Source: Rubripirellula sp. (GTDB taxonomy: Bacteria; Planctomycetota; Planctomycetia; Pirellulales; Pirellulaceae). From it: a stretch of DNA of 64,000 bases. Made by a program: the position numbers and the translations under genes. The stretch is from the NCBI GenBank assembly GCA_028823035.1, contig JAPKCI010000003.1, positions 61,928 through 125,927 of the forward strand, given 5' to 3'. Below, one piece after another: positions 1 through 64,000 of this stretch; positions within the stretch are counted from its first letter, which is position 1; each line of letters begins with the position of its first letter. The notes under the pieces are model-generated. The model saw only the letters and a program-made list of their open reading frames with translations. It was not told the DNA's origin and made no database searches.

Positions 1-717
1 GTGGGCAGTCCGCGTTGGGACTACGTGATCAAGCGAGCTATTGATGGCTCGGAGCAGCTTGAAGGTCGTCGACAAATCCTTCAGTCGATTGCCGCAACCA
101 CGGGTGCCAATCATCCAAACCTGATTGCTCTGCTGGATGCATCAACCACATCTAGTTCTCCCTATTTGGTGATGCCACGATTGGAAGGTGAGTCGATGCA
201 ATGGCATCTGGAATCGGAAACCCAAAAACCGCTTCCAGTCGCTCTTTGGCTCATCCGGCAAGTCGCCCAGGCTCTGGATGCCTTGCACGGTATCGGTTGG
301 ATTCATGGTGATGTGAAACCGGAGAATGCTGTTTTGGGTCCTCGAGGACACGTCACTCTGGTCGATCTTGGGTTTGCCTCCAAAATCCACACATCGCCCA
401 ACCACCACTTCCGAGGCACTCCGACTTATGCGGCGCCTGAAACTCTGGCAGGCACCATGGCGGCCATGCCCGCCATGGACATATTCTCACTTGGACGGGT
501 TCTTTGGCAATGGATCACACGCACCGAACAGGTAAGTCAGGTTTTACTGGAACCCGTTGCAGATCTCGTTGAACAAATGGTATCGAGGGAACCAGATGAC
601 CGCCCTGCGGCAGCAGAGGTGGTCCAACAACTTCTGCGACTGGAGATAGAGACGCTCGGTCGCCACATCGGCCCCTCAAGATCGCTTCCCCTGTCACCTT
701 TTCGAAGAGCTGCTTAA
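1..717 (+). CDS. Serine/threonine protein kinase, 5'-truncated by window edge
   Basis: Kinase motifs: VIKRA (beta3 Lys), HGDVKPEN catalytic loop, DLGFA (DFG-like), GTPTYAAPE (APE). No Gly-rich loop inside the window, so the N-terminus lies upstream. Confidence 0.9.
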   Translation: MGSPRWDYVIKRAIDGSEQLEGRRQILQSIAATTGANHPNLIALLDASTTSSSPYLVMPRLEGESMQWHLESETQKPLPVALWLIRQVAQALDALHGIGWIHGDVKPENAVLGPRGHVTLVDLGFASKIHTSPNHHFRGTPTYAAPETLAGTMAAMPAMDIFSLGRVLWQWITRTEQVSQVLLEPVADLVEQMVSREPDDRPAAAEVVQQLLRLEIETLGRHIGPSRSLPLSPFRRAA

Positions 718-772
718 GCATGCTGTTGTGAAGGGGACTCGGGGCGTATCGGGTCGCTGCCGAGAAGAACGG

Positions 773-1777
773 CTATTTCAAAAACTGATCGGTAAAACAA
801 TCTTCAGGCTTCACCAAATCGGCCTCTGTTGGATCCAACGCACCCATTTGTTTTACCAGCTCAGTCCAGCGTTCGAGAGACATGCGTCCGAACGACTTTT
901 CCGCATCCCCGGGTGGAATTGCCAAGTGTCGCATCTGCTCACTTCCATATTTCAAGACATCCGCTGTCATACCGTGATCATTTGCCTTCAGAATGGCGGC
1001 ATTACCTTTCACAGGATCTTTCAAGTAGCTCTGCCAACCGAGTTGAGTTGCCTGCACAAAACGGCGAACCAGTTCTGGCTGTTCCTTGATCATTTTCCCG
1101 GTCGTGATGAGTACGCTTGAGTAGGGATTCCAGCCCAACTTACTGACCATCAGAACCCGAACCTTGGCTCCCTGCTGCTCTGCCAACAGTGGTTCGGCAA
1201 AGCTATAGCCCTGAATCGCGATCTTCGGATCAGCGATCAGCGATGCTACCGTCCCGTAGTAGGGGACTTCCTGAACCTTATCCAAAATTCCCTTGGAACG
1301 CATAAACTCAAGATAGGGTCGACCCACCTGGCACTGGAGCGTCAATCCCGCAAGATCTTGCAGCGACTTAATACCACTTTCCTGTCTCACGATAATACAC
1401 CTCGGATTGTCCTGCATCGCGGCGAGCACAGCGACAACATCGAGTCCCTGTCGACGATAAACAACAACATCATCGGCATTGGCAAAACCAAATTGAACAC
1501 GGTCCAAAGCCAGTTCGGACGCCACTGGGGCTGCTCGCCCACCGGGTCTGATATCAACCTGCAAACCGGCTGCTTGGTAAGCTCCGTCAGCAGACGCTTG
1601 AAAGACCCCTCCATGCTCGGATTCGGGATACCAGTTCAACTGGATTGCAACTTTCGAGTCTCCATGATCACTTCCTGAAGAATCGTCACCCACACTACTG
1701 GGGGTTGTGGACGACTGACTACAACCGACCATGACCAGCATGGTCAAACCACAGAAAAAAAAACAGGCACGTCTCAT
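773..1777 (-). CDS. NMT1/THI5 (ThiY/SsuA)-like ABC transporter substrate-binding lipoprotein
   Basis: Lipobox-like MLVMVGCSQ; AIQLNWYPESEHGGVFQA typical of NMT1-like proteins; next to permease and ATPase. Start moved from 1861 to the ATG at 1777 before the signal peptide. Confidence 0.85.
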   Translation of the reverse strand: MRRACFFFCGLTMLVMVGCSQSSTTPSSVGDDSSGSDHGDSKVAIQLNWYPESEHGGVFQASADGAYQAAGLQVDIRPGGRAAPVASELALDRVQFGFANADDVVVYRRQGLDVVAVLAAMQDNPRCIIVRQESGIKSLQDLAGLTLQCQVGRPYLEFMRSKGILDKVQEVPYYGTVASLIADPKIAIQGYSFAEPLLAEQQGAKVRVLMVSKLGWNPYSSVLITTGKMIKEQPELVRRFVQATQLGWQSYLKDPVKGNAAILKANDHGMTADVLKYGSEQMRHLAIPPGDAEKSFGRMSLERWTELVKQMGALDPTEADLVKPEDCFTDQFLK

Positions 1778-1927
1778 AGAACTAGAACCTCCGCGTGAAA
1801 GGGCTGCTGGCACAGTATCATCATCATCGTTTGCCCAATGGAAGCCCCTTTCATTGGGCAAGGATCAAAACCAGACCGCTGCCTGCATTTTCAGCCGAAA
1901 AAACCAAGCGACAGCAGTGATCTAGTC

Positions 1928-2737
1928 TCAGTTGACCGCTGAAGCAAATCTTGTCCAACGTCGTAAAACCAAAGCCGAGACCAACTGAACCGCCCCGAAC
2001 ATCAACAGTCCCAACATGGCCGATGCAAAGACGGCCGATACCAATGCATCTGTTTTTACCATGACAGTCCATCCCGTCATGAGACTTCCCAGCCCATTGT
2101 AAGTAGTCCCGTTGCCGACAAAGAACTCGGCAACAATGGCGCCAATCACGGCCAGACCACTACTGGTCTTCGTTCCCAGCATCAGATAACTGATGGATGA
2201 CGGGATCTGTAAACGCCAAAGACGCTTCCAACGTCCAGCACCATAAAGCCGAAACAAGTCAGCGGAATCCTGCTTTGTTCCCAGCAGGCCGCCCGTCATG
2301 CTATTGACGATCGGAAACAAACAGACGATCGCGGTTACGATCACCACGGTGCGAAAGGTGTATCCACTCCAAATGATTAGCAGCGGGGCGATGGCAACAA
2401 TCGGCACGGTTTGCAACAGAATGACATAAGGGAACAGAGCCAACCGGAGACTTCGTGACTGGCTGAACACGATTGCCAATGACGATCCGATCACGACAGA
2501 AACGAGTAATCCGCTGATCGCTGCAGCTCCCGTCGAAAGAGTCGCGAGAAACAGTGTTTGCCGTTCCGCGACAGCAGCTACCCAACATTGCCGTGGAGTC
2601 GGCAGTAGTGCTTTTGGCAGTTCAAAATGCCAAACCGTGAGTTCCCAAACTGCCAGTGCAAGACAAGCAACCATGAACACCAGCCCAACACTCGTCAGTG
2701 TCTCACGTAACCGGGAAGGAATTGCTGGCATCTTCAT
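1928..2737 (-). CDS. ABC transporter permease (SsuC/TauC/ThiX-like)
   Basis: Multiple TM segments, binding-protein-dependent permease pattern; ATG overlaps the ATPase stop (ATGA). Confidence 0.88.
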   Translation of the reverse strand: MKMPAIPSRLRETLTSVGLVFMVACLALAVWELTVWHFELPKALLPTPRQCWVAAVAERQTLFLATLSTGAAAISGLLVSVVIGSSLAIVFSQSRSLRLALFPYVILLQTVPIVAIAPLLIIWSGYTFRTVVIVTAIVCLFPIVNSMTGGLLGTKQDSADLFRLYGAGRWKRLWRLQIPSSISYLMLGTKTSSGLAVIGAIVAEFFVGNGTTYNGLGSLMTGWTVMVKTDALVSAVFASAMLGLLMFGAVQLVSALVLRRWTRFASAVN

Positions 2738-3516
2738 GCTTCCCCCCGCAAAGCGTGACTCACACAACCGTAAAACTCGCCAAATTCGACCGTCGTGCGT
2801 AAAGACTCACAACGTGGACGAGGAAGCGGATTATTCAGTACGGTCTGCAATGCGCCCTGACGCATGACGGCAATGCGGTGCGACAACAGCACTGACTCGG
2901 CAATGTTGTGAGTCACCATGACAGCTGTGAACCGCTGTTTTTCCCATAATTCCAACAGCAGTTGCCCCAACTGAGTTCGCAACATGTCATCGAGCGCAGC
3001 AAAGGGTTCATCAAGCAGCAAAACATTGGGGTCAGTGACCAGTGCACGGGCAATCGAGACCCGCATCTTCATGCCACCAGACAACTCAGAAGGGAAACTG
3101 GACATTGCCTTCTGGAGGCCGACAGTGTTCAGCAGGTCGGACGCCAACTCACGTCGTCCCTGCGCAGAACCTCTACCGATCAATTCCAGAGGCAGGGCAA
3201 CATTCTCGAGCGCCGTTCTCCACGGCAGTAACGCTGGTTGCTGGAATACAAACGCGATCCCACCCTCATGACCCACCACCGGCGGCCGAAGACTCACACT
3301 GCCGTGTGTTGGCAGTTCGAGATTGGCCATCAATCGCAGCAGAGTGGTTTTGCCGCACCCGCTGGGACCGATCAAGGAAAGGATTTCGCCGGATTCAACC
3401 GTCAATTCGACTTGATCGACAGCCCGGGTTCCGCCGGGATATTGAATCGAAAGCGACTCACAGTGAATCGCAGAGGCATTATCAGCTTCGTTCACCGGGT
3501 TCTGGATCTTTTCCAT
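2734..3516 (-). CDS. ABC transporter ATP-binding protein (SsuB/TauB/ThiZ-like)
   Basis: Walker A GPSGCGKTT, signature LSGGMKMR, Walker B VLLLDEPFAALD. Confidence 0.95.
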   Translation of the reverse strand: MEKIQNPVNEADNASAIHCESLSIQYPGGTRAVDQVELTVESGEILSLIGPSGCGKTTLLRLMANLELPTHGSVSLRPPVVGHEGGIAFVFQQPALLPWRTALENVALPLELIGRGSAQGRRELASDLLNTVGLQKAMSSFPSELSGGMKMRVSIARALVTDPNVLLLDEPFAALDDMLRTQLGQLLLELWEKQRFTAVMVTHNIAESVLLSHRIAVMRQGALQTVLNNPLPRPRCESLRTTVEFGEFYGCVSHALRGEA

Positions 3517-3546
3517 GCTGCGAAAACGGATCGCTCAATCGGGTGT

Positions 3547-4728
3547 TCACTCAACCTCGGCCCGTTTCGCGGCATCACCTAGGTTGCCGGCTGGCTTCAG
3601 TTCGAATCGCCTGCCATCAACCTCAAGAATTGCGTAGCGAGGTGTCACATCGACCACAGTACCTTTAAGGCTGCCGATTTCAAAGCTGTCACCTATTTTC
3701 AGCCGCAATGTCTGATCGCGGGTTCGAACATGCATCCATGCCGTCCAATCTTCACGTCCTTGCACAAGTGCAGTCAACACGGTCTGTGAGGCATCGTCAA
3801 ATGAAGGTTTGGCTGGCGGATCTGCCGGGGGTGGTGGCGGATCGACAACACGTACCGTGATTGTTTGCTCCGTGGTCCGCCGAGGATAACCACTGTCGAT
3901 GGCACGCACCAGCAATTCAAATTCCTGAGTAACGTCGGAATTGACACGCAGAGTGCCACTTCTGGAATCCAGACGAACGAAATCAGGAGGATCATCCCCC
4001 AACTCCACTCGAATATCATGACCCTCGGGGTCTTTGAAGGTCAGCGGAGTCGGCGAATCCCGCCCTACAAACGCCTCAATCGATCGTCCACCACTGTACC
4101 GTGGTGGCTGATTTGGGGGTTCGTAGAGATTGCGATTCATGATGACTGCAATGTAGGCATCCGCATCCGCATCAACACGGTATGACGGCTCCATACGCTG
4201 TGGCAGGTCATCTGGGGCATTCACCAACGCGATGACATCAACATTCATGGTCACATTGAATCCACCGCTCTTGAGTGGCGCGATCGTCAATTCGCGGATT
4301 CGATGGAGATAATCCTTGGCATAGAAATCGTGCATCATCCCTATCAAGGAAGGGAGTTTTGTGGCACCCGTTATCCGAAACTCAATCTTCTGGTAAACCT
4401 CGCCCATCGAGCGAGAACTTGTGAAATCAACCATGACGTTGTCCATCCCCTTGTCATGTACAAGTTCAAGTAACCATTGCTGGTACTGGCTACGTGCGAG
4501 TTCAGGATTGCTCGGTAGGGACCGTGCCATGTACTCGCCCAGTTGTCTGTCAGCCAGTGCCCCCTGCATAACTTGGTCGGTCAACTCCTCCTGCTTGCTG
4601 CTCAACTGACTGACCTGTGCCTCGCGTTGTGAAACAGCCGACTGGTAACGGCCGTAACCGGTCCAAATCAGGTACAACACCAGAATCGCGCCAACGAGTT
4701 TGACGAGGTTTTTTTCTCTTTCATTCAT
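3547..4728 (-). CDS. Type II secretion GspM/PilO-like protein with cadherin-like and GspC/PilP-like C-terminal region
   Basis: N-terminal TM plus coiled coil; last gene of the gsp run with ATGA overlap to gspL-like gene; RNLYEPPNQPPR linker; LTFKDPEGHDIRVELGD...LRVNSDVTQEFELLVRAIDSGYPRRTTEQTITVRVVD cadherin-like; C-terminal LRLKIGDSFEIGSLKGTVVDVTPRYAILEVDGRRFELKPAGN HR/PilP-like. Confidence 0.7.
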   Translation of the reverse strand: MNEREKNLVKLVGAILVLYLIWTGYGRYQSAVSQREAQVSQLSSKQEELTDQVMQGALADRQLGEYMARSLPSNPELARSQYQQWLLELVHDKGMDNVMVDFTSSRSMGEVYQKIEFRITGATKLPSLIGMMHDFYAKDYLHRIRELTIAPLKSGGFNVTMNVDVIALVNAPDDLPQRMEPSYRVDADADAYIAVIMNRNLYEPPNQPPRYSGGRSIEAFVGRDSPTPLTFKDPEGHDIRVELGDDPPDFVRLDSRSGTLRVNSDVTQEFELLVRAIDSGYPRRTTEQTITVRVVDPPPPPADPPAKPSFDDASQTVLTALVQGREDWTAWMHVRTRDQTLRLKIGDSFEIGSLKGTVVDVTPRYAILEVDGRRFELKPAGNLGDAAKRAEVE

Positions 4729-6617
4729 GACTTCACCTCCGGTCGAATCTCCACGACGATTTCGCTGTCAGAGTTCGTTTCTGGTTCGCTTTCTGGTTGA
4801 GTTTCTGGTTTAGTTTCTGGTTCGCTTTCTGGTTGAGTTTCCGTGTCGCTTTGGGCTGATCCCGATTTACCGGGATCAGCTATTCCCGGTGTACCTTCAG
4901 CATCCGGTGTACCTTCAGCATCCGGTGTACCTTCAGCATCCGGTGTACCTTCAGCGTCCGGTGTACCTTCAGCAAGGGATGCACTTTCTGTTGCTGGCGA
5001 ACGATCTCCACTTTTCTCGCTGACGTCTCCCCCGTCGGAACCTTGCGATTCCCCGTCACCTTGTTCTGCCGTCATCTGCGGTTTTTCTCGCTCGTCACCA
5101 GCTGTTGACTCGGTGGCATCGGATTTTGGAATTTTGGAAACCTCCTCCCGGCCCAATTGTGCATCAGCCTGCTGCGCGAATTCGCTAATCCCTTGGTACC
5201 TTTGGTCACGCACATAACCGGGCGAAAGCCGGATCACCTCGGCGAAGTTCCACCGGTACGTGTCAGATGTTTTCTGTTCACTCGCACCATCACCTTGCAC
5301 GGTGCGGAATTCATCGCGAATGGACTCCTCGAACTCGTCAATGACCGCAGGCTTCGTGACAGCGCCTCCCACAGATAACATCCCACCGCCGTTTCTCGAG
5401 TCACTGACCGCGGAAACGCGGCGAACAATCAGTTTGTCCGACGACGGTGATTTCTCGGCTAAGCGGCGAATCTCGTTTAGCCAATTGACATCGCCATCGA
5501 GGTATTTGTCGACAACTTCTGTTCTTGCAATACTCTCTGTGGCGGATTTAACCTCCTTCTCTTTCTTGCTGTTCGCCGATCTCAACTGCTCGATTTCTGC
5601 ATCGAGAGAATCAAGTTGACGATAGATCATGAAACCGAGCAGGGCAGCCAAAACCGCCGAGATTCCGGCGATCATGTATTTGCGGTAAGGGTTTTCGACC
5701 TCTTCCACCCGCTCCCGTGGATTGAGAAAATCCACCAAGCGATCTGCACCGGCCTCGTCAGCTACCAGCAAACCAACCAGAGGAGCCAACCGCCCGACAT
5801 GATCGGGCATGTTCGCCTTTGCGTTTCGATCAACATCGACCAGCGAGAATGGATCAAGCACCTCAACTTTGCTACCTGAGGCTTCGGACAACATCTCGAC
5901 ATCTTGCGAGTGAACCTCGGCACGCCCCCAAAGCACCACGCGATCAAGCGTACCACTCGAGCCGCAGGCAACCAGACTTCGCCGCAACTCACCCGCAAGT
6001 GCTCGGCCCCTTCCTGCCTCGACCGAAGGCATTCGAACCGTACGAACGAAGATGACTCGTCCCCCTCGAGCCACGACGATTTCAGCATCATCAGCAAGCA
6101 GATCAATGAGGACAATGTCGTTACTACCGGATCGTCCCTGATTTAGCAGATAGAGCGCTGCCGCAGCCAGCGGTCGCAGCGAAATCCGCTTCGTGACCAA
6201 GTTCACGGCCTCGCAAATTCCTTTCAGGCTGTCAAGCTCCTGAGGCTCCAGAGCCGCGGCAATCATCTCCACACCGGATTCACTACGATTGGTGACCAGG
6301 TAGTCAACCACGGCGTTGTCCCCCGCGGTCGCAAAACTCCGAATGGCCTGAAATCGAACCATGTCGGGCAATTCTTCCTCTGGCACAGGTGGCAAATGCA
6401 ATTCTCGCAATTCTGCCTGACCACGCCCGATGGCGACCAGAGTTTCGGTATTTTCAAACCCCTGATCGGCGAGTGCTTCCTTGAGGGTATCAAGGACACC
6501 CTTGCCTTCAATCGGTATCACCCGGGCATCAGTGACTTTGACGTTGCTGCCCATGCACTGCGCAGCCACCAACCGCAACTCACTCTCATCCCAATCGATT
6601 GCTAATTTTTTTACCAT
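4725..6617 (-). CDS. Type II secretion GspL/PilM-PilN-like protein with repetitive acidic C-terminal tail
   Basis: N-terminal PilM/actin-like fold pattern, single TM (YMIAGISAVLAALLGFMIY), PilN-like periplasmic part, then EGTPDA repeats; position between gspK- and gspM-like genes. Confidence 0.75.
   Translation of the reverse strand: MVKKLAIDWDESELRLVAAQCMGSNVKVTDARVIPIEGKGVLDTLKEALADQGFENTETLVAIGRGQAELRELHLPPVPEEELPDMVRFQAIRSFATAGDNAVVDYLVTNRSESGVEMIAAALEPQELDSLKGICEAVNLVTKRISLRPLAAAALYLLNQGRSGSNDIVLIDLLADDAEIVVARGGRVIFVRTVRMPSVEAGRGRALAGELRRSLVACGSSGTLDRVVLWGRAEVHSQDVEMLSEASGSKVEVLDPFSLVDVDRNAKANMPDHVGRLAPLVGLLVADEAGADRLVDFLNPRERVEEVENPYRKYMIAGISAVLAALLGFMIYRQLDSLDAEIEQLRSANSKKEKEVKSATESIARTEVVDKYLDGDVNWLNEIRRLAEKSPSSDKLIVRRVSAVSDSRNGGGMLSVGGAVTKPAVIDEFEESIRDEFRTVQGDGASEQKTSDTYRWNFAEVIRLSPGYVRDQRYQGISEFAQQADAQLGREEVSKIPKSDATESTAGDEREKPQMTAEQGDGESQGSDGGDVSEKSGDRSPATESASLAEGTPDAEGTPDAEGTPDAEGTPDAEGTPGIADPGKSGSAQSDTETQPESEPETKPETQPESEPETNSDSEIVVEIRPEVKS
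4888..4974. repeat. 18-bp in-frame tandem repeat (ggtgtaccttcagcatcc), 4 full copies plus partial
   Basis: Direct reading; encodes EGTPDA x4 in the GspL-like tail. Confidence 0.95.
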
Positions 6618-6724
6618 CGGTTTCTCAATTTATGCATGAAGTTGATCGCGTTAGTGCCACTTGTTCTCATGACAAGCTGAACCATCGAACCCAATCAATG
6701 CTTCGTTTAACTCTCATCCCTGCT

Positions 6725-8410
6725 TCAATCAGTCGCTGCCGTCCCTGCACTTCCTGTCCCATCGCCTTCGAGCCCCGTGAATGACCTCGAACCCAGTACT
6801 GACAAATCAAATCCTCTTCCCAGATGACTCAAATCCCGCCACAACACGATTTTCGGGTTGACCGTTGTGGCATCAATAATCACCTCGGCACGGTGTGCTA
6901 CTCCACTCTGCTCGTAATAGCCAACAATTTGAGCCCGGAACACATCTCCGCCGCAGGTCACAAGCGGAATCAGTTGTCTCATTTCATCAAGTGACACCAA
7001 TCCTTCAACGAGAGGCCATGTTTCAAACTGGCGGTTCAAGTCATCGGAACTGACATCTCGTGTTTCGATAATCGATTCGACTGTTTCCTCGGTCAGCAGA
7101 GGAATGCCATAAAGCAATTCAGCAGGACACTCATTTAGATTAATCCGACCTGGCATAACTTCGACGTCTTGTGTCGTCAAAGAATCCATTAAAGCCGGCA
7201 TGTAGAGCCCCATCGAGATAATATCTTCAGAAAAAGGGGAACTATAGGATCGAGCGTTATCACCATTCCCAACCGTCACGGTCGCGCCAACTAAATCCAG
7301 AATCTGGGTCAAAGAGGTCCCACCGCCACCACTGAGATCAAATTCACTCATCACGTCGGCTGTCCACGGCCCAACTACCTCCGCCTGCTGCGAATCCGCG
7401 CCATTCCCAGTCAACAATGCCATGCTGGAATTCGACTGACCAGCTATTCGGTAGGCTGCGATGAACGTGGCGTAATCTTCATTCTCCAACGCCCCTGACA
7501 ATTCTTCAAAGAGCAACTCGAGATCGTCCTGATTCACGTTGACCCTGAAACTTCCATCGCGGCGTTTGCTTGCCTCGGAACCGTGTACAGTCAAATAGGC
7601 AGCCCAACCAAGAGAACCAGCGGTTTCGACCGTCACGCCAAAACGCTGTTGCTCATCCGCGTCAAGAACTCCATTGCGATTGACATCCGCACCGAAGAGC
7701 AGAGTCGGGGTGACCCCTCGTACCAGCAACAGTTCTTCGACACTCAGGACAGGTCCGTTTTTGGGAACATAAGGCGTCGGCAAAGTGGTGTAGTACTCTG
7801 CCTCGGCTCCGTACGGGCGCACGTCCTCGTCTTCGTCCAGCCAGTCGAGTATTGCGTCAGCGACATCCTCGGTCATGCTTGGCAAAGTCAACAACAGAGA
7901 CACCGCAATATTGTCGCTCGTCACCTCATCCTCGGATTCGCTTGAATCGTCAACCGCAGTCAGAACGGAGGCCAGCATTCCTGCCGAACTGCTTTCCAAA
8001 ACTGTCAGCGCGTTGACATTCAGTCTGGCTGACTCGTTCTGCAAACCGAAGCGTAGCCCAGCAAGATTGCCGTTTTCATCAAGACCCGGCGCAAGAATAG
8101 AAAAGTTTGAAGGGGTCGCATTGTCATCACCCATTGAGACATTGACAGCCTGGAACATCTGCGGGTTGTTGTAGACACCACCAAAATCAACCCGCATCTC
8201 AGGCGGTTCTGCAAGCAATAACCTGACCGCTTCAGCACCCGACTCAACATTCACCCGTGTCTGCACGATGTCACCCGACAAGTACGCGGCATCGTCGTAG
8301 GCGAGCATCAAGTCAGTGAACGAGTAAACTGCCATGGTCGCAATCGCAATCACGACCAAGACGAGCACGAGAAAGAATCCATGACGGACGGGTGTTCCGG
8401 TACGATTCAT
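6725..8410 (-). CDS. gspK: Type II secretion minor pseudopilin GspK-like
   Basis: N-terminal hydrophobic helix (HGFFLVLVLVVIAIATMAVYSFT), ARLNVNALT, VADAILDWLDEDEDVRPYGAEAEYY typical of T2SK. Confidence 0.85.
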   Translation of the reverse strand: MNRTGTPVRHGFFLVLVLVVIAIATMAVYSFTDLMLAYDDAAYLSGDIVQTRVNVESGAEAVRLLLAEPPEMRVDFGGVYNNPQMFQAVNVSMGDDNATPSNFSILAPGLDENGNLAGLRFGLQNESARLNVNALTVLESSSAGMLASVLTAVDDSSESEDEVTSDNIAVSLLLTLPSMTEDVADAILDWLDEDEDVRPYGAEAEYYTTLPTPYVPKNGPVLSVEELLLVRGVTPTLLFGADVNRNGVLDADEQQRFGVTVETAGSLGWAAYLTVHGSEASKRRDGSFRVNVNQDDLELLFEELSGALENEDYATFIAAYRIAGQSNSSMALLTGNGADSQQAEVVGPWTADVMSEFDLSGGGGTSLTQILDLVGATVTVGNGDNARSYSSPFSEDIISMGLYMPALMDSLTTQDVEVMPGRINLNECPAELLYGIPLLTEETVESIIETRDVSSDDLNRQFETWPLVEGLVSLDEMRQLIPLVTCGGDVFRAQIVGYYEQSGVAHRAEVIIDATTVNPKIVLWRDLSHLGRGFDLSVLGSRSFTGLEGDGTGSAGTAATD

Positions 8411-9402
8411 AGCCCCGCCTCCGTTAAATCTTCTTCCTCTTCCTCAAGCGGCACAGCCATGGGCAAACGAACGATGTGCGAGAACGTCCGCATCGATTCG
8501 GTGTCGAGCGTGGACATCGTGTCAGTATCCTCGGTCGCCGCCAAGGCTGGATCAATCATGTAAATCCGTACCTGAACGGCGAGTGGCAATTCACCCAACT
8601 CATCACTGCTCCATTCCAGTAGCCACGTCAAACCATCCCAGTAAGAGAATTCGATTCCTTTGATTTCGGGGGCCAGCAACTCACCGGTCTGGTTCAGCGT
8701 GTTGAGATTTCCCATTGTGGCGGCTTCTACTGTGGCAGCCCGGTCAAGCGATCTACGAACCAAGCCACCGGGTGTGAGGCTCGCTGCCTCCGGATCGAGT
8801 TCGGCCAAAGGATCCAACACACCATCTATCGCGTCGTCAGCCTGCACATAATACGCCACCGTTTTAAGATCACTGGGAATATCCTGAAGGTCAGTCGTCG
8901 TTTCGTCCAGCATCAGAACGTACTCCTCAAGACGCGGCAGGCGGCTCAAGTCGAGTTGGATCTGGTACTGATTGCCAATGAGACCCGGCGTTTGCAAAAC
9001 GGCTACGCCGCTAGTCAGGTCAAGCGTGGTGGTGTCCAGGCTTTCCACTGGCTCTTCGTCCATACTGATTCCTGCCGCGGAAAGATCCTCTTCGCTCTCT
9101 TCACCACCACCTGCTCCTTGTCCAGAGCCTTCTTCTTCTCCGAAGCTTGCAGCGAGAAGACTCTCCAAGCCAGACATGTCACTAGGTTCACTGTGTAAAG
9201 TCGCCCGCAGGTCATCTTCGATCATCTGCATCACAGCAGAAGCCAACTGGGTCTGCCGAACGTCCATGTTTCGCACGTTCATATCGACAGCGTAAAACTG
9301 GAACGCAGATCCAACCAAGGCCATCAGCACCACCGACATCGCCAAGGTCAGCAACACCTCCAATAGAGTAAATGCAATGCGTATGCGCTGCTTGATCCTC
9401 AT
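8407..9402 (-). CDS. gspJ: Type II secretion minor pseudopilin GspJ-like
   Basis: RIAFTLLEVLLTLAMSVVLMALVGSAF prepilin signal; operon order; FSYWDGLTWLLEW typical of GspJ. Confidence 0.8.
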   Translation of the reverse strand: MRIKQRIRIAFTLLEVLLTLAMSVVLMALVGSAFQFYAVDMNVRNMDVRQTQLASAVMQMIEDDLRATLHSEPSDMSGLESLLAASFGEEEGSGQGAGGGEESEEDLSAAGISMDEEPVESLDTTTLDLTSGVAVLQTPGLIGNQYQIQLDLSRLPRLEEYVLMLDETTTDLQDIPSDLKTVAYYVQADDAIDGVLDPLAELDPEAASLTPGGLVRRSLDRAATVEAATMGNLNTLNQTGELLAPEIKGIEFSYWDGLTWLLEWSSDELGELPLAVQVRIYMIDPALAATEDTDTMSTLDTESMRTFSHIVRLPMAVPLEEEEEDLTEAGL

Positions 9403-9917
9403 CAGGCTGCCCCCCCACCGGCCGCTGCTTCCTCGCGTGCGGCCTCTTCCTCAGCTTCCAATTCTTCAAGTCCCAGTGCAGGGTCAATCATCCACCGCAC
9501 CAGAGAGTATCGGGCAAGGGGCTCCCCACCATCGGGGTTCTGTGCCTCTACTAAAACCCGGATCAACAATATCCCCGCCAACTGACCTGGCTGCACTTCG
9601 ACTGAAAATTCGAAAGAAGTCATGGACTGTGAATCGAAGGAATCGACCGGCGCGAGAGGCTGGCTCTGCGGCGTGAAGCCCGCAGTGCTGTTCAACAACA
9701 CCTCTGATAGTTTCCCCTGACAAATCATGCGGGCGATGGCCAAGTCACGCCCCTCCCTCGCAGCAGATATTCCGATATCGACGATTCGGCTGAGGATCGC
9801 CAACGATCCGCCAAGAATTGCCAGAGCCAATAGAATTTCCAGCAGAGAGAACCCGCGACGTTTCAACGGTTTTCGCCTCGCACCTTGGCGTTTCTGTTTT
9901 CCTTGTCGCGCAATCAT
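9402..9917 (-). CDS. gspI: Type II secretion minor pseudopilin GspI-like
   Basis: RGFSLLEILLALAILGGSLAIL prepilin signal; TGATG overlap with the gspJ-like gene. Confidence 0.78.
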   Translation of the reverse strand: MIARQGKQKRQGARRKPLKRRGFSLLEILLALAILGGSLAILSRIVDIGISAAREGRDLAIARMICQGKLSEVLLNSTAGFTPQSQPLAPVDSFDSQSMTSFEFSVEVQPGQLAGILLIRVLVEAQNPDGGEPLARYSLVRWMIDPALGLEELEAEEEAAREEAAAGGGAA

Positions 9918-10576
9918 GGTGCCAACACCTGACTGACAGTTGCCTCGCCAGTGATCCCACGGATCTTCACCACAACTCGCCCCATCGTCGGATGAATCAG
10001 GCTGATCAGTGCTGTGCTTGTGGACCCATCAGGGTAGAAAAGCACCGGACGACTCCAGCCTTCGACCTGATCGGAAATCGTGAGTTGCTCGATCTCGGCA
10101 GACCGAGCTGCGGAAACGACGCTTACACCGCTGAGGGTGATTCCTTCAGGCAATTCAATCATTTCAATCGCCGATTCATCCTGCTCCACGACAACCGCCA
10201 CCGCTTGATCGGCACCGGCGAGCAAAGCAGAACCCCCACCCGTCTGATCGATCGCTTCTGTGGCGTCAATTGCAGAGTAGAACGGCTTGGCCCGTAGGTC
10301 ATTCCCTTCAATCATCCCCTCAAGCATGATCACTCGACCCGAGCGCATCGCTTCGACCCGCAATCGGGCGACGCTGCCCCGAATTTGCTCACCAGCACGA
10401 ACCAACCGACGATCATCCAATAACATTCCCCATTTTGGCATGGTCAGTGATGCCATTGCGGCAAGGACAGCTATGACCAACAGCAATTCGAGGAGCGTGA
10501 AGGCAGATCGGCGTGGCAATGGATAACTTCCGCACAGGGGTTTGTTGAACATCAAAGACACCGCTCCTTCGATCAA
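9914..10576 (-). CDS. gspH: Type II secretion pseudopilin GspH-like
   Basis: RSAFTLLELLLVIAVLAAMASLTMPKW prepilin signal; ATGA overlap with the gspI-like gene. Confidence 0.78.
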   Translation of the reverse strand: MIEGAVSLMFNKPLCGSYPLPRRSAFTLLELLLVIAVLAAMASLTMPKWGMLLDDRRLVRAGEQIRGSVARLRVEAMRSGRVIMLEGMIEGNDLRAKPFYSAIDATEAIDQTGGGSALLAGADQAVAVVVEQDESAIEMIELPEGITLSGVSVVSAARSAEIEQLTISDQVEGWSRPVLFYPDGSTSTALISLIHPTMGRVVVKIRGITGEATVSQVLAP

Positions 10577-10624
10577 TCACCACCTGCAGCATCCCCGCCC
10601 GCAGTCCTAGTGGAAGATTCCTGA

Positions 10625-11062
10625 TCAGCCCTCAATCGTGAGGTCATCGTCGGTGTTCATTTGCTGATCGAGACCTGAACTCCGAATCTCGAAACTGCCA
10701 CCGCTGACGTTATATTCTAGATCGTTCTCCCAGGAATCCTTCGGAATCTCTTCGATGATCGCAGAAACCCATTTCGCCTTCTTGGCAGCGTCACTCGGGC
10801 CGTCCCGAAGCATATCGAGGCTCTCTGGAAGACTATTCATTCTGATCTTGTACATTTTTACGGTGTTTTTCAGCTCGCCGAGAGTGATTTCCGTGGTTGA
10901 AACATTGGTTCCATCCTGAACCCCACTGTAGTTGGTAACGCCGATGCCAATGATCATGACCAAAATCGCGAGTACCAGAAGCAATTCGAGCAAAGTGAAG
11001 CCACTGCGTGCTGAGTGGGAGGATCGGTGTGATCGTTGAAGGTTACGGTACTGCATTGCCAT
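10625..11062 (-). CDS. gspG: Type II secretion major pseudopilin GspG
   Basis: RSGFTLLELLLVLAILVMIIGIGVTNY; LPESLDMLRDGP; DSWENDLEYNVSGGSFEIRSSGLDQQMNTDDDL matches the GspG C-terminal signature. Confidence 0.92.
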   Translation of the reverse strand: MAMQYRNLQRSHRSSHSARSGFTLLELLLVLAILVMIIGIGVTNYSGVQDGTNVSTTEITLGELKNTVKMYKIRMNSLPESLDMLRDGPSDAAKKAKWVSAIIEEIPKDSWENDLEYNVSGGSFEIRSSGLDQQMNTDDDLTIEG

Positions 11063-11430
11063 TGCCGGACTTTTCGTGAAATAAGTGACTGGTGATGTGA
11101 CGATAATAGTTTCGTCAACGTAAGTATAATAACCACGCTAAAAAGGGAAGGTTCCGATTTCCTTCTTGCCTCCCAGCCAGTCAACGGCTGGGGGCAGTAA
11201 TGTACAAACCGACACATTTCAGCCGAAATCCCAGTTCTTGGGGGCTCCGCATGAAGCGGACAATCCGCAAAAGTCCCGGAAACCTGTGACTTGAGCGGGA
11301 ATTCTCTGTAAAGAGCGGTAGAATTAGAGAGTAAAGCAAATAATATTAACGAGGGCTCCGTTTGTGTCCTCAGCGACCTGATATTGGTCGTGTTTCCTGA
11401 TCCGTAGTTCCTTCATCGCAAAGAACAAAA

Positions 11431-12924
11431 ATGGTGGCTCGCGACGATTCCTTCATCCGCGGCTCTTTAATTGCCTGCCTGATTTTCCTTGTCCTGTCGC
11501 TTGGCCTGAACTTTTTCCTCTGGCGGCATAGCGACACGATTGCAGCTCAGGAACAGAATAAGAGCGACACGCTTACGACGGTCCAGACCAAAGTGGAGCA
11601 GATGGAGACGCAGGCAAACCGGCTTAAAGCCATGCTGGGTATCGGTGGTTTCAGCGAGGCTGAAATCGAGGAAATGAAACAAAACACCTCTGACGACCCC
11701 GATATGCAGGCGATTGAGACACAATACGCCACCAACATGTCATATTTCGGGTCCAGCTATCAGGGTGAAAAAAACTATCCGGAACTGCCCGAGTATCTGG
11801 TCAAAGCCATTCGCGCTCGAAACCTAACAGTCGTCAACTATGAGGTGAACGAGAAGGATATCCGCTCCAAAGCTAAAACGGATGTGACGAACGCGGAAAA
11901 ACAACAGGAATTGGCCGAAACGGAACGAGACGATGCCAACAAAAAAGTCATCAAACTGAGCGATGAATTTGATCAGGACCGAAATCGGATGATCAAGGAA
12001 AAAGAGGACACCAAAGACAAGCTTGTCAAAACCGTGGATGACTTCACCACCTTTCGTAAGGACAAGGTCGATGAAACCAATAAGTTAACCCAGAAAGCGA
12101 GACAGCTACAGGGAACGATTGAGACCCAGAAGTTCCAACTGAATGAATTGCGGAACGACCAATTCGAAACCACGCAGGGGGAAATTCGTTATGTAGTGCG
12201 TGGTGGTAACATTACCACCATCAACCTCGGTTCAGCGGACGCCCTCCGACCTGGCATCACATTCGGCGTGATCGGCGGCGATGAAACGCGTCTGAAAGAT
12301 GCCAAAGTCAAAGCCACCATTCAGGTCACAAAAATCCAGGGGGCTCACTTGGCCGAAGCCCGCGTTGTAGCGTTTCCGGAAATCCGTAATCCAATCATTC
12401 CCGGAGACAAGATTTTCTCGCCATTCTGGGCGCCAGGTCGAGTCATCAAAATTGCCTTGGCGGGGAATATTGATATCGACGGTGACGGACGCCCCGACAA
12501 CGAAGCTCTCAAAGGCCAAATCCGGGCTGCCGGGGCAGTCGTTGCCGCCGAGATCACGCCGGCAGGCGGCATCAGCGGCAAGCTTGATGCTACTATCCGT
12601 TTCATGGTCGTCGGTGACGATCCAGAGTTAGGCAGCAGACCGACCGATGATGATGACAACAGTATTGCAACCATTGCCGCCATGGGGCGAATCAGGGCTA
12701 AAGCGGCCGAACTAGGGCTGACGGTCATCCCGGCATGGAAACTACAGAAGTACCTCAGGACTCTCAACGATACGCGCACGACACCGCTGGGATCAGCCAC
12801 CCGAGCCGAGGACTTCCCACCCGATCCTCGGGTCAGTGGCAGCCGATTGCCGAACATCGGTTCTGATCTCTACCGAACGCCGAATGAAAAACAGCAAAAG
12901 GGCAACAAAGTTCTTCCTCCCTGA
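11431..12924 (+). CDS. Membrane-anchored coiled-coil protein with BRCT-like C-terminus, hypothetical
   Basis: N-terminal TM (SLIACLIFLVLSLGLNFFLW), long charged coiled coil, C-terminal AAGAVVAAEITPAGGISGKLDATIRFMVVGDDP...RIRAKAAELGLTVIPAWKLQKYL. Confidence 0.75.
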   Translation: MVARDDSFIRGSLIACLIFLVLSLGLNFFLWRHSDTIAAQEQNKSDTLTTVQTKVEQMETQANRLKAMLGIGGFSEAEIEEMKQNTSDDPDMQAIETQYATNMSYFGSSYQGEKNYPELPEYLVKAIRARNLTVVNYEVNEKDIRSKAKTDVTNAEKQQELAETERDDANKKVIKLSDEFDQDRNRMIKEKEDTKDKLVKTVDDFTTFRKDKVDETNKLTQKARQLQGTIETQKFQLNELRNDQFETTQGEIRYVVRGGNITTINLGSADALRPGITFGVIGGDETRLKDAKVKATIQVTKIQGAHLAEARVVAFPEIRNPIIPGDKIFSPFWAPGRVIKIALAGNIDIDGDGRPDNEALKGQIRAAGAVVAAEITPAGGISGKLDATIRFMVVGDDPELGSRPTDDDDNSIATIAAMGRIRAKAAELGLTVIPAWKLQKYLRTLNDTRTTPLGSATRAEDFPPDPRVSGSRLPNIGSDLYRTPNEKQQKGNKVLPP

Positions 12925-13066
12925 TCTTTATCAGGCGTAGAGTCGCAACACGTTTCACGCGACATCTCTCTGAGATGCCGCTTTTAACAGACTGTTTACT
13001 GAAACGCTGATCCCGCTCAGCGTGCCGTTATATGCGCGGGCGGGGCTGTGCAAAAGAAGACGATGC

Positions 13067-14494
13067 TTAAGTCTTCGTACAGAGATTCTTTACTTGCTGT
13101 GCTAGAACACGGGATTCCGACTGAAATCGCTCAGTCAATCGTCGCAGTTCATTTTCGAGTCTGCTGGCAGCCACATTGGAATCGCCCATTGGTAGTGTTC
13201 CTAAACGCACTGCATCCTGATCGTGGACATTGCTCAGAGTCGACGCTGCCAGCGTCGATCTGACCAACAAATCACTCAATCGTGAATGTGTTATCCGGGA
13301 ATCAACCGGAATAATTTGTGGAGAAGACCACGTCGTTCTTGTTTCAGGAATCTGATTCATCAACTCGTTCTCAATCGACTCAAGCCGCATCGGAAAACTT
13401 TCCGGGTCAACATCAAACGCCCAAACCCAGCGTCGCGTTTCCACCCGATAAATGAAGTCGAACATTCGCTGCTGTCGCTGAAAAACATGATCAAAATCGT
13501 CGGCGATGGCTCGCGATACAGTCGCACCCAAAGAAACCGTTCCTGCGGCGATGCGATTCGCGCATCGAGGCATTGATGCTTCATGAGACAGCGTGACAGC
13601 CATGACGGGCGATTCCACTCGCTTTTCTGCAACACGATCCGCCTGATCAAATCGCTGCAGATTGCCGTCGCGATACCGAGGTTTTTGAAGAGGTCTACGC
13701 CTACCGAGCCGCCAACGCGACCAAGCCAAAGCGACACCTCGGGGCCCGCCCGATGCTGTTTCGAACGAAACATCCGTTCCCTTTCCAAATCTCGAACTTA
13801 TCTCAAGATCTGAAAAGTGGAGTGAAGCTAGCTGGCGGGAAATCAGCAGACCAAGTCCCTCGCCGCCTCCCGTCGAAACACCCCGTTCGGCGATACGCTG
13901 TAAGTCTTTTCGTTTGATACCACAACCACGATCAATAACGGACCAGCGGATCGCACCACTGCCACGCGAACGCTGCAACTGCACCAGGACCACACCATTC
14001 TCTGGCGTAACACGAATTGCGTTTGTAGCGAGATTCACGACAAGCCTGCGCAGCATGGCAGGATCGGCATAAACCATTGTTTCGCAATCAAGCATAATGT
14101 CCCAAAGAACTTCGATTTTCCGTGGCAACGCCCACGGGCGAAGCGTTTCGTCGATGGACTTGCGGACCTCAGAAATCGTTACCCAACTTCGATCTACACG
14201 CGGCGTCCCAGTTCGCAAACGTTCCAACTGAAGCATTTCACCAATCATCTGAAACATGCAGTCGCATTGATCCATTGCCGACGTCAAATAGGCACGTTGA
14301 TCAACTGAGGCAGCACCTAAATCGCCATCACGGATCAGGCGTATTGACTCGCGTACTGTCGTCAGCGGAGACCGCAGATCATGAGCCGTCTCGCTCATCA
14401 AGCATGCAGCCTCATCAATGGCAGTTCGAGTACCTGGCCGCTGGCCAGTTCTCGAACGATGTCCGGTTGGATTGGGAAGCGAAGCTTTGGACAC
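13067..14494 (-). CDS. Sensor histidine kinase (HisKA-HATPase) with C-terminal extension
   Basis: H-box AHDLRSPL, N-box NLATNAIR, G1 DRGCGI, G2 GEGLGL; about 220 residues follow the ATPase domain. Confidence 0.85.
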   Translation of the reverse strand: MSKASLPNPTGHRSRTGQRPGTRTAIDEAACLMSETAHDLRSPLTTVRESIRLIRDGDLGAASVDQRAYLTSAMDQCDCMFQMIGEMLQLERLRTGTPRVDRSWVTISEVRKSIDETLRPWALPRKIEVLWDIMLDCETMVYADPAMLRRLVVNLATNAIRVTPENGVVLVQLQRSRGSGAIRWSVIDRGCGIKRKDLQRIAERGVSTGGGEGLGLLISRQLASLHFSDLEISSRFGKGTDVSFETASGGPRGVALAWSRWRLGRRRPLQKPRYRDGNLQRFDQADRVAEKRVESPVMAVTLSHEASMPRCANRIAAGTVSLGATVSRAIADDFDHVFQRQQRMFDFIYRVETRRWVWAFDVDPESFPMRLESIENELMNQIPETRTTWSSPQIIPVDSRITHSRLSDLLVRSTLAASTLSNVHDQDAVRLGTLPMGDSNVAASRLENELRRLTERFQSESRVLAQQVKNLCTKT

Positions 14495-14902
14495 AGTAGA
14501 AACCCGTCAGATGTCTGGATACTCAACCCCGAAAACCGAGCGGAGAGATTCCTATTGTGAATTCGACTTCCTGAACTCGACACGATAACAAATGAACAGT
14601 GACTTCATCGCGGTTGGGCGGGATACCCGACTCTCGTGCCTGATGTGACGATCATAGGAGCCCCCCCTCTTTGTCAGCGAGATCTGAAAATCCCCAAATC
14701 CCCGCATTCCGCAATGCCGGAAAATCCTCACTGCCCGTCAAGGTTTATGCAAACACTGACAAGCGACACAGTTGCCACCTTGAAACGAGGACCCTGGTAC
14801 GCTGACTGCAGGACATCATCAGCAGCTGCCACCAAGACAGATTAAGAACAGCAACTGCCACCAATTGCGAGGCATATCCTGCCTGGCTGCAGGCTTTCAG
14901 CG

Positions 14903-16441
14903 TCAGGTTTGTGCGGACTTCATTGCCCGCCGTCTGGCAGCGATACGACGCACCGTTTCATCCAGAGTAACACCCATCAAAATGACCAAACCAATGATCG
15001 TGAACTCAAGTCGATCGGGTATTTTCAGCAGCAAAATCAAATTATTGAGCAACATCATCACCGCTGTCCCGGCAATGACACCAAAGATCGATCCTTCTCC
15101 CCCTCGAAGACTGCAACCACCCAGAACCGCAGCAGCAATCGCGTAGAGTTCGTAGAAATTGCCAAAGCTTGACGGTGAGATGGACCCTGAATCCAAGGCA
15201 AACAGAATGCCACCTGTAGCGGCAGCCACCGTGCAGATCACGTACGCCAGAATGGTAATTCTTTCCGTACGGATACCGCTGTAACGGGCCGCCTCCTCAT
15301 TGCTGCCCAGTGCCAGCATGTACCGTCCCCAAATCGTCAAATTCAGAAAGATGACAGCCACCCCTGACGCAGTCAAAAACACAAAAAGCGGGTATGGGAT
15401 CCCAAAAGTCTGAGAACCATCCGCCGTGCTCCACTCGAACAGCGAAAGTTTGCCTGAGCCCAGTGGACTGAGTGTTTCCTTGTACTCAATTCCGAAGCCA
15501 ACAGGGTTATCATTCACCAGCCAGCGGGAGATACCTCGATAGATCAGCAGACCACACAAGGTCACCACAAACGGTTGCAGGTGCACACGGGTGACGAGCA
15601 AACCATGCAACAAACCTAAAAATCCGGCGATCCCAAGAACAGAGATGATCGCAAGCGGAATTGCCATCCGTTGCCTCCGCTCCGTCGGCATTGCCATCCA
15701 TTCCTTCGAAAAACGGTCCCCGAGTGGCTGGCTCAAATCGATTCTGGTGACATCCCCTGAATGTGATGCGGAATGCACCACCAAATCCTTCTGACCCAGC
15801 GTGGGATGAAAGAATGAAACGCGATCCCGGACAGACAAACGGAAGGAAACGCCGGCCAGTTCGACCCACGCAGGTTGATCACCAACAGCCTGCCCAAAAT
15901 CCAGCACGTCGAAGGCCTTGGCCACCTGACCCGAATCCTCATCTCGCAAGAGCCCCTCAACTGTCATCACCGTGCCGATCCCCAAGGACTTACCCTCACG
16001 ATCTTTCAGTTGAACGGCCTCGATATCTTTCACTGTCAACAACGCCGGTTGTCTTCCTCGATACATGCGCAATTTGTCACCTACGTCATAACGACCGACT
16101 GCATTTTCATGTACCACCAGACTATTATTTTCCTGCGTGGCAAGATGAACATCGAACAAAGCAGCGGGACGATAGTCGACCTGCAAAAAGATTCCGAGCA
16201 GGCATCCAGCGAGACAGACGATCGAACCAACGGAAAGGTCGATGCCCCCGGTGATGATGACGAACGCAACCCCAATCCCCAGCAACCCGTACATCGAAAC
16301 CCGTCGCAACAGATTCTCAATGTTGTTGGACTGCAGAAACGTGCTGCTGAAAATATCGGTCCAGGGATCCGACGTCATCAGAACCATGAACACGAACAGG
16401 ATCACCAACAACCCAAAAATACCAAGCGATTTTGCATTCAT
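14903..16441 (-). CDS. Sugar ABC transporter permease (RbsC-like) with large extra-membrane insertion
   Basis: GIDLSVGS and AVLGGCSLRGGEGSIFGVIAGTAVM motifs of RbsC-type permeases; adjacent to RbsA- and RbsB-like genes. Confidence 0.88.
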   Translation of the reverse strand: MNAKSLGIFGLLVILFVFMVLMTSDPWTDIFSSTFLQSNNIENLLRRVSMYGLLGIGVAFVIITGGIDLSVGSIVCLAGCLLGIFLQVDYRPAALFDVHLATQENNSLVVHENAVGRYDVGDKLRMYRGRQPALLTVKDIEAVQLKDREGKSLGIGTVMTVEGLLRDEDSGQVAKAFDVLDFGQAVGDQPAWVELAGVSFRLSVRDRVSFFHPTLGQKDLVVHSASHSGDVTRIDLSQPLGDRFSKEWMAMPTERRQRMAIPLAIISVLGIAGFLGLLHGLLVTRVHLQPFVVTLCGLLIYRGISRWLVNDNPVGFGIEYKETLSPLGSGKLSLFEWSTADGSQTFGIPYPLFVFLTASGVAVIFLNLTIWGRYMLALGSNEEAARYSGIRTERITILAYVICTVAAATGGILFALDSGSISPSSFGNFYELYAIAAAVLGGCSLRGGEGSIFGVIAGTAVMMLLNNLILLLKIPDRLEFTIIGLVILMGVTLDETVRRIAARRRAMKSAQT

Positions 16442-17967
16442 TAATTTGTTACCGTCGACGCTGCGTTTGCATTACCCGTTGCCAGTTGCATGATGGACTC
16501 TTCCGACAAGTCGGCCCTCTGGATCTCACCCGTAATGCGTCCTTCGTGCATCACAATTGCGCGATCACTCATCCCCATAATTTCTTCCATCTCACTGGAA
16601 ACAAACAGAACCGCTAAGCCCTCTTTTGCCAGCGTTTCCATCAAATGATAAATTTCCTGTTTGGCACCCACATCGATCCCGCGAGTTGGCTCATCGAGCA
16701 GCAAGATTTTCGGCTTCATTGAAAGCCATTTACCCAACACAACTTTCTGCTGATTGCCTCCAGAAAGGAATCGTGTAATCTGCGCATCGTTGGGTGTTTT
16801 GATCCGTAGATCGCGAACCATTTGAGTGGCATCCCGAATCTCTGTTGCACGATTGAGGAATCCACCGGCAAGTCGATTGCGAGACAAGGCAGCGAGACTA
16901 ATGTTGTGTCGCACACTCATATCGATGACTAATCCATTCAGTTTGCGATCCTCAGGAACCAGTGCAATTCCAGCGTTGATAGCTGCCAAAGGTGATTTCA
17001 ATTCAATCTGTTGACCCTCGACGATGACCTTTCCAGCGACGGGATGCTCGATTCCGAAAAGCGTTTGCAACATCTCAGTGCGTCCCGCTCCCACAAGCCC
17101 CGACACTCCGACAATTTCTCCTTCGCGAATCGAAAACGTGAGTTCATGCTCAGGCCAAGTAGCCGTGCGGAGTGATTCAACTGACAACACCACATCGCCG
17201 ACGGGCACCTGTTTCCGAGCATAAAACTGCGAGATATCACGTCCAACCATCATCCGCACCATATTGTCGTGGCTGATTTCACCGCTACTCAGCATGCCAG
17301 CATTCTTGCCGTCACGCAGGACGACCACGCGATCGGCCAAAGCCCGCACCTCACCCAACCGGTGCGAGATATAAATGATACTGACCCCACGTTGGCGAAG
17401 CTCCTGTACCACTACAAACAGTCGCTCTGCCTCGGCACTTGACAAACTGGACGTCGGCTCGTCCATGATCAGCACCCTGGCGCCAACCGACATCGCCTTT
17501 GCGATTTCGACCATTTGCCGCTGTCCGATTGACAACTCGCTCAATGGGGTCGTCGGTTCAACCTGCAATCCGATTTGCGAAAGAACCTGCTTGGCATCCG
17601 CATTGAGTCGTTGACGGTCAATGAAGCCGAACCGACTGGGTTCGCGGCCCAGATATATGTTCTCTCCAACCTGGAGGTTCTCAGCGAGATTCAATTCCTG
17701 ATGAATCAAGGCAACTCCACAGTCCAGAGATACCTTGACCGAACTTAGCTGCACAGACTTGCCCTCGATCAGAATTTGCCCACTATCAGGCAACTGCACC
17801 CCTGCGAGGATCTTCATCAACGTACTTTTTCCAGCGCCATTTTCACCAATCACGGCAAGCACTTCTGCATGCTGGACCGTCAAGTCGACATCATGCAGCG
17901 CTCGGACACCCGGAAACTGCTTCCCGACTTTACGAACCTCAAGAAGTGGCGTATCGGCCTCAGCCAT
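16441..17967 (-). CDS. Sugar ABC transporter ATP-binding protein (RbsA-like, two ABC domains)
   Basis: GENGAGKSTLMK, LSIGQRQM, two tandem ABC cassettes, FLSGGNQQKVVLGKWL. Confidence 0.95.
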   Translation of the reverse strand: MAEADTPLLEVRKVGKQFPGVRALHDVDLTVQHAEVLAVIGENGAGKSTLMKILAGVQLPDSGQILIEGKSVQLSSVKVSLDCGVALIHQELNLAENLQVGENIYLGREPSRFGFIDRQRLNADAKQVLSQIGLQVEPTTPLSELSIGQRQMVEIAKAMSVGARVLIMDEPTSSLSSAEAERLFVVVQELRQRGVSIIYISHRLGEVRALADRVVVLRDGKNAGMLSSGEISHDNMVRMMVGRDISQFYARKQVPVGDVVLSVESLRTATWPEHELTFSIREGEIVGVSGLVGAGRTEMLQTLFGIEHPVAGKVIVEGQQIELKSPLAAINAGIALVPEDRKLNGLVIDMSVRHNISLAALSRNRLAGGFLNRATEIRDATQMVRDLRIKTPNDAQITRFLSGGNQQKVVLGKWLSMKPKILLLDEPTRGIDVGAKQEIYHLMETLAKEGLAVLFVSSEMEEIMGMSDRAIVMHEGRITGEIQRADLSEESIMQLATGNANAASTVTN

Positions 17968-18009
17968 GGGAACGCCGCAATGTGTTAGAAGATGATCTAA
18001 GCAAGAGGT

Positions 18010-19089
18010 TTACAGTCCTTTCTTTGCTTTCAGATCGGCCCAAAACTCATCAACGTTCTCTTTCGTGATTGCCCGAGGTGGGATATCCAGATACTTGCTC
18101 TCCGGAATTGCTCCCTGGTCGCCATTGAGCAATGCGGTCAGCACACGCACCGATTCATAACCGTATGCGTACGGATTCTGCACAATCGTTCCAGTGCAGG
18201 TCCCATCCTTGATCGCCTGCAGGGTGATGTCATTCTCATCGAATCCAATGAGTTTTACTTTGCCAAGCTTATCGGCCTTTTCCAATGCCTTGTGGCAAGC
18301 AGGTGGGTTGTATTCAAAAAGCCCCACCATCGCGTTGATGTCCGGATAGGTATTCAGTGAGTCTTCCGCTTTAGCTTGTGCAACCTCAGGTTTCCCCTGA
18401 TCGGTGATGGTTCCCAAAATGGTGTACTTGTCACCACTAATTTCACCGTCAACCGGGTCCCATGAATTTGTTTGGGTTCGATAATAATCCATGTCTCGGT
18501 CGCGTCCCAACAACACATCAATCACACCCTGTCGCCGAAACTTGCTGTTATCCTGCTCAAGCCGTCCAATGAAGAGCATTACTTTTCCACCATCGGGCAA
18601 TGCCTGCTTGATCAATTCACCACATGCACGTCCGGCTGCATAATTATCCATCCCGATGTACATCAAGCGATCGGCGGCAGGGGCATCAGAATCATGTGTA
18701 ATCAAGGGAACTTTGGCAGCGATTGAATTAAGCCAATCAACCTGATTGTCTGCATCGATCGGGCTAATGGCGATGGCCTTTACACCTGCGGTCAGCAAAT
18801 CTTCCACGATCCGCTTCTGCTCGACAGCCGTTGCCTGCGAAGGCATGCGAACTTCAACATCGACATCGAAGTCTTTCTCAGCATCATTACACCCGGCCTC
18901 GGAAATCTTCCAGAAGTCCGCGATTTGGTTGGTGACAAAGGCAACACTTTGGGTTTTGCCGCTACCATCGGATTGCGTCCCGGTGGCAGTTCCGGAATCC
19001 TGAATCACTCGCAGTTCACTATCAGAAGACTTGTTGCATCCAATGAAAGCGGTAGCCAGAAGCATAGTTAGGAAGCAGAAGCGTTTCAT
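18010..19089 (-). CDS. Sugar ABC transporter substrate-binding lipoprotein (RbsB-like)
   Basis: Lipobox LATAFIGCNKS; peripla_BP_4-like fold (AISPIDADNQVDWLNSIAAKVPLITHDSDAP). Confidence 0.92.
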   Translation of the reverse strand: MKRFCFLTMLLATAFIGCNKSSDSELRVIQDSGTATGTQSDGSGKTQSVAFVTNQIADFWKISEAGCNDAEKDFDVDVEVRMPSQATAVEQKRIVEDLLTAGVKAIAISPIDADNQVDWLNSIAAKVPLITHDSDAPAADRLMYIGMDNYAAGRACGELIKQALPDGGKVMLFIGRLEQDNSKFRRQGVIDVLLGRDRDMDYYRTQTNSWDPVDGEISGDKYTILGTITDQGKPEVAQAKAEDSLNTYPDINAMVGLFEYNPPACHKALEKADKLGKVKLIGFDENDITLQAIKDGTCTGTIVQNPYAYGYESVRVLTALLNGDQGAIPESKYLDIPPRAITKENVDEFWADLKAKKGL

Positions 19090-19429
19090 GTCAAAACTCG
19101 ATAGTGGGGTATTTCAAACGAGCAGGAATTATCAGACCGAACGGCCACAGATTTTAGCCTCCAAATTTTCGCCAAACAACAGCCAAGCCGCTGCAGGAGG
19201 CAATTCTGGACATACTAAGGTCCAATCGTCCTGTGCTCGAGTCGACAGCCATGTTCAGCAATTTACCTCCAAATTGGCCGACATTCGGGCATCTTGCCTC
19301 GCACCTCGAGTTCACCGCAAACGGTGGTTCAGCACAGGCTGATTTTCATGTCGATTTCTGACTATTGGGTTGATGCGACCAGATTTATTCCGCGTAGTGC
19401 AAAAGAGGGCAGCACGCTACACTGCCTGC

Positions 19430-20677
19430 ATGAATCAAACAGCCGAAACCATTGTCGAGTCTTTTGATGAGCTCGATCTCTCACCCGTGATGCGACGGGC
19501 CCTGCAAAAGGCGGGGTTTAGTACGCCTTCCCCCATCCAATCGGAATTAATTCCTGTGGCCATGGCGGGGGATGATGTCATTGGACAAGCTCGAACCGGC
19601 ACAGGGAAAACGGCTGCCTTTGCGATTCCAATCCTTGAGCAACTCGATTCACTAGAAGACTGCCAGGACCCTCAGGCCATCATCATCGTCCCCACCCGGG
19701 AACTTGCCGACCAGGTCGGTCGCGAAACGCAACGACTGGCATGGGGCGTCGATACCGAGGTCGCGGTTCTGGCTGGTGGTAAAAACATCAATGGACAACT
19801 GCGACAACTCGAAAACGGTGTTCAGATCGTTGTTGGCACACCTGGACGCTTGCATGACCATTTGCAACGCAAGTCGCTGAGAACCAACAGTGTCTGGTGT
19901 ATTGTTCTGGACGAGGCTGACCGGATGCTGGACATCGGTTTCCGCCCACAAATTGAGCGAATCCTGCGGAAGTGTCCGCGTGATCGCCAGACACTGCTGC
20001 TGTCAGCAACACTGCCACCCACAGTTCGTCGTCTGGCAGAGTCCTACATGGTGAATCCCAGCGTGATCGACTGCTGCCATAATGAAATGGCCGTCGAAAC
20101 GATCGAACAACGATATTTCACGGTCGCACATGACCGCAAATCCACTCTACTCGATCACTTGCTGAAACGCGAAAATCCTGAACAGGCCATTGTGTTTTGT
20201 CGAACCAAGCGGGGTACCGATCGCTTGTACCGCCAAATCAGCCATACCCATGATTCTTGTGGCAGCATGCACGGAGACATGCAGCAACGTGAGCGGGATC
20301 GTGTGCTGCAAAGTTTGCGAGACCGAAAACTCAAGATCCTCTTTGCAACAGATGTCGTCGGCCGCGGGATCGACATCACCACCATCTCTCACATCATCAA
20401 TTACGACGTGCCTCAAGATTGCGATGACTATGTACATCGCGTTGGCCGAACCGGTCGTATGGGACGAGAGGGCATCGCGTATACCTTCATCGTTCCCGGG
20501 GAAGGTGAGATTCTGACAAGCATCGAACGCCGCATCAACAAAGAACTCAAACGAGATTCCATTGACGGCTTCGAAGCAGTTCCTCCGCCCCCCAAAGCCC
20601 CAGAGCCAGCGGATGTCGAAACTCCTGCCCGCAAGCGACTCAACCCCATGCACCGAAAAGTAAAACGACGACGCTAG
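19430..20677 (+). CDS. DEAD-box ATP-dependent RNA helicase
   Basis: ARTGTGKTAAF, PTRELADQ, DEADRM, SATLPP, HRVGRTGRMG; basic C-terminal tail. Start chosen at MNQTAET. Confidence 0.96.
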   Translation: MNQTAETIVESFDELDLSPVMRRALQKAGFSTPSPIQSELIPVAMAGDDVIGQARTGTGKTAAFAIPILEQLDSLEDCQDPQAIIIVPTRELADQVGRETQRLAWGVDTEVAVLAGGKNINGQLRQLENGVQIVVGTPGRLHDHLQRKSLRTNSVWCIVLDEADRMLDIGFRPQIERILRKCPRDRQTLLLSATLPPTVRRLAESYMVNPSVIDCCHNEMAVETIEQRYFTVAHDRKSTLLDHLLKRENPEQAIVFCRTKRGTDRLYRQISHTHDSCGSMHGDMQQRERDRVLQSLRDRKLKILFATDVVGRGIDITTISHIINYDVPQDCDDYVHRVGRTGRMGREGIAYTFIVPGEGEILTSIERRINKELKRDSIDGFEAVPPPPKAPEPADVETPARKRLNPMHRKVKRRR

Positions 20678-20699
20678 GCTTGCGTCATGTTTTTCATTT

Positions 20700-20771
20700 G
20701 TGGATGGCTGTGCGTTGAACGCTGTGGATGGCTGTGCGTTGAACGCTGTGGATGGCTGTGCGTTGAACGCT
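20700..20771. repeat. Intergenic tandem repeat, 3 x 24 bp (gtggatggctgtgcgttgaacgct)
   Basis: Direct reading; three identical copies, followed by a 14-bp duplicate (gggttgatagactt-like). Confidence 0.97.
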
Positions 20772-20833
20772 GTGGGTTGATAGACTTGGGTTGATAGATT
20801 TAGGTTACCTTTCGGTATCCCTTCCTCGACCTC

Positions 20834-22837
20834 ATGACCCACCAGGCTCGCTGTCCCATCAGTGAGGCTCAGAAAGCCGTTGCTTCCATGCAAAACTTTT
20901 TCTCTATCCCTGACGTCGATACACTTCGTACCCATGCTGAAGGTCCAAGTGGCAAATTGCCATTGAGCGATGAGATCCTCCGTCACTGGAGCAGCGGAGA
21001 TTTGTTCGGCCTGACGCAGAGTGTAGGCATGGGCTTTGATCCACGCCGAGTACTCGGCGATCAGTACCTGATCCTCAGTACACAAGGTGGAGTCCGAAAC
21101 CCCGATGGATCCCCGGTCGCATTGGGATACCACACAGGTCACTGGGAAATCGGACTATTGGTGCAAGCGACAGCAGAGCAGATAACGGAACACGAAGGTG
21201 TTCCTTTCGCCGCGTTTGTCAGTGATCCCTGCGATGGTCGCAGCCAGGGAACCCACGGAATGTTTGATTCGCTACCGTATCGCAATGACGCCGCAATCGT
21301 CATGCGACGACTGATTCGATCGCTCCCACAACGAAAGGGCGTGATTGGCATTGCGACCTGCGACAAGGGCATGCCCGCCATGATGATGGCGATGGCAGGC
21401 TGCGGTCATCTGGCAAATGTGCTGGTGCCAGGCGGAGTTACCTTACCGCCCACCGTCGGGGAAGACGCCGGTAAAGTGCAAACCATTGGTGCACGTTACA
21501 GCCGCGGGGAGATGTCCCTCGAAGAAGCTTCCCTGGAAGGTTGCCGTGCTTGTGGAACCCCCGGTGGTGGATGCCAGTTTCTGGGAACTGCAGCAACCAG
21601 CCAAGTCGTTGCAGAAGCATTAGGGATGACCGTTCCGCATGCGGCGCTCGCGCCGAGCGGGCAACCTATCTGGACACAACTGGCCAGAGACTCAGCCGAT
21701 GCCGCTCGTGAAATGGTTGCTCGCAGTGAAACACTCAGCGACATTCTGACCAAGGATGCTTTCTTCAACGCGATGCTGATCCACGCTGCTGTAGGTGGCA
21801 GCACCAATCTGCTGCTGCATATTCCCGCGATCGCAGCAGCCGCAGGAATTGAACGCCCCAACGCGTCAGCATTTCGCGAAATCAACCAACTAGTGCCTCG
21901 CTTTGTGGATTGCCTTCCCAACGGCCCCGTCGGACACCCGACGGTCCGATTGTTTTTGGCCGGTGGCGTCCCTGAAGTGGCGTGGCATCTGCGTGAACTG
22001 GGGCTACTTAAAGCAGATGCCAGAACCGTCAGTGGGATGACATGGAACGAACTTCTGGATCAGTGGCACGATTGTGATCGGCGGCAGATCTGCCGCGATC
22101 ACCTCAGAGCAGTCGATGGCGTCGAACCGGAAGATGTCATTCTCCCGCCACAAAAAGCAAAGCGTCTCGGCCTGACAAGCACCGTCTGCTTTCCAGTGGG
22201 TAACCTTTGCCCCGAAGGGTCCGTAATCAAGGCAACTGCCATCGACCCAACAGTGGTCGACGAAGACGGCGTCTATCGAAAACGGGGACCCGCTCGTGTA
22301 TTCACCTCAGAACGCGATGCGATCAAGGCAATCAAGGGCCAGACAGACAAAAGCATCCAGGCCGGTGATGTGATCGTTCTGATTGGTCGGGGCCCCATTG
22401 GCAGTGGGATGGAGGAAACGTACCAAATCACCTCAGCCCTGAAGTATTTGTCATTCGGAAAAGAGGTCGCCCTGCTCACCGACGCCCGATTTTCGGGAGT
22501 CAGCACCGGCGCTTGTATCGGTCACGTAGGGCCCGAGGCATTGGCTGGCGGCCCCATCGCCAAAGTCCGCGATGGAGACATGATCGACATCGAGATCAAT
22601 CGAGAAACACTCGAGGGTCATGTCAACTTCGTCCTTGAGGATTCAAACACGAACCAATCAGCTGATCAGGTGTTGTCGGATCGATCTCCCCACCCCAAAC
22701 TGCAAGTCGACCCTGACATGCCGGACGACACCCGTCTTTGGGCGGCGTTGCAACAAGCGAGCGGAGGGACTTGGGGCGGCTGTGTATACGATGTTGACCA
22801 GATTATCAGCAAACTCGGTGGTTTCGAATCCAACTGA
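20834..22837 (+). CDS. IlvD/Edd superfamily dehydratase, YjhG/YagF subfamily (aldonate/xylonate dehydratase-like)
   Basis: [76 protein letters not shown], about 660 aa length. Confidence 0.88.
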
Positions 22838-23163
22838 CAGGCCCAGTGCCACCCGGATACCCATCGCCGGACCAGAATGATCCGAATCTCCTGCATCCTC
22901 GGCTGAAAACGCGGCTGTCCAGAGCCGAAATGCATGAATAGCCCCGCGGCATGCCAGCCCACATCATCCGTAGCGATGGGGCCCCGCGGCTACGAGCCTC
23001 TGCAGGTTCAGGAGGACCAAAAGGCTAACTCTAACGCCTCAAAGATCGTTTAGTGGAGCCGATTCGCCCGCCAACAGCTGACACCTTGCGACTTTGACGG
23101 AGGCCGCGATAATCAATTTTGCTCATATCGAAAATCATCCCCCTGTCTCGTAGGTTATCAGTC

Positions 23164-24186
23164 ATGGCTTTGGTTCCTCTTCGCGTCGTCCTCGATCACG
23201 CAGCCGAGAATGATTACGGCGTCGCCGCTTTCAACGTCAACAACATGGAGCAGATCCAGGCGATCATGGAGGCAGCCGAGGAAACTGATTCGCCTGTGAT
23301 TATTCAGGCTTCGCGTGGCGCTCGATCTTACTCACAGGATGCGTACCTGCGCCACCTGATGGTGGCAGCAACGGAACTGTATCCCCACATTCCAATTGTG
23401 ATGCATCAGGACCACGGCAACAGTCCATCGACATGCCAGTCCGCCATCGACAATGGATTCACAAGTGTGATGATGGACGGATCACTCGAAGAGGATGGCA
23501 AGACACCGGCCGAATTCGATTACAACGTCCGCGTGACCGCCGAAGTGGTCAAAATAGCACACGCACAGGGCGTAAGCGTCGAGGGCGAACTCGGTTGTCT
23601 TGGTTCCCTGGAATCAGGAGAAGGCGAGCAGGAAGATGGTCACGGAGCCGTGGGTGAATTGAGCCGCGAACAGCTCTTGACCGATCCTGACGAAGCAGCC
23701 CGCTTCGTAGAAGAAACAGGTGTCGACGCTTTGGCCGTTGCCATTGGGACCAGTCATGGTGCTTACAAGTTTTCCAGCAAGCCCACCGGTGAGGTGCTGG
23801 ATATGACTCGAATCGAAGAGATTCACGCAAAGTTGCCCAATACTCACCTCGTGATGCATGGCAGCAGCAGTGTTCCCCAGGATCTGCAGGACATCATCAA
23901 TCAATACGGTGGTCAAATGAAGCAGACTTATGGCGTGCCCGTCGAAGAGATCCAACGTGGGATCAAGAGTGGTGTCCGCAAGATCAACGTTGATACTGAC
24001 TGCCGGATGGCCATTACAGGTGCAATTCGCAAGGTCCTTCAGGAAGACCCATCCGCGTTCGACCCAAGGGCTTACCTGAAACCGGCACGCACCGCAATGA
24101 AAAATGTTTGCGTCGCCCGGATGACCGCTTTTGGTCAGGCTGGCAATGGTGCCAAACTTCGCGAAACGCTCAACGCTACCGCGTAG
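23164..24186 (+). CDS. fba: Class II fructose-bisphosphate aldolase (Calvin-cycle-type subfamily)
   Basis: [66 protein letters not shown]. Confidence 0.95.
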
Positions 24187-24245
24187 TTCCCGCAGGGATG
24201 ATGATAGGCCGGCACTGAACCCCAGTATGGATGATTCACTGACCT

Positions 24246-25721
24246 GTGTCCTGGAAATCACTCTACGAAGCATTCACGCATCAGGCCTGCTCAAGGCCTG
24301 ATGCTACTGCTCTTCTGCTGACTTCTTCAGACAGCACCGAACGCAAATGCTCTTGGCGTTCACTAGCAGCAGTCGTCGACTCAACCGTCAGTCGCCTTCA
24401 GCGTCAATTCGCTGGCGGAAAAATCTACCCACGATGCTTGGGACATGCAAGCAACAACAGCGACGTGGACATTGTGATCGCGCTTGCCTCGATGGCACTT
24501 GGCACAACTGAGGCTCCCTTGGACCAGCGACTTGGGGCCGCCGAAATTGCGAGACGATGGAATCGTATTGGCGGACATTGGATTGATAAGGCGGCCAAAC
24601 AGCAAATCAATTCTGAACTCGCAATAGCTTCCAGTCTGCTGCCAAGTGCCACGCCAGAACTCACACCTGCCGACACAACTGGCATCAAAACCGGCAACCC
24701 AACAGAACAACAGGCATCATTAATTCTATGGACCAGTGGCACTACCAGACGACCGGAAGGTGTGCGTCTGTCGCAGCATAGCCTGCTTGCCAATGCAGCA
24801 GCCAAACTAAAAGCCGTTCCGCAAAATCAAACTGATATCCGTTTAATCGTTTTGCCACTATCCCATGCCTATGCTCGAACCTGTGACTTCGGTACCTGGC
24901 TATTGAGTGGATGTACCCTCGCGTTGAGCCTTGGATATCGAAATATGATTGAAAGGCTGCCTCATCTGAGACCTGACTTGATCAACACTGTCCCGGCAAT
25001 GTCCTATCGGATGCTCGAAGAACAGCCCAATGGATTGGAAAACTTACGACTCCTGGGTTGCGGTGGAGCCCCGCTCAGGACCAATGCCTTCTCAGAATGG
25101 AGCCAACGTGGTGTCACCGTGATTCAGGGCTATGGACTGACTGAGACAGGTCCCGTCATCTGCAGCGCGACACCGGACGACGCAACACCGGGCTTGGTAG
25201 GTACTCCCGTCGATGGTTGGGAAACCAGAATCGAGAATGGACAATTATTTGTCCGTGGTCCGCATACGATGCTTGGCTACCTTGACCATCAAGAAGAGAC
25301 GCAAAAACGCATAACAGAAAACGGTTGGCTTGCGACCGGTGATGCCGTGCAACAGGACGCTACAACCAACCAGTTGCGAGTGCTGGGGCGGATCGATGAT
25401 GTCATCGTGTTGGAATCCGGGGTGAAGATTTTCCCCTCCGTCATCGAGCTCGAAGTCGAACGGATCGATGGTGTAGCACACGCATTACTACACCGTCGAG
25501 GCAGCGTACAACTGTGGTTGGACTTGGACGAGGGTGCGAACCTTGAATCGGTTCAGCCTGCGATTTTGAAAACTTTGGAATGCCAACTCGTTCCCATGAA
25601 TTGCACGATTCATTGCTTTGAGCCAAGGTTGTCTTTTACTGCGAGAGAACTAACCGACAAGGGCACAATACGACGTGGTCAAATCATCCAACAGCGGTTT
25701 ACTAATCACGCAGGATCATAG
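24246..25721 (+). CDS. AMP-dependent synthetase/ligase (acyl-adenylate-forming)
   Basis: LWTSGTTRRPEGV, GYGLTETGPVI, GWLATGD, RIDDVIVLESGVKIFP motifs; GTG start. Confidence 0.9.
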   Translation: MSWKSLYEAFTHQACSRPDATALLLTSSDSTERKCSWRSLAAVVDSTVSRLQRQFAGGKIYPRCLGHASNNSDVDIVIALASMALGTTEAPLDQRLGAAEIARRWNRIGGHWIDKAAKQQINSELAIASSLLPSATPELTPADTTGIKTGNPTEQQASLILWTSGTTRRPEGVRLSQHSLLANAAAKLKAVPQNQTDIRLIVLPLSHAYARTCDFGTWLLSGCTLALSLGYRNMIERLPHLRPDLINTVPAMSYRMLEEQPNGLENLRLLGCGGAPLRTNAFSEWSQRGVTVIQGYGLTETGPVICSATPDDATPGLVGTPVDGWETRIENGQLFVRGPHTMLGYLDHQEETQKRITENGWLATGDAVQQDATTNQLRVLGRIDDVIVLESGVKIFPSVIELEVERIDGVAHALLHRRGSVQLWLDLDEGANLESVQPAILKTLECQLVPMNCTIHCFEPRLSFTARELTDKGTIRRGQIIQQRFTNHAGS

Positions 25722-26821
25722 GCGTTGCTGCCCATGCCACGTCCTCGTGGAATGAATTTGCACATGAGAATGCCCAGTGCATAAAGAAACACCAAAGGCA
25801 CCGCCAAGGCCACCATGCTCGTTACATCAGCGGGGGTCACGATCATGGCAACCACAAAGATGACGAGCACGGCAATCTTCCAGCTTTCAATGTACGCCTG
25901 TGTTTCAAATAATCCAATTCTTTGCAAAAAGAGCATGACGATCGGAAGCTGAAAGGCAATGCCAAAGCCAAGTGGCAATAGCAGCACAAAGTTGATGTAG
26001 TAGGAAAGACGCGGTTCGACTGCGACGTCCATACTGCCATTGAAAGCCAACAAAAACGTCAACACGTAGTGCAAGACAAGAAAGAATGCAAGGACCACGC
26101 CTGACACAAACAGAGTAACACTGACAGGCAGATAGATATAAACGTACTTGCGTTCATGGGTATGGAGACCGGCAGCGACAAATGACCAAAGATGGTAGAA
26201 GATTGCGGGCGATGCGATGATGGCACCCAAAATCAGCCCGGCTTTGACCCAAATCATGAAGGGCTCTTCCATCTTTAGCGAACTCAATCCCGTCTTGTTT
26301 TCCCGCAATTGAACTTTGGGTTTGAGCGTCTTTGGCAAAGAATTCAACATATTCGCCAATTCGGCGGGCTCCAGGACTTTTTCAACAGCAGCCTCCGAAG
26401 TGTCCAATCCAGTATCGCCTTGCAAATCCCCAGACTCAATCTCGATTGCGTCTTTCGTGGCAGAATTCGGGATCAGTGAGTCCATCGTCAATGACTGAAA
26501 CTCTTCGGGCACCTCATAGATGACATCCCAAACCAGAGCGTTCTTGGCAAGGAACTCGTGCAACGATTGCACCGACTCATCCGAGGGATCATAACCAAGG
26601 CGATACAGATCACGGTCGGCATTGAATTGCTGAATTGCTCCCACCAAGGGTGCCTGAGCAAATTGCACCAAGCGATCCGCAAATAAAAGACCGATGATCA
26701 ACCCACCTGCCAACCAGATGATGGAATGCACTAACGAATGACGTAAATCCTCGAGGTGTTCCCCGAATGTCATCGTCGAGCTATCAAACAGATCGTCCTT
26801 GGGACGCGACAACTTTTCCAC
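25706..26821 (-). CDS. tatC: Sec-independent protein translocase TatC with enlarged periplasmic loop
   Basis: MTFGEHLEDLRHSL N-terminus; EEPFMIWVKAGLILGAIIASPAIFYHLWSFVAAGL; MIVTPADVTSM. Confidence 0.94.
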   Translation of the reverse strand: MEKLSRPKDDLFDSSTMTFGEHLEDLRHSLVHSIIWLAGGLIIGLLFADRLVQFAQAPLVGAIQQFNADRDLYRLGYDPSDESVQSLHEFLAKNALVWDVIYEVPEEFQSLTMDSLIPNSATKDAIEIESGDLQGDTGLDTSEAAVEKVLEPAELANMLNSLPKTLKPKVQLRENKTGLSSLKMEEPFMIWVKAGLILGAIIASPAIFYHLWSFVAAGLHTHERKYVYIYLPVSVTLFVSGVVLAFFLVLHYVLTFLLAFNGSMDVAVEPRLSYYINFVLLLPLGFGIAFQLPIVMLFLQRIGLFETQAYIESWKIAVLVIFVVAMIVTPADVTSMVALAVPLVFLYALGILMCKFIPRGRGMGSNAYDPA

Positions 26822-26925
26822 GAATCAAATCTCGATAGTTGCTCTGAAGGGTGAAATGATACGATACAAAGTGGTGAGGGAATTTCGCAATCCCGGAGCG
26901 GTTCAGCTTAGAGACAGGAACGGTT

Positions 26926-26992
26926 GAGCTGAAATCTGGCGAGCTGAAATCTGGCGAGCTGAAATCTGTTGAGCTGAAATCTGGCGAGCTGA
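26926..26992. repeat. Intergenic tandem repeat, 4 x 15 bp (gagctgaaatctggc) plus partial
   Basis: Direct reading; the third copy ends gtt rather than ggc. Confidence 0.96.
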
Positions 26993-27175
26993 TCCGCATC
27001 CCTTGCTCATTCAGCTAATGACCCTCGGCCCCTGTCAAGGGTCCGTGGCCTGTGCCAGTGTTCAAACGGATATCAAAATCTGTTAGCACCAGTGTAGCAG
27101 CCCGCCACAAAATCGCCCGCGCATCTGCCGTTATAACGTCACAAACCGAGTCCTGTCACCGACCAAAGCAGCAAA

Positions 27176-28141
27176 ATGACCCCTTATCCACTTAGATTCA
27201 GTCCAGTTTTGAAGCAGACAATTTGGGGCGGACGCCGTTTGGGAGAGCATTTGAGGAAACCTATTGGATCGGAATCAAACTACGCAGAAAGCTGGGAAGT
27301 GGTCGACCACGGCGATGATCAAAGTATCGTCGAAAATGGTCTGCTGAGCGGACAGACACTCCGTCAGGTGATACAAGAACACCCGTCGTGGTTATTCGGA
27401 GAGAAATCGGATCTGAAATCGTTCCCACTGTTGCTGAAGTATTTGGATTGCAATCGTGTGCTGTCAGTACAGGTCCACCCCTCCGACCAATATGCATTGC
27501 ACATGGCAAAGCCCGACTTGGGCAAAACGGAAGCTTGGTACATTGTCGCATCCGAACCGGAAAGCCTGATTTATGCTGGCCTAAGAATGGGCGTCGATCA
27601 GGACATGCTGCAGCAGGCGATTGTCACAGGCACCACTGAGGATGTCCTGCATTCCTTTCACCCCGCCGCCGGTGATATTGTCTTCATTCCTGCCGGAACG
27701 GTACACGCTCTGGGTGCTGGCCTGCTGGTGGCCGAAATCCAGCAATCCAGTGACACAACGTTTCGACTGTTCGACTGGAACAGGACCGATTCCAGCGGCA
27801 ACCCCAGACCATTGCACCTTGCGCAAGGTATCGAAGTGACTGACTATTCTTCTGGCCCGGTCACAGCCCTTGCCAGCGACCGTGGTGCCACGGGCTGGCA
27901 GACCATCGTGTCATGCGACAAGTTCGTGCTGCGTTTGCTCGAAAACGGAGAGGCGGCAGTCGGGGGCGAAGCAAAGTTTCACATCCTGACGATTCCAAAG
28001 GGTACTGCGACTTTGCGTATTGAAGAGGAAATCACGTCATTGTCAGCTGGTGCAACTGTTTTGCTGCCCGCCGCCATGAAGCGGTGTACGATCACCGCCG
28101 GTGAGAACAGCACGATTATGGAGATGCATCTACCGGCCTGA
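27176..28141 (+). CDS. manA: Mannose-6-phosphate isomerase, type I family
   Basis: LKQTIWGGRRLGE, LLLKYLDCNRVLSVQVHP, GKTEAWYIV, FIPAGTVHALGAGLLVAEIQQSSDTTFRLFDW. Confidence 0.93.
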   Translation: MTPYPLRFSPVLKQTIWGGRRLGEHLRKPIGSESNYAESWEVVDHGDDQSIVENGLLSGQTLRQVIQEHPSWLFGEKSDLKSFPLLLKYLDCNRVLSVQVHPSDQYALHMAKPDLGKTEAWYIVASEPESLIYAGLRMGVDQDMLQQAIVTGTTEDVLHSFHPAAGDIVFIPAGTVHALGAGLLVAEIQQSSDTTFRLFDWNRTDSSGNPRPLHLAQGIEVTDYSSGPVTALASDRGATGWQTIVSCDKFVLRLLENGEAAVGGEAKFHILTIPKGTATLRIEEEITSLSAGATVLLPAAMKRCTITAGENSTIMEMHLPA

Positions 28142-28241
28142 AACGAATGACTCGGGCAATCGGAACACTCGTGAAACAATTTCCACAAAGTGAGTCGGGG
28201 GACTTGAGGTATCCCATGGAGGTGAACGATGCCCAACCAAG

Positions 28242-28295
28242 GAGCTGTCTGATAACACAGAGCTGGCCGATAACACAGAGCTGTCCAATAACACA
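28242..28295. repeat. Intergenic tandem repeat, 3 x 18 bp (gagctgtctgataacaca and variants)
   Basis: Direct reading; copies differ only at central positions. Confidence 0.93.
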
Positions 28296-28378
28296 CCTAG
28301 ATTCCTCTTGGCCCACTGTCCCTGAACTTCGTACGCTCCAACTTCCTCCTCACGCACGATTTGAAAGGATTCGCGACC

Positions 28379-28648
28379 ATGGCTCGCAAAAGATACACAC
28401 TCTTGCTGAGTACCGCGTTCGCAGTCGCGCTGATTTCGACAACAGGATGCCGGGGGTTCAACGGTTTTTTCACTCCTCCCGGCCCGATGAATAAGCAGCA
28501 GGCCAATGCTGTGGTTCACGATCCTTTTCCTCAGAATGACATCGGCCCCTACGACGCCGCCTCACGTCCGCCCAGCTATCAACAACCCCTCGCTGAGCCT
28601 GTGCGAAATCGGCTCATTCCCGACGCCATGCCTTGGCTCGGTCGCTAA
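28379..28648 (+). CDS. Small predicted lipoprotein, hypothetical
   Basis: MARKRYTLLLSTAFAVALISTTGCRGFNGFF: signal plus lipobox; followed by Pro/Asn-rich mature part. Confidence 0.7.
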   Translation: MARKRYTLLLSTAFAVALISTTGCRGFNGFFTPPGPMNKQQANAVVHDPFPQNDIGPYDAASRPPSYQQPLAEPVRNRLIPDAMPWLGR

Positions 28649-28892
28649 ACCGCGAGTCGGAGTGACTGATCCGTCGATCTGGTGGCTAAGCGGCAAGCTT
28701 GAAGGGCAATTTGTGGCTTACTCTGCCATCCCAGCGTGTCAGCCACCAACGGTTCCGGAGAGTCAAAGCCTTTTCATCCGGACCCACACCGATTTTGGCA
28801 AACCAACGGTTTGGCTGCGAGGTAAGCCTGCATCACAAAGATGCGTTGGTTTGGTAGGTTGTTGAACACGCATTCTTCAACCAGACAACTCA

Positions 28893-30197
28893 ATGCCAAA
28901 AAAGTCCTCATCCAAGTCCGCATCCAAACGACGCACAACCAAAAGCTCCGCAACGAAAAAGCGAGCCAAACGGCCTAGCAAGGTAGATGACACTACCCAA
29001 AGGCTGCAGCGGTTTCTGGCCTCAGCAGGATTTGGCAGTCGCAGGCAATGCGAGGATCTAATCGAAGCAGGGCGTGTCGACGTCGATGGACAGATTGTCA
29101 CCAAACTTGGCAGCACCGTTAAAGGTTCGTCCCAAAAAGTGCGTGTGGATGGCGTTCTGCTCAAAAAACAGAAGTCTGTCTACTACGCGGTGAACAAGCC
29201 GGTTGGGGTCGTCACGACTAATCGAGATCCGCAGGGACGTCCTCGCGTGATCGACCTTGTCCCACCAGATGAGCGTGTTTTTCCCGTCGGCAGACTTGAC
29301 CTAAGTAGCGAAGGCCTGATTCTACTCACCAATGATGGTGAACTCGCACAAAGATTGACTCACCCAAAATTCGGTGTCCGCAAGGTGTACCGAGTGACGG
29401 TGGCAGGCAAAGTCGAGACAGAGACAATGCGAAAAATGCGAACGGGCATGTACATCGCGGAGGGCTTCGTTCAGGTCGAAGGTGCGAAACTTCTGAAGTC
29501 ACGTAGCCAGTCCACCGAAATGGAAATCGTCCTGCGTGAGGGTAAGAACCGAGAAATACGCCGTATTTTGGCTCGTTTGGGACACAAAGTCCAAACCCTG
29601 AGGCGAATCGCTGTCGGGCCCCTGCGACTGGGAGATGTGCCGCCAGGTGCTTACCGAGCAGTATCTGCTCAGGAAGTCGAAAAACTTTGGAAAGCGACTG
29701 AAATAGCAGTGGAAGATGATAATTCGCGTCAACACGGCAAGCGTGAAACCGCCAAAACGCGAGCATCGAAATCAGGCACCGCGAATCGCAAACCTGCAAA
29801 AAAGGTTGCCGCAGGCAAGAAGCAACAAGCCGCACGCTCAAACTCTGCCAGCAAAGCAAAATCGTCAGCGTTCTCCTTTGACAGCGTCCCTGCCATTGGC
29901 GCAGTCATCGGTGGGGATGCACCCGCGACCGAAGCACCGAAGCGTCGGAGCGGTCCGAAGCGGAACTCCGGTAGCAAAAAAACGGTCGAACGAAGCAGTA
30001 AGACAGCGAAAAAAACCACCACTAAACGTGATGGAACCAAGAAGCGTCGTACCACAAAACGGGCAACCAAGTCTGGTGATGGCACAGCATCGTCGAGTCG
30101 CAGCAATAATCGCCGCGGTGCTGGCAGGAACCTTGATGCCAAGAAACGAACGAGCAGTCAAAAGAAATCCGGCTCCAATCGCAAACGCAAAAAATGA
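28893..30197 (+). CDS. Pseudouridine synthase (RluB/RsuA family) with long basic C-terminal tail
   Basis: S4-like LQRFLASAGFGSRRQCEDLIEAGRV; FPVGRLDLSSEGLILLTNDGELAQRLTHP; EGKNREIRRIL; about 170-residue K/R/S-rich tail. Confidence 0.94.
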   Translation: MPKKSSSKSASKRRTTKSSATKKRAKRPSKVDDTTQRLQRFLASAGFGSRRQCEDLIEAGRVDVDGQIVTKLGSTVKGSSQKVRVDGVLLKKQKSVYYAVNKPVGVVTTNRDPQGRPRVIDLVPPDERVFPVGRLDLSSEGLILLTNDGELAQRLTHPKFGVRKVYRVTVAGKVETETMRKMRTGMYIAEGFVQVEGAKLLKSRSQSTEMEIVLREGKNREIRRILARLGHKVQTLRRIAVGPLRLGDVPPGAYRAVSAQEVEKLWKATEIAVEDDNSRQHGKRETAKTRASKSGTANRKPAKKVAAGKKQQAARSNSASKAKSSAFSFDSVPAIGAVIGGDAPATEAPKRRSGPKRNSGSKKTVERSSKTAKKTTTKRDGTKKRRTTKRATKSGDGTASSSRSNNRRGAGRNLDAKKRTSSQKKSGSNRKRKK

Positions 30198-31078
30198 TGG
30201 CCAAGCTGCATGCTGACCACTACGCCGATTCAATGCACCAGATCGACACACCTCTGAAACGCAATGACCAAATCGGTGAGGGAACGTTTCTGATTCGAGT
30301 GGCAGCAGAACCGCTCGCTCGCACTCTGGTACCAGGCCAATTCGTCATGATTCGCCTGTCAGGCACCAATGCACCTCTGATTGGTCGCGCTCTGGCTGTT
30401 TACGACGTGATCTCGGACGAATCAGGCGTTCCCAAATGGATCGACCTGGTTTATCTCAAGAAGGGCACCTTCACCACTGCCTTGGCAGAATCACCGTTGG
30501 ATACACATGTCACGTTATGGGGCCCGTTGGGTAACGGCTTTGCCAACCGAGCCTGCGATCGATTGATCATGGTCGCTGGCGGCATTGGACAAACTCCCAT
30601 GCTACTGCTGGGGCGGGAAGCCTTGGGCACGCAAAATTTCGGTGACGAGGACAGAGCAAACGGCTGGTCACCAGTAGTCGAATTCATCTACGGAGCCCGT
30701 CGGGCCAGCCTTCTTGCTGGCGTCAGTGACTTTGAGCAGGCAGGCTTTCGCGTCACGCTGTGCACCGATGATGGCTCACAAGGTCAGCAACGACTTGTTC
30801 CAGATATTCTCTGCGAACGTCTGGAAGAGTTGAAGGATTCAGGAGAATCCATTCGTGTGGTGACCTGCGGCCCAGAAATCATGATGGAAAAAGTAGCAGA
30901 GGCCTGTCAAGCAACCGGTGTCGACTGCCAAGTCAGCATGGAAACCCCGATGGCTTGTGGTATCGGGATCTGCTTTTCATGTGTCGCACAGGTCCGCCAA
31001 GATGGCCCCGAAGAGTGGGACTATAAACGCACTTGTGTCGAGGGTCCGATCTTTGATGCGGACCAAATTTGCTGGTGA
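30194..31078 (+). CDS. pyrK: Dihydroorotate dehydrogenase electron transfer subunit-like (PyrK)
   Basis: Ferredoxin reductase-like FAD/NAD domains; C-terminal MACGIGICFSCVAQ...YKRTCVEGPIFDADQI [2Fe-2S] motif; ATGA overlap with the upstream gene. Confidence 0.9.
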   Translation: MMAKLHADHYADSMHQIDTPLKRNDQIGEGTFLIRVAAEPLARTLVPGQFVMIRLSGTNAPLIGRALAVYDVISDESGVPKWIDLVYLKKGTFTTALAESPLDTHVTLWGPLGNGFANRACDRLIMVAGGIGQTPMLLLGREALGTQNFGDEDRANGWSPVVEFIYGARRASLLAGVSDFEQAGFRVTLCTDDGSQGQQRLVPDILCERLEELKDSGESIRVVTCGPEIMMEKVAEACQATGVDCQVSMETPMACGIGICFSCVAQVRQDGPEEWDYKRTCVEGPIFDADQICW

Positions 31079-31102
31079 AAACCGGACCAATACCAGCGAT
31101 CT

Positions 31103-32092
31103 CTAACGGTAGATTGAACCGCGAGTTGTAGGTTTTTCAGTCCCACTGGGATAGCCTGTGGCCGAGCCAGTGCTGCCTGGTGTGTAGCCACCAAATCCAC
31201 CTGTGTTGCCTGCCGAAGCCGGTGCAATCGCCGAAGCCGGTGCAGCAGACTCAACAGCGGTACTGGCCGTCGTAAACGCAGGCGATGTCGCGGCAGGTGG
31301 AAGGATGTCGCCTGCAGTAGGGGCCGCAGGCGGATGTTCAAAACCGTTGATATCCGATTTCGGCGGCGCGATCTCTGCGACAGCAGGTCCATCCGTTGGA
31401 AAGGTAAAACCTCGCTGAGGAATTGCAGGCGGCGACTGTTGAGCTGTTGGATAACTACCGCTAGCAGGCGGCGCAAAGGTGGTACTCGGTACGGTGAATC
31501 CACTCGCGGCAGTGGCCGATTCTGATTGACCGCTGGACGGCAGATCCGAGATGGCAAATTCGGTTCCAGATTCGTCATTCTTCGGCGTTAACGCTTTATT
31601 GCCAAAGGCGTAGCCACTGGGTTGCGAAGCGGGCGCAGCAGGCGTTCTAAAGCCAACCGACTGGCTAGCAGTTTTCCCATAGATACCGTTGGCTTGAGCA
31701 GCGGCAAGATTTGGAGTCGTCGGTGATGCACTGAAACCAGGTGATGCACTGTAACCAGGTGATGCACTGTAACCAGGTGATGCACTCAAGCCGGCGAACC
31801 GAGCAGGTAGGGTCTCGGGTACTGGTGAACTGGGGGCCGTCGCCGGTGCCGTAGTTCCTCCTGCAACTGAAGCAATTGCCGAGGGCGTTGCAGTCGAACT
31901 AGGTGGTACTGGGAAAGTCGCTGTCGGACCGCTGCCCGCCAGTACTTCTGCCGATGGTTCTTTCTTTTTAAGCGTGAACAAATTTCGCCCTGACAGGGTA
32001 CATCCGGTCGACATCATACCTGTGAGAACACAGGTAGTAATCATTACGATTTTTCGCTTGGTGTTTTTTAGCATCCTGCCAACCTCTAACAC
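31103..32092 (-). CDS. Pro/Ala/Ser-rich predicted lipoprotein, hypothetical
   Basis: CVLTGMMSTGCTLSG lipobox; low-complexity P/A/S/T body with repeats. Confidence 0.7.
   Translation of the reverse strand: MLEVGRMLKNTKRKIVMITTCVLTGMMSTGCTLSGRNLFTLKKKEPSAEVLAGSGPTATFPVPPSSTATPSAIASVAGGTTAPATAPSSPVPETLPARFAGLSASPGYSASPGYSASPGFSASPTTPNLAAAQANGIYGKTASQSVGFRTPAAPASQPSGYAFGNKALTPKNDESGTEFAISDLPSSGQSESATAASGFTVPSTTFAPPASGSYPTAQQSPPAIPQRGFTFPTDGPAVAEIAPPKSDINGFEHPPAAPTAGDILPPAATSPAFTTASTAVESAAPASAIAPASAGNTGGFGGYTPGSTGSATGYPSGTEKPTTRGSIYR
31722..31787. repeat. 18-bp in-frame tandem repeat (ggtgatgcactgtaacca), 3 full copies plus partial
   Basis: Direct reading; encodes (G-Y/F)-SASP repeats in the lipoprotein. 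Confidence 0.93.
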
Positions 32093-32364
32093 ATGAACTC
32101 CGGACTGACTCCATTTGCATCATCGGAACCTTGCGAGCAACGAATCCACAAAATCAGCAAAGTCAACGTAGATTAACGCAACGTCACTGGACTTGCGGAC
32201 GTTAAAACGCCAGCTGATGGGCTGTCAATGTCAGCTTGTCCACCTCGCTTAATTTTGCCCAAGAGATTGCAGTTTCACGCCGTTTCTTCTTTCAAACGCC
32301 TCCTTTTCTCGTGCTTCATGGCCGACATACGGAACCAAAATGCGACGGAGGACGGCTTTGGCAC

Positions 32365-32391
32365 AAAAAAGCCCACCCGAATCGGGTGGGC
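32365..32391 (-). terminator. Rho-independent terminator downstream of gltD
   Basis: gcccacccg-aat-cgggtgggc stem preceded on the + strand by aaaaaa (poly-T on the - strand), 56 bp after the gltD stop. Confidence 0.9.
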
Positions 32392-32446
32392 CAGATGACC
32401 GGACGAATCCTGCTAGCTGGTGACTCTAACAGAGAAAGTATCCGTG

Positions 32447-33955
32447 TCAGGATGCGGAAATTTCCATCGAGGTTCCCATCGTCTGACCGGGAGCTGGCAA
32501 ATCACTGTAGCCCTCCAAATAGATGTCAATCGATCTCGCGGCCCCACGGCCTTCATTGATCGCCCAAACAACGAGGCTTTGTCCACGCCGACAGTCACCG
32601 GCAGCGAAAACACCTTCTACATTCGTGGCGAACCGACCGTGTTCTGCCTTGAAGTTGCTGCGTGCATCGACTTCCAATCCAACCGACTCAGCAACGTATT
32701 GCTCAGGCCCCAAGAAGCCCATTGCCAGCAGGATCAGTTGTGCAGGCCACTCTTTTTCGGAGCCCTCGACTTCAGTCATCGACCAGCCACCATCATCAGT
32801 ACGGCTCCACTCAACCTTGACCGTTTTGATCCCCCGCACCTTGCTGTCATCGTCAAGCAGGAATTCCTTGCTCAGCAATTGGTACTGCCGAGGATCATGG
32901 CCGAATTTTGCGGAAGCCTCTTCATGCCCGTAATCAACCCGAAAAACTTTGGGCCATTCAGGCCAGGGATTGTCATCTGCACGATCATCGGGCGATTTCG
33001 GTAACAGTTCAAAGTTAACGAGACTTCTACAACCGTGACGAATGCTGGTTCCAATGCAGTCGGTGCCGGTATCACCACCACCAATCACAATCACGTCTTT
33101 GCCTTCAGCACTAATGAATTCGTCGCTGTCGGAATCACCATGCACCATCTGTTTGGTGTTGCCTGTGAGGAAATCCATCGCGAACCTGATACCTTCAGCC
33201 TCCCGATTCGGAATCGGCAAATCGCGGGGTTTTGTTGCACCACAAGCAAGTAATACGGCATCAAAATCATGCTGCAACTGACTCGGCTCAATGTCCTTAC
33301 CGATATCCACGCCAGTCACGAACTTGACGCCCTCGTCAGTCATTTTGGCGACACGCCGCTGAACTACTTCCTTGGACAGTTTCATGTTGGGGATTCCATA
33401 CTGCAGCAAACCGCCGATTCGATCAGCGCGTTCGTAGACGGTAACGGCATGCCCAACCTTGTTCAATTGATCAGCCGCCGACAGCCCAGCCGGCCCACTG
33501 CCAACGATCGCCACGGTCTTTCCGGAACGACTTGTGGGTGGGTTGGGTTTGATCCATCCTTCTAACCAGGCCCGATCGACAATCGCATTCTCAATGTTTT
33601 TGATCGTAACCGGTGGATTTGTAATCCCGAGGACACAGGATCCCTCACAGGGGGCGGGGCAAGTACGACCTGTGAACTCTGGAAAGTTATTGGTTTTGTG
33701 CAGACGTTCGCTGGCTTCTTTCCAACGATTGTTGTAGACCAGATCGTTCCACTCCGGGATCAGGTTATCGATAGGGCAACCTGCATTCGACTGGCAAAAC
33801 GGAACACCGCAGTCCATGCAGCGTGCGCCTTGTTCCTGCAGTTGTTCAACACGTGGCTCGGTGTAGATTTCGTCATAATCATTGATGCGAACAACCGGCA
33901 AACGCCAAGGAACTTTTTTACGGTCAAACTCTTTGAATCCAGTTGGCTTACCCAT
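32447..33955 (-). CDS. gltD: Glutamate synthase small subunit
   Basis: [64 protein letters not shown]. Confidence 0.96.
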
Positions 33956-34030
33956 GATGATTCTGCCTGTAATGAAGGTCGATGATTTTATATATACGGT
34001 GACAAGTAACTGCGTTGCTCTCCGTACCAA

Positions 34031-37000
34031 TCAAGCATTCGCTACTGCCTTTGCTTTCAGCTCGTTGAGGACGCGTTTGTAGTCGGTCGGCATCACTTTG
34101 ACGCACTGGGACAAGAACTCGGACCAGTTCTGCAACGCCTGAGACCCAACGACGCTGCCCGTGAATTCCACATGACGCTCAATCAGCGATTTGACGTCGG
34201 CCTCTTCCTCGGAGTCGGTGATACTCTCCAAATCAACGGTTGCCAAGTTGCAGTTCAGGTTGAAGTCACCTTCACGATCCCAGATATAAGCGATGCCACC
34301 CGACATCCCTGCTGCGAAGTTTCGTCCGGTCGGGCCGAGCACCACGACGCGTCCACCCGTCATGTATTCACAACCATGATCACCAACTCCCTCGATGACA
34401 GTGTGTGCCCCACTATTGCGAACGCAAAAACGTTCCGCCGCACGTCCTCGGAAAAAGGCTTCACCCCCGGTCGCGCCATACAAACAGACATTGCCAATCA
34501 AAATGTTCTCGTGGGCAGTAAAACTGCTTTCAGCTGGCGGATAGATACCCATTCGACCCCCACTCAAACCTTTTCCAACGTAGTCATTGGCATCTCCCTC
34601 CAGATCAATCGTGATGCCATGAGAAAGGAAAGCACCCAAACTTTGACCTGCTGAACCAGTCAACTCAATACGGATGGTGTCATCAGGCAGTCCCTTTTGT
34701 CCGTATCGCTTGGCGACCTCATTGCTCAAGATAGTGCCGACAGTTCGATTGATGTTCACAATCGGTGTTTTGATCGTGACCGACTCACCGGACTCCAAGG
34801 CAGGCTTCGCCTGATTCAACAGCACCGTCATATCAAGCGATTTCTCCAGAGCGTGATCCTGTGCTTGGGAACAGATGACACCCACATCTTTGTGCGGCTT
34901 GCTGGCTGGCATCAACACAGAAGTCAAATCAAGACCATCCGCCTTCCAGTGCTTGATCGCCTTGTCGGTTTTCAAGACATCACTGCGTCCGACCATCTCG
35001 TCAATGGTGCGGAAACCAAGCTCAGCCATGATCTGGCGTGCTTCCTCAGCAACCATGAACAGATAATTGAGGACGTGCTCCGGCTTGCCACTGAACTTCT
35101 TTCGCAACTCGGGATCCTGTGTCGCGATTCCAACTGGGCAGGTGTTCAAGTGACACTTTCGCATCATGATGCACCCCAAAGTGATCAGCGGCGCGGTCGA
35201 GAACCCAAATTCCTCCGCACCCAGCAGAGCAGCGACCACTACATCCCGACCGGTCTTCAAACCACCATCCGTTTGCAGCACCACTCGGCTGCGAAGATCG
35301 TTCAGCACCAGAACCTGATGTGTCTCGGCAATCCCCAGTTCCCATGGCAGACCAGCGTGTTTAATACTGGTCAATGGCGAAGCTCCTGTTCCTCCGGTAT
35401 CACCCGAAATCAGAATGTGATCGGCATGCGCCTTGGCCACGCCCGATGCAATCACACCAACGCCGACCTCACTTACCAACTTGACACTGATGCGTGCAGC
35501 CCGATTTGCATTCTTCAAATCATGAATGAGTTGTGCCAGATCTTCAATCGAATAGATATCGTGATGCGGCGGTGGACTGATCAAACCTACCCCGGGCGTG
35601 CTGTAGCGAATACGGGCAATATTCGCATCAACTTTGCGGCCGGGCAATTCACCACCCTCACCAGGCTTTGCACCCTGTGAAATTTTGATCTGAATCTCAT
35701 CGGCATTGGCCAGATACTCGATCGTCACGCCAAAACGCCCGGAGGCAACCTGTTTGATAGCTGAACGCTTGGAATCTCCGTTCTCAAGTGTCTGGAATCG
35801 GATCGGATCCTCACCACCTTCACCAGTGTTGCTTTTCCCGCCCAAGCGGTTCATGGCAATCGCGAGGGTCTCGTGGGACTCGGCACTGATGCTTCCGAAG
35901 CTCATCGCACCCGTACAGAATCGCTTGACGATCTCGCTAGCAGTTTGGACTTCCTCGATAGGAACAGCATTCGCTGAAGAAAAATCGAATTCCAGCAAGC
36001 CTCGAAGCGCACATCGCAAACGACTGTCTTCGTTGATCGCCTCAGCAAATTTCCAATAAGCACTTTGGTCATTCTGGCGGGCAGCGATTTGCAAACTTGA
36101 GATGGACAGTGGAGACCACGCATGCTTTTCACCCTCAGCCCGCCAGTGGTACTCCCCGAGGTTGGGAAGTTGAGGCAGTCGACTAGCAGGATTCACAGGG
36201 AATCCCAGATTGTGTCGACGCATTGCCTCTTCAGCGATCACATCAAAAGAGACACCCTGAATCCGACTGGCAGTACCGACAAAGCAAGTATCGATCACCT
36301 CGTCTTTCAAACCGAGTGCTTCAAATATCTGGGCACCCTTGTAGCTTTGCAGCGTGCTGATCCCCATCTTGGCCATCACTTTCAGCATGCCCTTGCCGAC
36401 GCCCTTTCGGTAGGCAGCAACCACTTTGTCATCATCCAGCGAGGGATCCATCAGACCATCGCGTCTAGCTTGCCACAGTGATTCAAACGCAAGGTAGGGG
36501 TTGATCGCGTCAGCACCGTACCCAATCAACAAACAATGGTGGTGTACTTCTCTGGCCTCGCCAGTTTCAATGGCCAGACCGATCCGCGTTCGTTTTGCCT
36601 GTTTGACGAGGTGGTGATGGACGGAACCGACTGCCAGCAGGGCACTAACCGGGACACGATCCTGACCGATGGAACGATCACTTAAAACGACCAATTCGAT
36701 GCCCTTATCCGCAGCAGTTTCAGCCTCAGCGGAAATTCTGGCGAGCGTTTTCTGCAAACCAGCTTTGCCTTCGCTGCGGTCAAAGGTGATATCGATCACG
36801 CGACTCTTCCAACCTTTGTGGTTGAGATGCTTGAGTGCGGCGATTTCCTCATTCGTCACAATCGGATGATCGACCAATAACCGATGGCAATGCTCGGGGC
36901 TGACTTCCAACAGATTCTGCTCAGGGCCGATATAGCATTCCAGCGACATGATGACCTCCTCTCGAATCGAATCGATCGAAGGATTGGTCACCTGTGCGAA

Positions 37001-38599
37001 CAGTTGCTTGAAGTAATCATAAATCATCCGTGGCTTGTCGCTCAAACAGGCGATCGCGCTATCGTTACCCATCGATCCAACAGGATCCCGCAACTCCGCA
37101 ACCAGCGGCCGAAGCATGAAATGCATGGTCTCTGCGGTGTAACCAAAGGCCTGCATTCGCGGCAGTAGCGAGTCGCTGTCAAAACCATGTGGCTCGCTCT
37201 CGGGATGAAGATCCGACAAGCGGATTCTCTGATTCTTGAGCCACGCAGCGTATGGCTTGGCTCGCGCGAAGACGCTCTTCAATTCCTCGTCGGGAATCAA
37301 ACGCCCCGCCTTAAAATCAACCAGGAACATCTTCCCAGGTTGCAACCTGCCTTTTTCCTTCACAATTGATGGATCAACAGGCAAGACACCGACTTCGCTT
37401 CCCATGATCACACGGTCATCATGCGTGATGTAGTAACGACTGGGCCTCAAACCATTTCTGTCAAGCGTCGCACCGATGTATTGACCATCGGTAAAGGCAA
37501 TTGACGCAGGACCATCCCATGGCTCCATCATGCAGGAAAAATACTCATAGAAGGCTCGCTTCTCTTCCGGCATGGTTTCATGTTTTTGCCAAGCCTCAGG
37601 CACCATCATCATGATGGCTTCCTGCAGAGTGCGACCATTCATCAACAGGAACTCAAGCACGTTGTCGAACGTGCCGGAATCACTGCAGTGCGGCTCAACG
37701 ACTGGAAACAGTTTCTTCAGTTCATCACCGAACAAGGCACTCTTGGCAGATCCCTCGCGGGCCTTCATCCAATTTTTATTGCCACGCAGGGTGTTGATCT
37801 CGCCATTGTGACTCATGAATCGCAGCGGTTGCGCACGGTCCCAACTGGGGAACGTGTTTGTCGAAAAACGGCTGTGGACCATTGCCAGATGGGTTTCGAA
37901 ATCCTCATCCAAGAGGTCAGGGAAGTATGGCAACAGTTGGGCTGGCGTCAGCATCCCCTTGTAGATGATCACCTTGGTGCTGAGTGAGCAAATGTAGAAC
38001 ATCAATGCCTGCTCCAACTCTTTGCTGCCACGAAGCAGATGACTCGCCTGCTTGTGAATCATGTAGAGTTTTCGCTCGAAGGCGTCTCCTTCCACTCCAC
38101 CGCCGGCAGCGACAAAAAGCTGTTCGATAATGGGTTCACTCGACCGGGCCGTAGGGCCAATATCGGCAGCGTCAGCCATCTGGGGAACGTTCCGCCAACC
38201 GATAAACTGCTGACCAGCATCAGCGATCAGCTTCTGGATCGTTTCTTTGCAAATGGCCCGCTCTTTTTCATCTTGGGGCAAGAACACCAGACCCGCTGCA
38301 AATTGCCCTGGACTCGGCAACTCGACCCCCAGATCCTGCTGAGCAACCTTGCTGAGAAACTTGTGCGGCAAGCCACACATGATCCCTGAACCATCACCGG
38401 TATTTGGCTCGCAACCACACGCTCCACGATGATCCATCGCCTGCAATATCTGATCTGCATCGATAACGTTCTGATGACTGGGAACGCCTTTGATGTGGGC
38501 GATGAAGCCAACACCACAGGCATCTTTCTCAAACTCGGGATCGTAGAGCCCTTGCGCAGGTGGTAAATGGAACAAGTTTTTCATGTTGCTTTTCGTCAT
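34031..38599 (-). CDS. gltB: Glutamate synthase large subunit
   Basis: FEKDACGVGFIAH (amidotransferase Cys), FMN/central domains, GAPTGGTGASPLTS-like segment (SGDTGGTGASPLTSIKHAG), GXGXG C-terminal domain. Confidence 0.97.
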   Translation of the reverse strand: MTKSNMKNLFHLPPAQGLYDPEFEKDACGVGFIAHIKGVPSHQNVIDADQILQAMDHRGACGCEPNTGDGSGIMCGLPHKFLSKVAQQDLGVELPSPGQFAAGLVFLPQDEKERAICKETIQKLIADAGQQFIGWRNVPQMADAADIGPTARSSEPIIEQLFVAAGGGVEGDAFERKLYMIHKQASHLLRGSKELEQALMFYICSLSTKVIIYKGMLTPAQLLPYFPDLLDEDFETHLAMVHSRFSTNTFPSWDRAQPLRFMSHNGEINTLRGNKNWMKAREGSAKSALFGDELKKLFPVVEPHCSDSGTFDNVLEFLLMNGRTLQEAIMMMVPEAWQKHETMPEEKRAFYEYFSCMMEPWDGPASIAFTDGQYIGATLDRNGLRPSRYYITHDDRVIMGSEVGVLPVDPSIVKEKGRLQPGKMFLVDFKAGRLIPDEELKSVFARAKPYAAWLKNQRIRLSDLHPESEPHGFDSDSLLPRMQAFGYTAETMHFMLRPLVAELRDPVGSMGNDSAIACLSDKPRMIYDYFKQLFAQVTNPSIDSIREEVIMSLECYIGPEQNLLEVSPEHCHRLLVDHPIVTNEEIAALKHLNHKGWKSRVIDITFDRSEGKAGLQKTLARISAEAETAADKGIELVVLSDRSIGQDRVPVSALLAVGSVHHHLVKQAKRTRIGLAIETGEAREVHHHCLLIGYGADAINPYLAFESLWQARRDGLMDPSLDDDKVVAAYRKGVGKGMLKVMAKMGISTLQSYKGAQIFEALGLKDEVIDTCFVGTASRIQGVSFDVIAEEAMRRHNLGFPVNPASRLPQLPNLGEYHWRAEGEKHAWSPLSISSLQIAARQNDQSAYWKFAEAINEDSRLRCALRGLLEFDFSSANAVPIEEVQTASEIVKRFCTGAMSFGSISAESHETLAIAMNRLGGKSNTGEGGEDPIRFQTLENGDSKRSAIKQVASGRFGVTIEYLANADEIQIKISQGAKPGEGGELPGRKVDANIARIRYSTPGVGLISPPPHHDIYSIEDLAQLIHDLKNANRAARISVKLVSEVGVGVIASGVAKAHADHILISGDTGGTGASPLTSIKHAGLPWELGIAETHQVLVLNDLRSRVVLQTDGGLKTGRDVVVAALLGAEEFGFSTAPLITLGCIMMRKCHLNTCPVGIATQDPELRKKFSGKPEHVLNYLFMVAEEARQIMAELGFRTIDEMVGRSDVLKTDKAIKHWKADGLDLTSVLMPASKPHKDVGVICSQAQDHALEKSLDMTVLLNQAKPALESGESVTIKTPIVNINRTVGTILSNEVAKRYGQKGLPDDTIRIELTGSAGQSLGAFLSHGITIDLEGDANDYVGKGLSGGRMGIYPPAESSFTAHENILIGNVCLYGATGGEAFFRGRAAERFCVRNSGAHTVIEGVGDHGCEYMTGGRVVVLGPTGRNFAAGMSGGIAYIWDREGDFNLNCNLATVDLESITDSEEEADVKSLIERHVEFTGSVVGSQALQNWSEFLSQCVKVMPTDYKRVLNELKAKAVANA

Positions 38600-38720
38600 T
38601 TTTGACTGTCGTATCCTGATTGGGTCCGCCGTTCTCCAACGCCTGAATCTCAACTTCAACTAGAGTTGGGCGGGCCGCGGTCATCCGCTTTGGCCATCAC
38701 CCCAAATCACTCCAGAGATG

Positions 38721-39695
38721 TCAGGCGATGACCGATGTACCAGCTTCTGGCTCAATCGTGGCCGCTTCCACGGTCAGCTTCCCGCTGCCGGATTTAATTC
38801 GTTTTCCCGCCTCGAGTGGTCGCCCCAGTAGCAGAGAACCAAACTCACTCGCCGCTCGGCTAAGCCGACCAGATCGACGGAAAATAATGCCGAGTGGACG
38901 CGTCATGCGTAACTCCCGACATGCGACGACCCGTAATGAGCCATTCGCTGTTTCGCGACGCACTGCCGCTTCGGGCACGATTCCAATACCACGACTGGCT
39001 TGGATCGCCCTGATCATCGAGTCCGCATTGTCGAACTCCATGCACACATTGACGATGATTCCCGCATTACCCAAGCACCGATCAATCTCCTGACGTAGTT
39101 GTAAACCACGGTCGAAAGAAATCATCTTGATACCCGACAACTGGGAAAGTGACACCTCGTTCTGAGAGGCAAGCGGATGCTCCGATGAACAAACAAGCCG
39201 CATCGGCTCCTGCTGCCACGGTACAACTTGAATATCTTTGCTGCTGTGTGGAAAACTGACTAAACCAAAGTCAACTTCACCCTCTGAGGTCATCTGAAAA
39301 ACCCGATCGTTTGACCCAAAGTCGGTCCGCACCTCAACCTCAGGATGCAGACGAGCAAACGCCTCGCTCGCCTCGGGCATGTAGCTCAGCCCCACCGAGA
39401 CGATGGTTCCAATCGTTACCTGACCACTGAGCTGCCGACTGGTACTTCGGACCTCCTGCTCAAGCCGCTCATAACTCCGCAAAATCCCTCGTAGTCCGCT
39501 GAGGTAGGTCTTGCCGGCCGGGGTCAAAATCAGAGGCCGCTTGGAACGATCGATCAATTCCACGCCAACCGATTCCTCCAAATGCTGCATTGCCTGACTG
39601 ACGGCGCTTTGCGTCACGTGATGCAGCATCGCAGCCTTGGAAAAACTGCGGTGTTCAGCAATGGTGCAGAAAAGTTCAAGCGTGCGGAGTTGCAA
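38721..39695 (-). CDS. LysR family transcriptional regulator
   Basis: N-terminal wHTH MQLRTLELFCTIAEHRSFSKAAMLHHVTQSAVSQAMQHLEESVGVELIDRSKRPLILTPAG. Confidence 0.95.
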   Translation of the reverse strand: MQLRTLELFCTIAEHRSFSKAAMLHHVTQSAVSQAMQHLEESVGVELIDRSKRPLILTPAGKTYLSGLRGILRSYERLEQEVRSTSRQLSGQVTIGTIVSVGLSYMPEASEAFARLHPEVEVRTDFGSNDRVFQMTSEGEVDFGLVSFPHSSKDIQVVPWQQEPMRLVCSSEHPLASQNEVSLSQLSGIKMISFDRGLQLRQEIDRCLGNAGIIVNVCMEFDNADSMIRAIQASRGIGIVPEAAVRRETANGSLRVVACRELRMTRPLGIIFRRSGRLSRAASEFGSLLLGRPLEAGKRIKSGSGKLTVEAATIEPEAGTSVIA

Positions 39696-39801
39696 GGCGA
39701 TCTCTTTACATTAGGTGCTCTTATACTGCGGTATCCAGACCGCAATTGGATTAATGCAAGGTAGGGCTCGGCATGGCTTCCGTCAACCCTCGGCACAATG
39801 A

Positions 39802-40122
39802 TCAGGCCGCTATCGTGCCGCCAAATCGCTTGGGGAGCGTAAAGGCGTAGAGCACGGTAATCCCCCCGGCGCTAAGAATTACCCATGGAAACCACTCTTT
39901 CGGCCGCCATTGTTGGACATCGGAAGCCGGGACCGTGACCGGATTGATGAAGCTGCCCGCATTGGTCTCACCGGCTGAATAGAAGTCGGCACTATCGATC
40001 ACGAGGCATTCCATGCCCACGATGATCGCCATGATGCCAACAGCGATGAAAATAGAACGCCACATTTGAAACTGCCACGAGGGAAAAAAACTGACTCCAT
40101 CGGTTAGATCGGCAGCGGCCAT
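39802..40122 (-). CDS. Small two-TM membrane protein, hypothetical
   Basis: Two hydrophobic segments (MWRSIFIAVGIMAIIVGMECLVI; WFPWVILSAGGITVLYAFTLP); intergenic placement with no competing ORF. Confidence 0.65.
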   Translation of the reverse strand: MAAADLTDGVSFFPSWQFQMWRSIFIAVGIMAIIVGMECLVIDSADFYSAGETNAGSFINPVTVPASDVQQWRPKEWFPWVILSAGGITVLYAFTLPKRFGGTIAA

Positions 40123-40277
40123 TTCACCTCATCACCTCCTTTGTGGGAGCCGACAACACCGCAAAAGACGGTAGCACCGGAACTTTCGTCCCATCACACA
40201 CCGATCAGCAAACTTGCTCCGTTCGGAACACCAGACTCCCAATTGGGATCATCAGGGTCGACGAATTGGAGGATATT

Positions 40278-42218
40278 CTACTGATCGCTGGGCCGTTGTG
40301 ATAAATCCTTCACCGCTTCAACCAACGCAATCGCATGCTCTACCGGCGTTTCTTTGAATACGCCGTGCCCGAGGTTGAAAATGTGACCAGGCCGCCCTGC
40401 GACGGAGCGAAGCAATCCATCCACTGCGGTGCGAATGACGTCGGGGTCTGCCAGCAATACTGAGGGGTCCAGATTGCCCTGAACCGAACAGTCATGCCCA
40501 ATCCTTTGCCACGCCACGTCGAGCGGAATCCTCCAGTCCACCCCGACAACGGTTCTTCGATCACCTCTCAGCAGAGGCAACAACTCAGGATTCCCCGTAG
40601 CAAAATTGATCACAGGAACCCCGGGGGTGATCCCGGCGATGATCCGCTTCATCCATGGCAACACATAGGTCGTGTAATCCTGTGGCGACAGACAGCCAGC
40701 CCAACTGTCAAATAGCTGCACACATTGAGCACCCGCGGCTATTTGATGATTCAGATAGACCGTAATCGCCTCAGAAAGCTTTTCCATCAACAGATCCCAG
40801 CCACCGCAACTGCTGTGCATGAGTTTCTTGCTGTTGACGTACTGCTTACTTCCGCCCCCTTCAATCGCATAACTGGCAAGAGTAAAGGGTGCACCGGCAA
40901 AACCGATAACGGGGATGGAATCAGGAATGTCGGCTCTGGTCTGCCGTACAGTCTCGTAGACAAAATCCAGTTCCTGAGGTGCACTCAAGTCCCGTACCCG
41001 TTTAACGTCACTCAGCTCACGAACCGGGTTATGAATGACAGGCCCGTCACCTGCGGCAAATTCGAGGTCGAACCCCATCGGGACCAAAATCGGCAGCAGA
41101 TCCGAAAAGATAATCGCCGCATCGACTCCCAGTCGATCTACCGCGGTGCACATCACTTCGCTGCATAGCTTGGGCTGCCGGCAAAGCTCCAGAAAACTCT
41201 GCTTGGCTCGAACCTCCCGATACTCGGCCATGTACCTGCCGGCCTGACGCATCAGCCAGACAGGGGTTCTTTCGGTCGATTCCCCCCGACAGGCCCGCAT
41301 GAACAGGCTGTCTTTGGAAGGATGTTCCAGATTTGCGATCGGCGGTGAAGCCTCACGACCACGTTTTTTCGATTCCACCAAACTGACTCCTCGCTGTGCT
41401 GCTTCGGTCACCAAGTGGCCCATTTTAGGATGACTTGGTTCCATATCGACATGAATGTCACACTCTTCCAACATTTGCGTGGTAGTCGGGCCAATCGAAG
41501 CGATCAGCGTACCATGCAAACCCTGCCGTAACTGGTCCACCAAATTAAGTTGCTCGGCCATTCTTAGCAGATTGACGACCTGGTGGCCGCTGGTCAGCAA
41601 CAGCATGTCCCGTTCACCCGCGGCCAAGGCGCGAACATTTTCCTGCAAAGCCGTCGTATCCTCGGGAAATTCCCAACCGTAAACACGGACCGGCTCAACC
41701 GTCGCTCCCCGCGCTTCCAGCCCTGCGATCAGTGAGGCATTGGTGACGCCGTACTCCTGCAGACCAACGATCTGATTAGAGATGGACACGTGGGAGTCAA
41801 TGGTCTGCAGCAATTCTCGCCAGGTATTGGGCTCTGGCACCCGATGCGTCGGCGTCAAACCGGCCTCTCGAAGTGCTGCTGCCGGCTTCGGACCGCGGCA
41901 AATGGTGACGACATCAGAGAGTGAATCCAAGAAACGCTGCCGGTCCACATGCCGTTCAATCGAACGCAGCAGATACCGAAACCCCACCCCGGTCATCAGG
42001 ATCACAACGCTCACGTGTCCAGTCATTAACCGATAAGCAAAATCAATTGCACAACGATTCGGCTCGATCGGTACCTCTCGCATGGAGGGACTGACGTGGG
42101 AAACACCTCCCACCCTGGAGATCAAGCGTGCCATATCATCGGCACGTCGACTTTCCAGGGCAGCAATCTGCAACCCATTGAAATTGGCTTCAGCTTTCGC
42201 CATCGTTGCAGTCAACAT
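40278..42218 (-). CDS. Uroporphyrinogen-III synthase / uroporphyrinogen decarboxylase fusion (HemD-HemE)
   Basis: N-terminal HemD-like region (ALESRRADDMARLISRVGG...LLLTSGHQVVNLL...ASIGPTTTQMLEE) continuous with HemE (RTPVWLMRQAGRYMAEYR, IIFSDLLPI, GFAGAPFTLASY, FDSWAG, GNLDP). Confidence 0.93.
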   Translation of the reverse strand: MLTATMAKAEANFNGLQIAALESRRADDMARLISRVGGVSHVSPSMREVPIEPNRCAIDFAYRLMTGHVSVVILMTGVGFRYLLRSIERHVDRQRFLDSLSDVVTICRGPKPAAALREAGLTPTHRVPEPNTWRELLQTIDSHVSISNQIVGLQEYGVTNASLIAGLEARGATVEPVRVYGWEFPEDTTALQENVRALAAGERDMLLLTSGHQVVNLLRMAEQLNLVDQLRQGLHGTLIASIGPTTTQMLEECDIHVDMEPSHPKMGHLVTEAAQRGVSLVESKKRGREASPPIANLEHPSKDSLFMRACRGESTERTPVWLMRQAGRYMAEYREVRAKQSFLELCRQPKLCSEVMCTAVDRLGVDAAIIFSDLLPILVPMGFDLEFAAGDGPVIHNPVRELSDVKRVRDLSAPQELDFVYETVRQTRADIPDSIPVIGFAGAPFTLASYAIEGGGSKQYVNSKKLMHSSCGGWDLLMEKLSEAITVYLNHQIAAGAQCVQLFDSWAGCLSPQDYTTYVLPWMKRIIAGITPGVPVINFATGNPELLPLLRGDRRTVVGVDWRIPLDVAWQRIGHDCSVQGNLDPSVLLADPDVIRTAVDGLLRSVAGRPGHIFNLGHGVFKETPVEHAIALVEAVKDLSQRPSDQ

Positions 42219-42374
42219 CCGGTTTTGGGGGTCCGTTAGAGTGAACTCGTCATTGTAGGGAAATCTTGGCGGGTTACGATGTGCTTGCTTTTTTAAAGAT
42301 CCCATTTCCTGACAGCCCTGAGCTCGTTTTGGTCAGACAGAACCGAGTTCCCAGACTCCCTTCGATAACGTCTC

Positions 42375-43037
42375 ATGCCACGCAGCTCGATCAAGCGTCC
42401 CCCCGCCAACTTGGACCTCTCAGAAGTTCTGCGGGATATCGACAACCTGCCAGAGCTGCTCAGTAGTGCCAGTCTATTTGGAAACGAGGCGCCGCTCGAA
42501 ATCGAAATCGGTTCAGGCAAGGGCTTGTTCATGTCGACAGCGTCAGCCGCCAATCCCAGTCACAACTTCTTGGGCATTGAAATCATGGCCAAGTATGCCG
42601 CGCATGCTGCGGGTCGCCTGCTGCGATCGCGTGCCAACATGCCCGAGTCAAAATACAACTGCATGATGATTAGTGGGAATGCTGAACCTTTATTTCAAGA
42701 ACACATCGAACCCGGCAGCCTGGAAGCCGTTCACGTTTACTTCCCCGACCCATGGTGGAAGAAACGCCATCGCAAGCGGCGAGTGGTAAACGAGACGAGT
42801 ATTCGTAATTTCTCGCAAGCTCTCCGCAGTGGCGGTCGGCTGCACTTTTGGACAGACGTCCTTGATTATTTTGATAACACCGTTGAATTGATCGCTGAAC
42901 TGGCTCCAGAATTCGGTGTCCCCATTCCCGAAGAGAAAGCCGAGGCGACACACGACCTCGACTATCGCACCCACTTCGAACGTCGCAGCAGACAGCATCA
43001 GATCCCCGTCTACCGGGTGAGATACGAGCGACGGTGA
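42375..43037 (+). CDS. trmB: tRNA (guanine-N7-)-methyltransferase
   Basis: LEIEIGSGKGLFM, FLGIEIMAKYA, VHVYFPDPWWKKRHRKRR. Confidence 0.96.
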   Translation: MPRSSIKRPPANLDLSEVLRDIDNLPELLSSASLFGNEAPLEIEIGSGKGLFMSTASAANPSHNFLGIEIMAKYAAHAAGRLLRSRANMPESKYNCMMISGNAEPLFQEHIEPGSLEAVHVYFPDPWWKKRHRKRRVVNETSIRNFSQALRSGGRLHFWTDVLDYFDNTVELIAELAPEFGVPIPEEKAEATHDLDYRTHFERRSRQHQIPVYRVRYERR

Positions 43038-43267
43038 GTGTTGATGACAACACGAAACTCGGACCGCGAACAATAAGCGGTGATCCAATGTTCAACAACT
43101 CAAGAGTTATTCGGCGGTTCCGGCAGTCGCGGTAACTGACTCTAGCTATCTGACTTACTGAAAGCGGGCATACCGGGAACGATATTCGCGTCGGAAGACG
43201 TGACGGATCTTGGATGTTTCAGTTTGCCCGCTTCGAAGTTTTCTGCTGTAGCATTCTCTGCTGCGGG

Positions 43268-45361
43268 TCACTCCTTCACCGCAGGTGCCATTTCCGCGTT
43301 CAATGTGGAGGCATCATCGACTGGCACCGAAATCTCTTCCATCCCAGCAGGCGCAAAACCAACCGGAGCCGAGGTATCTTGTGCCGCCGATGGATCGAAT
43401 GGTCCACTTGTCAGCGGTACTGGAACGCTCGTCGCCTCCGGCCACAAGCGAGGCCGCAGAAAACGTCCTGTCCGGTAAGCATCGTACTTTGCCCCATTTG
43501 CCCACGGACCCTCTGCCATTTGCACATTATTGTAGGCCAGCAGTGATCCTTTCTCACGATGAAGATCACGGATGGCAAGGTTGTACTGCGATAGTGAACT
43601 GTAAAACTCAGTCGCGCTGGTCACTAATTGTCGTTGTGCCAGTAACAGATCGCGAATGTTATCAGATCCAATTCGATACCTGGCATCGAGCACATCAACC
43701 TGATTCAAGTCGGCCAGCAACCTGTCGTAATTTGTTTCCAGCAACTCATGAGTGATGGTGACTTGCCTGGCAGCAATGGAGAGATTGTGACTGATCAAGA
43801 ATTCCGTTTCAGCCAGAATAGCACGCTCCCGTTTTGCGTTCAGCTTTGCGTTGGCGATGGCAACGCCCGCCGCTCTGAGACCGACGGGAAAACGCAAGTC
43901 CACGCCCGCCTGCCATTCTTGATAGTTGCCACCCGTGATCTCGGCGTACATGTTGTCAAGCACGCCGCTGTTGTCGCCCAACATGTGATTGCCTAAGCCA
44001 TACCAGCGATACTGGCTGACCAAGTCGACTCTCGGCTTGTAGTTCAGGCGTGCTGCCACCAGTTCCATATCGCGGCGTTTCACCTGAAATTTCTGCCGCC
44101 GGATTTCCGCGCGTCTTTCCAAGGCCTGCGCCAGAGCACTCTCCCAATCAAACGTGACCCGAATGTCAATCGGTTCGGTCGTCGGACGTAACAGCCGGCC
44201 ATCAGTCGCAGTAAAACCAATCATGTACCGCAGATCCTGTTCCGCGTCGTACAAGCCATCTCTACCGGCTAATGCTGATTGCACCTGGGCTTCGAAATTA
44301 TAGTACTGCGATCTTGCTTGGGCTTCGTCATCCAAACGACCCGCCCCGACCTCCAGACGTTTCTTGTTGTATTCCCATGTCCGACGTGCCAATTCCCTAC
44401 CACGCACTGCGGTATCGAGCCTTCGATAAGCGGTAGTCAAATCCCAGTATTCCTGCTCTACATCTGCAACCAATTGGATCACCGAAGTTTCAAAATCTGT
44501 CAGTGAAACATCTTCGTTGATCCGTGCAATCAGTACTCCGTTGTATTGCCCTGGAACAGAATTTGGTCCCGCAATCCGGTTGTACGTTGTGCCAGCCCCC
44601 TGCGCCAAAGGCTGACGCCACTCGGCTTCCAACCAACCGTCAAATGCACTGCGGAACGCACGAAAGGGCTGATTGGTCCGTGAGTAGTTAACAATGTGCC
44701 GCAGAGCAAAGCTCCCACCCGTCGCCGTCGTTTTGGACAACTCAGCATTGAAAGTTGCATTTTTTGCCAATGAAACCGTGGGTGTGAAGGCAGAAGTAAT
44801 CGTTCCGGGCGCGACGTTGTTCGGACGATCAACCGAGGACCAGAAAAGCTGCTGTGTGTACTGGGCGTCAAAAGCTGAGAGGGCGGCTTCTGCCCCAAGC
44901 ACCGGCGATGATGCCGTGATCGCCGGATCGTAAATCGTCGCAACCCCTTGAGCCGCGACCCTTACATCCTGATTTGCACCCACGGTGCGCAGAACAGGGC
45001 TCTGCGTCACCGCCATATTGATCGCATCCTGCAAAGAAAGCTCAAGAGCAGGCAGGTCAGCCGGGTCCTGCATTGTCAATGGCTCGGTCGCCTGTTTTGC
45101 CATCAATAGAGGTTTAGTCGCACACTGCTTTACCTCTGGATATTGAATGCTCAATCCATGATTAGCATGATAGGACTTGGTGGTGTCATGTTTACCATCC
45201 GGAATCAACCGGGCAAGCGAACACCCGCCCACCTGTCCGAGAGCAACCAGAACGAGAGCCAGATTACGCGACCAACGTTGAACCGGCAGGGGTCGATGCG
45301 ATGACACCACGTCACTGTCTACGTATTCTGCACGGGACTGTCGCATGATGCGGGATCGCAT
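43268..45361 (-). CDS. TolC family outer membrane protein (probable lipoprotein)
   Basis: OEP-type helical repeats (ELARRTWEYNKKRLEVGAGRLDDEAQARSQYYNFEAQVQ); putative lipobox GQVGGCS near residue 35 of the shortened protein. Start uncertain. Confidence 0.82.
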   Translation of the reverse strand: MRSRIMRQSRAEYVDSDVVSSHRPLPVQRWSRNLALVLVALGQVGGCSLARLIPDGKHDTTKSYHANHGLSIQYPEVKQCATKPLLMAKQATEPLTMQDPADLPALELSLQDAINMAVTQSPVLRTVGANQDVRVAAQGVATIYDPAITASSPVLGAEAALSAFDAQYTQQLFWSSVDRPNNVAPGTITSAFTPTVSLAKNATFNAELSKTTATGGSFALRHIVNYSRTNQPFRAFRSAFDGWLEAEWRQPLAQGAGTTYNRIAGPNSVPGQYNGVLIARINEDVSLTDFETSVIQLVADVEQEYWDLTTAYRRLDTAVRGRELARRTWEYNKKRLEVGAGRLDDEAQARSQYYNFEAQVQSALAGRDGLYDAEQDLRYMIGFTATDGRLLRPTTEPIDIRVTFDWESALAQALERRAEIRRQKFQVKRRDMELVAARLNYKPRVDLVSQYRWYGLGNHMLGDNSGVLDNMYAEITGGNYQEWQAGVDLRFPVGLRAAGVAIANAKLNAKRERAILAETEFLISHNLSIAARQVTITHELLETNYDRLLADLNQVDVLDARYRIGSDNIRDLLLAQRQLVTSATEFYSSLSQYNLAIRDLHREKGSLLAYNNVQMAEGPWANGAKYDAYRTGRFLRPRLWPEATSVPVPLTSGPFDPSAAQDTSAPVGFAPAGMEEISVPVDDASTLNAEMAPAVKE

Positions 45362-45700
45362 GGAATGAGGGCTACCTTTAGCAACGCCTTCCGAAATGCC
45401 AGACAATCTGGACAACCGGACCGCTTGGAAGTCGCGCCACTTTCGGTATCGGCTAATCACGCGACCCAACTGGAAGAACCGGACTCCGAATCCAAGCGGC
45501 AGATCCCGATAAAGCGTTACAGCCCCTAGACTCGGCACTGACTTTACGGATTGCGCAAGACACGACTATCCGACAAACAGATAAGCATCGAATCCAGCAT
45601 TGGCGAATATCACAGACTGGTTAGAACAAACGCAAGTATTGCTGCCGGAGGCGGCAGATACCCTACATCGAGGCCCATCACGCATCTCTCTGCTCCCAGC

Positions 45701-45760
45701 TCAGGATCTGCTCAGGATCTGCTCAGGATCTGCTCAGGATCTGCTCAGGATCTGCTCAGG
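45701..45760. repeat. Intergenic tandem repeat, 5 x 11 bp (tcaggatctgc) plus partial
   Basis: Direct reading; perfect copies. Confidence 0.97.
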
Positions 45761-45886
45761 CATCGATTCGGGATCTGTTCAAGCATCTGTTCCGCAGACA
45801 GTGCACAGTCTGCTCGGCGTTCTCAAATGCAATGAACGAAACCAGTTGCACGGTTTGGCAGGCCCGCCATTGCTGACGCCGGAATG

Positions 45887-47410
45887 TCAGCGGCCCGGAA
45901 ACCATGGCTGCAAACCGCTTGGCTTGGGTTGCAAGAACTTGGCGTCAACGGCGTCGTACCATGAGTGCAAATCCGCCGTCATCTGCTGCACGATTTCAGG
46001 GTGTTTACCAGCAACATCGGTGGTTTCACCGACATCTTGTTCGAGATGATAAAGATGACGGCGACCATCTTCATAACGCTCGATCAACTTCCAGTGACTC
46101 GTCCGAATTGCGCCCCCAGGAAAACCACCTTGGTTACTGTAATGGGGATAGTGCCAAAAAAGTGACGACCGACCAGAACTCTTGCCTCCACGCAGCAGTG
46201 GTACGAGGCTGACACCATCGACCGTATGATCCGACCGAGTTTCGGCACCAGACAATTCAGCCAAGGTGGGATAAAAGTCAATACTCATGACGGGCGAATC
46301 ACAAGTACTGCCAGGCTCAGTAACGCCTGGCGCGCGAATCATGAACGCTTCCCGAATGCCACCCTCATACAGCCACCCTTTGCCGCCTCGTAGCGGCAAG
46401 TTACTTGTCGGCGAACCTTCAGACGTCGAGAGTCCACCATTATCACTGGTCAGACAGACAATGGTGTTGTCGGCAAGTCCCAAATCGTCCAGCGTCTGCA
46501 GAACTCTCCCTACTGCCATGTCCATCGATTCAATCATGGCTGCATAAGTCGCATGGGTTTGCAGTATGCGAACTTGTCGCGGTTTGGCATCAGGCCACAC
46601 CTGTTCTTCATCACCAAATATCTTCGCGGCATTCAGGCCGAGCCGCTCAGCCTTGTCTTGATATTTTTCCACCAATTCACGTGGTGCCATCAGTGGTGTG
46701 TGCACCGAGTAGAATGACAAATAGGCAAGGAAGGGTTGTTTCTGGTGATCACGAATGAACTTCACAGTTTCATCAGCAAGTCTTGCGGTCAGATGCTCGC
46801 CCTCGGGTCCATCCTGCAGTCGGGGATTCCCATAAGGAGAAAAGTACTTACCAGCTTTAAAAGGCCCCCCCGCTCGATGACCCCCGGCGTTGAAGTCAAA
46901 TCCCTGCTGCTTGGGCCAAAATTCCTCGGTGGGACCCAGATGCCATTTTCCTGCAAAGAATGTCGCGTAGCCGGATGCTCGCATCATTTCGGCCAGCGTC
47001 ACTTCTTCCAATGGCATGCGATCCTTCAAGGGCGCGGGCAGGAAACGTCCACCACGCTTTCCAGCAAAAAAATTGGTAGCGTCAACCCGACTGGGGTATT
47101 TGCCTGTCAGGATGCTGTACCTCGTGGGGGAACAAACTGGGTTTGCTGCATACCCGTTGGTAAACCGCATCCCTGTGCTAGCCAGTCGATCAATATTGGG
47201 AGTTTCATAAAATGTTGCCGGGTTATTAGCTCCGATGTCCATATAACCGAGATCGTCGACGAGGACAAACACCACATTGCGATGCTCTGATTGCGCAAAA
47301 GCTGAATTCCCAGCAACCACAGAAACCAAGGTGAAAAATACGACAGCAAGCAGAACGCAAGACATGACAACAGCCAATTGATAAAGGTAAAAATGTATCC
47401 AGGCGGGCAT
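45887..47410 (-). CDS. Sulfatase (arylsulfatase-type, Cys formylglycine class)
   Basis: VVFVLVDDLGYMDIGANN, CSPTRYSILTGKYPSR (C-x-P-x-R), GKWHLG, SDNGG. Confidence 0.95.
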   Translation of the reverse strand: MPAWIHFYLYQLAVVMSCVLLAVVFFTLVSVVAGNSAFAQSEHRNVVFVLVDDLGYMDIGANNPATFYETPNIDRLASTGMRFTNGYAANPVCSPTRYSILTGKYPSRVDATNFFAGKRGGRFLPAPLKDRMPLEEVTLAEMMRASGYATFFAGKWHLGPTEEFWPKQQGFDFNAGGHRAGGPFKAGKYFSPYGNPRLQDGPEGEHLTARLADETVKFIRDHQKQPFLAYLSFYSVHTPLMAPRELVEKYQDKAERLGLNAAKIFGDEEQVWPDAKPRQVRILQTHATYAAMIESMDMAVGRVLQTLDDLGLADNTIVCLTSDNGGLSTSEGSPTSNLPLRGGKGWLYEGGIREAFMIRAPGVTEPGSTCDSPVMSIDFYPTLAELSGAETRSDHTVDGVSLVPLLRGGKSSGRSSLFWHYPHYSNQGGFPGGAIRTSHWKLIERYEDGRRHLYHLEQDVGETTDVAGKHPEIVQQMTADLHSWYDAVDAKFLQPKPSGLQPWFPGR

Positions 47411-47441
47411 ATGCTGCCCGTCCGATTTCGCTTTCCATGAT

Positions 47442-47471
47442 GGGTGGGTCAATTTTTCAATTGACCCACCC
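47442..47471. repeat. Perfect 13-bp inverted repeat with 4-nt loop between divergent genes
   Basis: gggtgggtcaatt-tttc-aattgacccaccc. Confidence 0.95.
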
Positions 47472-47588
47472 CATTACTAACAGTTCCACTTTACTGTGCC
47501 TGAACGAATGTTGCTCCGTGACTGTGGATAAACCACCACGAAAAACCGAGAATTGGCTACGATGGAACATGCCTCTGGAGAAATAAAT

Positions 47589-49808
47589 ATGCGACGAGTC
47601 TGCACTTTTGTATTACTGCTGATCATGGAAGCAGGGTCAGTGTACGCTGACAATCCGACTGACTTGGTAAAACCGGAAGTCCTGCAAGCATTGATCAAGC
47701 AGGTAAGTCCGTCGGTTGCCACCATTCGTGTGAGCGGGCGTGATGGGCAACAAATTGGCATGGGAACGGGATTCGTTGTCGCTGCAGATGGTCTGATCGC
47801 CACAAACTTTCATGTGATCACTGAAGGCAGACCCTTTACGGTTGAAATGTCATCCGGACGAAAGTTACCAGTACTGGCAGTCGAATCATCGGACCGCAAC
47901 AGTGACTTGGCATTGTTGCGTGTTGACGTTGGCGAAACCGAGTTACCTGCTCTTACTCTCGCAAGTGACTCCCTGCCATCACAAGGATCACGTGTACTCG
48001 CCTTTGGAAACCCTCTCGGAATGCGAGACAGTGTCGTCACTGGAATCGTTTCTGCGATTCAGGAAATTGAAGGCAGAAAAATGATCCAACTGGCAATGCC
48101 AACCCAACCCGGTAATAGCGGAGGCCCGCTGGTCGATAGTGAGGGTAAAGTCATCGGCATCATCAACATGAAATCGGCGATCGATGACAATCTGGGCTTT
48201 GCCATTCCCACGCACCAACTGGATATCATTCGCAACAGTACGAATCCGGTTGCCTATGACAAATGGGTCAACCTTGGCCTGGTCAACGAAAAACAGTGGT
48301 TGCCCCTGTTCAATGCAACATGGAAACAGCGAGGTGGAATGATCATGGCTCGTGGTGCGGGCTCGGGCTTCGGTGGTCGCGCACTCTGCCTGTCCAAATC
48401 CGAAACGCCAGATAAAGAATTTGAAATCGCTGTCCGTGTTCGATTGAATGACGAATCGGGTGCCGCAGGAATCGCCTTTCACTCCGATGGCAATGATCAA
48501 CACTACGGTTTCTACCCCACCAACGGGCAACTCAGGCTAACCTGCTTCAAGGGACCGTCGGTGTACTCGTGGGAAGTCCTGAAGGAGGTCCGTACCAAAC
48601 ACTATTTGCCAAATCAGTGGAATCACCTACGGGTGCGGATCGAACCAGGCAAACTGCAGTGCTTCATCAACGACCAACTTGTAATCGAATCAAACGATAC
48701 CCAATTGGCTTCCGGAAAATTTGGACTCGTGAAATTCAGAGAAACAAATCCTGACTTCAAAGGATTTGAATTCGGCTCGGATCTTCAGGTACGTCCGATG
48801 ACAACAAAAGCAAAAGAATTGATGGACGACATCTTTTCAAAACCATCGAAATTACGTGACATAACGCCCTCGGACATCCAACAACTGGGCGAGGCGAACG
48901 AAGCCACCAGTCGGGAAATCTCTCGCAAAGTTGCTCAACTTGAGAAACAGGCAGAGCGTCTACGCCGCCTTGCTTCCGATGTGACCATTGCCCCAATCGT
49001 CAGACAACTTCGTGAACTGGCAACCCAACCACCGGACGGGATGCTTCTGCGTGGAGCACTGCTAATTGCAAAACTGGATGACCCCGACATCGACGTAGAG
49101 GCATACGTGTCACGAGTTGATGAGATGGGGCAGGAGATCTACGAAACATTGCCGAAGAATGCCAGTGAGCAAGCAAAACGTGATGCGCTGCATACCTATT
49201 TGTTCGAACAAAACGGATTTCACGGCGGCCGCGCTGAGTATTACCACCCCGCCAACAGTCACCTCAATCGAGTGATAGACGAACGGGAAGGACTACCGAT
49301 CACGCTCTCGATACTCTACATGGAATTGGGTCGTCGCATTGGCATCAAGACCGAGGGAGTCGGCCTGCCCGGCCATTTTGTCGTCAACCATGTCATTGAC
49401 GATGACAACGGGCAATTGATCGATGTTTTCGAACAGGGTGAACTGCTGACACGTGACGATGCAGCGAAAATTGTAGTGTCTCATGGCAATCGTTCGATGA
49501 TTGCCGATGACCTGCGGGCCCAAACACCTGCTGAAATTCTGAACCGAGTATTAGGGAATCTGATTGGCGTTGCTGGTAATGATCAAAATGCTGAAGCAAT
49601 CAATCGGTATTGCGAAGCTTCCGTAGCAATCCAACCCGATTCAATTCTATCCAGACGGATGAGATCACAAATCCGGGTAATGACAGGACGCCATGCAGCA
49701 GCCATTGAAGATCTTGACTGGTTGATTGACAACGACAACGAAGGCTTCGCGCAGACCGAAGCAACACGACTACGACAGGCAGTACTTGAACAGGCCGAAA
49801 ATGAGTAG
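47589..49808 (+). CDS. Secreted fusion: HtrA/DegP-like trypsin protease + DUF1080/LamG-like domain + SirB1/transglutaminase-like domain
   Basis: Signal peptide; triad motifs LIATNFHVI, NSDLALLRV, TQPGNSGGPLVD; beta-rich middle (GIAFHSDGNDQHYGFYPTNGQ); C-terminal HTYLFEQNGFHGGRAEYYHPANSHLNRVIDEREGLPITLSILYMELGRRIGIKTEGVGLPGHFVV. Confidence 0.85.
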   Translation: MRRVCTFVLLLIMEAGSVYADNPTDLVKPEVLQALIKQVSPSVATIRVSGRDGQQIGMGTGFVVAADGLIATNFHVITEGRPFTVEMSSGRKLPVLAVESSDRNSDLALLRVDVGETELPALTLASDSLPSQGSRVLAFGNPLGMRDSVVTGIVSAIQEIEGRKMIQLAMPTQPGNSGGPLVDSEGKVIGIINMKSAIDDNLGFAIPTHQLDIIRNSTNPVAYDKWVNLGLVNEKQWLPLFNATWKQRGGMIMARGAGSGFGGRALCLSKSETPDKEFEIAVRVRLNDESGAAGIAFHSDGNDQHYGFYPTNGQLRLTCFKGPSVYSWEVLKEVRTKHYLPNQWNHLRVRIEPGKLQCFINDQLVIESNDTQLASGKFGLVKFRETNPDFKGFEFGSDLQVRPMTTKAKELMDDIFSKPSKLRDITPSDIQQLGEANEATSREISRKVAQLEKQAERLRRLASDVTIAPIVRQLRELATQPPDGMLLRGALLIAKLDDPDIDVEAYVSRVDEMGQEIYETLPKNASEQAKRDALHTYLFEQNGFHGGRAEYYHPANSHLNRVIDEREGLPITLSILYMELGRRIGIKTEGVGLPGHFVVNHVIDDDNGQLIDVFEQGELLTRDDAAKIVVSHGNRSMIADDLRAQTPAEILNRVLGNLIGVAGNDQNAEAINRYCEASVAIQPDSILSRRMRSQIRVMTGRHAAAIEDLDWLIDNDNEGFAQTEATRLRQAVLEQAENE

Positions 49809-50694
49809 TCAATCAATCAAGGTAGGAATGGTTGGCCTCGACACGTCGCATGCAGTTGAATTCACTAGGATATTTCAGCAATTAGAGGCCACGCAACCGG
49901 ATGCTGTGATCAAGGTAGTGGCTGGGTTTCCTGGCGGAAGCGATCTGCCGATCAGTCAACAACGAGTTCCAGAATTCACAACGCAAATGAAGGAACTTGG
50001 TGTCGAGATCGTTCACGACATCGACAGCTTACTCGATCGAGTTGATGCCCTGATGCTGGAAAGTGTCGATGGCGAAGTACATCTTGAGCAAGCCCAGCAG
50101 GTCATGTCTGCCGGCAAACCAATCTTCATCGACAAGCCACTCGCGAACTCCGTCGATGCAGCATTTGAAATCCTTCGTCTCAGCAACGAACACTCTGTGC
50201 CCTGTTTTTCCGCATCCTGTTTCCGCTTCAGCAGCAACTTACTCGACACAATCGACAACAGTGAGATTGGTGAAATCATCAGCGCTGAAACATGGGGACC
50301 ATGTCATCTTCCAACAGGCGTGCCAGACCTTTTTTTCTACGGACTTCACGGAATCGAAGCTCTGTACACCCTCATGGGTAGCGGATGCCAAGAGGTTGTT
50401 CGAACTCATACAGCCAAGGCAGATGTGATGTCGGGAATCTGGCCCAACGATCGAATTGGAACTTACCGTGGCCTACGTGGTGGATCACTCGACTTCGGTG
50501 CGACTGTATTTGGCAGCAAACGCACTGTCACCATCGAACTTGGAATTCCATACCGTGAACTCTGTACAGCAATCGCAAACTTTTTTCGCTCGGGAATTGC
50601 CCCCGTTCCGCTCCAAGAGACAATTGAGATGCTTCAGTTCATGGAAGCAGCCAATCGCAGTAAACAGACCGGTACACCGAATCCATTGTTGTAG
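49801..50694 (+). CDS. Gfo/Idh/MocA family oxidoreductase
   Basis: IKVGMVGLDTSHAVEF N-terminus, KPIFIDKPLANSVDAAFEI (K-P motif); ATG overlaps the upstream stop. Confidence 0.82.
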   Translation: MSSQSIKVGMVGLDTSHAVEFTRIFQQLEATQPDAVIKVVAGFPGGSDLPISQQRVPEFTTQMKELGVEIVHDIDSLLDRVDALMLESVDGEVHLEQAQQVMSAGKPIFIDKPLANSVDAAFEILRLSNEHSVPCFSASCFRFSSNLLDTIDNSEIGEIISAETWGPCHLPTGVPDLFFYGLHGIEALYTLMGSGCQEVVRTHTAKADVMSGIWPNDRIGTYRGLRGGSLDFGATVFGSKRTVTIELGIPYRELCTAIANFFRSGIAPVPLQETIEMLQFMEAANRSKQTGTPNPLL

Positions 50695-50809
50695 GTTCAA
50701 CGCAACTTCGCCGCCTATTGCCTTGATTGATCCCAAGCCGCCTACATCCTGATGTATCCTTTCCTCGCAATGAGTAGCTACTCACCTCACGAGCCTGAGA
50801 GTTTTCAAA

Positions 50810-52264
50810 ATGACGCGATTATTCTTTCTCTGTGCCGGATTAATCCATGCTGGAATCCTCTGTTGGCCTGCAAGTTTGCCAGCCAAGGAACCCAACATCG
50901 TTTTCTTTCTCGTCGATGATCTCGGCTGGGCAGATGTTGGTTGCTTTGGAAGTGACTTCCATGAAACCCCACACATCGATTCGCTGGCAAAGCAGGGCAT
51001 GCGTTTCACACAAGGCTACGCTGCATGCCCCGTCTGCTCACCAACCCGAGCGAGCATACTGACAGGTCGGCACCCGGTACGTGTGGACATCACGGACTGG
51101 ATACCGGGCAAGCGGGCAAACCCTGAGTCGAATCCGCGGTTTGCTCATATCGACGATCGTAACAATCTTGCTCTGGAAGAAACAACCATCGCGGAGCATC
51201 TGCGTTCAAACGCCGACTACCAGACATGGTTTCTTGGGAAATGGCATCTCGGCGATGAGGGTCATTGGCCGACCGACCAGGGATTTGACGTCAATATCGG
51301 TGGTTGTGACAAAGGATCGCCGCCAGGCGGCTATTACGCTCCATGGAGCAACCCGAATCTTGAAGCGAAAGAGCAAGAAGAATACCTGACCGAACGGCTA
51401 ACAAACGAAGCAGTCAAGTTAATCGAAGATTCGCCCTCAGAACGACCATTCCTTCTCTACTTCAGCTACTACAACGTCCACACACCGATCCAACCCGATA
51501 ACAGAACCATTGACCACTTTCGCAAGGTCGCCGACAAGAAATTCCCCACGCCAGTTGCAGCGGCCCCTGAACATGACGGCTGGAGCCGGATGCGACAGGA
51601 CAATCCTGAATACGCCTCGATGGTGCATGCCGTGGACCTGAGCGTGGGCCGAGTCCTACAAGCTCTCGATGACGCCAACTTGCGTGAAGACACTGTTGTA
51701 TTTTTCTTTTCTGACAATGGCGGTCTGTGCACATTGCCAAAGCAGAGAAAGTTTGGCAGTGGTCCGACTTGTAATCTGCCGCTGCGGAGCGGCAAAGGCT
51801 GGCTCTATGAAGGTGGCATCCGTGAACCGATGATTGTTCGGGCGCCTGGTATCACGCTTCCGGGATCTACCTGTGACGCACCCGTTGTAAGCACGGACTT
51901 CTTCCCCACTATTCTAGAACTGGCTGGACTGCCGGCAGCTCCTCAATTGCATGCCGATGGACGAAGTCTCGTTCCATTATTCAAAGGCAAGCCACTTCCA
52001 GAGCGGAACCTGTATTGGCATTACCCCCACTACCACGGCTCTGCATGGAAGCCCGGAGCTGCAATCCGGGCGGGTAGCTGGAAACTGATTGAGTTCTACG
52101 AGACGAACCAATCCGAACTCTACAATCTTGCTCAAGATCCTGGCGAAACAACCGATCTGGCAAAAAGTGAACCCGCAACTCTCGAACGTCTTCAACAGGA
52201 ACTAAAGACTTGGCAACAAAGGTTGAACGCCAAGATGCCAATCGAAATCACCGCTAAAGAATGA
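50810..52264 (+). CDS. Sulfatase (arylsulfatase-type, Cys formylglycine class)
   Basis: Signal peptide; [60 protein letters not shown]. Confidence 0.96.
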
Positions 52265-52440
52265 GACTGAGCCGCCGGTAGCCACTTAGACATCCCTCAC
52301 TAGGACCAACCGCATCAGCCTTGCTGACCCGGCAGACGGCAAATCGAACCCCGGACACGATTCCCTAAGAGCATGTGCTGCAAAACGCTCAACACTGCCG
52401 AAATCGGTGCGGGGCAGTTGCCTGAGCCCACGTAGCCCAC

Positions 52441-52486
52441 AAAAAAACGGCTGAAACCGTCATTGTGGTTTCAGCCGTTCGATTTT
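52441..52486 (-). terminator. Rho-independent terminator downstream of tRNA-Ser
   Basis: 11-bp perfect stem cggctgaaacc/ggtttcagccg, 8-nt loop; poly-T on the - strand (and T-run on the + strand, possibly bidirectional for the sulfatase gene). Confidence 0.88.
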
Positions 52487-52490
52487 TCAG

Positions 52491-52573
52491 CGGAGGGCAC
52501 GGGACTCGAACCCGCAACCCCTTGCGGGGCAATTGATTTCGAATCAACCTCCTCACCAATTCGGATACCCTCC
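52491..52573 (-). tRNA. tRNA-Ser (anticodon CGA)
   Basis: Acceptor GGAGGGT/GCCCTCC, anticodon arm GTTGA-TTCGAAA-TCAAT, long variable arm (class II), TPsiC arm GCGGGTTCGAGTCCCGT; CCA not encoded. Confidence 0.93.
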
Positions 52574-53026
52574 GGGAGCAATCATGTTGGCTACCGCACC
52601 GGAACTCGTCAAGTCGATTGAAAAATCATTTCTTTTCTCGAGCCTTGCGAGACTCTCAAATTCTCGTTTCAACGCTGGTTCCTGATTCAACACTGCCTCG
52701 ATTTCCGCTGAACGCGAGTGCTGGACGTCCACACGAAGATTATGCTGTTGATCGACGCTTACATGGAGTTCTTGGTTCACCGAAATTCCGGCATCCTCCA
52801 GCAGGCTCCGGATTTGGTGGGTGAGTCTGTCACGCACAGCAGCGGTATTCTGGACCTCGCCAGCATTCTGGGTCGCGACGTCATTCTGAGCCAAATCGGC
52901 ATGGGGGGCGTCAGCTCCACGAAGGACTTCGTCAAATCCCATCGCCTTGCCAACGCGTCCCGCCACATGCGTGGCGAGTCGCGTTGCGCCGTGGATTAGG
53001 GCAATATTGGGAATTGGCAAACTCAA
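52553..53026 (-). CDS. Hypothetical protein, 3' end overlaps tRNA-Ser
   Basis: 157-aa ORF, no competing ORF of quality; stop TGA falls inside the 5' half of the tRNA. Confidence 0.55.
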   Translation of the reverse strand: MSLPIPNIALIHGATRLATHVAGRVGKAMGFDEVLRGADAPHADLAQNDVATQNAGEVQNTAAVRDRLTHQIRSLLEDAGISVNQELHVSVDQQHNLRVDVQHSRSAEIEAVLNQEPALKREFESLARLEKRNDFSIDLTSSGAVANMIAPGGYPNW

Positions 53027-53334
53027 TGCTTGTGCTCAGTCTTGAAGTTGAACTCCTTGAGCCACTTTTCCCATTTGTGTGCATCGTCATGGCTGTTCAG
53101 CTTCAGCTCATGCCACTTCACGCAGCGATACTTCACATCAATGTGACCATTGTGCTGATCCTTCTTGAGCTCACACCCAAGCTTCTTCAGCGTTTGCATA
53201 ATCGTGTCCGCTTTTTTCGCATCATGGATGTGCTTGGCTTTCCACTCCGTCAACTGATAGCGGACGATTTCATCAGCAACCGCAAATGTCGGAAGTAATG
53301 TAATGGAAAGAGCAAATAACAATCGTTTGAACAT
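53023..53334 (-). CDS. Small secreted His/Lys-rich hypothetical protein
   Basis: MFKRLLFALSITLLPTFAVADE signal peptide; stop overlaps the next ORF start by 4 bp. Confidence 0.65.
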   Translation of the reverse strand: MFKRLLFALSITLLPTFAVADEIVRYQLTEWKAKHIHDAKKADTIMQTLKKLGCELKKDQHNGHIDVKYRCVKWHELKLNSHDDAHKWEKWLKEFNFKTEHKH

Positions 53335-53850
53335 GGGGCTAGGATCCTCGTAGATGAATTGGTTTCGCACGTAGTACAAAAAAAAATCAAAGTAGGTCAA
53401 GGGTTGCTTTTTCAATTAGCAGCCAGCCACAACAGATTATCTTCACGGCTCAGAATCGCCGTGACCTCCGAATTCCCCTCGCCGCTAGGTCCCCACCACC
53501 GCGGCAGCAACAAATTGCAGACGGGCACTCACCAGCAGCTGAATACGGGAAAAAGGCGAATCCTGACGCTGATAACCTGTCCGACGAGACCTTCTGGAGA
53601 TCCCAATGAGCGACCCATCTACCGCCCGAGAATCAGTGTGGATCGGGGCAGAGCAGGGAAGGGAAGGGCGAAAACGTCTGAAACGATCCCCTGAACCACT
53701 CACGGTTGCGAAAACAGCAAAACGCACCGACAATCCTGCCAAAGAAATTACCCCCGTTCGCCCCAGCAGTTTTGCTAACTCGCCAATGTAACTAGCGAGC
53801 CGGCCGCCGTAGCATGTAACTCCGGTTTCACACCTGAGTCCTGAACTCCC

Positions 53851-55422
53851 ATGAATGAAAAGACGACTCCGATGGAAAATGACGCCAAGGATCCCCGCGT
53901 TGCCCGACGCGAGAAAATGCGTCAAATCGAAGAAATTGGCATCGATCCCTGGGGAAATCGGTTCGACGATCGTTCGCTGATTTCAGACTGCCAAGCTCGT
54001 CAGAGCGAGATTCAATGGACCAAGGAAGATGGCACCGTTGTCCCACTGCCAGACTTGGCATCAGAAGATATCGATTTTCGACAGTGGAAATCAGACAATG
54101 GACCAGGTGAACAAACGGGTCCAACTGTTAGGGTTGCAGGGCGGATCATGCTGTCACGCGACAAGGGCAAGTTGATTTTTTTGACGCTACGTGACTGGAC
54201 AGGCGACATCCAGATTTTCGTCGGCAAGAATCAGGTCGGTGATGAAGGATTTTCCCTCGCCAAACTCTTTGACCTTGGTGATTTGGTCGCTGCTGAAGGG
54301 CGTCTTGGGAAAACAAACACAGGTGAATTGACAGTGTTTGCCCACAAAGTTTTCTTCCACGCCAAGATGCTGGAACCTGCACCTGACAAACATGCCGGCC
54401 TGACCAACGCAGACATGCGACAACGCATGCGTTACGCAGATTTAGCCTTCAATGATGGTGTCATGAAGACCTTTCTTGATCGCACCCAAATCGTCAAATC
54501 GATTCGTAGCACGCTGGACGACGATGGATTCTGCGAAGTTGAGGGTCCTACGCTCCACACCGTTGCAGGCGGTGCTGCAGCACGCCCGTTTGCCACACAC
54601 CACAACGCACTCGACATGCCACTGACGATGCGAATTGCACTGGAATTGCACCTCAAACGACTCATGGTCGGTGGAATGGAGCGAGTCTATGAAGTGGGCC
54701 GTGTCTATCGAAACGAGGGCATCAGCCCACGACACAATCCCGAATTCACAATGCTTGAATGCTATCAAGCTTATGGCGACTACCAATCAATGATGGATCT
54801 GACCGAACGTCTGATCACCGACGCGATTGATGCAATTGGGGGTGGATACGTTCGAGAATATGACGGCAAAAGCATCAACTTTACACCGCCATTCCAGAGA
54901 GCGACCTACGCAGAATTATTCGAGAAAGCAACTGGTGTTGATTCCTCGAATGAGGCCGCCGTGATCGATTTGGCAAAGACATTGAACCTGACCACCGAGG
55001 GTAAGCACCCCGATGTGATTCGCAATGAAATCTTTGAGGAGAAGGTTGAAGACACGCTCCAAGGGCCTATTTTTGTAATTGATTACCCCGCTAGCATTTG
55101 CCCCTTAACCAAACGCAAACGCGACAATCCGGCGATTGCCGAGCGATTTGAACTCTTCATCCTCGGCATGGAACTAGCAAATGCTTATACAGAATTGAAT
55201 GATCCTGACCTACAGGAGGAACTATTCAAAACACAATTGCAGGGCCAAAACGAAGAAGATTCGATGGCAAAGATGGATCATGACTTTGTTCGTGCGCTTC
55301 GCTATGCAATGCCGCCTGCTGGTGGCTTAGGGCTGGGCATCGATCGGCTAGTCATGCTTTTGACGGGTAAAAAATCGATTCGCGATGTGATTCTGTTTCC
55401 CTTACTGCGGCCTGAGAACTGA
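53851..55422 (+). CDS. lysS: Lysyl-tRNA synthetase, class II
   Basis: OB-fold plus class II motifs: RVYRNEGISPRHNPEFTMLECYQAYGDY, ICPLTKRKRDNP, GGLGLGIDRLVMLLTGKKSIRDVILFP. Confidence 0.97.
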   Translation: MNEKTTPMENDAKDPRVARREKMRQIEEIGIDPWGNRFDDRSLISDCQARQSEIQWTKEDGTVVPLPDLASEDIDFRQWKSDNGPGEQTGPTVRVAGRIMLSRDKGKLIFLTLRDWTGDIQIFVGKNQVGDEGFSLAKLFDLGDLVAAEGRLGKTNTGELTVFAHKVFFHAKMLEPAPDKHAGLTNADMRQRMRYADLAFNDGVMKTFLDRTQIVKSIRSTLDDDGFCEVEGPTLHTVAGGAAARPFATHHNALDMPLTMRIALELHLKRLMVGGMERVYEVGRVYRNEGISPRHNPEFTMLECYQAYGDYQSMMDLTERLITDAIDAIGGGYVREYDGKSINFTPPFQRATYAELFEKATGVDSSNEAAVIDLAKTLNLTTEGKHPDVIRNEIFEEKVEDTLQGPIFVIDYPASICPLTKRKRDNPAIAERFELFILGMELANAYTELNDPDLQEELFKTQLQGQNEEDSMAKMDHDFVRALRYAMPPAGGLGLGIDRLVMLLTGKKSIRDVILFPLLRPEN

Positions 55423-55724
55423 GATTCGCGTCTGCTGTTTCCCGAGGGGCCTGAGCGTTGGCCGACGAAGCAGCAGCGTTTACCGACCTGACTGGGCTTT
55501 AATGCCAGCATTTGCGTCCAGCAAATCCTCTCTTTTCCGAATCGGGGCTCCTTTTGGCTCTCCGCACCTGCCAGACGCGGTTTATGCCGGATCCAGAATG
55601 AATATCAGGGGTGATGATCCCGCGATTGACGTTTACGCTCAGGCGCAGACTTTCCTAGACTCGACGTCGGTCAAGGCATACGCACACGGACGTGCGTCAG
55701 AAGATTCGATCCAAGGAACGGTAA

Positions 55725-57269
55725 ATGTATCGCTGGCTGCTATGTTTTCGCTATTTGCGAACTCGCTACATCGCGCTCGCATCCATCATCAGTGTGACCC
55801 TGGGAGTCGCGACTCTCATTGTCGTCAATAGTGTGATGGCGGGTTTCTCCGCTGAGATGCATGAGCGACTCCACGGTCTAGCCTCAGATATTCTGATCGA
55901 GTGTCATACCAGCGGTGGTATGCCCGATCCAGAGGGCCATATCGAGGAGATCATGAAGGTCTGTGGCGACGAGGTTGTCGGTTCGTCCGCAAGCGTGCAT
56001 GTTCCCGCGATGCTGGGCATCGAATTCAACGGACAGCTGATCACTCGGCATGTGAACTTCGTTGGCCTTGACGCTGAAACCTATGACAATGTCAGCCACT
56101 TCGGGCGTTACCTGCTACACCCCGAGAATCAGTCACAAGTCAAGTTTGACCTTCGTGAAGACGGTTTCGCTCCTGACCGCGATCAATTTCCTGCATCGGG
56201 CTGGAATTATCGCAGGGCTCGTGTTGCATACGAGCGTGCGTTTGCCGTGGAACAGGCGAGGATTGATTCCTTGCGTGCACCCGCCGATATCCCGACGAGC
56301 GACGACACGGCACCGTCCATGCAGATCCCCCCTCCATCCGACATTTTCAAGGAAACCGAGGGCGCTACCGCTTCTGAGTTTGACCCGGCTGTCGAGCAAT
56401 ATCCCGGGGTCATTCTCGGCATTTCCACCTGCAGTTCTCGCATGCGTGATGAACAAAACAACGTAAAGGATCACTACTACTGTCGACCCGGCGATGACGT
56501 TCGGATGATGTTTCCGAATGCATCGGACAATCCCAAGGTCGTCAATCAAAAATTCACAGTCGTGGACATGTATGAATCCGGCATGAGTGAATATGACAGC
56601 ACCTTCGCATTCTGCAGACTTGACCAAATGCAGGAATTCCGTGGCATGATTGATCCTGCAACGCAAGCTCGCAGCGTCACCACGATCCAATTAAAATTAG
56701 CCGAAGGGGCCGACCTGAATGCAGTGCGTGATGCGTTACGTCGCCGATTTCCTCCCAACATCTACGCTTACAACATTCAGACTTGGCGGGACATGCAAGG
56801 CCCACTCTTGGCTGCGGTTCGACTGGAAACCACGATTCTCAACATTTTACTTTTTCTGATCATTGCGGTTGCCGGATTTGGCATCCTTGCCACTTTCTTC
56901 ATGATCGTGGTTGAAAAGACTCGCGACATCGGAACACTCAAGGCACTGGGAGCTTCTGGTGGAGGCGTGATGAGTATCTTCCTCACCTATGGTCTGTTGC
57001 TCGGATTTTTGGGCAGTGGCGCCGGTCTTGTGGGTGGTCTTCTGTTCGTCGACCACATCAATGAAATAGCTACCGTGATTGAGAACATAACCGGTCAGGA
57101 AGTGTTCGACCCAACCGTTTATTACTTCACTGAAATCCCGACCATCATTCACCCTTTCACTCTGGTTTGGGTAATGGCAGGAGCCGTCGGAATTGCCGTA
57201 TTCTCAAGTGTCTTACCTGCCCTTCGGGCTGCACGAATGCACCCAGTGAAAGCACTTCGATTTGAGTAG
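55725..57269 (+). CDS. ABC transporter permease (LolC/LolE/MacB FtsX-like family)
   Basis: N-terminal TM, large periplasmic domain, FtsX-like C-terminal TMs (VVEKTRDIGTLKALGASGGGVMSIFLTYGLLLG). Confidence 0.9.
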   Translation: MYRWLLCFRYLRTRYIALASIISVTLGVATLIVVNSVMAGFSAEMHERLHGLASDILIECHTSGGMPDPEGHIEEIMKVCGDEVVGSSASVHVPAMLGIEFNGQLITRHVNFVGLDAETYDNVSHFGRYLLHPENQSQVKFDLREDGFAPDRDQFPASGWNYRRARVAYERAFAVEQARIDSLRAPADIPTSDDTAPSMQIPPPSDIFKETEGATASEFDPAVEQYPGVILGISTCSSRMRDEQNNVKDHYYCRPGDDVRMMFPNASDNPKVVNQKFTVVDMYESGMSEYDSTFAFCRLDQMQEFRGMIDPATQARSVTTIQLKLAEGADLNAVRDALRRRFPPNIYAYNIQTWRDMQGPLLAAVRLETTILNILLFLIIAVAGFGILATFFMIVVEKTRDIGTLKALGASGGGVMSIFLTYGLLLGFLGSGAGLVGGLLFVDHINEIATVIENITGQEVFDPTVYYFTEIPTIIHPFTLVWVMAGAVGIAVFSSVLPALRAARMHPVKALRFE

Positions 57270-57330
57270 TGAGTATGACCACTGAGGTTATCCGACTCGT
57301 AAACCATTTTCCAAACTCACCGTCACCACC

Positions 57331-58053
57331 ATGAATTCAGAAATCGTTCTGCGAGCTCAGAATGTTTACAAGAGCTACCACAAGGACCGAATCGAAGTTC
57401 CCGTTTTGCGGGGTGTCGAATTTGAAGTCACCGCTGGTCTAATCACTGCACTGGTGGGCAGAAGCGGCAGCGGAAAGAGCACGCTCATGCACCTTTTAGC
57501 AACACTCGATCATCCAGACCGTGGAGAAATTCATTTTCGTGGTGAACGAATTGACAATGCGACACGCGCCAGGCGAGACAGTTACCGGAACCATGACATC
57601 GGAATCATTTTCCAGTTCTACCATCTGCTTCCGGAACTCTCGGCTGTCGAAAACGTACTGGCACCGACGATGATCGGCAGAAGTGCATGGGATTTTTTTC
57701 GTCACAGAAAAGAAGCACGGCGGAGAGCTGAAGCGATGTTGGACCGTGTTGGTCTGCTACACCGCGCCTCCCACAAACCATCCGAAATGAGTGGTGGGGA
57801 GATGCAGCGTGCAGCCATTGCCCGTGCACTGATGACCGATCCGTCATTGTTGCTCGCTGATGAACCCACTGGAAACCTTGATACCGAGACTGGGTTGGAT
57901 ATCCTGAAATTGCTGACTGAAATCAATCAGGATGATGGCTTGACCATCCTGATGATCACTCATGACGACTCCATTGCAGAAGCCGCCGATCGGTGCCATC
58001 GCATGGAGGATGGACAACTGCGGCAAGGAATGCCAGAACTACTGATCGCTTGA
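57331..58053 (+). CDS. ABC transporter ATP-binding protein (LolD-like)
   Basis: [57 protein letters not shown]. Confidence 0.95.
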
Positions 58054-58093
58054 TCGACACCATTGCGGGTACTTGATCGACACCATTGCGGGT
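58049..58093. repeat. Direct repeat, 2 x 22 bp (cttgatcgacaccattgcgggt), 23-bp period
   Basis: Direct reading; the first copy contains the lolD-like stop codon. Confidence 0.95.
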
Positions 58094-58136
58094 GCAGGCC
58101 CGTTCCAATGGGTAAGCGCCCGGCGAGGAAAACCAA

Positions 58137-61100
58137 TCAAAGCTTCCCGGCTTCAGGCTGACCATTTGCAGCAGGAAGAGCCTCATGATCCGGCGTTTCA
58201 GCGGGCCACAGAATGACAGTGCCATCACGTCCCGCCGTCATTAACAAATCACCATTCTCGGTGGTGTCGAGTGCCGTCACGTCACCTTGGTGACGACGCA
58301 GAGAAATGATTTCTCGTCCCACGCCAGGCATATCCTCCATCCCCGACATTGCAAATCGGGGATCCCAGACGCGAGCAGTACCATCCGCTGATGCGGTGAA
58401 GACTCGTAGAGTCTCAACTTCATTTCCGATTAAGCCAACGTCATTGACAACACCTGCATGACCGCTCAACACAACCATTTTCAAGTCTTTATTTTGCTGT
58501 GGCAATTGCCAAACAAAAACATTCTTTTCACTGCTTCCAGCAGCCAGATGCAGTCCATCATTTGAAATCGCGGCGCACGTTAAATTTTGATTTCCAGGCA
58601 CTTCCAGTGTAATGGTTTCCGTCGGCTCTCTCAGGTTCCGTAAGCGTGCCAAACCTTTCTCACCCACAATCCAGAGTCGATCACCCTCCGTCGAAAACCG
58701 AATGCGTTGGATGGATCGTTTAGGCCCCGCGTTCGGTTCTGGAGGGATCGGAGCAAACGCAATGACTTCTCGAGTCTCTGGATCGAATTGCCAAAACTCC
58801 ACTACTCCCTGATCACCACCCGTTGCAAAAACATAGCCGGAATCGCCCACTTTTACAGGCGAGAACTGGACGGTGCGAATCGGTTTTTTCGACTCTAGTT
58901 TCGCCAAGGCCTTACCCGACACAGCATCCCAGATTTTGACAGACCGACTCGCCGTGGCAACGTACTTTGCATCAAACGAAAAAGCGGCCTCCGTCAACTC
59001 CGCATGGGCCCGGTAACTCATCTCCTCCTGTTTGGTTTCTAGATTCCACAGGAAGACGCCATTATTGTTCATTGTCAGCACTCTCTCATCACCCAATGGA
59101 AACAAGCCCTCGGTATCCCGACGCACACTCGGCATCAAGAACACAGTCCCCGTGTTACTAGACTGCTTCGCTTCCAACGTCATCTTTTTCAGTTCTTCAC
59201 TCTCGATGAAGCCATTTTCTTGCGTGAGCTTTTTCAGATCCCAAACTCGAATCTCTGAATTGTCGTTTTCATTGGCAGTGCGACTGACAAACACCAACTT
59301 GTTCGTAGCGTCAAAACGTGCGGAGGTAATCCGCGCCCGACTTTCATCGCCAGTTTCGGTCGTCCTTAGTCTGACGGTGAGATCCAATACTTTTCCAAGC
59401 CCGGAATTGAGATCCCACAGTGTTGCAAACGTCTTGATGGAAGTCTCGCTCGCGACCTCGCACACTGTCAGCAAATTCCGACCATCTGGAGACAGTGACA
59501 TCTTGACGACATATCCAAGTTGTTCAAACCGTGCTGTATTCTGGAATGTTTGCAAATCAATCTGTGTAACCGCTGCATTGTCCGCAGCAACAAACAAGGA
59601 TTTTCCATCCGCCGTAAATACTGCATCATTGATTCGTGAGCCCCGAACATTGGTGACAGGATCACCTATCTGCTCACCCGTTTCCGCATTCCACAAGATA
59701 CCTATTCCGAAATCATCGCCTGTGAAAAGTGTTTTGGAGTCGGGTGAAAACGCGAAGGTTGAGATAGCCTCCTGACCGACAATACCGACAAGATCATGAA
59801 CCTGCTCCGGTGATGTTCTGCCCGTCGGATCGAGCTGCCAAAGGATCGCTCTGACATTAGAATCACTCGAACCGCTCAACATCCAATGCCCATCATTCGA
59901 CAAGGCAAAGGCCGTGTTCAGTCCTGTTTCGTTTGCCTCACCGAGTTGCACACCACGCGTCAGGTCCCACACTCGGATAGTTTCATCTCCACTCCCGATG
60001 TAAACGAGATTGTGTTTCTGATCAACTTGCATCGACATAGCAACAAAATCAGTGCCCTCCTCGAGGGACAAAAGCGATATTGGATGAAATTCAAGTGATG
60101 CCTTATCGATTCCGAGCACCTCTGCTTTATGGTTACCGCGTGCTACAACAATCTTGGTTCCGTCAGGCGAAAAACTTGCCGACCAAATTTCTTCCTTTGG
60201 ATCGTTCGTTTCCAGTGCCGTAAGGCTGGGAACAAGTGTCTGCTGCGATTTAAAAGCACCGACATAGGTTTTCGGTTTCCATGTTCTCACTGTAGTGTCG
60301 TCAGAAGCGGATACGACAATATCATCCCGCCCATCCAGAAACTCTGCGCCGACGACCCAACCACCATGGCCCTTCAATGTCTGCCTGACATTGCCGGCGG
60401 CAAGATCCCAAACCTTAACCGTGTAGTCATCAGAGGCAGTCAGCAATGACTTACCATCACCACTGAAGCGTATCGTTTCAACAGCATCACTGTGGGCCTT
60501 GGCGATCGCGCCACCTTCAGGGTCAGCAACCCCTGTCGATACATAGCGGCGAAACGAACTGGCATCTGCATCGTGCAGAGGAACCCCAATCTGTCGAGTC
60601 GACGGTGCGTGGTCGGACACCTGCGTTGCAACTCCCTGCTGAATTTTTTTTACCGCATCTTGGATTGACTGTCGGTATTTTTCATCTCCTTGTGCCGACA
60701 CGTCTCTTCTGTCCCAAACCAATACGTTGCCAATCAGATCCCCCGAGGCAAGACGCCTCCCTGTTCGATCGAATGTCACCGCCGAGACCGGTCCCGCATG
60801 CTCTGACATTCTTCCGACAAGATTCAGAACTGGACCTGTTTTTGCAAGGATCTGTTCCCAGACTACTACTTTGCCCGTTTTTCCGTCGCCAACGACCGCT
60901 GCCAAAAAGGTCTCTTGGTCCTGTTCAGTTACTGCGATCTGTTTCACTGGAAGAAAATGCCAACAGACTGCCTCTTTGACCAACCGTCCATTTGCCTGTT
61001 GCCTCCACGAACACACAGTTCGATCTTCGGATCCAGTCCACAATGTCCCCTTGTTGCTAAAACAAATGTCTGTGACTTTTAGCTTGTGGACAGACGTGGT

Positions 61101-64000
61101 AATCACCTTGCTTGCCGCAGCCGAAAGGTCGTCCAGATCAGTGATGATGACCACCTCTCCCTGGTCCGTCCCAATCGCAAGCCGCTGATCATCAGCAGAA
61201 AGAGCAACACAGGTAGCTCGCTTTTCTGCCAAGATTTCTGGTGGCAGTGAAACCTTTTCGATTAATTTCCCCTCAACGTCCAAACGCAATAATTGCACCG
61301 CTCCGTCGGACAAAGCCACTGCTCCCATACGCCCGCTTTTACTCACCCCAAGATCAACCACCGGCACCCCTGAAGTGCCAATCGCTTCAGATTGATTCGC
61401 CTGTCGCCACAACCAACGCCACTCCCACCCCTTGGTTCGATCAGCTGAGTTTGGGTTAGATTTCAAGTCCTGAAGGATTTCCCGAGCCCCATCGGCTTCG
61501 TTACGTTCAAGCCTTGCCTTCGCCAAAGCAATTTTCGAAATGTACTCCTCGTATTCAGCACGGTCTTTTTCTTTTTCAGCACGGTCTTTTTCTTTCACAG
61601 CTTCGCTTTTCGCCAGTCGCTCTTGTTTAGCCGATTCTCTCGCTGTCTCCTCAGCTTCCAGTGCGACTTGCTCGGCAGACTCTGCTTTCTCTTTTTCCAT
61701 ACGTGCGACTTGCTCGGCAGACTCTGCTTTCTCTTTTTCCATACGTGCGACTTGCTCGGCAGACTCTGCTTTCTCTTGTGCAGAAACTGCCACGCCTTCA
61801 GCGGTACGCGCCTCGCCTTCAGCGGTACGTGCCTCGCCTTCAGCAGTACGCGCCTCGCCTTCAGCGGTACGTGCGTTTCTGCGCTCCATTTCGATCCACA
61901 ACGACCCACCAGCACCGCCCACAATGATCACGGCGAGCATTGCGACCGCAACTTTCCGAAGCAACGAAACCCTGGCTGCATGCGAATCTCGCGTGATAAT
62001 CTCGGCCTCAATCTTGGCGATCAGATCATGGTGTTCGCCATTGTCCCGGTCCAGCAGCGACAGACCAAAGTCATAGTCACCTTTGTCACAGGCAATCTTT
62101 GCATGAACCAATTTGGTCGCGGCGAGACCTTGCTTGGCACGCGTATTATCCTCCCACGACTTCAATGCCTCCTCGTAGCGGAACGCGGCTCGGGACAGGG
62201 GAGCATAGGAAGCTTCCCGTTGACCCAACTCCATGTCCTCAGTGGCGCGAACGGTAAGTGAAATACTTTCCGCGTGCGACCTGTATACGCGAATGTCATT
62301 CTGGAAACTGGCGACATCCGGATAACGATCCTCAGGTTTGGTCGCCATCGCTCGCATCGCGATACTCAGCAACTCACCCTGTTTCGATTCACTTACTTTT
62401 CGAATGGTGTTACGTCGTACTGATTTCAAGCACTCAGTCACGTTCTTTGCCCTATGCGGCGCAGAACCAGTAATAATCATGAACAGGGTGGCGCCAAGCA
62501 AATAGATGTCACTGGCAGGACCGATCTTTTCAAGCGGTCCCGTCACCATTTCTGGAGCCATGAATGCCGGGGTACCACCAAGGCCTGAAGTGGAAAAAAC
62601 CGAATCGTGCTTGTCATAGTTTGAGGTTGGAAGAGCCAATCCCCAGTCCATCACCATCACCACACCAAAGTCACCCAGCATGATATTCTCAGGCTTGATA
62701 TCGCGATGAACGACTCCACGTTCGTGTGCAAATCCAATCGCATCACATGACTTCATCAGAATTTCAAGATTCTCTTCGCGAGAGTTTTGCTTGATAACCT
62801 TCGACCAAGGCGTCCCCACAACGCGTTTCATCGAATAGAACAGTTCGTTGTTACTCGTGACCGCAACATCATGGATGGGGACAATGTTTGGGTGATCAAG
62901 ATCACCTGTAACGATCGCTTCCGAAAGGAATTGCTGCCTACGTTCTTCCTCAACGCTCTCGAGCCTACCAGCTCGTTCCAGCTGCGCACGTTTTTCGCCA
63001 TCAAGTGGCTTGATCAACTTCACTGCCAGTAAACGATTCAGCGAGCACTGCCTTGCAACAAAGACATCCCCCATGCCGCCCTGACCCAGTTTTCTCACCA
63101 GTCGATAATCGTCGTCGACATTCTGAGTCCCCTTAACGTTACTGACAGTGCTGCGTCGGAGTCGATCAAACTGGCGATCAACCCATGTTTTTCTTGGCCC
63201 ACTTCCTGACTCAACCGTTTGGGCTGCATTTGGTGCGACCCCCTGAGCCGCCAGACTCCAAGCGCTAGCATCTTCATCCGACAACTCACGTGGATTAATC
63301 GTCCTTTCGACATCACCGCTGTCCAACACAGATGAGTCGACGGTGTTAACACTCGGATTGCTGCCATAGCCATCGCAGGTGGCTTCCTGAGCGTCCTGGA
63401 TTGTTGCCTCGACCTTCTTGTTTGCGGGTTTTCCTCCGCCAGAATCTCCTGCACCAACCATGGGACGACCAGGAACACCATCCTTTCCAGAATCATCAGT
63501 AGCTGGATCATCCATCACAACCGTTTGATCGATATCGGCTTCCATGATGGTCTTATCAATGTCTTCTTCGTCTTCATCACCCTCATCCACCATCAAAGTG
63601 GCGTCCTGTTCAGAACCTGCCCTGGAATCATCTCCTTCAGGTCCATCATCACTCGCAAGACCTGCCTCTTTTCTCTGGTCGTTTCTGCTCTCGAAAGTGA
63701 CCGTGGGATCCAGATCGACAACCGTTGCATTTTCATCCAGTTCGACAACGTCTTGATTTTCCTCGGGGACTGCTAGGTCAATGTCTGCAACCGTACCACT
63801 GCCTTTGTCGCTTTCATCACTATCCGAAATCGCCGTGGGATCAATGTTGGCGATGGTTGCATCGATGTCGGCTTCAGCTTCACCCTCTTCTTCGATTTCC
63901 TCCGGCCCAACGATATCAGCAACTGTCCCATGACCTTGATCACTGTCATCACTATCCGAAATCGCCGTGGGATCAATGTTGGCGATGGTTGCATCGATGT
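58137..64000 (-). CDS. Giant Ser/Thr protein kinase with WD40 repeat C-terminus; N-terminus beyond window
   Basis: LGQGGMGDVFVARQ, HRDIKPENIMLG, DWGLA; TM (VALLRKVAVAMLAVIIVGGAGGSLWIEM region); many WD40 repeats. My translation of 63597-63998 (-) is open and in frame, so the TTG at 63596 is not the start. Confidence 0.93.
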   Translation of the reverse strand, partial: IDATIANIDPTAISDSDDSDQGHGTVADIVGPEEIEEEGEAEADIDATIANIDPTAISDSDESDKGSGTVADIDLAVPEENQDVVELDENATVVDLDPTVTFESRNDQRKEAGLASDDGPEGDDSRAGSEQDATLMVDEGDEDEEDIDKTIMEADIDQTVVMDDPATDDSGKDGVPGRPMVGAGDSGGGKPANKKVEATIQDAQEATCDGYGSNPSVNTVDSSVLDSGDVERTINPRELSDEDASAWSLAAQGVAPNAAQTVESGSGPRKTWVDRQFDRLRRSTVSNVKGTQNVDDDYRLVRKLGQGGMGDVFVARQCSLNRLLAVKLIKPLDGEKRAQLERAGRLESVEEERRQQFLSEAIVTGDLDHPNIVPIHDVAVTSNNELFYSMKRVVGTPWSKVIKQNSREENLEILMKSCDAIGFAHERGVVHRDIKPENIMLGDFGVVMVMDWGLALPTSNYDKHDSVFSTSGLGGTPAFMAPEMVTGPLEKIGPASDIYLLGATLFMIITGSAPHRAKNVTECLKSVRRNTIRKVSESKQGELLSIAMRAMATKPEDRYPDVASFQNDIRVYRSHAESISLTVRATEDMELGQREASYAPLSRAAFRYEEALKSWEDNTRAKQGLAATKLVHAKIACDKGDYDFGLSLLDRDNGEHHDLIAKIEAEIITRDSHAARVSLLRKVAVAMLAVIIVGGAGGSLWIEMERRNARTAEGEARTAEGEARTAEGEARTAEGVAVSAQEKAESAEQVARMEKEKAESAEQVARMEKEKAESAEQVALEAEETARESAKQERLAKSEAVKEKDRAEKEKDRAEYEEYISKIALAKARLERNEADGAREILQDLKSNPNSADRTKGWEWRWLWRQANQSEAIGTSGVPVVDLGVSKSGRMGAVALSDGAVQLLRLDVEGKLIEKVSLPPEILAEKRATCVALSADDQRLAIGTDQGEVVIITDLDDLSAAASKVITTSVHKLKVTDICFSNKGTLWTGSEDRTVCSWRQQANGRLVKEAVCWHFLPVKQIAVTEQDQETFLAAVVGDGKTGKVVVWEQILAKTGPVLNLVGRMSEHAGPVSAVTFDRTGRRLASGDLIGNVLVWDRRDVSAQGDEKYRQSIQDAVKKIQQGVATQVSDHAPSTRQIGVPLHDADASSFRRYVSTGVADPEGGAIAKAHSDAVETIRFSGDGKSLLTASDDYTVKVWDLAAGNVRQTLKGHGGWVVGAEFLDGRDDIVVSASDDTTVRTWKPKTYVGAFKSQQTLVPSLTALETNDPKEEIWSASFSPDGTKIVVARGNHKAEVLGIDKASLEFHPISLLSLEEGTDFVAMSMQVDQKHNLVYIGSGDETIRVWDLTRGVQLGEANETGLNTAFALSNDGHWMLSGSSDSNVRAILWQLDPTGRTSPEQVHDLVGIVGQEAISTFAFSPDSKTLFTGDDFGIGILWNAETGEQIGDPVTNVRGSRINDAVFTADGKSLFVAADNAAVTQIDLQTFQNTARFEQLGYVVKMSLSPDGRNLLTVCEVASETSIKTFATLWDLNSGLGKVLDLTVRLRTTETGDESRARITSARFDATNKLVFVSRTANENDNSEIRVWDLKKLTQENGFIESEELKKMTLEAKQSSNTGTVFLMPSVRRDTEGLFPLGDERVLTMNNNGVFLWNLETKQEEMSYRAHAELTEAAFSFDAKYVATASRSVKIWDAVSGKALAKLESKKPIRTVQFSPVKVGDSGYVFATGGDQGVVEFWQFDPETREVIAFAPIPPEPNAGPKRSIQRIRFSTEGDRLWIVGEKGLARLRNLREPTETITLEVPGNQNLTCAAISNDGLHLAAGSSEKNVFVWQLPQQNKDLKMVVLSGHAGVVNDVGLIGNEVETLRVFTASADGTARVWDPRFAMSGMEDMPGVGREIISLRRHQGDVTALDTTENGDLLMTAGRDGTVILWPAETPDHEALPAANGQPEAGKL
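61665..61878. repeat. Coding repeats in kinase juxtamembrane coiled coil (ESAEQVARMEKEKA and ARTAEGE units)
   Basis: gtgcgacttgctcggcagactctgctttctctttttccatac repeats (42 bp) and 21-bp cgcctcgccttcagcggta repeats. Confidence 0.9.
63814..64000. repeat. 55-bp coding repeat, two copies 132 bp apart (63814-63868 and 63946-64000), second truncated by the edge
   Basis: Identical tcatcactatccgaaatcgccgtgggatcaatgttggcgatggttgcatcgatgt; encodes DIDATIANIDPTAISDSD. Confidence 0.95.

Follow-up and report, generated by a model that had tools for sequence, protein, structure and literature searches.

A GspM-like protein fused to a GspC/PilP-HR-like domain at the end of a planctomycete gsp operon

In type II secretion systems (T2SSs), GspC joins GspL and GspM in the inner membrane, and the HR domain of GspC binds the N0 domain of GspD (PMC6882859, PMC11981180). 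Among the Pil proteins, PilN interacts with PilO, PilO with PilP, and PilP with PilQ (PMC3724824). How, then, should one read a gene in which a GspM/PilO-like N terminus and a GspC/PilP-like C terminus appear to share one reading frame? Such a gene lies in a stretch of 64,000 nucleotides from Rubripirellula sp. (GenBank assembly GCA_028823035.1, contig JAPKCI010000003.1; here, the window), where a first-pass annotation described it as an apparent chimera of GspM, a cadherin-like domain, and GspC/PilP.

The gene is the last of a gspGHIJKLM-type operon, as judged from the order of the open reading frames and their profile matches, and this operon is formed by seven same-strand genes from gspG to gspM-HR (Table 1). 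Its start overlaps the end of the GspL gene by 4 bp (ATGA) and is preceded by a strong Shine-Dalgarno sequence (GGAGGTGAA). Full-length relatives of the protein, at 29 to 84% identity, are present in at least 31 named genomes, with hosts that include Rhodopirellula, Rubripirellula, Stieleria, Roseiconus, and other Pirellulaceae. This is a real, conserved gene, and the accurate name for its product is GspM-HR fusion. Neighboring split genes in other classes might suggest that a frame or assembly artefact has joined two genes here, but the same fusion recurs across many independent genomes, including several closed assemblies of a single contig. Given this conservation across independent genomes, we rejected an assembly artefact and regard the probability of such a joining error as negligible. 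Directly downstream, a periplasmic-binding/permease/ATPase cassette (positions 773 to 3516, minus strand) resembles, from its translations, an SsuABC/NMT1-type ABC importer and looks unrelated to gspM-HR.

Table 1. Features of the gspM-HR gene and its operon, in positions of the window
Feature	Position	Strand	Basis
gspM-HR fusion gene (393 aa)	3547..4728	(-)	ORF and translation, relatives, Shine-Dalgarno sequence, gspL overlap
Predicted transmembrane segment, residues ~8-25	4654..4707	(-)	Sequence; opens long helix 3-69
PilO/GspM-type ferredoxin-like domain (predicted), residues ~75-168	4225..4506	(-)	AlphaFold2, Foldseek, NCBIfam
RNLYEPP motif, residues 199-205	4114..4134	(-)	Alignments
Cadherin/He_PIG-like Ig-fold insert, residues ~212-296	3841..4095	(-)	Pfam and PDB profile matches
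HR-type beta domain (predicted), residues ~316-377	3598..3783	(-)	AlphaFold2, Foldseek
GspL-type protein: PilM-like cytoplasmic domain, TM, coiled coil	4725..6617	(-)	NCBIfam Amuc_1101/PilM-like 1.8e-12, PilM 7.6e-9
GspK	6725..8410	(-)	Pfam T2SSK_1st 1e-16, NCBIfam GspK 2e-17
GspJ-like minor pseudopilin	8407..9402	(-)	Pfam T2SSJ 0.017 (weak); position
GspI-like minor pseudopilin	9402..9917	(-)	NCBIfam gspI 1.1e-5
GspH-like pseudopilin	9914..10576	(-)	N-methylation motif; NCBIfam XpsH 3e-4
GspG major pseudopilin, first gene of the operon	10625..11062	(-)	Pfam T2SSG 5e-15; NCBIfam gspG 8e-19

The genes expected of a T2SS platform and pseudopilus are present, namely, those for pseudopilins G to K, GspL, GspM, GspE, and GspF. 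In the source genome, gspE and gspF lie on another contig (C440), apart from the operon in the window; in relatives there is a single operon, which at three loci (L139, L140, and L141) has the order Secretin_N protein-E-F-G-H-I-J-K-L-M.HR. Two other features were noted in this region. A near-perfect 18-bp tandem repeat of 4.9 copies (positions 4886 to 4974, minus strand) encodes AEGTPD repeats within the low-complexity tail at the C terminus of GspL. Adjoining gspG is a divergent gene (positions 11431 to 12924, plus strand) for a 497-aa protein with a TM segment and a coiled coil; about 16 relatives have it at the same place, and the protein has no family match above noise.

We modeled residues 1 to 205 of the fusion protein with AlphaFold2 (33 sequences; mean pLDDT, 86). 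The model consists of a single helix over residues 3 to 69 (pLDDT, ~80 to 91), followed by a helix-strand-strand-helix-strand-strand domain. In a Foldseek search against the PDB, PilO ranked first (3jc8_Oa, 4.3e-4; 2rjz, 8e-4; 5uvr), with Amuc_1100 after it and EpsM (1uv7) lower. The N-terminal half also matched Pfam T2SSM at 3.6e-3 (17.9 bits versus a curated cutoff of 27.8) and the NCBIfam XpsM/GspM model at 4.2e-4 (20 bits versus a cutoff of 60), and the XpsM model matched 9 of 23 relatives (best, 9.4e-7). As modeled, residues 1 to 205 are a TM helix, a coiled coil, and a PilO/GspM fold, which bears out the N terminus proposed in the first-pass annotation. Like GspM and PilO (PF04612, PF04350, and NF040576; 2rjz and 1uv7), the protein has a single TM helix, a coiled coil, and a ferredoxin-like periplasmic domain according to AlphaFold2 and Foldseek, and its gene lies directly downstream of gspL, a placement kept in relatives. 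It differs from them in the addition of a linker, an Ig-like domain, and an HR domain, which together bring it to ~393 aa versus the 160 positions of the T2SSM model.

The rank of PilO among these fold matches, the match of GspL to PilM/Amuc_1101, and the order L-M-HR(-secretin) at one locus (L144), which matches pilMNOPQ, would also fit a type IV pilus or type IV pilus-like platform instead of a T2SS, with a PilM/N-like GspL, a PilO-PilP fusion, and a PilQ-like secretin. However, pseudopilins G and K strongly match T2SS models, no PilT was found in the gsp operons viewed, and the source genome carries a separate PilB-PilT-PilC cluster on contig C156. We consider a pilus platform unlikely and continue to treat the fusion as part of a T2SS-like system.

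Between the two halves lies the linker. The first-pass annotation had described a Pro-rich linker with RNLYEPP and likened it to the RNPF/L-EP linker of GspC/PilP, and alignments placed the motif just where it had been described, with R199 invariant and N200 nearly invariant among relatives. RNLYEPP is the counterpart of the R-N-(L/I/F)-F motif that, in compact relatives, directly adjoins the HR domain on its N-terminal side. In the fusion protein, an Ig-like insert separates the RN(L/I)F motif from the HR domain and is itself followed by a Pro-rich linker. Its match to Pfam Cadherin is weak (1.7e-3), and a profile search of the PDB with this region returned cadherin chains; among relatives, He_PIG is the commoner Pfam match (14 of 23; best, 3.6e-22). 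Relatives carry zero, one, or two copies: the domain is missing in many (including L029, L091, L092, and L093) and doubled in others (L028 and L106), and where it is missing the RN(L/I/V)F motif or Pro-rich linker runs directly into the C-terminal domain. The earlier description of a cadherin-like domain was accurate as to its presence, but the domain is an optional insert, not a fixed part of the protein, and we interpret it as a spacer. On inspection, residues 212 to 300 contain neither of the calcium motifs DRE and DXNDN of calcium-binding cadherin repeats, and we rejected calcium-cadherin adhesion on the grounds that these motifs are absent and that relatives can do without the domain.

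For the C terminus, we modeled residues 300 to 393 with AlphaFold2 (35 sequences; pLDDT, 84) and obtained seven strands (17-24, 29-35, 40-45, 49-52, 55-62, 67-71, and 74-78, in model numbering). A Foldseek search covering 350,542 PDB chains returned as its five most confident matches PilP from Neisseria (2ivw; probability, 1.00), the GspC HR domain from a GspC-GspD complex (3oss_C; probability, 1.00; TM score on target, 0.72; rmsd, 2.5), PilP in a T4aP model (3jc8_Pa; probability, 0.99), the PulC HR domain (6hcg_e; probability, 0.99; TM score, 0.73; rmsd, 2.1), and PilP from Pseudomonas (2lc4; probability, 0.96). Among the matches listed, all beyond these five chains have a probability of at most 0.66. 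The E values of 0.15 to 0.43 are weak and nonsignificant alone, as expected for so small a domain; we based the assignment on probability, rank, and independent sequence links. With regard to the latter, a profile of planctomycete HR domains matched PilP chains (0.076 and 0.099) and GspC 3oss (0.97) in register, a standalone HR protein from another planctomycete class matched Pfam T2SSC (1.3e-4), and Pfam T2SSB, the GspB HR family, was matched by a fused relative (L186; 0.0039). Neither half of the fusion protein passes any Pfam curated cutoff; its own match to T2SSB is at 0.057. The HR segment is among the best-conserved regions of the protein. The best PDB matches of the HR profile, Pizza6 designed propellers (1e-5 to 1e-11), were set aside as repeat inflation, with per-repeat E values above 600 in one search. 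By fold comparison, the C terminus falls inside the GspC/PilP fold, as first proposed, and residues ~316 to 377 are modeled as the HR fold of these proteins, which has two antiparallel sheets of three strands each.

Small barrels of another origin deserve mention here, given subthreshold Pfam matches to RuvA_N in the fusion protein (0.0047) and to YajC and RimP SH3 in relatives, which could mean that an unrelated RuvA_N-, YajC-, or SH3-like domain only resembles HR. Yet every high-probability fold match is HR or PilP, relatives provide sequence links to both T2SSC and T2SSB, an RN-x-F motif precedes the domain as in GspC/PilP, and separate HR genes adjoin gspM elsewhere. The fold search led us to reject the RuvA_N and YajC identities, and we consider an unrelated barrel very improbable.

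Is this HR domain that of GspC or that of PilP? Like GspC (PF11356; HR structures 3oss and 6hcg), the fusion has an HR-type beta domain after an N-(L/I)-F motif and a predicted N0 dock. Unlike GspC, the HR half has no TM segment of its own (the sole one belongs to the GspM part), is followed by ~15 residues with no 2P element or PDZ domain, has no separate gene, and is encoded at the end of the operon instead of the start. As with PilP (PF04351; 2ivw and 2lc4), which binds PilO directly in Myxococcus (PMC3724824), a C-terminal HR domain is encoded between the equivalents of pilO and pilQ. However, PilP is a separate lipoprotein, whereas here HR is covalently part of the PilO equivalent and has no separate lipoprotein gene, a separate signal-peptide HR gene being found only in other classes. 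Because it has no TM segment of its own and no PDZ or 2P element, and because the gene order is PilP-like, we prefer GspC/PilP-HR-like to GspC as a name for the HR half, whose synteny resembles that of PilP at least as much as that of GspC. GspB/OutB (PF16537) likewise carries HR on a different membrane-anchored scaffold and binds N0, but it lacks a GspM domain and is an accessory component of a complete T2SS that includes GspC (PMC9239104). GspAB fusions, which arose in several gammaproteobacterial groups, also join two interacting T2SS components, although the partners are others and lie off the platform-secretin axis (PMC9239104). In the open-access literature covered here, we found no description of a GspM-HR fusion; it consists of known parts in a new arrangement.

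A separate gspC in the same genome would argue against one protein having taken on both functions. In the source draft genome, Pfam T2SSC gave no match at E values up to 10, the PilP model gave noise only, and HR profiles returned gspM-HR as their sole match, with no second HR gene. Since this genome is a draft of 523 contigs that is 99.6% complete, a separate GspC or HR gene that was missed is unlikely but possible.

We also searched other planctomycete gsp operons for the same architecture. A class-wide search found relatives in 136 of 248 genomes. Twenty of these were picked for an N-terminal match only, and all 20 carry HR in the same open reading frame; together with 14 family or order members, the fused state was found in 34 of 34 class relatives examined. 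An HR-profile survey detected HR in 239 of 397 class genomes at an E value of 1e-5 or lower, and all of the ~150 matches listed lie in frames of at least 296 aa, a length that is an upper bound only, so that this survey counts as supporting evidence. Within the phylum but outside the class, there are 12 further fused loci and 11 split loci, in which gspM is directly followed by a separate gene encoding a signal peptide, RN(I/V)F, and HR. On a tree of 56 rows, the fused and split states require 2 changes, compared with a mean of 9.4 for shuffled labels; the tree is unrooted and does not polarize fusion versus fission. One fused locus from outside the class (L190) falls inside the clade formed by the class; its genome is 6% contaminated. 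The word chimera was correct in that the fusion is real, but it understates the case, as the architecture is fixed across the class and is no one-off. Some genomes (G166, with L108 and L024; G039, with L026 and L153) carry two divergent gspM-HR paralogues, which suggests two T2SS-like systems. The standalone HR proteins of other planctomycete classes (L181:3246-3926, L182:1170-2162, L226, L233, and L236) end in a conserved (L/I)LE(R/K)LR(Q/R)RR-type helix after HR, which is possibly a 2P-like element.

To what might the HR domain dock? In Pirellulaceae, the protein at the head of the complete operons combines an N0 domain with five or six repeats of Secretin_N and ends in a Gly-rich tail (L139:1826-5905, L140:1842-5438, and L141:12739-16356). 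Its N0 matches PF21305 in 8 of 15 members (3.8e-5 in L139; best, 6.6e-7), and it contains no secretin barrel. The corresponding Secretin_N/N0 protein of the source genome is encoded on C440 beside gspE/gspF (L083:2-2827), with a second copy on C474. A 1,281-aa secretin on C210 (L082:6646-10491, minus strand) has seven Secretin_N repeats and a barrel, with no detectable N0 of the PF21305 type; its homologue at L144 (L144:1-2581) lies directly downstream of gspM-HR. Another secretin, on C355, has a weak N0 match only, and no GspD with both N0 and a Secretin barrel in one protein was otherwise found. These sequences suggest that GspD may be divided between a protein that bears N0 and a channel that does not, although the weak match on C355 calls for caution. 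The barrel-less Secretin_N protein upstream of gspE, here the C440 copy, is probably the N0 partner of HR, and since the N0-bearing protein of the operon has no secretin barrel, HR may dock to something other than a classical GspD. More tentatively, and with the odds somewhat against it, the whole trans-envelope axis might have been re-engineered, with GspM-HR replacing GspC as an obligate 1:1 dock, N0 residing in a separate barrel-less Secretin_N protein at the operon head, and the secretin being an N0-less multi-ring channel.

The same distribution of N0, detectable in a barrel-less protein of the gsp operon and undetectable in the main large secretin, could instead mean that the N terminus is GspM and that the C-terminal beta domain has been repurposed (e.g., for a pseudopilus tip, a substrate, or peptidoglycan) and does not dock to a secretin N0; GspB shows that an HR domain can be carried by a different scaffold (PMC9239104). 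However, the HR domains of OutB, OutC, and PilP share a fold, and binding to secretin N0 is reported for all the characterized ones, those of GspC, PilP, and GspB (PMC9239104). N0 domains also persist in the same operon, and HR is among the best-conserved parts of the fusion. We regard repurposing as rather improbable.

Taken together, we favor, with a probability of about 0.78, a protein that crosses the inner membrane once and in which a single chain combines the roles of GspM (PilO) and of the HR domain (GspC/PilP) that docks to the secretin. As a covalent linker, this protein most likely ties the GspL-GspM platform to an N0 domain at 1:1. The N-terminal helix and ferredoxin-like domain would pair with GspL, and these pairs would make up the platform ring; the linker between the two halves, stiffened here by the optional Ig-like domain, would cross part of the periplasm. 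There would then be exactly one dock per GspL-GspM unit, and the C440-type Secretin_N/N0 protein would pass the HR contact on to the secretin. This would be a Rosetta-stone merger, in which two partners from neighboring genes connect the GspL-GspM ring with the base of the secretin at a fixed 1:1 ratio.

How many GspC or HR docks each platform unit carries is unsettled. In Klebsiella pneumoniae, PulC:E:L:M:N is approximately 2:1:1:1:1, which gives a PulC:PulM ratio of ~2:1 (PMC6882859), and a Xanthomonas model has six XpsCLM trimers (PMC11981180). A dock and GspM encoded as one chain force a ratio of 1:1, and if the planctomycete system secretes, then secretion does not depend on a GspC that is supernumerary or diffuses on its own. 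Planctomycetes thereby offer a natural test case for the connection between the inner and outer membranes. The fusion of neighboring partner genes also supports the PilO-PilP and GspM-GspC interactions. Very few T2SSs have been reported outside Proteobacteria (PMC4793230), and the fusion may explain why surveys with GspC and standard GspM or GspD profiles would under-call T2SSs in planctomycetes.
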